From Verrucomicrobiota bacterium (GTDB lineage Bacteria; Verrucomicrobiota; Verrucomicrobiia; Chthoniobacterales; UBA10450): a DNA stretch of 36,619 nt. Position 1 is the first letter of the stretch; each line of letters starts with the position of its first letter. The position numbers and the translations under genes are program-made. Where the stretch lies: NCBI GenBank assembly GCA_003218135.1, contig QHNQ01000149.1, positions 1 through 36,619 of the forward strand, written 5' to 3'. Of this stretch, positions 1-36,619 are shown piece by piece. The notes beneath the pieces are model-generated. The model was given only the letters and a program-made list of their open reading frames with translations, made no database searches and was not told the DNA's origin.

Positions 1-1
1 C

Positions 2-160
2 TGTCATTCCGAGCGGGGTGAGGAACCTCTCATGCGCCGAAGAAATCACACCAACAAACTCACGAAGCAAATCACATGCTCGAAGTGTACAGCAGAGACT
101 TACAAGTAAATCTTAGACGTGTTGCGAGGTCCCTCGTCGTCTTCGCGACTCGGGATGACA
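2..160. repeat. Palindromic dispersed repeat, TGTCAT-ended (copy 1)
   Basis: The left end begins TGTCATTCCGAGCG and runs into a GAGGAACCTC segment. The right end, read on the other strand, begins TGTCATCCCGAGTCGCG and runs into GAGGGACCTC. The element therefore has imperfect terminal inverted repeats of about 30 bp around an unrelated core of about 100 bp. It sits directly downstream of the sulfotransferase-like gene, whose stop lies at 168-170. A shorter copy with the same ends is at 9445-9531. No transposase is encoded, so this looks like a MITE/REP-type element. It also begins at the window edge, so a larger structure to the left cannot be excluded. Confidence 0.7.
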
Positions 161-167
161 CACGTTT

Positions 168-893
168 TTAATGCAACCGATATTGATACAAGCGTTCAAA
201 GCAATCGCAGCAGCGCTCGTAAATCTCTCGCAAGCGCTCCGGCACCTTATAGTGCGTTGGACTATACGGTCGAAACGAGGTCGTCTTTGCCACCTCGGTA
301 TACCAATGCCTGGCCCAGATGCCGTCAGTGTCACGCAACCCCGGCGGCCAGGAAAGCATCGACTTGTTAAAGTCGACGCCGGCGGCGTCGCAGAGCAGCC
401 GCAGAATTCGTTCAGGATTTTCCAACACGTCCTTTGCATCGACAACGGGTGGAATCGATTTCGTCCGATTGCGGACAAAATTGAAAACCTCTACTTGCTG
501 CATAAACCCGAGATCCTCGAGGCTGGGGTCCTCCCGTTTTTTGACATATGAAGCAATGACTTCGCGTGGGTCGCGAATAAGAAAACAATTCGTTACGGCG
601 CCGAGCCAGTCCCGATTTATTTCTGGCAGGAAGTGGTGTGTCATATGTTTCTGAAAGAAAATTCGCTTGCCATTCGGAATTGGCCCAGTCAGGCAGGCAA
701 CAATTTTTCGCCAATCGATTTCGCCGGCTGCGATCACTTCGTCTGCGCCGGGATGATTTTTGCCCGTTGTCGTTAGGTAGTAGGCGTAAAATGGCTCATC
801 GATGACTACGGTATCGCGCCGATTTCCCCACGCGCGCATCATCGCGGTCGAGATGTTACGCGGGCCCGACCACATCGCGATGCGAATGCTCAC
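168..893 (-). CDS. Sulfotransferase-family protein
   Basis: The protein resembles P-loop sulfotransferases. An N-terminal SGPRNISTAMMRAW segment matches the 5'-phosphosulfate loop (G-x-R-x-x-S-T), and a central LIRDPREVIASY segment matches the 3'-phosphate-binding Arg/Ser motif of PAPS-dependent enzymes. The expected reaction is sulfate transfer from PAPS, but the acceptor cannot be read from the sequence. The GTG at 893 gives 241 residues, with the beta-strand and P-loop starting almost at once, as is usual for the family. An in-frame ATG at 953 would add 20 residues with no family resemblance. Downstream is a palindromic repeat. Upstream on the same strand is a secreted Cys/His protein. Family assignment is fairly sure; the start is uncertain. 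Confidence 0.75.
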   Translation of the reverse strand: MSIRIAMWSGPRNISTAMMRAWGNRRDTVVIDEPFYAYYLTTTGKNHPGADEVIAAGEIDWRKIVACLTGPIPNGKRIFFQKHMTHHFLPEINRDWLGAVTNCFLIRDPREVIASYVKKREDPSLEDLGFMQQVEVFNFVRNRTKSIPPVVDAKDVLENPERILRLLCDAAGVDFNKSMLSWPPGLRDTDGIWARHWYTEVAKTTSFRPYSPTHYKVPERLREIYERCCDCFERLYQYRLH

Positions 894-1014
894 GACCTGA
901 ACAGTCAGGCGGCAAAGCCGCGTGTGCAAAGCCTTGAGGACAACGTGTTCCACCTCGGTCAGGTGGATCAGCTTCTCGAAGACGATGGTCAGCCGCCGCA
1001 GGCGCAGTTCCGGG

Positions 1015-1569
1015 CTAGCTTTTCGCGAAGACGCCTAACAACGGCCGACGTGATGGTGTCTTTGAGCGGAAATCGCTAACGAAACCGTTCTCAGTGCGAA
1101 TCTCGACGTGGCCAGCCGCGCGCTTGGCGCCATACACCAGCACAGAACCGACAGGCGCTTCGTAAGGATTCGAGACAGGAAGTTTTTTGAACCCGTAATT
1201 GCTTACGAGCTCCTGGCCGGCTTGTTTCGCCAGGGTTGTCTGCGGCCGAGATTTCACTACTCCGGCAGCAACAAGGGCTTCCTTAACAAAATGCCAGCAT
1301 TTTGAAAGGGAGTGCGCGCGAGCGCGTTCCTCGGCAATGGTAGCCGCTCGACGCAGTTTTGGATCGATATTTCCGTCCACCTTCGCAAAGGGCTCGACGA
1401 TTTTCTTGGGGTAATATTTGTCTACTACTTCGACCGATTGTTTTTTTCCAGAAGCATCCGTATAAGCAAACGTCGGCTTTGGCGCCGAGAACATGAGCGC
1501 CAATGCTTGATGGGGACAAAACGTCGCGCATCCCAAGGTTATGAGGATAACGGTGAGAAGTTTTCGCAT
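1015..1569 (-). CDS. Secreted Cys/His protein, CHAP/NlpC-like fold suspected
   Basis: A 184-residue protein with a clear signal peptide: basic MRK, a hydrophobic stretch to about residue 20, and an AxA-type cleavage region near residue 24. The mature part carries a Cys in SKCWHFVKEAL (C91) and a His in AAGHVEIRTENG (H154), preceded by APVGSVLVY. That order and spacing (a Cys at the start of a helix, then a His in a GHVEI strand) is what CHAP and NlpC/P60 peptidoglycan amidases show, so a periplasmic cell-wall hydrolase is plausible. The resemblance is local and the domain is short. The preceding 108 bp (1570-1677) is AT-rich and probably carries its promoter. Confidence 0.6.
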   Translation of the reverse strand: MRKLLTVILITLGCATFCPHQALALMFSAPKPTFAYTDASGKKQSVEVVDKYYPKKIVEPFAKVDGNIDPKLRRAATIAEERARAHSLSKCWHFVKEALVAAGVVKSRPQTTLAKQAGQELVSNYGFKKLPVSNPYEAPVGSVLVYGAKRAAGHVEIRTENGFVSDFRSKTPSRRPLLGVFAKS

Positions 1570-1677
1570 AAAGAGCGCGTCCTATCCAGCATATCGACCA
1601 GGCCTGCAACTGATTTTTTTGAGAAAAATTTAACGCTTTCATTTGACATCCGCCGAATACTCAAAGCGGCGCGGCCT

Positions 1678-2622
1678 CTACAAAGACGAGACGAATTCGA
1701 CCATTCGCCGGCGCGTCTTTGGATCGGGTAATCGGCCCGTTCCGCCTTGCATATTGTCTTCGAGGTGGCCGGGCTTGTTCGTTGCCGGAATAGCGCAGGT
1801 AATCGCAGAATGTGCAACGATCCATTTCAGGAAAAATTGGGCCCACGACCGGCAATCGAATTCAGAGGCCCAATCGGGCAGCGGTTTCGAACGCACTTTG
1901 TCGAAGAGATCGCCGGCGCCAAATGGCCTGTTGGCGAGCACCGCGATCCCACGCTCGTGAGCCAGCGGCAGAAGCGACTGCTCCGCTTCGGGCTCCATGA
2001 GCGAATAGTTGATCTGGACAAAGTCGAGCTTCTCGCTCCGCATAAGCTTTTCGATCTCACCAAACGCGCCGGCTTCGTGATGCGTGATTCCGACATAGCC
2101 AATGCGACCCTGCTCTTTCCATTCGCGCAAAGTCGCGAGGTGCGTATGGACATCGACCAGATTATGCACCTGCATCAGATCGATTCGCTTGGTGCGCAAA
2201 AGGGCCATCGAACGTTCCATCGATTTGATCCCGCTCTCCTTGCCGTGAGTCCAGACTTTGGTCGCGAGAAATAATTTGTCTCGAATTCCCAGGGTCGCTG
2301 TGAGATCGCCCATCACTGCTTCCGCCCGACCATACATTGGCGACGAATCAATCACGCGACCCCCAAATTTCACGAAGAGCGAGAGCACCTCTTCAAGCTG
2401 TCTGCGATTATCTGCCGTTAGGTCGACATCAAACGCTTGCCATGTTCCCAAGCCGATCACCGGCAGTTTCTCGCCTGAGGACGGGATAGCCCGCGTCAGC
2501 ATCGCTGATGATGATTCGTTGGCGGCTCGCGGTGTGATTGGCAAGAATAGTCCCGCAGCCGTTCCGCCGATCACTTTGGCAGCTTCGCGTCTTGTCACGA
2601 TTGCATTGTAGGGCGTTTCCAT
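1678..2622 (-). CDS. Aldo/keto reductase with Tat-type leader
   Basis: An AKR-superfamily NAD(P)H oxidoreductase. With the ATG at 2622 it has 314 residues. The expected tetrad is visible: Asp92 and Tyr97 (VIDSSPMYG), Lys122 (FLATKVW) and His153 (LMQVHNL). The N-terminus TRREAAKVIGGTAAGLFLP is a twin-arginine leader, so the enzyme is probably exported with its cofactor bound. The longer reading from 2664 adds 14 residues that look unlike a leader. It is divergent from the SDR gene starting at 2680, with only about 57 bp between them. Both proteins carry Tat-like signals, which suggests a shared regulatory region and related periplasmic redox roles. The substrate is unknown. Confidence 0.85.
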   Translation of the reverse strand: METPYNAIVTRREAAKVIGGTAAGLFLPITPRAANESSSAMLTRAIPSSGEKLPVIGLGTWQAFDVDLTADNRRQLEEVLSLFVKFGGRVIDSSPMYGRAEAVMGDLTATLGIRDKLFLATKVWTHGKESGIKSMERSMALLRTKRIDLMQVHNLVDVHTHLATLREWKEQGRIGYVGITHHEAGAFGEIEKLMRSEKLDFVQINYSLMEPEAEQSLLPLAHERGIAVLANRPFGAGDLFDKVRSKPLPDWASEFDCRSWAQFFLKWIVAHSAITCAIPATNKPGHLEDNMQGGTGRLPDPKTRRRMVEFVSSL

Positions 2623-2679
2623 GAACTCCGAAAGCGTTCGCGAGCTGGCACAGACGCCGTACAACAGCTATATGCCATT

Positions 2680-3795
2680 GTGGATCGCCGCCGTTTCATC
2701 AAAATCTCAACGGCCACTGCGCTTGCCGTGCACTCCAGATCGACATCTTTGTTCGCCGATACTAAACCGAAACCGATGCGAATCCTGATTCTTGGCGGCA
2801 CCGGATTCACCGGCCCATACCAGGTGCGGTACGCGCTGAGCCGCGGACATAAGGTGACGACGTTTAACCGAGGCAAAACGCATCCCGGTGAATTGCCAGG
2901 CGAAGTCGAGCAACTCATTGGCGACCGCAATGACAAACTGGACGCGTTGAAAAACCGGCAATGGGATGTGGTGATCGATAACCCGACTACGCTTCCGGCG
3001 TGGGTGCGTGACGCGGCGCAGATTCTCAAAGGCAACGTTGATCGCTATGTTTTTATCTCGACGATTTCCGTTTACGGCGAAGGGAAAACCGGCCCGGATG
3101 AAAATGCACCGACAGAAAAATACGAAGGCGCTGATCCGTACAAGGAGACGCTGGAGGCGATGAAAGCGGGCGGTTACAAAACCTATGGGCCGCTCAAGGC
3201 GCTCTCGGAGAAGGAAGCCGAGAAATGGTTTCCCGGTAAAACGCTGATCATTCGTCCGGGGCTAATCGTCGGCCCGCGCGATGAGACCGATCGCTTCACA
3301 TACTGGCCGGTGCGGATCGATCGCGGCGGCGAAGTTCTGGCGCCGGGTTCGCTTGAGGACCCGGTGCAATTTATTGACGCTCGCGACCTCGCTGAATGGA
3401 CGATCCGTATGGCCGAGAATCGCGAGACCGGAATTTACAACGCTACCGGTCCGGCTAAGCCGTTAGGCATCGGCCGAATGCTTGATGGGATCAAAGCTGG
3501 ATTGCAATCGAGTGCGACGTTCACATGGGTAACGGAAGATTTCCTCACGCAACACAAAGTCGAGCCGTGGTCGGACATGCCGGTGTGGACCGGAAAAGAG
3601 AGCGGACTCGCTCGCGCTAAGATCGGTCGCGCACTGAGCAAAGGCCTGACCTTCCGCCCATTGGCTGACACGGCGCGCGACACACTCGCCTGGTTTAAGT
3701 CACTCCCGCAAGATCGCCAATCCAAGCTCCGTGCCGGTCTTACGCCCGAGCGCGAGGCGGAAGTTTTGAACGCTTGGAAAAAAGAGAAACTGTAG
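2680..3795 (+). CDS. NAD(P)-dependent epimerase/reductase (extended SDR) with Tat leader
   Basis: A 371-residue protein starting at GTG 2680. The first residues MDRRRFIKIS form a Tat motif. A Rossmann glycine motif GGTGFTG follows at residues 39-45, and the SDR catalytic pair is seen as Tyr169 and Lys173 (YGPLK), with Ser127/Ser130 in FISTISVYG. It resembles NAD-dependent epimerase/dehydratase or isoflavone-reductase-like proteins common in soil bacteria; the substrate cannot be named. The last two codons, CTG TAG, are the left end of a twin-hairpin repeat (3791-3844). A cytosolic start at the Met of MRILILGG (residue 33) is possible if the leader is wrong, but the RRRFIK motif supports the longer form. 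Confidence 0.85.
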   Translation: MDRRRFIKISTATALAVHSRSTSLFADTKPKPMRILILGGTGFTGPYQVRYALSRGHKVTTFNRGKTHPGELPGEVEQLIGDRNDKLDALKNRQWDVVIDNPTTLPAWVRDAAQILKGNVDRYVFISTISVYGEGKTGPDENAPTEKYEGADPYKETLEAMKAGGYKTYGPLKALSEKEAEKWFPGKTLIIRPGLIVGPRDETDRFTYWPVRIDRGGEVLAPGSLEDPVQFIDARDLAEWTIRMAENRETGIYNATGPAKPLGIGRMLDGIKAGLQSSATFTWVTEDFLTQHKVEPWSDMPVWTGKESGLARAKIGRALSKGLTFRPLADTARDTLAWFKSLPQDRQSKLRAGLTPEREAEVLNAWKKEKL

Positions 3796-3844
3796 CCGCG
3801 TCCGTATGCGACGCGTGCGCGCGGCCCACAGGGCCGCGGCTACA
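3791..3844. repeat. Twin-arm palindromic repeat between SDR and MFS genes
   Basis: The arms TGTAGCCGCG (3791-3800) and CGCGGCTACA (3835-3844) are perfect inverted repeats around a GC-rich core that can itself pair. The left arm contains the TAG stop of the SDR gene. The right arm ends two bases before the ATG of the MFS gene, so there is no room for a Shine-Dalgarno site outside the repeat. The ends match the CTGTAG...CTACAG pattern of the repeats at 5643-5712 and 10877-10940. Confidence 0.7.
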
Positions 3845-3846
3845 AC

Positions 3847-5157
3847 ATGAAAAAACTGTTCGCTAAAATCGTTGATGTAAAACCGGACGAGATCCACGCG
3901 CTGCTGCTGGCATTCATCTTCAACTTTGTCGTTCTCGGCGGTTATTACGTGATTCGGCCAATCCGCGATGAGATCGGCGCCGACCGGGGCGTTGAAAATC
4001 TACCGTGGATGTACACTGGCACGTTGATCGGCATGTTAATCGCGAACGCGCTTTATGCCGCCATCGTCGCGCGCATGTCGCGGCGGCGGTTTATTCCGAT
4101 CGCGTATCGTTTCGCTATTGCGAACCTGTTCCTTTTCTTCCTCCTGATGCGGATCATGCCGGCGGCGCAGGGACGCGCGGTTCTCGCGCCCATATTTTTC
4201 ATCTGGGTCAGTGTCTTCAATCTTTTCGCAACAACGATGTTTTGGTCGTTCATGGCTGACGTTTTCACACCAGAGCAAGGGAAGCGGCTCTTCGGATTTA
4301 TTGCTGTCGGCGGATCAGTTGGCGGAATTGTTGGTGGTTTGGTCACGAGTTCGCTGGCCGGAAAGCTGAGCACCGGACTCTTCCTTCTCATCACAGCGGT
4401 CATGTTGGAGATTGCTGCGCAATGTGTGCGCCGATTTCCAGCCGATTCTCGGGCGCATGACGAGCAAAGTGAGCAACCAATCGGCGGCAAATTCTGGGAA
4501 GGCGCGACGCACATTGCTCGATCTCCCTATTTACTCGGTCTAGCGGGGTTTCTCATGATCTACACGCTCACGAACACGTGGGCATATTTTCAACAATCTG
4601 ACCTTACAGCACATCAACTGCAGGACCGGGCCGCGCGCACGTCGTTCCTGGCAAACATCGATATCGCGGTGAACACGATCACGGTGCTGATCCAAATTTC
4701 CCTGACCGGCCGCCTGATGAAATGGTTTGGGGTTGGAATCACGCTGGTGCTGATGCCACTTTTAAGTGCCGTCGGATTTGCGGCGATCGGCTTCGCACCC
4801 ATTCTCAGCGTTCTTGCGACGTTCCAGATTTTGCGACGGGCCGCAGGGTTCGCGCTACTACGACCAGCGCGCGAAGTCCTCTTCACCGTGTTGCGGCGAG
4901 AAGACAAATACAAAGCCAAGAGCCTCATCGACACATTCGGCTACCGCTTTGGCGATCAAATCGGCGCGTGGTCCTATCCATTAATGCGGTGGCTTGGCTT
5001 GGGACTGGTCGGCATTTCCTGGGTTGCAGTTCCGCTTGGAGCAATCTGGTGCGTGCTGAGCATCTGGCTCGGTCGCAAACAACGCGCTCTAGCCGACGCG
5101 CAAATCAAAAGAGATCAAAACGCAGCATTCGGCGGCGCTGCGGCGGAACCGGCGTGA
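3847..5157 (+). CDS. MFS carrier related to ATP/ADP translocase (NTT/Tlc-like) proteins
   Basis: A 436-residue polytopic membrane protein with roughly 11-12 hydrophobic segments. The first begins near residue 17 after a short cytosolic MKKLFAKIVDVKPDE. The early GGYYVIRPIRDEIG and the later FWSFMADVFTPEQGKRLFGF segment are typical of MFS proteins grouped with the bacterial ATP/ADP (NTP/NDP) exchangers of Chlamydia and Rickettsia. Free-living bacteria also carry such homologues with unknown cargo, so nucleotide exchange is only a possibility. The gene starts right after a palindromic repeat and has no recognisable Shine-Dalgarno site. The next gene downstream, 65 bp away, encodes an OsmC protein. 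Confidence 0.8.
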   Translation: MKKLFAKIVDVKPDEIHALLLAFIFNFVVLGGYYVIRPIRDEIGADRGVENLPWMYTGTLIGMLIANALYAAIVARMSRRRFIPIAYRFAIANLFLFFLLMRIMPAAQGRAVLAPIFFIWVSVFNLFATTMFWSFMADVFTPEQGKRLFGFIAVGGSVGGIVGGLVTSSLAGKLSTGLFLLITAVMLEIAAQCVRRFPADSRAHDEQSEQPIGGKFWEGATHIARSPYLLGLAGFLMIYTLTNTWAYFQQSDLTAHQLQDRAARTSFLANIDIAVNTITVLIQISLTGRLMKWFGVGITLVLMPLLSAVGFAAIGFAPILSVLATFQILRRAAGFALLRPAREVLFTVLRREDKYKAKSLIDTFGYRFGDQIGAWSYPLMRWLGLGLVGISWVAVPLGAIWCVLSIWLGRKQRALADAQIKRDQNAAFGGAAAEPA

Positions 5158-5207
5158 GTTGCGCGCACGCGTCTCCGAGGCGAAACGTAAACGAACAAAT
5201 CAAAATC

Positions 5208-5215
5208 AAAGGAGG
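5208..5215 (+). promoter_or_regulatory. Strong Shine-Dalgarno site of the OsmC gene
   Basis: AAAGGAGG lies 7 nt before ATG 5223. It is one of the few strong Shine-Dalgarno sites in the window. It fixes the OsmC start and rules out a longer reading in the same frame that runs back through the MFS gene. Confidence 0.85.
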
Positions 5216-5222
5216 AAAGACA

Positions 5223-5648
5223 ATGGCGACACGAACTGGATCGGCAGTGTGGGAAGGGACACTCAAGCAAGGCAAAGGAAACATGAAACTTGGCAGCGGC
5301 GCATTTGAAGGCCCGTATTCATTTTTATCGCGCTTCGAAGAAGGGAAGGGGACGAACCCGGAAGAACTCATCGGCGCAGCCGAAGCTGGCTGCTTCTCGA
5401 TGGCGCTCTCGGCAAATCTGGAAAAGGCCGGTCATCCGGCGAAACGAATCAGCACGACAGCGACCGTGAAATTGGAAATGGTCGGCGGTGGTCCAAAGAT
5501 CACGACGATCGATCTAAAAACCGAAGCGGAGGTACCAGGCATAGACGAAGCGAAATTTCGCGAGCAAGCCGAGCATACAAAGAAAACCTGCCCGGTATCA
5601 GTCGTTCTGGCAGGCGCGCAGATTAATCTCGACGCGAAATTGCTGTAG
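5223..5648 (+). CDS. OsmC/Ohr-family peroxidase-like protein
   Basis: A 141-residue protein of usual OsmC length. The two redox cysteines of the family are present: one in AAEAGCFSMAL near the middle helix and one in KKTCPVSVVLAG near the C-terminus. OsmC proteins are cytosolic, thiol-dependent peroxidases that reduce organic hydroperoxides, often using dihydrolipoyl proteins. The product probably defends against oxidative stress. The start is fixed by the Shine-Dalgarno site at 5208. The last two codons, CTG TAG, are the left end of a twin-hairpin repeat. Confidence 0.92.
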   Translation: MATRTGSAVWEGTLKQGKGNMKLGSGAFEGPYSFLSRFEEGKGTNPEELIGAAEAGCFSMALSANLEKAGHPAKRISTTATVKLEMVGGGPKITTIDLKTEAEVPGIDEAKFREQAEHTKKTCPVSVVLAGAQINLDAKLL

Positions 5649-5712
5649 CGGCAGGCGTGTCGCCTGCAAAACCGAGAGCTGACAGTGCAGCCGGCACGGC
5701 TGCCACCACAGC
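5643..5712. repeat. Twin-hairpin repeat between convergent osmC-like and M20 genes
   Basis: Two small perfect hairpins, each with a 7-bp stem and a 3-nt loop, lie at 5651-5667 (GCAGGCG-TGT-CGCCTGC) and 5687-5703 (GCAGCCG-GCA-CGGCTGC). They sit inside an outer inverted repeat (GCTGTAGCGGCA versus TGCCACCACAGC, 10 of 12 matching). The element lies between two convergent genes and could act as a bidirectional terminator. Its left end supplies the TAG stop of the OsmC gene. Confidence 0.8.
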
Positions 5713-5717
5713 GGATT

Positions 5718-7202
5718 CTATTTCGCCAGTTCGTATAGATATTCGACGAAAGACATTACCGCGCCGTCAAAGCCTTGGATTTTCGGATTTGTGGATTCGA
5801 TGATGTAATACTCGTCCGGCGCGTGCGCGCCACTGCCGTGACCGAGTCCGAAATGACCGGCCGCAAGCTTGAGCGGTTCTCCAGTGAAGACGTAACCGGG
5901 ATACGAACCGGCGTTGCGCGGCCAGAGTGACGGATCGATTCCAAATTTTTTGTAGGTGGCGACCTGCGCTTTGATCAGCGCGGAATCCGCAGATGTGCTC
6001 GTGGGATCGTAACCGCCGGTCATGTTCACTTCGATGTCGCCGAAGCCGCGCTTCGCCAGATGCGCTTTCAACGCAGCAAGCGCGTCTGCTGCTTTCATAT
6101 CCGGCACGAGACGCATGTCGATCTTCGCCACGGCGCGATGCGGCAGGATTGTTTTTCCGCCGGGACCGGTGTAACCGCCCACAAGTCCCTCAATATTCAC
6201 AGTCGGCTGGGATTCGAGCCGTTCGTTCGCTTGCTCCCACGGCACATCGTTTATCCAATGTTGTACGCTGAACTGTTTCTTTGCCTGCGCTTCGCTCCGC
6301 ACCTGCGACACTTTTTCGATCATCGTCTTTTCTTCCGCGCTTAGCGGAAGCGGTTTTGGATAATTATCAATCATGATTACGTTGCCGTCGTCCGAGACCA
6401 GCGTGTTGAGCGCTTTCACTAAATGCCACGCCGGGCTATCAACCATTGCTTTGAGCGACGAATGAATGTCTTTGGCCGGACCGCGTCCCCATTTTTCGCC
6501 GCTCGAAACCAGCTCCAGCTCAATGACGCCTTTCGAACCGAGATTTACGGTGACAATGCCGTCTAGGTCCTGCGTCGCGTGCGGCATGAACACGCCGACA
6601 CATTTCTTTAGCGCGTCCAGCACTTCCGGTCGCCTGACGAGTTGCGGAATATGCGGTGATCCGATTTCCTCCTCGCCCTCCGCGACCATCGCGAGATTTA
6701 CCGGCATCTTCTTGCCCGCGCCGCGAATCGCGTGCACCGCTGCGAGAAATGCCGCTTCCGGTCCCTTCTGGTTCACAGCGCCGCGTCCAATCATCACTTT
6801 GCCGAGCGGTGGCTTGTCTACGATTCGCGCTTCAGTCGGCGGCGATGTCCACTCCGCCGGATCGAACTGTTTCACATCGTACATGAAATAAAGTCCCACC
6901 GTTTTAGGCGCGCCTGCATCGAGCGTCGCGAATACGCCCGGCTTACCGTCCGTGTTGATCACTGTCACCTGTTGAAATCCCGCGTCGCGCGCCAGCTTTG
7001 CCATGTACTCCGCGCCCTCGGGATACCCGCGATTCTCCGCCGCGATCGAGACCTGCCCAACCCAATCCTGTAACCGCTTCACCGCTTCATCGTGCCGTTT
7101 AGTGACTTCGGCCTTGATGTCTGCGCGATCATCGGTCGCTGCAATGCAGCAACGCGCGACAAGCATCACTGCTATTAACGATACGAGGGGCTTTGTATTC
7201 AT
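5718..7202 (-). CDS. Exported M20-family metallopeptidase homologue, altered metal ligands
   Basis: A 494-residue protein with a signal peptide (MNTKPLVSLIAVMLVARCCIA). The M20 fold is clear: an N-terminal catalytic segment, a central dimerisation domain (around residues 220-400), and a C-terminal GSGAHAPDEYY with the last His ligand. The usual first motif G-H-x-D-V reads FMYDVKQF, with Met107 where the zinc-ligand His is expected. The usual GRGxxDxKG reads GRGAVNQKG, with Asn144 in place of the bridging Asp. The catalytic Glu pair remains (AEGEEEIGS). The protein may have only one metal, altered activity, or none. Known M20 relatives are dipeptidases and deacylases. The substrate is unknown. 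Confidence 0.85.
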   Translation of the reverse strand: MNTKPLVSLIAVMLVARCCIAATDDRADIKAEVTKRHDEAVKRLQDWVGQVSIAAENRGYPEGAEYMAKLARDAGFQQVTVINTDGKPGVFATLDAGAPKTVGLYFMYDVKQFDPAEWTSPPTEARIVDKPPLGKVMIGRGAVNQKGPEAAFLAAVHAIRGAGKKMPVNLAMVAEGEEEIGSPHIPQLVRRPEVLDALKKCVGVFMPHATQDLDGIVTVNLGSKGVIELELVSSGEKWGRGPAKDIHSSLKAMVDSPAWHLVKALNTLVSDDGNVIMIDNYPKPLPLSAEEKTMIEKVSQVRSEAQAKKQFSVQHWINDVPWEQANERLESQPTVNIEGLVGGYTGPGGKTILPHRAVAKIDMRLVPDMKAADALAALKAHLAKRGFGDIEVNMTGGYDPTSTSADSALIKAQVATYKKFGIDPSLWPRNAGSYPGYVFTGEPLKLAAGHFGLGHGSGAHAPDEYYIIESTNPKIQGFDGAVMSFVEYLYELAK

Positions 7203-7205
7203 ACC

Positions 7206-9428
7206 TTAAAGTGCGAGGGTTTCTTGCGTTTGTGCTGAGGCTGTTACTACCAGACTGCTGAATTTTTTCACCAGCTCGTCGAGCTTGGCGACATAGTAAT
7301 CAACATTTTCATCGCGGTTTCCGGGATCGAATTCCCTGGCCAGTTTGGCGGCTTCGTAGGCGGGAACTTTTTTCGGCGTCGCTTTGATGTAGTAACTGAT
7401 CTGATCGCCCGGCTTGTAATTGCGGCCACTGGCGAGAGCCAGCTCGTAAGCAGCGGCACGATTGCGCGCGGAGCCAGCAATTTTTGAACGATATTTATCG
7501 AGCGAATCCTGGAGTGTGTCGGTCTTCATCAGCATGTCGATTTTCCATTCGCGGTTCCGAATTTTTCGCTCGAACCCATTCCTAAGATCGGCGATCGCTT
7601 CCGGTTTGCCCTCCATGATGAGCTTGATCATTTCCTCGAGGAAAACGCGCTGGAATTTTTCCAGTCCGCGCGATTTGAGCGCGCCGCCTTTGATGATCAC
7701 GTCACCGTCTTTTGTGAGCAGCGCGTAATTCTTCGCTTTGTAACTGAACATCGCATCGAATTGCTCGTCGATTTCGACATCGATTCCGGGCGGCAAGATT
7801 TGCGATAGACCTTTTTGCAGCTCGTCGGTCGTAGACGCGGCGTCCCGCCGCGTTTCTTCGCCAGTCTCCACGCGACGAGGCGTCGCGTCCACAGGCGGCA
7901 CGAAATAAATTCCGTCAGTATCGACCTCGATGACCTGCGCGCCGTGCGCATTGAGCCACTCAATCATCTCCTTGAGCAGATCGCGCCCGATCTGCGTCAC
8001 TCGCGCAGCGGCATCGAAATCGGCGAAATGTCCCTGCGCAAATCCAAGGTACCCGTAGAAGCTGTTCAGCAGAATTTTGAACGTGTTCTGCAGCGCTTGG
8101 AGATGATGTTGTCTTGCGGGATCCTTTTCCGCACGCATTTGCGCCTTTGCTTCCAACCGGAAAGTGCGGAGATCGGTCAGTAAATGTTGAAAGATTTGGA
8201 GTTGGTCAGTCGCCGGAAAACATTCGAATTGCAACATCACCGACGGATAGAGCGAGGCGATGTCGCAGTGCCAGACGTTGCGCGCCACCCCGGTGAAGAA
8301 GATGTCGGTGTAGCCACCTTCGAAAGCGCGCGGCATCGGCAACTCGGGAATGGAATGGCGTTGCCGAAAATATTCGCGCAGGAAAAGTGCATTGATGCGT
8401 GTGGCGTTGCCGCGCACGATCACGTCCTGGTAATTATAGGGAAAGATCTGCGCCTGGATGAAGTAGCTCGGGCTTAGCAAGTCCGACAATGCGCGGGTTT
8501 CCCGAACGCCACACAGAGCGCGTCGCCGGAACATTTCTGAATCACCCAGGGATGCACGCTCCAATTCCTTGCCAGTGAGTGATGAGATTTGTTCGCTCTC
8601 GCAGAGATCAAAGTGCCGCGCGACGTCCGAACGCTCGAAACCTGCCAGTGAACGCATCCCGACGTCGTAAAACTGCACGAGCAAAAACGTATCGACAAAG
8701 TGGCGGCCATCGATTGTGAACTTTGGATAATCGATTGTTTTTTCCGCGATCTGCAGTCGTGACGGACGCGAGCGCAGAAACCCGCCGCTGCGTCCCCAAT
8801 CTAGTTTTGTCTTGAGCTTTTTCGAGCGCGCTACGAGCAGCGGAAAATGAACGCGGAACAAATCGTGACCTTCGATCACATCCGGATCGTGTTGTTTGAT
8901 GAGAGCGGTCAGGCGTTTCAGAGCGGCGCGCTCGGACTCCTCAATATTGGTTGGATCGACAACTATCAATTCTTCCCACCGGTTGTTATCCGACAGCGCG
9001 ATGCTCATGATGTGCTCATCAGTCGCGAGCACTTCAATCTGCATGCGTTTCAATTGCTCGAACGGCAGGTCCTTGAACAACGTACGGCCAGTGGCCGTGA
9101 GGTAATGCTGCACCGGATCGGTGAACGCGAAGAAATCGCGGCCGGCGCTCTTCAGCCCATTGCGCAATGCGATTAGTTCTTTCCAGCTATCGACCGTGAC
9201 CAGCCAGCCATATTTGAGATCCCCCTGCAGTTTTTCGGCTTCGATGCCCAGATCGACCACGTCAGAATCAGCCCAGACGAACGGATGAAACGGTTCGACA
9301 TCTGTGACTGTCGATCCATTGGTTTCGCGACGATGAACACGAACCGTGCCGGTCTCACCGAGCTCAACAGCGACAATTCGCGGCGTCGGATCGGCACCAA
9401 AAAGCAGCGTGTTTTTCTCAAATTCCAT
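7206..9428 (-). CDS. Family-B DNA polymerase with degenerate exonuclease motifs
   Basis: A 740-residue PolB-type polymerase. Palm motif A is D389-IASLYPS. Motif B is KILLNSFYG (451-459). Motif C is DTDG with D503 and D505. These are intact, so polymerase activity is likely. The 3'-5' exonuclease motifs are eroded: the Exo I segment reads MQIEVL (Asp replaced by Gln130) and the Exo II segment reads HDLFRVHF (Asn to Asp189, Asp to His194). Proofreading is therefore probably lost. The role may be repair or damage tolerance, as for E. coli Pol II, but this is inference. Residues of about 513-534 are encoded by a twin-hairpin repeat lying in frame. The stop is 3 bp from the start of the downstream M20 gene. 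Confidence 0.88.
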   Translation of the reverse strand: MEFEKNTLLFGADPTPRIVAVELGETGTVRVHRRETNGSTVTDVEPFHPFVWADSDVVDLGIEAEKLQGDLKYGWLVTVDSWKELIALRNGLKSAGRDFFAFTDPVQHYLTATGRTLFKDLPFEQLKRMQIEVLATDEHIMSIALSDNNRWEELIVVDPTNIEESERAALKRLTALIKQHDPDVIEGHDLFRVHFPLLVARSKKLKTKLDWGRSGGFLRSRPSRLQIAEKTIDYPKFTIDGRHFVDTFLLVQFYDVGMRSLAGFERSDVARHFDLCESEQISSLTGKELERASLGDSEMFRRRALCGVRETRALSDLLSPSYFIQAQIFPYNYQDVIVRGNATRINALFLREYFRQRHSIPELPMPRAFEGGYTDIFFTGVARNVWHCDIASLYPSVMLQFECFPATDQLQIFQHLLTDLRTFRLEAKAQMRAEKDPARQHHLQALQNTFKILLNSFYGYLGFAQGHFADFDAAARVTQIGRDLLKEMIEWLNAHGAQVIEVDTDGIYFVPPVDATPRRVETGEETRRDAASTTDELQKGLSQILPPGIDVEIDEQFDAMFSYKAKNYALLTKDGDVIIKGGALKSRGLEKFQRVFLEEMIKLIMEGKPEAIADLRNGFERKIRNREWKIDMLMKTDTLQDSLDKYRSKIAGSARNRAAAYELALASGRNYKPGDQISYYIKATPKKVPAYEAAKLAREFDPGNRDENVDYYVAKLDELVKKFSSLVVTASAQTQETLAL
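7830..7893. repeat. Twin-hairpin repeat embedded in frame in the polymerase gene
   Basis: Two hairpins with 3-nt loops are present: GCGGCG-TCC-CGCCGC (7837-7851) and CGCGACG-AGG-CGTCGCG (7871-7887). They are flanked by outer arms GTAGACGCGGCG and CGTCGCGTCCAC (10 of 12 paired). The architecture equals that of the intergenic elements at 5643 and 10877. Here it lies inside the polymerase gene just after motif C and is read through as about 22 Arg/Thr/Glu-rich residues. Confidence 0.75.
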
Positions 9429-9444
9429 CTACAACCAACCTTTC

Positions 9445-9531
9445 TGTCATTCCGAGCGAAGTCGAGGAATCTCTTACTGTGATTGCACAGAATGAGAATT
9501 CAGGGATGCTTCGCCTTCGCCCAGCATGACA
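9445..9531. repeat. Palindromic dispersed repeat, TGTCAT-ended (copy 2)
   Basis: The left end TGTCATTCCGAGCGAAG and the right end, read on the other strand as TGTCATGCTGGGCGAAGG, are imperfect inverted repeats. They match the ends of the element at 2-160. This copy is 87 bp long and fills the region between the divergent polymerase and M20D genes, so the promoters of both genes must lie in or next to it. Confidence 0.75.
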
Positions 9532-9534
9532 CGT

Positions 9535-10875
9535 ATGACGGCTCGCTCCTTGATCTTCTTGCCATCGATACTCCTTCCGGCGCTCGCGTTTGCGCAGCAA
9601 ACACCGCAATCGCCTACCGAGGCGGAATTGACGTCGCTATTGGCGATTTACAAAGACATTCACGCGCATCCTGAGCTATCAATGCATGAGGAACGTTCCG
9701 CTTCGATCGTGGCCAAGGAATTGAAAGCCGCCGGCTGCGAAGTGACCGAGCGCGTCGGCAAGTATGAAAAGCCGGGAGCAACTTGTTTTGGCGTTGTAGG
9801 CGTGATGAAGAATGGCGCTGGCCCGACTGTGCTGGCGCGCACAGATCTGGATGCGCTGCCAGTGCACGAAGAGACTGGGTTGCCCTACGCGAGCACCGTC
9901 ACGACAAAAAATGACGAAGGGAAAGAAGTTCCCGTGATGCACGCGTGCGGGCACGACGCGCATATTTCCATGTTCATTGGAGTGGCACGAGTTCTCGCGA
10001 AATTGAAAGATCAATGGCACGGCACCATCGTGTTCGTAGCGCAGCCGGCGGAAGAGACCGGTAATGGGGCGCGCGCATTACTCCGGGCAGGTCTTTACGA
10101 AAAATTCGGCAAACCGAATTTCGCGCTCGGATTCCACGATAAGGCCGACATGCAGACGGGCCACATTGGGGTCACCGAAGGTTACACCTATGCCAACGTC
10201 GATTCAGTAGATGTGATCGTGCGCGGCGTGGGAGGGCACGGCGCGTATCCGCACAAGACGAAAGACCCGATTGTGCTCGCGGCAGAGATGATCAATACGT
10301 GGCAAACCATAGCCAGCCGCGAAAATAATCCGCTCGACCCAATCGTTGTCACTGTTGGCTCAATTCATGGCGGCACAAAGCACAACATTATTCCAGACGA
10401 AGTGAAAATGCAGTTGACCGTGCGCACCTATAAACCCGAGACGCGCGAGCGCGTGCTGGCGGCAATCGATCAAATTGCAAAGGGCTGCGCCATGGCAGCT
10501 GGCATTCCTCCGGACCGCGCACCGATCGTCAGCGTAGCCAAAGATCAATTCACGCCCGCGACTTACAATAATCCGGAGCTCACGAAACGGCTGCTGGCTG
10601 CATGGAAAAAGACGCTAGGCAACGAAAACGTGGAGATTGTTGACGCGACCATGGGTGGCGAAGATTTTTCTGAATATAGCTTGCCGGATCATTCGATTCC
10701 GGCAGTTGATTTTCATATCGGCGCGGTGGACCCCGTGAAAATCGCCGACAGCAAAAAGAATGGTACGATGTTGCCGAGTTTGCATTCGAGCAAATTCGCA
10801 CCGGTTCCCGAGCCCACCATTCGCACGGGCATTATTGCGATGACAGCAGCCGTGCTGGAGTTGACGAAGAAATAA
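9535..10875 (+). CDS. Exported M20D amidohydrolase (hippurate/indole-amidohydrolase-like)
   Basis: A 446-residue protein from ATG 9535, with a signal peptide ending near ALAFAQQ. M20D metal ligands are visible: HACGHDAH (Cys and His), PAEE (Glu), the His of GFHDKA, and a late His in LHSSKFAP. The family hydrolyses N-acyl or N-aroyl amino acids such as hippurate, N-acetylated amino acids and indole-acetyl amino acids. The leader implies a periplasmic or secreted form. The frame stays open to an ATG at 9526, which lies inside the TGTCAT repeat, but the 9535 start gives a cleaner signal peptide. No Shine-Dalgarno site is evident. It is divergent from the polymerase gene. Confidence 0.87.
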   Translation: MTARSLIFLPSILLPALAFAQQTPQSPTEAELTSLLAIYKDIHAHPELSMHEERSASIVAKELKAAGCEVTERVGKYEKPGATCFGVVGVMKNGAGPTVLARTDLDALPVHEETGLPYASTVTTKNDEGKEVPVMHACGHDAHISMFIGVARVLAKLKDQWHGTIVFVAQPAEETGNGARALLRAGLYEKFGKPNFALGFHDKADMQTGHIGVTEGYTYANVDSVDVIVRGVGGHGAYPHKTKDPIVLAAEMINTWQTIASRENNPLDPIVVTVGSIHGGTKHNIIPDEVKMQLTVRTYKPETRERVLAAIDQIAKGCAMAAGIPPDRAPIVSVAKDQFTPATYNNPELTKRLLAAWKKTLGNENVEIVDATMGGEDFSEYSLPDHSIPAVDFHIGAVDPVKIADSKKNGTMLPSLHSSKFAPVPEPTIRTGIIAMTAAVLELTKK

Positions 10876-10876
10876 A

Positions 10877-10940
10877 CTGTAGCGGCCGGCGAGTCGCTGG
10901 CAGATCAAAGAATTACAGCCGACACGGCTGCCTCTACAGC
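10877..10940. repeat. Twin-hairpin repeat between convergent M20D gene and ftsZ
   Basis: The outer arms CTGTAGCGGC and the reverse complement of TGCCTCTACAGC pair imperfectly. An inner hairpin CAGCCG-ACA-CGGCTG (10916-10930) is perfect. The element fills the gap between the stop of the M20D gene and the stop of ftsZ, so it is a candidate bidirectional terminator for the end of the dcw cluster. Confidence 0.75.
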
Positions 10941-10943
10941 AAC

Positions 10944-12332
10944 TCACTTTACCTTGATGTTTTTCCGCAGATAGGTCGGCACGTCGAGATCTTCGCCTTC
11001 GACGATGGTCGGTTCGCTTTTTTCAAATCGTCCGCGCGTGACGGGCTCGAATTGCAGAATTTCCTGTTTTGCTGGAACGGATTTTGCGGCGGCTTTCTCG
11101 TCGGTATGTGGAACCGCTTTCTTGTGTGGCGCAACTGGTAGCGGCTCGGATTCGCCTGGCATGGATTCAGCGGCTGGTGTTGCTTGGACCGCCACCGGTT
11201 GCTCAAACGAAATGCTTTCCTCATGTGCGACGGGTTCCATCGCCGCTTCAGGCTCGATATGGATCTGCGGCGGTGGATGCTGCTCGCGAACTGGCGGCTG
11301 CGCGAACACGTTGCTCAACGTCGCGCCATCGCGGGATTCCGAAATTAAATCCTCATCCGCGGCAAGCGAGCTGATAATGGTCACGGCCAATCGATCTCCT
11401 AATTTTCCATCCACAACGGCACCGAAGAGAATCTGTGTTTGCTCGTTCACGTGGCGGCCAAGCTCCTGCATGAGGACTTCAACCTCAGAGAGCGTCATCC
11501 CGGCCCCACCCGACACCTGGACGAGAACGTTTGTCGCGTCAGCCAGCATCCGGCCACGATCCATCAACGGATTTTTGAGCGCCTGCGTGAGAGCGTCGTG
11601 CCCGCGATTGTCCGAATCGGATTCGCCAAAGCCGAACAAGCACCGGCCGTTGCGCACGCGCAATGCTGCCAGCAAATCGTCGAAGCCGATGCGAATCAGT
11701 CCCGGCCGTTGGATTAGGTTCACGACGGATCGAACACTCTGGCTTATTGTGGTATCGGCCATCGCGAACGCATGATGAATTCCTGCTTGCGGCGCCACTA
11801 AGTCGCCCATTCGATCGTTCTCGAAGCAAATCACTGAATGGGCAATCTCGTTGAGCCGGCCGAGCGCCTCTCGTGCCTGGGTGGCTCGGCGTTTGCCCTC
11901 AAATGTGAACGGTAGAGTGACGAAGGCGATCACAAGTGCCCCGGCTTCACGGGCCAGGTGTGCGACGTACGGCGCCGCGCCGGATCCGGTGCCGCCGCCG
12001 AGCCCTGCACAAACGAAAACCATACGCGTGTCGGTCAGCGCTTCGCGAATTTCATCAGCTGATTCCACGGCCGCTTCATAGCCCAGCTCGGGATCACCGC
12101 CCGTGCCGAGGCCGCGGGTCCTGGTACGGCCGAGCTGCACCTTATGTGCGGCTACCGAACTCGTGAGCGACTGCACATCGGTATTGATTGCAACTACGCT
12201 GGCCTTCTCCAAACCGTCGAGCACAATTCGATCGAGAGCGTTCAGGCCTGCGCCACCAACGCTCACAACTTTCACAGGAACAGTGTCTGCCAAAGCATCC
12301 GGCAAACTGTAATTTTTATGTAGTTGAATCAT
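10944..12332 (-). CDS. ftsZ: Cell division protein FtsZ
   Basis: The tubulin-like GTPase that forms the cytoplasmic Z ring. The 462 residues include the nucleotide glycine loop GGGTGSG (112-118), an ENDRM segment matching the guanine-contact region, a long acidic/Pro-rich linker (about 340-445), and a C-terminal DLDVPTYLRKNIKVK tail of the kind that binds FtsA. The T7 synergy loop is unusual: where E. coli has NVDFADV, this protein has R214-IGFDDL, with Gly216 at the position of Asp209, while the second Asp is kept. It is the last gene of the dcw cluster, 25 bp after ftsA. An AAAGG site precedes the ATG. Confidence 0.96.
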   Translation of the reverse strand: MIQLHKNYSLPDALADTVPVKVVSVGGAGLNALDRIVLDGLEKASVVAINTDVQSLTSSVAAHKVQLGRTRTRGLGTGGDPELGYEAAVESADEIREALTDTRMVFVCAGLGGGTGSGAAPYVAHLAREAGALVIAFVTLPFTFEGKRRATQAREALGRLNEIAHSVICFENDRMGDLVAPQAGIHHAFAMADTTISQSVRSVVNLIQRPGLIRIGFDDLLAALRVRNGRCLFGFGESDSDNRGHDALTQALKNPLMDRGRMLADATNVLVQVSGGAGMTLSEVEVLMQELGRHVNEQTQILFGAVVDGKLGDRLAVTIISSLAADEDLISESRDGATLSNVFAQPPVREQHPPPQIHIEPEAAMEPVAHEESISFEQPVAVQATPAAESMPGESEPLPVAPHKKAVPHTDEKAAAKSVPAKQEILQFEPVTRGRFEKSEPTIVEGEDLDVPTYLRKNIKVK

Positions 12333-12357
12333 GGGAACCTTTCACTGCCTTTGGTCT

Positions 12358-13563
12358 TCATCGCATTCTAAAAAGCTTACCGATCGTTTCTCTAAATCCG
12401 CGCCGCGGACGATCTGTTTGCATAACTTGTGCGAACCTGACTAACCCAATCGCGGTCGAGAATTGAGGGTCCTCAACCGCGGAAGTGACGCCCCAAGTGG
12501 TCTGCGCATGCGCCAGGTGTGCTGGTATTTCGAAAATTTCCTCGGCGAGATGATCGATGCCGTTTAGAAGGCTACACCCACCGGTAATGAAGATGCCGGC
12601 GCCCAGATAAGTGAGATACGGCTCCTCTTCGAGCCCGCGTTTGAGTAGCTCGAGCCCTTCGCGGACGCGCAGGTGAATGATCGTGTTCAGCATCTCACGC
12701 TCGATCTCTTTTCCAGCAAAGCCCGACTCGTCCTTTAACAAAATCATTTCGCCAGGCAAGGAATTGCCGAGGATGCAACTGCCCTCTTCAATTTTCAGTT
12801 TCTCCGCGCGCGCCATGGGGATGCGTAGCCCCATGGAGATATCGTTGGTGATGTGGTCGCCGCCCAAGGCCAGGCAACCGCTTTGTTTCACCACACCATC
12901 GCTGTACAACACGTAATCAGTCGTGCCGCCGCCAATATCAATCACGAGCGCTCCAAGATCTTTTTGATGCTGAGTGAGCACGACCTGCGCAGAAGCAAGC
13001 CCGCCAAAAACAACGTCCTCCACGTCCAACGGCAGCTCTTTGACACAGCGGATGCTGTTTTGAATCCGAGTGCGCACACCGTGGATGATATGAAAATCCG
13101 CCTCCACTTTTTGCCCGAGCATCCCGATCGGGTTCAGCACACCGTCCTGTCCCTCGACGTGATAATGTTGAATGATGGAGTGGAGGAACGCGTTTTGAGC
13201 GGGAATGCTTACCTCGCGCGCGTTGATTTTTACGTCCTCCACGTCCCGTTCATCAATTTCATCGCGGTCCTCGGGAAGCATCACACAGCCACGATTGTTG
13301 AAACTTTGCAGATGGGAACCCGCGACAGCCACATAAACGCTTCGGATCATCACGTCGCTCTTCTGTTCGGCATCGACTACCGCTTCGTGCACGCATTTCA
13401 TTGCCGTTTCGAAATCGACGATCTCTCCCTTGCGCACGCCGCGCGATGGCGCCTGACCCACACCGAGGATCTTGATGGTGCCGTCGGGACGGCCTTCGCC
13501 AACAACGACACAGATCTTAGACGTGCCAATCTCAAGACCGACCATCAATTTATTGCTCGCCAT
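12358..13563 (-). CDS. ftsA: Cell division protein FtsA
   Basis: An actin-like ATPase that tethers FtsZ to the inner membrane. The 401-residue protein shows the phosphate-1 loop LEIGTSKICVVVG (10-22), the phosphate-2 motif VIDIGGGTTDY in the middle, an ITGGCSLLNG adenosine motif near the C-terminal third, and a final amphipathic helix (RRGFRETIGKLFRMR) typical of FtsA membrane targeting. The ATG lies 5 bp after the ftsQ stop, and the AAAAAGGG upstream can serve as the ribosome site. The usual ftsQ-ftsA-ftsZ order is kept. Confidence 0.96.
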   Translation of the reverse strand: MASNKLMVGLEIGTSKICVVVGEGRPDGTIKILGVGQAPSRGVRKGEIVDFETAMKCVHEAVVDAEQKSDVMIRSVYVAVAGSHLQSFNNRGCVMLPEDRDEIDERDVEDVKINAREVSIPAQNAFLHSIIQHYHVEGQDGVLNPIGMLGQKVEADFHIIHGVRTRIQNSIRCVKELPLDVEDVVFGGLASAQVVLTQHQKDLGALVIDIGGGTTDYVLYSDGVVKQSGCLALGGDHITNDISMGLRIPMARAEKLKIEEGSCILGNSLPGEMILLKDESGFAGKEIEREMLNTIIHLRVREGLELLKRGLEEEPYLTYLGAGIFITGGCSLLNGIDHLAEEIFEIPAHLAHAQTTWGVTSAVEDPQFSTAIGLVRFAQVMQTDRPRRGFRETIGKLFRMR

Positions 13564-13568
13564 GATTG

Positions 13569-14666
13569 CTAACCCTTTTTCTGTCGTTGGTTGGGAGTTG
13601 CCTTACTAACCGGCGTCGAACCGGTGCGCGGCTTGGGAGCAGACGACGTAGTTTCTTGCCCGCCGGAGCCTTGCCGAAGGCGGGTTTCGGGCGCATGGAC
13701 CGGGACTGCCTTCATGATCCGCGGCTCTACAGCCGGCTCGATCGTATCGTTAATGACGCTTGCCGCAGGTTCTACGAAAGTCACAGGAATATTCCGTTGC
13801 ACCAGCAGGTTTACTGTCCCGAGTTCCTGTTTTGTGTCGTCGCAATAAACAAGAAATTGTTCCAGCCGCCGCAATTGCGTTTGCAGATCATTAAAACCGA
13901 ACGTTATGCGCGCGTGATTTTTGTCTGTCACCAACAAGCAATAACCTTTGGAGATATCGATCTCGCGAATCGGGAAACGCATTTGCAAAAAACTGCGCGC
14001 GCTTAGACGTAGCAGCTCCAGCGCATTTTTCGCTTCGGGCGATTCGATGACTTTTCCCGCCTCGAGCGCTTCGCTCGAGCATCCCAGAATCAGCGGTAGT
14101 CCGAGATATTCGGGCAACAGCTTCTTTTGTTTCATCAAAACACCGCGCGCGTCCACTAAAAAAGCAGCATCTGACGCAAATGGATCTGAAATTTCCTTTT
14201 CGCTGGTGATCCAGGCGACAGGCTTTCGTTCTATTACACGGATATCGATCTCGCCTGGCAATTTCCGGACCACCTGAACTTCGTCAGCCTGAGGAAGCTC
14301 CTGTATGCGATCCTGAACTTCCGCCAGGTTTACAGTAAAAATGTTTTCGCCTTCACGCAGATCAGCCGCTTTCAACACCTGTTCGCGCTGCAAAGTGCCG
14401 TCAGTCTGTAGTTCAATTGTCTTCAGTTGAAAATCTGGATTTTCAAAGAACAGGCGTCTTGCAGCTTCGCGCACACCCAGGTAAGCGGCAGCGACTATCA
14501 CCGCGGTGAGAATTACTTTCGAGAGGACACCCATGGCCCTGCGAAGGCGATGTTGTGTCGCTCTGCGGGACCGGACTTTGACATCAAGCAAATGCTGCTG
14601 CCGTCGGTGGCGCACGTTGGACACGCGTCGATTCCGCGACCGGGAGCTTTTTTGGCCAAAACTCAT
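13569..14666 (-). CDS. ftsQ: Cell division protein FtsQ (POTRA, DivIB family)
   Basis: A single-pass bitopic divisome protein that bridges early and late division proteins. The cytosolic N-terminus is very basic (residues 1-45), followed by a transmembrane segment (about 47-66), a POTRA domain starting near FQLKTIELQTDG, and the beta domain. The C-terminal tail after residue 310 is low-complexity. It includes a stretch reading RLRQGSGGQE that is encoded by a palindromic repeat (13655-13688). Identity rests on topology and on its place between ddl and ftsA. Its ATG overlaps the ddl stop by 4 bp. Confidence 0.9.
   Translation of the reverse strand: MSFGQKSSRSRNRRVSNVRHRRQQHLLDVKVRSRRATQHRLRRAMGVLSKVILTAVIVAAAYLGVREAARRLFFENPDFQLKTIELQTDGTLQREQVLKAADLREGENIFTVNLAEVQDRIQELPQADEVQVVRKLPGEIDIRVIERKPVAWITSEKEISDPFASDAAFLVDARGVLMKQKKLLPEYLGLPLILGCSSEALEAGKVIESPEAKNALELLRLSARSFLQMRFPIREIDISKGYCLLVTDKNHARITFGFNDLQTQLRRLEQFLVYCDDTKQELGTVNLLVQRNIPVTFVEPAASVINDTIEPAVEPRIMKAVPVHAPETRLRQGSGGQETTSSAPKPRTGSTPVSKATPNQRQKKG
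13655..13688. repeat. Palindromic repeat in frame in the ftsQ tail
   Basis: CCCGCC (13659-13664) and GGCGGG (13679-13684) pair around GGAGCCTTGCCGAA. The segment is GC-rich against its surroundings and encodes a Gly/Gln/Arg patch not expected in FtsQ. It looks like a small dispersed repeat accepted inside a tolerant C-terminal tail. Confidence 0.55.
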
Positions 14667-15592
14667 CTTCGGCTACCTTCTGCTCTGGCGTGAGAAAGCG
14701 CGATTATACGAGTGCAAAGATCGGAGTAGCCGATGCCCGCAGCCGAAGCAGCCTCAGGCAGGAGACTGGCCTCGGTCATTCCCGGAATGGTATTGACCTC
14801 CAGCACGAACGGCTCGCCGCTCTCCGATAAAATGACATCCACCCGCGCGTAAACTCGCCCCCCGACGGCGCGAAACGCTCGTAAAGCCAATTGTTGAATT
14901 TCGGCTGTTTTCTTTTCATCAATCTGTGCGGGGCACACATGCTCCGCGCCGCCGCCCGCCTGGGGATTGAGAAAAGGATACTTGTTGGTGAAATTGTAGA
15001 AGCCGCCTTTTGGGATTATCTCGAGAATGGGCAAAGCCTGGTCACCGAGAATACCTATCGTTAATTCCCGGCCAGATACAAACTTTTCTATTAGCAGCTC
15101 GCGATCATATTTCGCGGAACCGGCAATCGCCGGCACAATTTCCTCCGCGTTTTTCACAATGTGAATGCCGACGGTTGAACCTTGCCGTGGTGGTTTGATC
15201 ACCATCGGTGGCTGCATGTGAGGCTGCTCATGCGTTCCAATCGTTTCCCATTCTGGAGTGCGAACTCCGTGATCACGGAATTTTTCCTTCGATCGGATTT
15301 TATCGAAGGCGCGTCTGCTCTCCTCAACTCCCTCGCCCGTGTACGCAACACGGCGTCGTTCCAGAATCTGCTGAATCTGGCCGTCCTCGCCAAAAGTTCC
15401 GTGCAACGCAATGAATGCCAGATCCACATCTGGAGGCAACTGGAAGGTCTCATCCCGCACATCCACCTCGATCACGTCCGCGCCCAGTGAACGCAGCGCT
15501 TTTGAAATTCCCCGACCGGTGGCCAGCGAAACATCGCGCTCACTGCTTGGCCCGCCCATCAAGACAGCGATTTTCTTAGGCAAATCTTTCAC
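14663..15592 (-). CDS. ddl: D-alanine--D-alanine ligase
   Basis: An ATP-grasp ligase making D-Ala-D-Ala for the MurF step in the cytosol. At 309 residues it has the normal DdlB length. The N-terminal MGGPSSERDVSL carries the conserved Ser-Glu. QGSTVGIH lies in the central ATP-grasp region. YARVDVILSESG and VLEVNTIPGMTEASLLP carry the Mg-binding Asp, Glu and Asn near the C-terminus. Its start overlaps the murB end by 4 bp and its stop overlaps ftsQ by 4 bp. A separate ddl behind a MurC-MurB fusion differs from chlamydiae, where MurC is fused to Ddl. Confidence 0.95.
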   Translation of the reverse strand: MKDLPKKIAVLMGGPSSERDVSLATGRGISKALRSLGADVIEVDVRDETFQLPPDVDLAFIALHGTFGEDGQIQQILERRRVAYTGEGVEESRRAFDKIRSKEKFRDHGVRTPEWETIGTHEQPHMQPPMVIKPPRQGSTVGIHIVKNAEEIVPAIAGSAKYDRELLIEKFVSGRELTIGILGDQALPILEIIPKGGFYNFTNKYPFLNPQAGGGAEHVCPAQIDEKKTAEIQQLALRAFRAVGGRVYARVDVILSESGEPFVLEVNTIPGMTEASLLPEAASAAGIGYSDLCTRIIALSHARAEGSRR

Positions 15593-17919
15593 GCCGGCTC
15601 TCCCACGATTTCTACTTCCGTCTCCAATTCGATGCCGCGCTTTGACCTCGCAGTCGCCTTGATCTTTTCGATCAATTCGAGCATTTCCGCCGCCGTAGCG
15701 CCGCCGTCGTTCACTATGAAATTGCCGTGCACGTCCGACACCCGCGCATTTCCGACGCGCGAATTCTTCAGACCCAATTCATCCACCAGTTTTCCCGCTG
15801 GAATGCTGTCGGGATTCTTAAAAATGCAACCTGCGCTCTTCGCAATTGGCTGTGTCGTACGCCTTTTCTCCTGCGATTCTCGCAAGCGACTATCGATTTT
15901 TGCACGCTCAGCCGGGTCCGCATGGAACGTCGCTGAGATCGCAAAATTATTTTCGAGCAACGGAAATCGTCTGTAAAAGACCTCCAGTTCATTTCGATCT
16001 TTCACATACGCATTGCCTTCGCTATCGAGATAACGAATGCGCACGACGTTCTCGAAAGTTTCTGATCCCATTGCGCCGGCATTCATGCGCAACGCGCCAC
16101 CGACTGCGCCCGGAATCCCTTCCATCCATTCGAGTCCGCCGAGATTTGCGCCCCGTGCCGCGTAAGCAACTTCCCTCACTTTCACGCCCGCGCCCGCGGT
16201 AATCTCACAACCGTTAACCTCGATTTTGTCGAAATCGCCGCCGAACGGATGAACCACGACACCACGGATTCCTCCATCGCGCACAAGAAGATTTGACCCG
16301 CGACCCATTGCGAAAAGCGGCAGGTTTTCAGCCCGGCAAAAGCGAATCAGCTCGGCAAAGGCTTTCTCGGTCTGGGGCTCGATCCAAAATTGCGCAGGGC
16401 CGCCCACGCGCAGCGTAGTGTGTTTGGAGAGCGGCTCGTAAAGACACACGTCAGCTTCTTCGCCCACCACCGCCTTCAACTTTTCAGCAATGACAAGGTC
16501 AGCCGCCAAAGCTGACAATTGCTCGTGAATATTCCCGGCACCAAGACTCAGAACGAGATCGCCGATATCGAGGGCGTTGCCAATCTGACAATGCACGTGT
16601 TCTAACCTCGCCTGATAACTGGCAGAGCGATGCCCGTGCTTGAGAAGTTCATCGACAATCGTCTGTCCGCTAATGCCCGGAATTGGCGCCTCGCTTGCAG
16701 GATAAACATCGGTCACCACAACCCGGTCCGCGTCGTCGAAGGCGCTGCCAAACTCGCCGCGAAGTGCTTTCGTGCGCGAATAGCGATGGGGTTGAAACAT
16801 CGCCAGCACTCGTTTGCGGCCAGTCGCTCGCGCAGTCTTTAATGTGGCCCGAATCTCGGTTGGATGATGTGCGTAATCGTCAACAAGCAGAAAGCGTTCG
16901 CTCTCATATTTGATCTCGAACCGGCGCCGCGCATGCTCGAACTTACGAAGCGAAGCTGCGATTTTTTCAAACGAAATTCCAAGCTCGATAGCGAGCGCGA
17001 TCACGCCCAGGGCATTGTGGACATTGTGCGGGCCAGGCACGTTCAACACCGCTTCGCCGAGTTTTTGTTCGCGAAAATAAACACAAAAATCTGAGCCAAA
17101 AGCGCGCAACTTCACATCCGCGCCTCGGTAATCGGCTTTATCAGAGAAACCGAACGAAATTGCGTCTTTGCGGCTTCCGCATAGCCGCGCGCTGTTCAGG
17201 TCATCGATGTTATAAAGAATTTTCCCGCTGGTCTGCTCGATGAGTTGAGCAAAGACTTTTTCGATGGCGGCGAGATCAGAGTAAAAATCGAGATGTTCTT
17301 CCTCGATATTTAGGATCAGGCAGTACTCCGGATGGAAGCAGCGCAAGGTACCGTCGCTTTCGTCACCTTCAGCAACGAAATATTTGCCGCGCGGATCCCA
17401 GTGCGCGTTCGTTCCGAGAATTGGAATTTCGGCACCGACATAATAGGACGGATGCAATCCACCTTCTCGCAGAACGTGTGCTGTCATTGCTGAGGTTGTT
17501 GTTTTGCCGTGCATTCCGGCGATGACGATGCCGCGCTTCGCGCGCATGATTGCAGCCAGAGCTTCCGCACGGCGCACGACCGGCTTACCCGAAGCGCGCC
17601 CACTTACGAGTACCGGATTGTCGTTTTTAATGGCGGAGGAAAAAACAACCAGCTCGGCGGCATCAGCCTCTTCCGGGCGATGCTGCTCATAAAAGTGCAG
17701 ACCGAGGCGCTGCAATCGATCTGTTTCCATGGTGGTGACCTTGTCTGAGCCGCTCACCGTGTGGCCAAACTCAATCAGAAGCGCAGCAAGACCGCTCATA
17801 CCGCTTCCAGCTACGCCAACGAGATGGATGCGGTGACGTTCCTGCGTCAGGAATCGCTGCAAATCGAGCGACTCCACGCGATCGGCGGCCGCACCGCGTT
17901 CTTCAGAGGCGAGCTTCAT
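15589..17919 (-). CDS. murC/murB: MurC-MurB fusion: UDP-MurNAc--Ala ligase / UDP-MurNAc dehydrogenase
   Basis: A two-domain protein of 776 residues from ATG 17919. The N-terminal part (about 1-470) is MurC: a Rossmann GVAGSGMSG, the ATP loop GMHGKTTTSA and HRYSRTKAL. It adds L-Ala to UDP-MurNAc. The C-terminal part (about 485-776) is MurB: FAD motifs GRGSNLLVRDGG and WMEGIPGAVGG. It reduces UDP-GlcNAc-enolpyruvate. The MurB catalytic motif reads SAGCIFKNP, with Cys698 (codon at 15826-15828) in place of the usual Ser. The fusion places two consecutive steps in one chain. The start overlaps the murG stop by 17 bp. A longer reading from 17964 adds 15 basic residues and is less likely. Confidence 0.93.
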   Translation of the reverse strand: MKLASEERGAAADRVESLDLQRFLTQERHRIHLVGVAGSGMSGLAALLIEFGHTVSGSDKVTTMETDRLQRLGLHFYEQHRPEEADAAELVVFSSAIKNDNPVLVSGRASGKPVVRRAEALAAIMRAKRGIVIAGMHGKTTTSAMTAHVLREGGLHPSYYVGAEIPILGTNAHWDPRGKYFVAEGDESDGTLRCFHPEYCLILNIEEEHLDFYSDLAAIEKVFAQLIEQTSGKILYNIDDLNSARLCGSRKDAISFGFSDKADYRGADVKLRAFGSDFCVYFREQKLGEAVLNVPGPHNVHNALGVIALAIELGISFEKIAASLRKFEHARRRFEIKYESERFLLVDDYAHHPTEIRATLKTARATGRKRVLAMFQPHRYSRTKALRGEFGSAFDDADRVVVTDVYPASEAPIPGISGQTIVDELLKHGHRSASYQARLEHVHCQIGNALDIGDLVLSLGAGNIHEQLSALAADLVIAEKLKAVVGEEADVCLYEPLSKHTTLRVGGPAQFWIEPQTEKAFAELIRFCRAENLPLFAMGRGSNLLVRDGGIRGVVVHPFGGDFDKIEVNGCEITAGAGVKVREVAYAARGANLGGLEWMEGIPGAVGGALRMNAGAMGSETFENVVRIRYLDSEGNAYVKDRNELEVFYRRFPLLENNFAISATFHADPAERAKIDSRLRESQEKRRTTQPIAKSAGCIFKNPDSIPAGKLVDELGLKNSRVGNARVSDVHGNFIVNDGGATAAEMLELIEKIKATARSKRGIELETEVEIVGEPA

Positions 17920-18836
17920 GAGTCGTATATTTCTCCATCGTCGTAGCCACGCGCCCAGCCGCATCTTTCGGCGCGAGACGGGAACAATTCACAGCCATTT
18001 GCTGGAGGCGCTCTGGGTCCTGGATCAATTCGCGAATCTTACGCGCGAGCAATTCACCTGAGACCTCTGACTCTTTGAGGAGAATCGCCGCTTCAACGCG
18101 AGCATAAATTTCTGCGTTGCGCGTCTGATGATCGTTGGTCGCGTAGGGAAACGGGATCAATATGCCGGGTAATGAAAACGCAGCGAACTCAGCCAGACTG
18201 GCCGCTCCGGCTCGCGCGACAACGACATCGGCGGCGCTGTAAGCTTCTTCCATTCGATGATGAAAAGCGGCGATGTACGCAGAGATATTTTCACGACGAT
18301 AATTGTCTGAAACCAAACGCTCATCCCGCGCGCCCGAAAGATGGATCACCTGCAGCCGTAGACCTTGCAGGAATGGCAGCGATTTGATTAGCGCCTGATT
18401 GATTCCGCTGGCGCCCTGGCTGCCCCCCATCACAAGCAACGTCGGCACATCCTCTTGAAGTCCGAGCTTTCGGCGAGCATCCAGCCGGTCCAAGCGCACT
18501 AATTCTGTCCGCACTGGCGTGCCTGTCACTTCCGTATGCGATTTTGGAAAAAACGGCGCGCACTCCTTGAAGCCCAGCATGACGGCCTGCACCATCCGCG
18601 CCCTTATAAAACCGGCGAGCAAAACCAAAGAGCGCTGGAGAAAACGCCGAAGGCAAGCCAATCGTAGGTAATTTTTCGACCCGGAAATTTGTGCGCCCGG
18701 AAAGCGCCAGCGCGTCAATATCCTTTTCGGAAATTAACAGCATCACTTCGTGGCCGCGATCACACAGTACTTCGGCCACCGCGATGCCCGGGAAAAGATG
18801 GCCGCCTGTTCCGCCGCATGCGATCACTGCATTCAT
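17903..18836 (-). pseudogene. murG: murG, disrupted by an out-of-frame internal deletion
   Basis: MurG is the peripheral glycosyltransferase making lipid II from lipid I and UDP-GlcNAc. The N-terminal part is read from ATG 18836: ACGGTGGHLFPG, then LPTIGLPSAFSPALFGFARRF. The C-terminal part is in another frame from about 18,605 to the stop at 17903: EVTGTPVR, LVMGGSQGASGINQAL and DVVVARAGAASLAEF. Joined, they give about 313 residues against roughly 355-365 for the family. The block that normally carries the GMGG loop and the HE-N acceptor-site region is absent at the junction (about 18590-18612). About 55 codons are missing and the frame changes. Both halves are otherwise well conserved, so this is either a recent lesion or, more likely for an essential gene, an assembly error. 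Confidence 0.85.
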
Positions 18837-18876
18837 GAGCCGCTGCTCCGACTGGTTTGACGTGTCCGACTCATAG

Positions 18877-20019
18877 CTAAATCCGTGGCGTCACTCTGGC
18901 GTGCATCGCGGCGCGTTTCATCTGCGGCGGTTCAAGAATGCCCTGCCGATAAATGTTCAGCAACAAACCGATGCCGAACATGCACGCGACAAGGTTAGAA
19001 CCTCCGTAGCTGATAAACGGCAGTGGCAGCCCCTTGTTTGGAAGCAGAGACGTGGTCACGCCGATATTGACGGCGGCCTGAAGAGCAACAAGCGAAACAA
19101 CGCCGCAACCCAGGAGCAAACCGAAACGATCTTTCGCGTGCAGCGCAATCATGACGCCGCAAACAATTATCACTACGAATAAAAAAACTACCAGGAGGCT
19201 AACGCGCAGACCAAGCTCCTCACCAATAATTGGAAAAATAAAATCCGTGTGCGCGTAAGGCAGATAAAGCATCTTCTGTCGACCGTTGCCCAAGCCAAGC
19301 CCTTCCATTCCGCCACTGCCCCAGGCGATCAACGCCTGCATCTGTTGCAAACCAGCATCTTCCTTGAAGTTTTGCGGATGGAGAAACGCGGAGAGTCGCC
19401 CCATCCGTTCAGAGATTTGGGTTGCAACAACTAGAAGAGATCCCAGAGCAGCGAGCGACGCCGCGCCAAGCCACAAAGGATTTGTTCCGGCAACGAACAT
19501 GACGACAAACGCGGTTGTTCCGATCAAAGCCGTTGTTCCCAAGTCGACTTCGCCCAGCACAAGTGCAGCTGGCAGGCTGAGAATTGCGAGCGGAAGAACA
19601 AATCCAAAAAGCAGCTTGTGGTTCGGTTGTTCGTATCGCGCGAACCATGAAGCGAGGAAAAAGATCGCGGCCAACTTTCCGAGTTCCGATGGCTGAAAGG
19701 TAATTGGACCCCAGCCGACCCAGCGACGCGATCCGTTCAAGCGCATGCCGATGTGCGGCACATAACAAAGCGCCAAAGCCACTAGCGCCAACGCGAACCA
19801 AAGCCACCATGTCCGCTGCCAAAAGTGATAATCGATCAGCGCCGCAATGATGCAGACTAGAAGTCCAATCCCAAACCAGATCGCCTGTCGCTTAATAAAA
19901 AAATAAACGTCTCCATGGCTATCACGCGCATACGCGCTCGTGCTAAAAAGCATGACGATTCCGATTACGAGTAATCCCAGTACTGCGAGAAAAAGGATGT
20001 AAGCGCTCTTACGATGCAT
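18877..20019 (-). CDS. ftsW: Septal peptidoglycan polymerase FtsW (SEDS family)
   Basis: A polytopic SEDS glycosyltransferase that polymerises lipid II at the septum together with the FtsI transpeptidase. The 380 residues have about ten transmembrane segments. SEDS signatures are present: NGSRRWVGWGPITFQPSE after the third or fourth helix, the loop with YAHTDFIFPIIGEELG, and PLPFISYGGSNL near the C-terminus. The position between murD/LysM and murG argues for FtsW rather than RodA. Forty bp separate it from murG. Confidence 0.95.
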   Translation of the reverse strand: MHRKSAYILFLAVLGLLVIGIVMLFSTSAYARDSHGDVYFFIKRQAIWFGIGLLVCIIAALIDYHFWQRTWWLWFALALVALALCYVPHIGMRLNGSRRWVGWGPITFQPSELGKLAAIFFLASWFARYEQPNHKLLFGFVLPLAILSLPAALVLGEVDLGTTALIGTTAFVVMFVAGTNPLWLGAASLAALGSLLVVATQISERMGRLSAFLHPQNFKEDAGLQQMQALIAWGSGGMEGLGLGNGRQKMLYLPYAHTDFIFPIIGEELGLRVSLLVVFLFVVIIVCGVMIALHAKDRFGLLLGCGVVSLVALQAAVNIGVTTSLLPNKGLPLPFISYGGSNLVACMFGIGLLLNIYRQGILEPPQMKRAAMHARVTPRI

Positions 20020-20068
20020 AGCTACGCTGTAAGCCTTTGCGCTGTACCGCTGCTGTTGCGCCGCGCCT

Positions 20069-20641
20069 TCATTGGTTGGCCTTCTTGGTTTTCGTTTTTG
20101 TCGCTCTAGCAGGAATCAACAGCTTTTGGCCGATCTGCAACCTGTGCGGGTCCTCGATATGGTTCAGAGAGATCAGATCGTCGTAAGCGGCGTTAAGTTT
20201 CTTTGCGATTGTAACGGGATTGTCTCCCTTCTTGACAATGTAAGTCTTTCCAGAAGACGGAGACGTCCTGGCGTGTTCTTCCCTCGCAGGTGAATATGAA
20301 GGTTTCGCATCGTTGCGTGGCGCGCTCTGCTTTTGTGGGGCCACTGCTCGTGCCTTGGCAACGTCCGCGCGAACTGGCGTTGCGGCCGTCTCAGCGAGGT
20401 TCTTCTCCGTGTCAGTCGACGTCGTCGGTACGAATGACGTCTCGCGCGTCTTGATCGCGTTGAATGCGATGATTCCTGAAACGGCAACCACGTGCAAAAG
20501 CAGAACTATCATTAACGCCCGCGACAACTTCATGTTTGGTTCGGGGATGTCGTCGAAATCGATTCCGCCAGAAGTAGCCGACGCACGGCGGGCCGCTGTG
20601 GCCAGCAGTTTTTTATGTCTGAAGAGTTGCGGGATTTTCAT
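20069..20641 (-). CDS. LysM-domain membrane protein within the dcw cluster
   Basis: A 190-residue bitopic protein. It has a basic cytosolic N-terminus (1-38), one transmembrane segment (about 41-62), a Ser/Thr/Ala/Pro-rich periplasmic linker (65-130), and a C-terminal LysM domain (about 133-178) with the typical YIVKKGDNPVTIAKKL start and an IGQKLLIPA end. LysM binds N-acetylglucosamine in peptidoglycan, so it probably anchors or senses nascent septal wall. Its ATG overlaps the murD stop by 4 bp and ftsW follows 49 bp later, so it is expressed with division genes. It is not one of the standard dcw genes. The division role is inferred only from position. Confidence 0.85.
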   Translation of the reverse strand: MKIPQLFRHKKLLATAARRASATSGGIDFDDIPEPNMKLSRALMIVLLLHVVAVSGIIAFNAIKTRETSFVPTTSTDTEKNLAETAATPVRADVAKARAVAPQKQSAPRNDAKPSYSPAREEHARTSPSSGKTYIVKKGDNPVTIAKKLNAAYDDLISLNHIEDPHRLQIGQKLLIPARATKTKTKKANQ

Positions 20642-21981
20642 CGCTCTCCTTTGGGAAGGGCCTGCACGAGCGCGCGAAATTGATCGCCTCGGTCGGCGTA
20701 GCTCTTAAACATGTCAAAGGACGACGTACCCGGGGAAAATAGAACCATGTCACCCGGTCTTGCGCTGGCATGTGCTCGCTCCACTGCGTCGGCCAGAGAA
20801 TTTGCGATTTGCGATTGAACCGCGCCGTTCCACGAACGCCTGATGCTTTCGGCCATTTCGCCAATCAAGATCGTCGATTTGACCTTCTCCTTCACGAGCG
20901 ATCGAAGTGCATCAAAGCTAAAACCTTTGTCCTTCCCGCCTGCAATGAGGATGACTGGCTTGCTTTGCGCACGCAGCGCCTTGTCGACTGCATCGAGGTT
21001 CGTCGCCTTGGAATCGTTCACGTATTCAACTCCGCTGAGTTCGCGCACAAATTCGCAGCGGTGCGGACGTGGCTCATACACGCGCAGCGGCGGCACCATT
21101 TCGCCGAATGGCAATCCGCGCGCCATGCCGCCCGCGAGTGTCGCCATTAAGTTTTCGATGTTATGCAAGCCGCGCAGTTTTGTGTCTGCGAGTCGCAGGA
21201 CCTCTTCGCCGTGGTAAACGATCGCGCCTTGTGAGACGCGAAAGTCTGCTTGATCGGTATACGCACTAAAGGTGGTCTTGCGAGGTCGAACCGCGGGCAG
21301 CTTTTCGATGGCATTTACGACTGACACATCGCTTGCGGTTTGATTTTCGAAAATGCGCAGTTTGGCCGCGCGGTAATCAGATACGGAGCGATACCGGTCG
21401 AGATGATCGGGGGCGAAGTTGAGCCAGAGGCTGATGGATGGCCGAAACGTTCGGATGGCTTCCAGTTGGAACGAGCTCACTTCAACTGTCAGCACATCGA
21501 ATGCTTGCTTCTCGTGCGCTACTTCGGATAGCGGTTTGCCAATGTTTCCGCAGGCAATTGTTCGCTGACCGCAGGCGTTCAACATTTGAGCGAGCAATTC
21601 GGTCGTTGTTGTTTTTCCGTTCGTACCCGTAACCGCAATGACGGGAACCTTGCAGAACTGCCAGCCGAGCTCGAGCTCGCCGATGGTTTCGATTCCGCGC
21701 GACAAAAAATTGCGTGCCAATGGAGAAGCCGGATCGATGCCCGGACTCAAAACGGCCAATTGATATGCGCCTGAATCTTTATCGGCAGCAGCGCCGCAAA
21801 TCACACGCACGCCGTGTGCTTGCAGATTGTCTATGGTCGATTTGAGTAAGTTCGTCTCCTCTGCGCTATCGAGCACCGTGACCTCTGCGCCCTCAGACCT
21901 CAGCAGAAGGGCCGCAGCGCTGCCGCTCAATCCTGCACCAAGAACCGCGACCTTTTGGTTGTCGTAGCGTCCGCTCTTCAT
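20638..21981 (-). CDS. murD: UDP-MurNAc-L-alanine--D-glutamate ligase
   Basis: A cytosolic Mur ligase adding D-Glu to UDP-MurNAc-L-Ala. The 447 residues show an N-terminal Rossmann motif LGAGLSGSAAALLL, the ATP loop VTGTNGKTTTTE, a central NFAPDHLDRY, and the C-terminal INDSKATN-type segment (here YVNDSKATNLDAV) followed by GGKDKG and LFSPGTSSFDMF. All fit MurD rather than MurC/E/F. It overlaps mraY (4 bp) upstream and the LysM gene (4 bp) downstream, a sign of translational coupling. Confidence 0.96.
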   Translation of the reverse strand: MKSGRYDNQKVAVLGAGLSGSAAALLLRSEGAEVTVLDSAEETNLLKSTIDNLQAHGVRVICGAAADKDSGAYQLAVLSPGIDPASPLARNFLSRGIETIGELELGWQFCKVPVIAVTGTNGKTTTTELLAQMLNACGQRTIACGNIGKPLSEVAHEKQAFDVLTVEVSSFQLEAIRTFRPSISLWLNFAPDHLDRYRSVSDYRAAKLRIFENQTASDVSVVNAIEKLPAVRPRKTTFSAYTDQADFRVSQGAIVYHGEEVLRLADTKLRGLHNIENLMATLAGGMARGLPFGEMVPPLRVYEPRPHRCEFVRELSGVEYVNDSKATNLDAVDKALRAQSKPVILIAGGKDKGFSFDALRSLVKEKVKSTILIGEMAESIRRSWNGAVQSQIANSLADAVERAHASARPGDMVLFSPGTSSFDMFKSYADRGDQFRALVQALPKGER

Positions 21982-23078
21982 CTTAGTTTCAGAGTCGCTA
22001 AGCCAAGCAAGGCGAAGATGATTGACAGAATCCAGAATCGAACAATCACGGTGCTTTCCTTCCAGCCGGTTAGCTCGAAATGGTGATGTAGTGGAGACAT
22101 CATGAAAAATCGCTTACCAGTGAGTTTGAAACTCAACACCTGGACAATCACTGAGACGGCTTCGATCACGAAAACGCTGCCGACGAGCACTAAAAGCAAC
22201 TCCTGCTTACAACAGATCGCGACGACGCCCAGCATGCCGCCGATCGCGAGTGATCCGGTGTCTCCCATGAAAACTTTGGCTGGATAGCAGTTAAACCAGA
22301 GAAAGCCCAGGCCAGCACCGATGAGCGCTGAGCAGACAACTGTCAGCTCCCCGGCGAATGGATAAAACGGGACCTGCAGATATTCGGCAATGCGGAAATT
22401 GCCGGCCGCGTAAGAAAGCAATGCATATGCAAATGCCACGGGGATGGTGCAACCGATTGCCAAGCCATCCAATCCGTCAGTGAGATTCACTGCGTTGGAT
22501 GAACCAACAATGACCAGCGCAAAAAACACAAACGTGAACCAGCTCATGTTCGCAATAACCGGCGCCTTCACAAAGGGTACGTACAGAGAGCGCGCCTGGA
22601 CTTCCAACAACGGATTCGTGAGGAAAACGGCGGTGATAATTGCTGCGAGAGCGATTTGACAAACGAGTTTGATGCGGCCGCTGATGCCGGCGGACTTTTT
22701 CTTTGTGACCTTGAGATAATCGTCGGCAAAGCCGAGGACTCCGAGATAAATCATGCTGAACAGAGCCAGCCAAACGAATCGGTTGTCGAGGCGAACCCAC
22801 AGAAGACTCGACACAAAAACGGCTCCGATCACCAGCACGCCTCCCATGGTAGGCGTGCCTTGCTTGACGCCATGCAGCTCGGCAAGCCGGTGAACTTCCG
22901 CTGCTCCGCGAATCGGTTGTCCCAGCTTAAGGGCGGTTAGTTCTCGAATGACGGCGTTTCCAAACATGAGTGTCATCAAAAAGGCCGTAACGGCTGCGGC
23001 AATAGCGCGGAAAGTGACGTAGAGGAAAACATTGAACCCGATGAACTGATCGCTTAGGTGATGGAGGTAGTACATCAT
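21978..23078 (-). CDS. mraY: Phospho-MurNAc-pentapeptide translocase
   Basis: An integral membrane enzyme transferring phospho-MurNAc-pentapeptide to undecaprenyl phosphate, giving lipid I. About ten transmembrane segments are present. Motifs are FADDYLKV with the Asp pair, NAVNLTDGLDGLAIG, and the histidine motif PLHHHFE near the C-terminus. The ATG at 23078 overlaps the murF stop in an ATGATG context and gives 366 residues, the usual length. The longer reading from 23135 would add 19 residues that overlap murF and contain no membrane segment. Confidence 0.95.
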   Translation of the reverse strand: MMYYLHHLSDQFIGFNVFLYVTFRAIAAAVTAFLMTLMFGNAVIRELTALKLGQPIRGAAEVHRLAELHGVKQGTPTMGGVLVIGAVFVSSLLWVRLDNRFVWLALFSMIYLGVLGFADDYLKVTKKKSAGISGRIKLVCQIALAAIITAVFLTNPLLEVQARSLYVPFVKAPVIANMSWFTFVFFALVIVGSSNAVNLTDGLDGLAIGCTIPVAFAYALLSYAAGNFRIAEYLQVPFYPFAGELTVVCSALIGAGLGFLWFNCYPAKVFMGDTGSLAIGGMLGVVAICCKQELLLVLVGSVFVIEAVSVIVQVLSFKLTGKRFFMMSPLHHHFELTGWKESTVIVRFWILSIIFALLGLATLKLR

Positions 23079-24499
23079 GGTGAGGTGACGAATGGTCCTC
23101 CTTCCCGCCGCTGCGGCGCGGCGAGCGAATAACAAAGCGCGAAATGCCCGATCACTTCCTCCGTTCGAGCGGCGCGGCTGCCCTTGATCAGAACAAGATC
23201 TCCAGGCTGGACCATCTGACTCAAGAGTTCTGCAGCTTCCGATGTCGATTTTACAACGGCCGTGCTTTGTAATCCGGCCTGTCTTGCGCCGTCAGCAATC
23301 GCGGCGGCCACGTCTCCGATAGCGATCAACTTATCAATCTTTAACGCGGCCGCAGTTTCGCCCACCTCGCGATGTCCCCGCTCGGATTCCTCGCCTAGTT
23401 CAAGCATTTCACCCAACACGGCGATGCGTTTTCCGTCGGCGTCGAGTTCAACCAACGTGCGCAACGCTGCCTTCATTGAATCGGGATTTGCGTTGTAGCT
23501 GTCGTCGAGAAATTGCACGCCAGCTATGTCTTTGATTTGTAAACGGGCTTTCGTGAGCGGCGCAGCAGTGAGGCCCGCGGCGCAATCTTCGAGCGAGACA
23601 CCGAATATGCGACCAGCGGCGACTGCCAAAAGCGCGTTTTGCACCATATGCAGCCCAGGCACAGGCAATTGCGCGCGACAGCGATGCGCGCCTTCCAGAA
23701 TCGTGAAATCTGTTCCCGTTCCACTCTGGCTAATTTCGTCGGCTCGAATCATGCCCGCGGTGATGCCGGCCAAAATCACTTTCCCGCGCGCGCGAGCCGC
23801 GATCGTCTTGGTAAATGAATCGTCCGCATTCAGAATCACTCTCCCGTTGGCGCCCACCGCTTCTGCAAGCGCGCCTTTCTCCTCGGCAATTTTTTCACGC
23901 GAGCCCATGAATTCGATGTGCGCCACGCCTATATTTGTAATGATCGCTACGTCGGGAGCCGCAAGTTGCGCCAATGCCGCAACTTCGCCGGGGTGATTCA
24001 TGCCGATCTCCCAGACAGCGACCTCGTCCTGCGACGTCGCCTCCAACATCGTCCGGGGGAGGCCGACATGATTGTTGAAATTTCCTTCTGTTTTCGTGAC
24101 TCGAAACCGGCGGGCAAGCACTGCTGCTGTAAAATCCTTTGTGCTCGTCTTGCCATTGCTTCCAGTGATCGCGACCACGCTCAAAGTGAGCGATCTCCGG
24201 TAATTCGCAGCGAGTTCCTGGTACGCTTTTAAAGTATCTTTTGCTCGGATGAGCGCGAAATCCTCCCGGACTTTCCCGCTCCAATTGGAGTCGAGGATTG
24301 CTCCGGCTGCACCAGTGTTTGCGACCAACTCAACGAAATTGTGTCCATCGAAATTTTGACCACGCAACGCGACGAATAGTTCGCCGGGCTTGAGTGTGCG
24401 CGAGTCGGTACTGACCTTGTTTACGCGAACAGAAGTGTCTCCTGAAAAACCTGAGGCGCCAGCCAACTTTGCAACTTGAGAAATCGTCAGCGGGTCCAT
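23075..24499 (-). CDS. murF: UDP-MurNAc-tripeptide--D-alanyl-D-alanine ligase
   Basis: A cytosolic Mur ligase adding D-Ala-D-Ala to the UDP-MurNAc-tripeptide. From ATG 24499 it has 474 residues and begins MDPLTISQVAKLAG, as MurF proteins do. Motifs are VSTDSRTLKPGELFVAL, the ATP loop ITGSNGKTSTKDF, NNHVGLPRT, LDDSYNANPDSM and LVLIKGSRAARTEEV. The open frame reaches back to 24658 inside murE, but that extension is unlike the family. The last 20 residues after the ARTEEV helix are a non-conserved, Arg/Pro-rich tail. A 43-bp gap separates it from murE. Confidence 0.95.
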   Translation of the reverse strand: MDPLTISQVAKLAGASGFSGDTSVRVNKVSTDSRTLKPGELFVALRGQNFDGHNFVELVANTGAAGAILDSNWSGKVREDFALIRAKDTLKAYQELAANYRRSLTLSVVAITGSNGKTSTKDFTAAVLARRFRVTKTEGNFNNHVGLPRTMLEATSQDEVAVWEIGMNHPGEVAALAQLAAPDVAIITNIGVAHIEFMGSREKIAEEKGALAEAVGANGRVILNADDSFTKTIAARARGKVILAGITAGMIRADEISQSGTGTDFTILEGAHRCRAQLPVPGLHMVQNALLAVAAGRIFGVSLEDCAAGLTAAPLTKARLQIKDIAGVQFLDDSYNANPDSMKAALRTLVELDADGKRIAVLGEMLELGEESERGHREVGETAAALKIDKLIAIGDVAAAIADGARQAGLQSTAVVKSTSEAAELLSQMVQPGDLVLIKGSRAARTEEVIGHFALCYSLAAPQRREGGPFVTSP

Positions 24500-24542
24500 G
24501 GCGGTTGAGGGAAATTCGATCGGTGCAAAGTGAACGGAATCA

Positions 24543-26027
24543 TCATGACGAAAACTCCACGGGATGATCTTCAATCGCGCGTCGCGCGACTTGGATATCA
24601 TCGAACGGGATCGTGTAGTCCCCGAACTCCTGGTAAGTTTCGTGCCCCTTACCGGCAATCAACACAATGTTGCGCGGTCGCGCGAGCGCAACAGCACGAT
24701 CGATTGCTTGGGTGCGATCGACGATTTTTTCATACCGATTCGAACGAAATCCCTTTTCGATCTCGCTAATAATGGCGTTTGGATCTTCCTTGCGGGGATT
24801 ATCAGAGGTGATGATGGAGTAGTCAGCAAGGCGATCTGCCATCTCGGCCATGAGCGGGCGCTTTTGCCGGTCGCGATCGCCGCCGCAGCCGAAAACCGCA
24901 ATCAAGCGCTGCGGCTCGAGCTCGCGCAAAGTCTTGAGAACGTTCCCCAGCGCATCGGGCGTGTGCGCATAATCCACAAAGACTTGGAATTGTCGTCTGG
25001 CGGGTACGAGTTCCAGCCGTCCCGGCACCTGTGGCGCCTTAGCGAGACTCAATACAGCATTTCGCAGGTTGATACCCAGAGCGTTGGCCGCAGCCAGCGC
25101 CGCTACAGAATTTCCCACATTAAACCGGCCAATTAATGGAAGGCGAACCAGGTAACTCTTGCCATGGGCGTCCAGCTGGTAGCACGTGCCGCTGAACTCG
25201 CCCCGATAGTTTGAAGCGCGAAAGTCTGCGCCCGTCCCCATTCCATAAGTCACAACTGCCACGCGTTTGTCGATTTTATCCAAGAGTTGGCGACCATAGC
25301 GGTCATCAATATTTACGATTGCAAAAGGTTTGCGCTTTCTTTTCTGAGTTGCGAGTGCTGTAAAGAGCTTCGCCTTGGCCTCGAAGTAGTTGTCCATTGT
25401 TCCGTGAAAATCTAGATGGTCCTGGGTAAGATTTGTAAAAACGGCGACATCCCATTCGAGGCCACGGGTGCGATCCTGCGCGAGCGCGTGCGAGGAAACT
25501 TCCATTGCCGCTGCTTTACAACCCGCGCTGGCGATCTGCGCCAGCAGCTCTTGTAGATCGAGCGATTCCGGCGTGGTGCGGATGGCTGGCAGAACGCGCT
25601 CACCAATTTCGTAACGAACCGTTCCAACTATTCCGCACCGCAGACCGGCATTTTCACAGATGTGCTTGATCAGAAATGTCGTCGTGGTCTTGCCGTTTGT
25701 GCCCGTCACTGCCGCCAGTTTTAATTTGCGCGCTGGATGCCCGTAGAGAGTCGCGGAGAAATCAGCAAGCGCGGTACGCGTGTTCTCAACAACCAGACAC
25801 GTGACGCGCGGATCTTTCTGCTCTCGTTCAGCAACAATCACCGATGCGCCTTTGTCGATGGCTTGACCGATGAATTGATGTCCGTCGGTCTTTTCGCCCC
25901 GTAACGCCACGAACATGGTGTGCCTTTGCACTCGCCGCGAGTCATACGCGATATTTTCCACCTGGCGATCAAGTGGGCCGATGACCTGGCGAACTGGAGT
26001 CGCGTCGAGAAAAGACTTGAGCTGCAT
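24543..26027 (-). CDS. murE: UDP-MurNAc-L-Ala-D-Glu--meso-DAP ligase
   Basis: Adds the third residue of the stem peptide in the cytosol. The 494 residues carry the ATP loop VTGTNGKTTTTF (108-118), a TTPES substrate motif, and the amino-acid-recognition motif D409-NPR, which marks meso-diaminopimelate ligases (lysine enzymes differ here). The organism therefore makes DAP-type peptidoglycan. Start ATG 26027 gives MQLKSFLDAT, with no better alternative. FtsI ends 58 bp upstream. Confidence 0.96.
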   Translation of the reverse strand: MQLKSFLDATPVRQVIGPLDRQVENIAYDSRRVQRHTMFVALRGEKTDGHQFIGQAIDKGASVIVAEREQKDPRVTCLVVENTRTALADFSATLYGHPARKLKLAAVTGTNGKTTTTFLIKHICENAGLRCGIVGTVRYEIGERVLPAIRTTPESLDLQELLAQIASAGCKAAAMEVSSHALAQDRTRGLEWDVAVFTNLTQDHLDFHGTMDNYFEAKAKLFTALATQKRKRKPFAIVNIDDRYGRQLLDKIDKRVAVVTYGMGTGADFRASNYRGEFSGTCYQLDAHGKSYLVRLPLIGRFNVGNSVAALAAANALGINLRNAVLSLAKAPQVPGRLELVPARRQFQVFVDYAHTPDALGNVLKTLRELEPQRLIAVFGCGGDRDRQKRPLMAEMADRLADYSIITSDNPRKEDPNAIISEIEKGFRSNRYEKIVDRTQAIDRAVALARPRNIVLIAGKGHETYQEFGDYTIPFDDIQVARRAIEDHPVEFSS

Positions 26028-26085
26028 AAGGCTTTAATACATCCACCACAGGACGGATTCGCTGCGGCGAGTTGGGGCGTGGCGT

Positions 26086-27903
26086 TCAATGGCGCGACGC
26101 ATTGGTTAAGGCGACTCGTTCCGCCGACGCAGTTTTGCGAACTCGCTCTGCCGGCGGCGGTTTTTCGACGCGCTGCAGGGGAATCGCTTTGCGAATCTCC
26201 TCATGCGGCTCAAGATCCAAATAGCGGGCGGCTTTCTCCGCCAGACGCGAAAAGATCGGCCCTGCGACAAGCCCACCGTAATTCAACTCCGGTTTGCTCG
26301 TATGTGCGTCATCGAGCACCACTAGACCGACAAATTCGGGATGGTCAGCGGGCAGATAGCCGGCGAAAGAAACGACATACTTTCCCTGTTCATATCCGCC
26401 TCGCGGATCAACCTTCTGCGCGGTTCCCGTTTTTCCAGCAATGGTAAAGCCAGGCACAGCGGCAGCGGCCGCGGTCCCACTATCGCTTACCACGCCGCGC
26501 AGCGCATCACCAATTTCTTTCGCGGTTTCAGACGAAACGACCTGGCGTAGCATGATCGGGGAAAACGAACTGATCGTCTTGCCTTCCGCTGTCGTAATCG
26601 ATTTCACGATGCGTGGCATGATTAGTTTGCCGCCGTTGGCGATCGTCGCCATTGCGACGGTCATTTGCAACGGAGTCACCCCGATCTCGTGTCCCATCGG
26701 AATACGAGTGATGGAGATTTTGCTCCAGGATTGCGGAGGCCGAATGAGCCCGTTAATCTCGCCGGGCAATTCAATTCCTGTGCGCTCGCCAAATCCGAAG
26801 CGTCGAATGTACTCGTAAAATTTTTGTTCGCCGACAATGAGTGCGAGTTTGGCCGCTCCGATGTTGCTCGATTTGATAAGAATGTCGCGCACACTCAGAT
26901 ACGAAAACGCGCGATGATCGTGCAGCGCGGCGCCGCCGAAATTCCAAAGACCGTTCTCACAAAAAATCGACGAATCGGGTCGCAGCTTGCGTTCATTAAG
27001 AGCAGCGGCGGCGGCGACGATCTTGAAGGTTGAGCCCGGTTCCATCATGTCGATGATGGCCCGGTTTTTCATTTGCTCAGGCTTGGCCTCCGAGCGGAGG
27101 TTTAGATCAAAGTGCGGCCGATTGGCCATCGCCAGGATTTCTCCTGTCTGGGGCCGCATGAGAATAATGGTGGCTTTTTGAGGCGAATATTGCTGCATTG
27201 CCGCGTCGATTTCGTTTTCGACAATGTTCTGCAAACCAAGATCGACCGTCAGATGGACTTGGTAGCCGTCGCGCGGAGGCCGTTCCTGCCCGCGATAAGG
27301 CACGATCTCCTGGCCCGCGCGATTGTGTTCGATGAAACGATATCCGTCCTGCCCATGAAGATACTGCTCCATCGAGGCTTCCACGCCTTGGATACCGTGA
27401 TGGTCAAAGTCGGTAAATCCAATGACGTGACAAAGCATCGATCCGTTTGGGTAAATGCGCGTGGAATCATGTTCGAAATAAATTCCGCGGAGATTCCCGG
27501 AACGAAGTTTTTCACGCAGCGCGCTTGCTGCGTGGCCAGACACTCCACGCTTAATTACGATGTAGCGGCGTCCGCTGTTTAATTTTTCTGTAAGCTGCGC
27601 GGGCGGAATACCAAGCTCGTTGTGTAGGAGAGCAATGACCGCTTCCCAGTTGTTGAGATGGCTGGCGTCGGCCACTATCGTTTCTACTGGGATGTTGTGC
27701 GCGAGAACTTCCTGATTGGCGTCGAGAATCACGCCGCGCTCTGCGTAAATGATTTGCTTGTAAACGTGCTTTTCAGCGGCAAGACCGGCGTATTCGTCGT
27801 GCTTTATCGCCTGCAGATAAATCAGACGAAATGAAAAGATGCTGAAGAGTGCGATAAAAGCAGCGCAAACCAACACGCAACGGTTACGGCTGTTTGGATT
27901 CAT
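26086..27903 (-). CDS. ftsI: Septal transpeptidase FtsI (PBP3)
   Basis: A bitopic class-B penicillin-binding protein cross-linking septal peptidoglycan in the periplasm. It has one transmembrane segment (about 9-31), a pedestal domain beginning AERGVILDANQEVLA, and a transpeptidase domain with the catalytic EPGSTFK (Ser291, Lys294), the SSN triad (345-347) and KTG (491-493). The 605 residues fit the family. The C-terminal 40 residues are a Lys/Arg/Pro-rich tail without family similarity. No PASTA domain is present, which favours FtsI over the sporulation-type SpoVD. Its ATG overlaps the ftsL stop by 4 bp. Confidence 0.95.
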   Translation of the reverse strand: MNPNSRNRCVLVCAAFIALFSIFSFRLIYLQAIKHDEYAGLAAEKHVYKQIIYAERGVILDANQEVLAHNIPVETIVADASHLNNWEAVIALLHNELGIPPAQLTEKLNSGRRYIVIKRGVSGHAASALREKLRSGNLRGIYFEHDSTRIYPNGSMLCHVIGFTDFDHHGIQGVEASMEQYLHGQDGYRFIEHNRAGQEIVPYRGQERPPRDGYQVHLTVDLGLQNIVENEIDAAMQQYSPQKATIILMRPQTGEILAMANRPHFDLNLRSEAKPEQMKNRAIIDMMEPGSTFKIVAAAAALNERKLRPDSSIFCENGLWNFGGAALHDHRAFSYLSVRDILIKSSNIGAAKLALIVGEQKFYEYIRRFGFGERTGIELPGEINGLIRPPQSWSKISITRIPMGHEIGVTPLQMTVAMATIANGGKLIMPRIVKSITTAEGKTISSFSPIMLRQVVSSETAKEIGDALRGVVSDSGTAAAAAVPGFTIAGKTGTAQKVDPRGGYEQGKYVVSFAGYLPADHPEFVGLVVLDDAHTSKPELNYGGLVAGPIFSRLAEKAARYLDLEPHEEIRKAIPLQRVEKPPPAERVRKTASAERVALTNASRH

Positions 27904-28268
27904 CTTGCAGCTGACGGGTTGATTACGGGCTGGATCTCATCTTCATCGGCTGATCGGGGAGGAATCGTTAGGCGCACTATGTTTGCCTCAGAAATAGGGA
28001 TCATTTTCAGGTAGCCTTCTTTTAGGCGGCGTTGCAGCGCCGAGCGTGACGTGAAAGCCGCGATCTGCGCGCTGGCTATGTCGTTTTGAGTGCGCAGGCT
28101 GACAAGCTCGCTCTCGATTGCCTTTCTGCGCTCGCCGAGATGATAGAGTTGCAGTGTTAAATAGACGTAGCCCAATCCCGCCAATGCCAAAAATGCAGTC
28201 ATCACAATCCAGCGCGCCAGCGATGCCGCATTGACCTCGTTACACTTTTGTCGACGCGAGCGGTTCAT
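27900..28268 (-). CDS. ftsL: FtsL-like divisome protein
   Basis: A 122-residue bitopic protein with a basic N-terminus, a transmembrane segment (about 18-40), then a predicted coiled coil (about 45-85: long, charged, few prolines). This is the topology of FtsL, which forms the FtsQLB complex that activates FtsWI. Sequence conservation in FtsL is weak, so identity rests on topology and on its place between rsmH and ftsI, with 4-bp overlaps on both sides. Confidence 0.85.
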   Translation of the reverse strand: MNRSRRQKCNEVNAASLARWIVMTAFLALAGLGYVYLTLQLYHLGERRKAIESELVSLRTQNDIASAQIAAFTSRSALQRRLKEGYLKMIPISEANIVRLTIPPRSADEDEIQPVINPSAAR

Positions 28269-29284
28269 TTGATCTTCTCCGCAACGCGCAGCTTTGCGCT
28301 ACGCGAGCGCGGATTTGCGCGCTGTTCGTCATCAGACGGCTCCGTCGGTTTCGGCGTCACCAATTTGAGGTCGTAATCGGGGTTGTGCTGTGGTGCCGGC
28401 CATTCCGGCTTGTCGAGCCATTCCCGGGCGTGATCGCGGAAAAAATTCTTTACGATGCGATCCTCCAACGAGTGAAAACTGATCACGGCGATGCGGGCGC
28501 CGGGCGCCAGGCGTGCGACTAAAACGCGTAACCCTTGTTCAAGCGCGCCAAGCTCATCATTTACTTCCATCCGCAGCGCTTGAAAAACCTGGGTGGCTGG
28601 ATGCTGGCGGCCGTGTCGTCCGATTAACTTCTCGATCGCTCGTGCCAGCGGCAGAGTTTCGCGAAACGGCGAAGTCTTGCGCATTTTGACGATCAAGCTC
28701 GCAATCCTGCGCGCGGCCGGTTCCTCACCCAGTTCACGAAAGAGCTGAGTCAACTGCTCTTCACTGTACTGGTTTACGATGGTGGCAGCAGTGAGGCTTG
28801 TCGTCGGATCCATCCGCATGTCGAGGGGGCCGTTTCGCACAAAGCTGAAACCGCGCGCGGCATTTTCGAGTTGGCGCGAAGAAACACCAAGATCAAGGAG
28901 GATGCCGCCGACCGTGCGAATGCCGAGTTCATCGAGAACACAGCCTGCGTGCCTGAAATTTGCTTGCCGCACAATGACGCGGCGACCGAAATGTGCCAGC
29001 TGTTCGGTGACGTGCTGGACTGCGTCAGGGTCCTGATCAAGAGCCAGAACGTCAGCGCCGCTTTCCAATAGCGCTTCGGTGTGGCCACCACCGCCACATG
29101 TTGCATCTACAATGAGCGAACCCGATTTTGGTTTAAGTAACCTCAGCACTTCCGGCTGCAAAACTGGACGGTGATACACCGGATCTTCTGTCGAATCCGC
29201 CTCATCATCGGCAGCTCGCGCGTTAAGTGCGAGCCAGGCGGGCGGCTCGCACCACACTGCGCTGATGACGTTTTGACTGAACAT
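28265..29284 (-). CDS. rsmH: 16S rRNA (cytosine-1402-N4)-methyltransferase
   Basis: A SAM-dependent methyltransferase acting on C1402 of 16S rRNA (formerly MraW). The core starts at YHRPVLQPEVLRLL. Motif I, VDATCGGGGHTEALLE, binds SAM. GILLDLGVSSRQL and ISFHSLEDRIVKNFF are family signatures. The ATG at 29284, four bases past the mraZ stop, gives 339 residues. An in-frame ATG at 29314 inside mraZ would add ten residues. Neither has a clear Shine-Dalgarno site, so coupling to mraZ translation is likely. The C-terminal basic tail RANPRSRSAKLRVAEKIK is typical. Confidence 0.93.
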   Translation of the reverse strand: MFSQNVISAVWCEPPAWLALNARAADDEADSTEDPVYHRPVLQPEVLRLLKPKSGSLIVDATCGGGGHTEALLESGADVLALDQDPDAVQHVTEQLAHFGRRVIVRQANFRHAGCVLDELGIRTVGGILLDLGVSSRQLENAARGFSFVRNGPLDMRMDPTTSLTAATIVNQYSEEQLTQLFRELGEEPAARRIASLIVKMRKTSPFRETLPLARAIEKLIGRHGRQHPATQVFQALRMEVNDELGALEQGLRVLVARLAPGARIAVISFHSLEDRIVKNFFRDHAREWLDKPEWPAPQHNPDYDLKLVTPKPTEPSDDEQRANPRSRSAKLRVAEKIK

Positions 29285-29288
29285 CGAT

Positions 29289-29744
29289 TTATAAACCAAT
29301 TGCACTTGCGACATGCTGATAAGTGGGCGTTTGCTCCTCATGCGCCCGTTTCCAGCGTTGCAAATTCCAAATCTCGAAACGGCCCTGGCCACCTACAAGA
29401 GCCACTTCGCCTTTTAAACCAAGCTTTCGGCAAAGCTCTTCCGGCAATACGAGCCGACCTTGCCGGTCCGCGCCTGCATGCTGAGCGCGGGAATGCAGTT
29501 GGCGCAGGAAAATGCGGCGATCACGCGCGGAAACTGTTTGATTTGCTTCCGTAGCCGAACTCGTTTTCCCAAACTCTGTCGGCGACATAACGATGAGAAA
29601 TTGATGAGTCGCCTCAGGCAAAAGGATGAAATCTTCAGGGCGACCGCGTCGCCAGCGAGAAGGAATAGTGATCCGATTTTTATTGTCGATCGAATGCCGG
29701 AACTCTCCGGCATACAAACGTTCGGGTTGGGAATCGGGGTCCAT
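29289..29744 (-). CDS. mraZ: Transcriptional regulator MraZ
   Basis: The first gene of the cluster: a 151-residue protein with two tandem AbrB/SpoVT-like beta domains. The first begins GEFRHSIDNKNRITIPSRWR and the second ADRQGRLVLPEELCRKLGL, each with the D-x-x-x-R-hydrophobic DNA-binding signature. MraZ forms a ring and binds TGG-type repeats in its own promoter, as shown in E. coli and Mycoplasma. The matching repeats lie at 29761-29800, 17 bp before the start. It probably autoregulates the whole dcw transcript. Confidence 0.95.
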   Translation of the reverse strand: MDPDSQPERLYAGEFRHSIDNKNRITIPSRWRRGRPEDFILLPEATHQFLIVMSPTEFGKTSSATEANQTVSARDRRIFLRQLHSRAQHAGADRQGRLVLPEELCRKLGLKGEVALVGGQGRFEIWNLQRWKRAHEEQTPTYQHVASAIGL

Positions 29745-29760
29745 TGATCAGGTGGAGCAA

Positions 29761-29800
29761 TCGTCCATTTTACTCCACTTGACACCACTTTTAACCACCT
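29761..29800 (-). promoter_or_regulatory. Predicted MraZ operator: four 10-bp TGG boxes
   Basis: Read on the coding (minus) strand, the 40 bp divide exactly into AGGTGGTTAA, AAGTGGTGTC, AAGTGGAGTA and AAATGGACGA. TGG recurs at the same place in each 10-bp unit, one helical turn apart, so all boxes face the same side of the DNA. MraZ operators in other bacteria are 3-4 TGG-containing repeats with the same period. The boxes lie 17-56 bp upstream of the mraZ ATG. Confidence 0.85.
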
Positions 29801-29817
29801 TAACAACAGGCGGTCAA
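29789..29817 (-). promoter_or_regulatory. Possible sigma70-type promoter of the dcw cluster
   Basis: On the minus strand, TTGACC (29817-29812) and TTAAAA (29794-29789) are separated by 17 bp. The -35 match is good, the -10 weak. An alternative -10, TAAAAT, lies about 20 bp further on within the MraZ boxes. Either way the promoter overlaps the TGG repeats, as expected for repression by MraZ. Confidence 0.45.
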
Positions 29818-29873
29818 TAAAAATTTTCAGCTTTATTGCACCCAGCCGCCTTCACCGTAAGATCCTCCACGTC

Positions 29874-30389
29874 ATGAAACTTGTCCGCCTCAGGCTGGCG
29901 CTTCTGTGCACGCTTCTCTGCGGCGGCGCCGCCATCGGATTCACCCAGTCTCCAGAGCAAAGTGGCACCGATGCTGTACGTGTGACCGTATCGATGCACC
30001 CTGATGGCTCACGCACCGTTTACAATTTCGACAATGCACAGCACAAGGCTGTGGCGACGACCACCGGCCCAGATGGCAAAACCCGCGAAACCATTCGTTA
30101 TGAACTCGACAACGCTGGCCATTTTTCCAGCGCCGAAATTTCCGGGCCTGATGGGCGGCTTAGGCTCAGGAGTCGCTACAAGTACGACGATATGGGTCGC
30201 ATACTCGAAGAAACCCAAAGTGCGCAAGACGGCACTCTTCTCCATAGAATCGTTTACAGTTATGATTCGTCCGGCAAGCAGACTGGTTATTCCATTTTCG
30301 ATGCATCCGGAAAATTGGTCGAACGCACGGGCGCGGCGAGCACTCGTCCGTCTCCGTCGCCGAAACCGCGCGAGAAAGCTCGGCGATAA
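29874..30389 (+). CDS. Small secreted protein with YD/RHS-like repeats
   Basis: A 171-residue protein with a signal peptide (MKLVRLRLALLCTLLCGGAA to about residue 24). The mature part has short beta-rich units of the form Y-x-Y-D-x-x-G-R/K-x (YKYDDMGRILEE, YSYDSSGKQTGY) plus repeated GPDGKTR/GPDGRLR turns, which resemble isolated RHS/YD repeats. Full RHS proteins are far longer, so this is not a toxin by what is visible. A Pro/Ser/Lys-rich tail ends it. It is divergent from mraZ across 129 bp that holds the dcw promoter. Function unknown. Confidence 0.7.
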   Translation: MKLVRLRLALLCTLLCGGAAIGFTQSPEQSGTDAVRVTVSMHPDGSRTVYNFDNAQHKAVATTTGPDGKTRETIRYELDNAGHFSSAEISGPDGRLRLRSRYKYDDMGRILEETQSAQDGTLLHRIVYSYDSSGKQTGYSIFDASGKLVERTGAASTRPSPSPKPREKARR

Positions 30390-30500
30390 CTTCTCCGGTT
30401 GAGAGCGAACGAAAAAGTTCATCGTTGCTACTGATGGGCCACGAAATCTCATTCGCTTGTTGGCTTGCCACATTGGGGAAAGAGCGTTACAAAAACGGGC

Positions 30501-31175
30501 GTGATTGATTACATCCAAAAGGGCGGATTGTTGATGTGGCCAATCCTCGGTTGCAGTATCATCTCGATTGCTGTTTTCGCGGAACGCCTCTTTTACTTGC
30601 ACCGCGCTACAATTCATGTGGGCGAGTTCTTGAAGGGATTATCGAATCTTATCCGTCGTCGCAATTTCGCTGAGGCGCTCCACGAATCGGCTGGGACACC
30701 CGGCCCTGTGGCACGGGTAATTCACGCCGCGATCATCCGGCACGACGCGCCCCGGGCTGAGTTGCGCGATATCGCGCAAGAAGCCGCCCAGCTTGAGGTA
30801 CCAAAGCTCGAGCGGTTTCTTCCCGTACTTGCTACGATCGCGTTCCTGACACCGTTGCTCGGGTTGCTTGGGACTGTAACAGGAATGATCGACGCCTTCG
30901 GGACAATCGCTTCAAGTGGAGGTTATGCGACAGTAACTGAACTTTCCGGCGGTGTTTATAAGAGCTTATTGACCACCGCAGCAGGTCTGGTCGTAGCGAC
31001 TCCCACTTTTGTTGCCTATAGTTATCTATCTTCGCGCGTGAATACGATGCTTCATGATATGGAACGTGCCGGGATTGAGATCGTGCACATGTTAACTGAG
31101 AGTCGCCCCATCGGTGGCATCATCAGCTTCCAACCTGAAGAGGCCATTCGATCGGAAGCGCAGTTTGATTCCTAG
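30501..31175 (+). CDS. ExbB/TolQ-type proton channel subunit
   Basis: A 224-residue inner-membrane protein of the MotA/TolQ/ExbB family with three membrane segments. The first is near the start (LMWPILGCSIISIAVFAERL). Then comes a cytosolic region, then TM2 (FLTPLLGLLGTVTGMIDAF) and TM3 (SLLTTAAGLVVATPTFVAY), whose Thr residues line the proton path in the family. It starts at GTG 30501; an in-frame TTG at 30465 would add 12 residues. It uses the proton gradient with the ExbD-like protein encoded 39 bp downstream. Confidence 0.9.
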   Translation: MIDYIQKGGLLMWPILGCSIISIAVFAERLFYLHRATIHVGEFLKGLSNLIRRRNFAEALHESAGTPGPVARVIHAAIIRHDAPRAELRDIAQEAAQLEVPKLERFLPVLATIAFLTPLLGLLGTVTGMIDAFGTIASSGGYATVTELSGGVYKSLLTTAAGLVVATPTFVAYSYLSSRVNTMLHDMERAGIEIVHMLTESRPIGGIISFQPEEAIRSEAQFDS

Positions 31176-31214
31176 ACAGGCGATTCCACTAAATCGACAA
31201 ACCTGCAGCGCCTC

Positions 31215-31619
31215 ATGAAGCTTAGCCGCACGATAAATTTTAATTTCGGCTGGCTTGTGCTCGTGACGCTGGTGGATCTGGCATTCCTGCTCGTTTTCTT
31301 TCTGTTATTGAGTTCGAATTTTATTCTGCAACAAGGCATCTCGATTTCGATGCCCTTCTCGCGCTTTACACTCGGTCCCCTGGCTAACCGGCAAATCATT
31401 AGCATCACGGGCGGCGCAGTTCCGGCCATTTATTTCCGAGACCAGAGAGTCACCATGGAACAACTCGGGCCATTACTGGATGCAGCCAAGCGCAACGACC
31501 AATCAATTATTATCAAGGCCGATCGTTCAACTTCCTACGAAACGGTTGCCGAAGTAGCAAACGCTGCGCTTGAACACGGCGTCACTGCAGTTGCGCTGGC
31601 TGCGACTCCGCTTCGATGA
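31215..31619 (+). CDS. ExbD/TolR-type protein
   Basis: A 134-residue bitopic protein with one N-terminal membrane segment (about 13-34) and a periplasmic domain. The family's proton-carrying Asp is visible as Asp21 in VTLVDLAFLLVFF. The periplasmic SIIIKADRSTSYETVAEVANAA segment matches ExbD/TolR, where that helix follows the strand with the conserved Asp. The stop overlaps the next gene's ATG (31616-31619), so the two are translationally coupled. Confidence 0.9.
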   Translation: MKLSRTINFNFGWLVLVTLVDLAFLLVFFLLLSSNFILQQGISISMPFSRFTLGPLANRQIISITGGAVPAIYFRDQRVTMEQLGPLLDAAKRNDQSIIIKADRSTSYETVAEVANAALEHGVTAVALAATPLR

Positions 31620-32407
31620 ACAGCCTCACCCTCGACAGCGTCACTGAAACACTTCTTTTTGACTGGGATTCGCCGCGGGGTCGCAAGGTAGCGATTACAA
31701 TTTTTTTGGCGCTTTCGTTCGTTGGGCACGCGCTCTGTTTTTACATTTTTCAAATTGTTTATCCGCCAACGGTCGCGCTTCTGCCGCCGCCGGCGCGTGT
31801 CTCATTGATAACCCCTGATTCCGAAGAAGGTCGAACACTGCTTCGCTGGATTGATGCGGAAGATCCTGCGCTTGCCTTCACAACTCGTCGTCCGCCGGAT
31901 GCAACGCTCCGGTCCCTGCCAAAGACTGAGCATGTGCCATCGTATTTGTCCATAGAACTGACTTTGAAGGATGTTCCATCTTTGCAACGCGACCTACGCA
32001 TCCCAAGTTGCAATCCGCCTGGCGTGGTACGAATTGTTCGTCAGCAATCCGCCTCCCCGACACGCGTTGTGGCAACATCCGTTTCGTTCTCGAACGAGTT
32101 TGTGGTTTTTGGCGCTCCGACCCTTCCGGAGCTGAATTTCGCCTCGAATGAAGGGACGCCTCAGACAGTCCGCTTTTGGGTGGCCGTTAACAAGCTTGGA
32201 GAAATTCGATATTGTTTACCGCTTAACTCGTCAGGTGACACGGCATTGGACGAACAAGCCCGGTCGTATTTGGTGCGGTGCCGGTTCCCCCAAAACATTG
32301 CAAACGCTGGCAAACCCGATTCGTTTCTGGCTTGGGGAACCGCAACAATTCAGTGGGGCAGTGATATCGCGCGGCCGCAGTCGCCATCAGGAGGTGTTAA
32401 GCCGTGA
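31616..32407 (+). CDS. TonB-like energy transducer
   Basis: A 263-residue protein with one N-terminal membrane segment (about 25-47) carrying Ser34-x3-His38 (SFVGHALCFY). The same Ser-x3-His spacing in TonB is needed for coupling to ExbBD. The C-terminus (about 190-245) fits the TonB_C fold, with GEIRYCLPLNSSGDTALDE then a C-R-F-P strand. The long Pro-Lys linker of classical TonB is missing; the middle is Pro-rich but short. It probably passes energy to an outer-membrane partner not encoded here. The GTG start of the next gene overlaps its stop. Confidence 0.75.
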   Translation: MNSLTLDSVTETLLFDWDSPRGRKVAITIFLALSFVGHALCFYIFQIVYPPTVALLPPPARVSLITPDSEEGRTLLRWIDAEDPALAFTTRRPPDATLRSLPKTEHVPSYLSIELTLKDVPSLQRDLRIPSCNPPGVVRIVRQQSASPTRVVATSVSFSNEFVVFGAPTLPELNFASNEGTPQTVRFWVAVNKLGEIRYCLPLNSSGDTALDEQARSYLVRCRFPQNIANAGKPDSFLAWGTATIQWGSDIARPQSPSGGVKP

Positions 32408-32643
32408 TTCGCGTCAGTCTTGCTACTTTGGTAACGATTTATCTGCTGCTTTTTCTTGCAGCAGTTTTCCTCTTCTGGATAGTTGGAGAATGGAATCGCC
32501 GGCGACGCGAGCAGCGGGCTTTGCAGCACCGGTTGCGTTGCGCGATTTGCGCGTTCGAATTTGAGGATCGAACGGACGCGCTGCTTCCCCGGTGTCCGCA
32601 CTGCGGAAGTCTGAACGAACGATTTAGGATGGAGCGAATTTAA
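32404..32643 (+). CDS. Small membrane-anchored zinc-ribbon protein
   Basis: A 79-residue protein from GTG 32404 (GTGA overlap with the preceding stop). A single membrane segment (about 5-27) is followed by a basic stretch and a treble-clef/zinc-ribbon pattern: C46-x2-C49, then C64-x2-C67 (CAIC and CPHC). Four cysteines in this layout normally bind one zinc. The protein resembles the hydrolase-lacking zinc-ribbon family often found near transport or regulatory genes. Function unknown. It ends 1 bp before guaB3. Confidence 0.75.
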   Translation: MIRVSLATLVTIYLLLFLAAVFLFWIVGEWNRRRREQRALQHRLRCAICAFEFEDRTDALLPRCPHCGSLNERFRMERI

Positions 32644-32644
32644 T

Positions 32645-33823
32645 ATGGGCATGTGGATAGGCCGAAACCGGAAGGCGCGTGTGACCTACGGGTTTGACGA
32701 AATCGCGCTCGTACCCGGGCGCGTCACAATTAATCCCAATGAAGTCGATATCATGTTTCGTTTGCCGCGCAAAGAGGCCGAGCCGCTTGAGCTGAAGATT
32801 CCGATCCTTGCCAGTGCCATGGATGGAGTCGTCGATGTGCGTTTCGCCATCGGAATGAACAAACTGGGTGGACTAGCCGTTCTGAATCTCGAAGGCGTAC
32901 AGACGCGGTACAAAAACCCGCAGGAAGTGCTGCAAAAAATCGTCGATGCCAATAAATCCGAAATTACTGCGCTGCTGCAGCGAATTTACCAGGAACCCGT
33001 CCAGGAGGACCTGATTGCGGCGCGTGTTCGTCAGATCAAAGATAGCGGTGTCTTGGCAGCGGTCAGTTCCATTCCCCAGCGCGCCGCAGAATTTGGCAGG
33101 ATCGCGGAAGAGGCCGGTGCGGATGTTTTCGTGGTGCAGAGCACGGTTTCCACGGTGCGGCATATTTCGTCGGAGTACAAGTCGCTCGATTTGGAAAAGT
33201 TTTGCCGTGAAATGAGCATTCCGGTAATTGTTGGAAACACGGTCGGCTACGACGTGACGCTGGAGATTATGGAGTGTGGGCCGGCTGCGGTTTTGGTCGG
33301 CGTCGGTCCCGGAGCGGCTTGTACGTCACGTGGCGTCTTGGGACTCGGTGTTCCGCAGGTGACCGCGACCGTCGATTGCGCAGCAGCGCGTGACGCTTAC
33401 TTCAAAAAAACATCTCGCTACGTGCCAATCATCACGGATGGCGGAATGAGTAGAGGCGGCGACGTTTGCAAGGCATTGGCCTGCGGCGCCGACGCGGTGA
33501 TGGTTGGAAGCGCGTTTGCGAAAGCGCACGAAGCGCCAGGCCGGGGTTACCATTGGGGCATGGCAACGCCGCACGCGAATCTTCCCCGAGGGACGCGCAT
33601 TAGGGTGGGCTCGACTGGCTCGCTGAAACAGATTCTGTTTGGTCCGGCAGAAGTCGACGATGGCAGTCAAAACCTGGTTGGGGCCATCACCACTTGCATG
33701 GGAAACGTCGGCGCGCGCGACATTGCCGAATTTCAGCAAACGGAGATTATTATTGCCCCTTCGATTAGAACCGAAGGCAAACTTTTCCAAACCGTTCAAA
33801 GCGTCGGAATGGGAAAGAGCTAA
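32645..33823 (+). CDS. IMP dehydrogenase/GMP reductase family protein, GuaB3-type
   Basis: A 392-residue TIM-barrel enzyme lacking the CBS domains of canonical GuaB. The catalytic loop GVGPGAACTSRGVLGLGVPQ carries the nucleophilic Cys, and ITDGGMSRGGDVCKALACGADAVMVG binds the IMP/XMP phosphate. Length and the absence of CBS domains match GuaB3 (IMPDH-related) proteins of actinobacteria and cyanobacteria, which have been linked to GMP reduction or IMP oxidation. Which direction this one favours cannot be read here. A GGAG site lies just before the ATG. It follows the TonB-like and zinc-ribbon genes with 1 bp spacing. Confidence 0.88.
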   Translation: MGMWIGRNRKARVTYGFDEIALVPGRVTINPNEVDIMFRLPRKEAEPLELKIPILASAMDGVVDVRFAIGMNKLGGLAVLNLEGVQTRYKNPQEVLQKIVDANKSEITALLQRIYQEPVQEDLIAARVRQIKDSGVLAAVSSIPQRAAEFGRIAEEAGADVFVVQSTVSTVRHISSEYKSLDLEKFCREMSIPVIVGNTVGYDVTLEIMECGPAAVLVGVGPGAACTSRGVLGLGVPQVTATVDCAAARDAYFKKTSRYVPIITDGGMSRGGDVCKALACGADAVMVGSAFAKAHEAPGRGYHWGMATPHANLPRGTRIRVGSTGSLKQILFGPAEVDDGSQNLVGAITTCMGNVGARDIAEFQQTEIIIAPSIRTEGKLFQTVQSVGMGKS

Positions 33824-33824
33824 G

Positions 33825-33923
33825 ACGATTCAGCGATTCGGTGATTTAGAGATTTAACGATTGACCTTGCGCAACATCGTTGAACCGTTTCACGCTTGAA
33901 TCGAATCACGAAATCGTTCAATC
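33825..33923. repeat. GATT-rich imperfect inverted repeat upstream of fabF
   Basis: The left arm (33825-33862) is a string of near-repeated CGATT/TGATTT words. The right arm (33876-33922), read on the other strand, gives the same kind of string (ATTGAACGATTTCGTGATTC...). They pair imperfectly. The element ends 5 bp before the fabF ATG and occupies its leader, so no Shine-Dalgarno site is seen there. Confidence 0.5.
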
Positions 33924-33927
33924 CTAA

Positions 33928-35181
33928 ATGAACAACGATCGCAGAGTCGTTATAACTGGTCTCGGTGTTGTCACGCCGGTTGGCAATGACATCGAAACAT
34001 TTTGGTCCAATCTTAAGAACGGGGTCAGCGGCATTCGCGCAATCGATGCGTTCGATACTGCCGGATACGATTGCAAAATCGGTGGGCAAGTTCGCGATTT
34101 CGATCCCAAACCATTCTTCAAAAATCCAAAGGACGTTCGCCGCACGGATCGATTTACGCAGCTTGCAATGGCGGCAGCGAAAATGGCCGTCACCGATAGC
34201 GGGATTGACATGGAAAATCTCGAACAACGTGATCGCTTCGGCGTCATCGTTAGCACCGGAATCGGTGGACTAAAAACGCTCCAGGATCAATTGACGATTT
34301 TGTTGACGAAAGGACCGTCGCGAAATTCACCATTTACGATTCCGATGCTCATCAGCAACATGGCTAGCGGCTTCATCTCGATGGAGTTCAATCTGCGTGG
34401 ACCCAATTTGTGTATTGTCACCGCTTGCGCGACGTCGAACAACGCGATCGGCGAATCCTGGCGCATTATCAAATCCGGCGATGCCGATCTGTTCCTCGCC
34501 GGCGGTTCGGAGGCATCCATCGTCGAAATCGGTCTCGCGGGATTTTCGGCTATGAAAGCGCTCAGTACGCGGAACGACGAACCCGAGCGCGCCTCGCGCC
34601 CGTTCGATCGCGACCGCGATGGTTTTGTGATGAGCGAAGGCGCGGGCGTTGTCGTGGTGGAGGAACTGGAGCACGCCAAAGCACGCGGTGCGAAAATCTA
34701 TTGTGAAATCACAGGATACGGCCTCTCGGCCGATGCGTATCATATGACTGCGCCGCCGCCAGATGGCGAGGGCGCGGCGCGCGCAATGCAATTTGCGCTG
34801 GAGCATGCCCGAATATCACCGGATCAGGTTGATTACATCAACGCCCATGCGACTTCCACGGCCATCGGCGACATATGCGAGACGCGCGCGATCAAGCAGG
34901 TATTTGGCGAACAGGCCTACAAAGTCGCCATCAGTTCTACCAAATCGATGACCGGCCATTTGCTGGGAGGCGCAGGTGGAGTCGAGATGGCTGCGTGTGC
35001 GCTTGCTATTCGAGATTGCGTCATTCCCCCAACGATTAATTTGGAAAATCCGGGCGAAGAATGCGACCTCGATTACACGCCAAACGCCGCACGCGAGAGG
35101 AAAGTACGCATTGCGCTCAATAACTCATTTGGCTTCGGCGGGCACAACGCCACCCTGGTCGCCAGCGCATTTGAAAAATAG
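33928..35181 (+). CDS. fabF: Beta-ketoacyl-ACP synthase II
   Basis: A condensing enzyme of type II fatty acid synthesis that elongates acyl-ACP with malonyl-ACP in the cytosol. The 417-residue protein has the Cys-His-His triad of KAS I/II: Cys167 in VTACATSNN, His307 in NAHATSTAIGD and His344 in KSMTGHLLGGAGG. The GFGGHN near the end and the length fit FabF. No acpP lies directly upstream, unlike the usual acpP-fabF pair. The gene starts 5 bp after a GATT-rich repeat. Confidence 0.95.
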   Translation: MNNDRRVVITGLGVVTPVGNDIETFWSNLKNGVSGIRAIDAFDTAGYDCKIGGQVRDFDPKPFFKNPKDVRRTDRFTQLAMAAAKMAVTDSGIDMENLEQRDRFGVIVSTGIGGLKTLQDQLTILLTKGPSRNSPFTIPMLISNMASGFISMEFNLRGPNLCIVTACATSNNAIGESWRIIKSGDADLFLAGGSEASIVEIGLAGFSAMKALSTRNDEPERASRPFDRDRDGFVMSEGAGVVVVEELEHAKARGAKIYCEITGYGLSADAYHMTAPPPDGEGAARAMQFALEHARISPDQVDYINAHATSTAIGDICETRAIKQVFGEQAYKVAISSTKSMTGHLLGGAGGVEMAACALAIRDCVIPPTINLENPGEECDLDYTPNAARERKVRIALNNSFGFGGHNATLVASAFEK

Positions 35182-35251
35182 GTTTAACCTAAGGTGGCGC
35201 GACTGCTGCCTCCTACGTCCCAATCCAGTGAGATCTTCGCCGCTTTGACAT

Positions 35252-35279
35252 TCACTCGTCACTTGTCACTATTCACTGT
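35252..35279. repeat. Tandem repeat, four 7-bp TCACTNN units
   Basis: TCACTCG, TCACTTG, TCACTAT and TCACTGT follow each other without gaps, the first five bases being invariant. The array ends 6 bp before the tRNA gene. Confidence 0.7.
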
Positions 35280-35285
35280 CCCGAT

Positions 35286-35356
35286 GCGGGCATAGCTTAA
35301 TGGTAAAGTTCCAGCCTTCCAAGCTGGCCATGCGGGTTCGATTCCCGTTGCCCGCT
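35286..35356 (+). tRNA. tRNA-Gly (anticodon TCC)
   Basis: The acceptor stem GCGGGCA (35286-35292) pairs with TGCCCGC (35349-35355). A D-arm with AATGGTAA follows. The anticodon stem CCAGC/GCTGG closes a loop CTTCCAA, giving anticodon TCC (reads GGA and GGG). The T-arm CGGGTTCGATTCCCG has the invariant TTCGA. The CCA end is not encoded (TGAGA follows). Confidence 0.95.
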
Positions 35357-35456
35357 GAGATCAGCGCGCGGCGTTGATCTGATTTTCGATGTGTTGCCCT
35401 TTGGTCGCCTCTCGTACAGTGAGCCAAACGCAATCAGCAACGCAAAGTTCGAGAAA

Positions 35457-35506
35457 CGCGTCAGCTTTTCATCAGCTCGCACAACGAAACGCCTTCAATC
35501 GTCGTC
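35457..35506. repeat. Imperfect direct repeat, left copy
   Basis: A segment including GCTTTTCATCAGCTCGCACAAC and AACGAAACGCCTTC recurs with changes at 35770-35818. The two copies flank the small membrane-protein gene. Confidence 0.45.
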
Positions 35507-35692
35507 ACTCAACAATTGCAGCGCAAGTGGTATCGTCGTTAACGCACCGACGGCGACCAACGTCCAGCCGATCGCTCGCCTCTGCTCACCGCTCAGCTTT
35601 TCAGAAAGCAACAGCGCGATGCCGGCGCCCAGCATTGCACGCGTGCCCGCGATGAGACCGATTTGAGGAACGGTGACTTCGTGTTGTTTCAC
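35495..35692 (-). CDS. Small two-pass membrane protein, hypothetical
   Basis: A 65-residue protein with two hydrophobic stretches (about 10-30 and 41-60) separated by a charged SEKLSGEQRRA turn, ending in acidic DDD. Ala/Leu/Gly-rich helices and a tidy hairpin layout suggest a genuine inner-membrane protein. The start is GTG 35692; AAAGGAG abuts it directly, which is closer than ideal, so the start is uncertain. I do not recognise a named family. Imperfect direct repeats lie on both sides. Confidence 0.6.
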   Translation of the reverse strand: MKQHEVTVPQIGLIAGTRAMLGAGIALLLSEKLSGEQRRAIGWTLVAVGALTTIPLALQLLSDDD

Positions 35693-35769
35693 TCCTTTAA
35701 TCGTAATACTAATCCACCACAGATGGGCTCGGGCCGCAAGCCGAGCGCTGCCGCTTCCGGTTCCAGAGA

Positions 35770-35818
35770 CGCGGTTAGCTTTTCCTACGCACGCACAACG
35801 AAACGCTTTCCGTCGCGA
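35770..35818. repeat. Imperfect direct repeat, right copy
   Basis: AGCTTTTCCTACGCACGCAC and AACGAAACGCTTTCCGTCG match the segment at 35457-35506 with a few changes and one indel. The region 35693-35939 otherwise shows nothing I can name. Confidence 0.45.
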
Positions 35819-35939
35819 TGCGCGTCAGCAATCTCGTGAAGAACGAGCAATCTGGATTGTCGATACACACGTTAAGAAATTGTCTTGACCCAAGGCATAG
35901 GTTTTTATTAGACCCGTATCGGGGCGGCGGAGTGCAAGT

Positions 35940-36293
35940 ATGCAAGACAAAGATGTCAATATCAATGTGGTCCGCTCCGTCTGGCCTCGAACGAAGAAGG
36001 GACACGTCAAAGCTCGTGACCTGCAGCCACAAAAGAACGTCAAAGGTGGTGGCGGTGTTGCGGGCATTATGAGAACGTCCGGTTCGATCACCGAGGCTCC
36101 GCTACAAATTGCCCATAAAGCGCCACCGTCCTTTAGGACTCCGCGCTGGCTGCATCAGTTAAGAGCAGCACGAGACGCCATGATTCGAAAGTTGTTCGAA
36201 ATTCCAGCTGAGCCTGAGCGAAAGGCTCAGGCGGAGCGGATTGCAAAGGCGCAGCGGGTGTTCTCGCGATGGCTGAAAAAAAGCAAGAAGTAG
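35940..36293 (+). CDS. Hypothetical basic protein
   Basis: A 117-residue reading frame. It is rich in Lys, Arg and Ala, with a predicted long charged helix in the C-terminal third (EIPAEPERKAQAERIAKAQR) and a basic end (WLKKSKK). No signal peptide, membrane segment or known motif is visible. It has no clear Shine-Dalgarno site, and overlapping frames of 84-88 residues exist on both strands. The helix-like C-terminus and the hairpin 28 bp past the stop favour a real gene, but only weakly. Confidence 0.45.
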   Translation: MQDKDVNINVVRSVWPRTKKGHVKARDLQPQKNVKGGGGVAGIMRTSGSITEAPLQIAHKAPPSFRTPRWLHQLRAARDAMIRKLFEIPAEPERKAQAERIAKAQRVFSRWLKKSKK

Positions 36294-36320
36294 CAACAAA
36301 GTAGCGACGCTCCGACAAGC

Positions 36321-36361
36321 AAATGCCGGATGGCGGACTTATCGATCGCCATCCGGCATTT
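36321..36361. terminator. Perfect 15-bp hairpin, likely bidirectional terminator
   Basis: AAATGCCGGATGGCG (36321-36335) pairs perfectly with CGCCATCCGGCATTT (36347-36361) around an 11-nt loop. It lies between two convergent reading frames (stops at 36293 and 36423). A run of T follows a few bases later on the plus strand, weaker than in classical terminators. Confidence 0.7.
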
Positions 36362-36422
36362 CGTGCTTTTCGCAGACAACGCTGCGTAGCTGGTGAGAAA
36401 AGCCGTCTTGTTTTTTCCTTTG

Positions 36423-36619
36423 CTAATGGCCGCTGACGGGTACCGCCAAATATGCAATTAACGCGCCGGTAGTTGGGTCGAAAGCTCTGCCGGTAATCTC
36501 TCCCTTATTATTTATATCTTTCGCGAGTGCGAGAAAGGCAGAATAGCTGCCTTTGAGATCGTTGAGGTCTGTTGGTGTGTTGCCGTGATCCCAAATAACT
36601 GCGCGACAATCAACCTGGT
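36423..36619 (-). CDS. C-terminal part of a HAF-repeat secreted-type protein (partial)
   Basis: The frame enters from the right edge and ends at TAG (36425-36423), giving 64 visible residues. The segment AVIWDHGNTPTDLNDL, then AKDINNKGEITGRAFDP and ALIAYLAVP, matches the HAF repeat (an A-x-x-W-x-x-G pattern with DL, then a DINNxGxIxG turn). Such repeats occur in tandem in large secreted proteins. The 5' part lies outside the window, so size and role are unknown. Confidence 0.75.
   Translation of the reverse strand, partial: QVDCRAVIWDHGNTPTDLNDLKGSYSAFLALAKDINNKGEITGRAFDPTTGALIAYLAVPVSGH

Follow-up and report, generated by a model that had tools for sequence, protein, structure and literature searches.

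How does a palindromic repeat come to lie, translated and in frame, beside motif C of a DNA polymerase, and why does the same position in related genes hold other repeats or none? The locus that raises this question is a twin hairpin at positions 7831-7892 of a 36,619-nucleotide stretch of Verrucomicrobiota DNA (hereafter the window, that is, the whole stretch analysed). In our assessment, the element is very probably a REPIN, an inverted pair of GTAG-type REPs, that inserted into a tolerant loop of the polymerase, and different REPIN families have very probably entered this loop many times over, independently of one another. The evidence for this reading, and the alternatives to it, are considered below.

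The twin hairpin, its host gene and its relatives

The host gene (7206-9428, minus strand) encodes a family-B DNA polymerase of 740 amino acids, recognized by Pfam (PF00136, 97 bits; PF03104, 28 bits) and by its relatives in the PDB, with motif A (HCDIASLYPS), motif B and motif C (DTDG) all intact. The nearest solved folds of the polymerase model are archaeal B-family polymerases (9N/KOD/Pab PolB). The position of the Exo I aspartate is occupied by Q (RMQxE/D) in all the commonest variants of a 53-sequence polymerase alignment, which suggests that the proofreading site may be inactive; in this genome, the Exo II motif is altered too (HDLFRVHF). Just upstream of the gene, at approximately 9435-9535 of the window, there is a TGTCATTCCGAGCGAAG...GAGGAATCTC-type repeat, and similar sequence occurs in the open frame upstream of the polymerase start in some relatives (L020 and L026). 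One MAG, G028, contains two polymerase copies (contigs C341 and C78), the second of which is nearly identical to that of G021 and is probably a contaminant.

The element, which lies within the minus-strand gene, is 62 bp long and has the layout GTAG-hairpin-spacer-hairpin-CCAC. Hairpin 1 (7835-7853; ACGCGGCG-TCC-CGCCGCGT) adjoins the GTAG tag at 7831-7834, and hairpin 2 (7870-7888; ACGCGACG-AGG-CGTCGCGT), which follows the spacer, adjoins the CCAC at 7889-7892, which is GTGG on the coding strand and corresponds to codon V513. The two tags remain unpaired at the feet of the hairpins, and the two palindromes are short, opposite in orientation and face each other, as in a dimer of GTAG-type REPs; GTGG is a reported tag variant in Opitutus terrae (PMC3733652). 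The original prediction, made from this sequence, described stems of 6-7 bp with 3-nt loops inside GTAG...CTAC-type arms: the loops and the GTAG hold, whereas both stems are 8 bp long and the other end is CCAC. The folding energy of the element has a z score of -3.9 on the plus strand and -3.7 on the minus strand relative to 200 dinucleotide shuffles, of which one and none, respectively, fold as well. A strict REPIN detector recovers three elements in the window (3792-3843, 5645-5709 and 7831-7892) and none in the reversed window.

The 740-residue frame is unbroken across the element, which begins eight residues past D505 of motif C (D503-T-D505), as predicted, and is translated as V513-T533 (VDATPRRVETGEETRRDAAST), 21 residues compared with the approximately 22 (513-534) originally proposed. 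In an AlphaFold model built with the 53-sequence alignment, the insert sits in a low-confidence loop after the motif-C strand, between two well-predicted elements, strand 506-510 and helix 523-544. The mean pLDDT of the model is 88.9, but the blocks covering residues 511-530 have values of 65 and 52, and residues 519-522 fall below 50; the low model confidence of the insert is consistent with disorder.

The window also contains intergenic elements of the same general build. A type-B REPIN at 5645-5709 was found by sequence and by the strict detector, and another, with a degenerate first hairpin, was recognized at 10879-10937 by sequence and fold. The polymerase element had been likened to these two (placed at 5643 and 10877); the likeness extends to the architecture, but membership in the same family is rejected because the sequences differ, the polymerase element being of type A. 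A third intergenic REPIN (3792-3843) has the tag GTAGCCGCG, which resembles that of family H. REP tags are known to give stop codons to neighbouring ORFs (PMC3733652); in the window, the GTAG of the 5645-5709 element supplies a TAG stop (5646-5648) to the upstream ORF 4722-5648, and that of the 3792-3843 element a TAG stop (3793-3795) to ORF 2680-3795.

We compared genomes of soil Verrucomicrobiota close to Candidatus Udaeobacter together with other Chthoniobacterales. Family A is rare and weakly dispersed, with three copies in this genome and few in 5 others. The genome search proposed in the original prediction yielded further type-A copies that also lie in frame within genes, one in a class-III aminotransferase (contig C192; VDAAPRRAFGEKRRGAAST) and one in an aconitase (contig C104; GGGDASSPKGQHGEGAAST), and close family-A copies in two relatives are likewise located within long ORFs. 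A match in GlnRS on contig C81 (L003) was rejected as an insertion, being what we take to be native GlnRS sequence. Family B is present in 35/35 genomes of the genus, with 2-51 matches each and 0 in the reversed-pattern control, and family C is likewise found in 35/35, with reversed-pattern controls near zero.

RAYT-like Y1 transposases (PF01797) are encoded in 33/35 genomes of the genus. At two loci (G016:C57 and G015:C400), family-C REPs flank the RAYT ORF as inverted pairs, and these ORFs carry the HVH motif and a C-terminal Y motif, SYxQKWDYV; at a third (G024:C67), family-C REPs again occur on both sides. Among 32 RAYT loci, themselves part of a larger number, none had family A or B on its flanks, and the three RAYT candidates of this genome are flanked by palindromes that, by eye, are of other sequence. 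The arrangement at the family-C loci supports mobilization of this family by RAYTs, and the shared architecture makes it plausible that RAYTs also moved families A and B. Together with the dispersed copies and with the empty and filled alleles described below, the REPs flanking family-C RAYTs support the mobility of these elements, and the proposal that a mobile repeat is tolerated in a surface loop fares well given the low-confidence location of the insert in the model.

The polymerase loop as a recurrent insertion site

In 15 members of the genus, the allele is empty, with 28 residues from DTDG to LPP, and outgroups from other families (L109-L132, order level) are empty as well or differ by a few residues. 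Filled alleles contain 16-37 extra residues, which belong to at least eight unrelated insert families (A, B, C, D, E, G, H and I), one of which, D, lacks the GTAG tag and has a different inverted repeat. The comparison with relatives suggested in the original prediction thus comes out in its favour: residues 513-533 are missing from every more distant homologue and from roughly half of the family, unrelated palindromes replace them at the same loop in other close relatives, and no homologue was found that keeps these residues without palindromes in its DNA.

Under the reading that we prefer, the 62-bp twin hairpin would be a non-autonomous element made of two inverted, GTAG-tagged REPs and belonging to a class whose movement is attributed to RAYT (TnpA-REP) HUH transposases. 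It would have inserted into the loop that leads from the motif-C strand to the palm helix after it. The frame would have been kept without a stop, yielding a 21-residue linker tolerated, we propose, because the loop is flexible, and different REPIN families would have hit the same loop independently, many times within the family. The polymerase with the insert is presumably made and active.

The codon phase of the inserts fits this scheme. All 27 scorable tags are in phase 0, located 0-15 nt past the PP codons in 25 of the 27 and 36-39 nt past them in the other two. In phase 0, GTAG is read as GTA, that is, Val, and in phase 1 the TAG of the tag would be read; the single phase is seen presumably because insertions in other phases shift the frame or introduce the TAG stop and are then lost. 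With a few rows with wrong automatic ends left out, the cores are nearly all 2 mod 3 in length, so that a core together with its CT...AG neighbours is divisible by 3; the binomial tests on 17/18 and 19/20 serve as illustration only, because the counts of host genes were made by eye. As a genome-wide sign of selection, length modulo 3 gave no clear difference between intragenic and other type-B copies.

The loop is filled much more often than the genome average would suggest. With the strict detector, polymerase genes yield 19 REPINs over 121 kb, compared with 6 over 272 kb for the DNA that flanks them (p 4e-6). From those densities, approximately 0.04-0.16 inserts are expected in the 30-nt loop over 66 genes vs 33 seen, so that about half of the 66 scored genes are occupied, at some 200-750 times the average REPIN density, a rough figure because the 33 inserts were counted by hand and the densities come from the strict detector. 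Loop tolerance explains the frame and the position but does not by itself explain why about half of the lineages are filled when almost none are predicted to be; therefore, an effect of targeting or retention is possible.

Targeting would mean that the loop is a true RAYT target, local sequence or single-strand structure directing the insertion and tolerance being secondary. This alternative, which we consider possible although clearly the less probable explanation, draws on the excess occupancy of the loop, on the enrichment of REPINs in polymerase coding sequences over their flanks, and on the fact that most tags here come after CT, the site cleaved by TnpA-REP; IS200/IS605 relatives select their sites through DNA-DNA guide pairing (PMC8266576). 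Counting against a directed insertion are tags that vary in position over 0-15 nt past the PP codons, the use of one loop by unrelated families with different hairpins, and the empty sites of the polymerase and FtsK, which by eye have no motif in common.

The polymerase loop is not the only such site. The polymerase gene has another recurrent REP site (9012-9029, minus strand; a loop of the exonuclease domain, approximately residues 134-139), which is empty here and contains single or paired family-C REPs in L008, L011, L012, L014, L017, L025, L026 and L027. In FtsK, most members of the genus have an insert of family B, of family C or of another family at a site located after the Walker A region and before IPDKIPYVVV; across L252-L280, at least three REPIN families are represented there, other members having degenerate inserts and four genomes short linkers, and the FtsK of this genome has a C-type insert at the linker. 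The linker site lies between Walker A and Walker B. More broadly, about 14 of 60 type-B sites sampled in four genomes are in frame inside long ORFs, many of them Pfam-confirmed, although the 60 sites were picked by type-B matches and so are not a census. The hosts include FtsK, MutS, a TreY-like GH13, methylmalonyl-CoA mutase, an exosortase and gamma-glutamyltransferase, among others; further loci beyond this sample add in-frame copies in UvrA and in an E2 linker. We tentatively raise the possibility, without favouring it, that some loops of DNA-processing proteins, such as those of the family-B polymerase and FtsK, are genuine capture sites at which REPINs, whatever their family, insert or are retained far above the genome rate. 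If so, REPINs would provide these proteins with a constant reserve of translated linkers that can be exchanged for one another.

Retention could reflect usefulness: a longer Ala/Ser/Pro-rich linker by the active-site palm, or in FtsK, would alter activity or fidelity. Intragenic REPs are enriched in genes for DNA synthesis/replication and repair, and Di Nocera et al. 2013 (PMC3733652) brought up a mutator role; the loops refilled here are those of proteins of the same class (polymerase, FtsK, MutS, UvrA). We nevertheless regard this explanation as unlikely, given that the inserts are unrelated and differ in length (a gain of 16-37 residues), that closely related species manage without an insert, and that many metabolic enzymes also hold REPINs. 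Overall, we infer that loop tolerance outweighs both target sequence and benefit.

Gene-tree evidence for repeated insertion

The distribution of inserts was traced on a 67-taxon polymerase gene tree built from an alignment with both insert sites left out. The states, labelled by eye from the hairpins (L091 and L094, both B, are partial), are 33 empty, 17 B, 4 C, 3 E, 3 H, 2 A, 2 I, 1 D, 1 G and 1 unknown. Parsimony requires 27 state changes, close to the values for shuffled labels (mean 30.1, sd 1.6, minimum 25), and even with free losses at least 16 insertions or replacements are needed. Two pairs of sister taxa are decisive: between L019 (B) and L044 (E), the flanks are nearly identical and the inserts unrelated, and L007 (C) differs in state from L011 (empty), again with nearly identical flanks. 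Type-B carriers are scattered on the whole-gene tree and do not group. In two of the type-B inserts (L065 and L094), the first hairpin is seemingly broken by a further short insertion.

These patterns bear on the notion that a single old REPIN insertion, followed by loss, mutation and gene conversion or recombination between species, produced the patchiness. Type B does occur on many branches (17 taxa), often with the same TCTTCT lead-in, and part of the B-type inserts may have been inherited rather than separately inserted. As an account of the whole, one ancient insertion is nonetheless improbable, somewhat more so than usefulness: mutation cannot yield unrelated families, the L019/L044 pair would require two crossovers hugging the insert, the type-B allele of L064 lies inside an otherwise empty clade, and the order-level outgroups are empty. 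Finally, that this is an ordinary variable loop in which GC-rich codons happen to be palindromic can be dismissed: the genome is GC-rich and loops are generally variable, but the shuffles (z about -3.9) and the reversed-sequence control (1 REPIN in 394 kb vs 25 forward) reject it, and for families B and C, whose sequences are dispersed intergenic repeats, it is already refuted.

Comparison with known repeat systems

Independent insertion of REPINs into a tolerant loop would add to a known theme. A literature search on Udaeobacter repeats found no paper. REPs are named 'extragenic', yet here they are repeatedly turned into protein, and the empty, single-family and multi-family alleles of sister species amount to a natural experiment on mobile DNA entering coding sequence, in which the polymerase loop allows insertion preference to be told apart from frame filtering and from protein tolerance. 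The case also bears on the suggestion that replication and repair enzymes decorated with REPs differ in activity.

Among known systems, REPINs and BIMEs associated with RAYTs (Bertels and Rainey 2011, PMC3116915; Corneloup et al. 2021, PMC8266576) share with the elements described here the inverted REP pair with a GTAG foot and, for family C only, RAYT genes between inverted REPs. Unlike classic REPINs, which are counted in extragenic space, many of the present copies are translated, and families A and B have no RAYT partner found. Rickettsia palindromic elements (Ogata et al. 2000, 2002, as summarised in PMC10969869) are likewise in-frame palindromic repeats tolerated in unrelated protein genes. 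By that summary's description, they are set apart by their size, approximately 150 bp as opposed to about 55-80 bp here (62 bp for the polymerase copy), and the description, as far as it extends, includes no GTAG tag or RAYT link.

Another close precedent is the survey of intragenic GTAG/CGTC REPs by Di Nocera et al. 2013 (PMC3733652), in which GTAG-tagged hairpin dimers inside ORFs, coding for 20-30 amino acids, are most numerous in O. terrae, also a member of Verrucomicrobiota. In that survey, one case, Xanthomonas recB, was 'about at the same site', the sites being otherwise different, whereas here, throughout one bacterial family, a single loop is occupied by at least eight insert families in a fixed codon phase, alongside empty alleles, and the states are placed on a gene tree. 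The kind of element is therefore already known, from intragenic GTAG REPs in repair genes and from Rickettsia palindromic elements; what is new is a mapped hot spot in which many families enter the same loop in a fixed phase, with both empty and filled alleles at hand.
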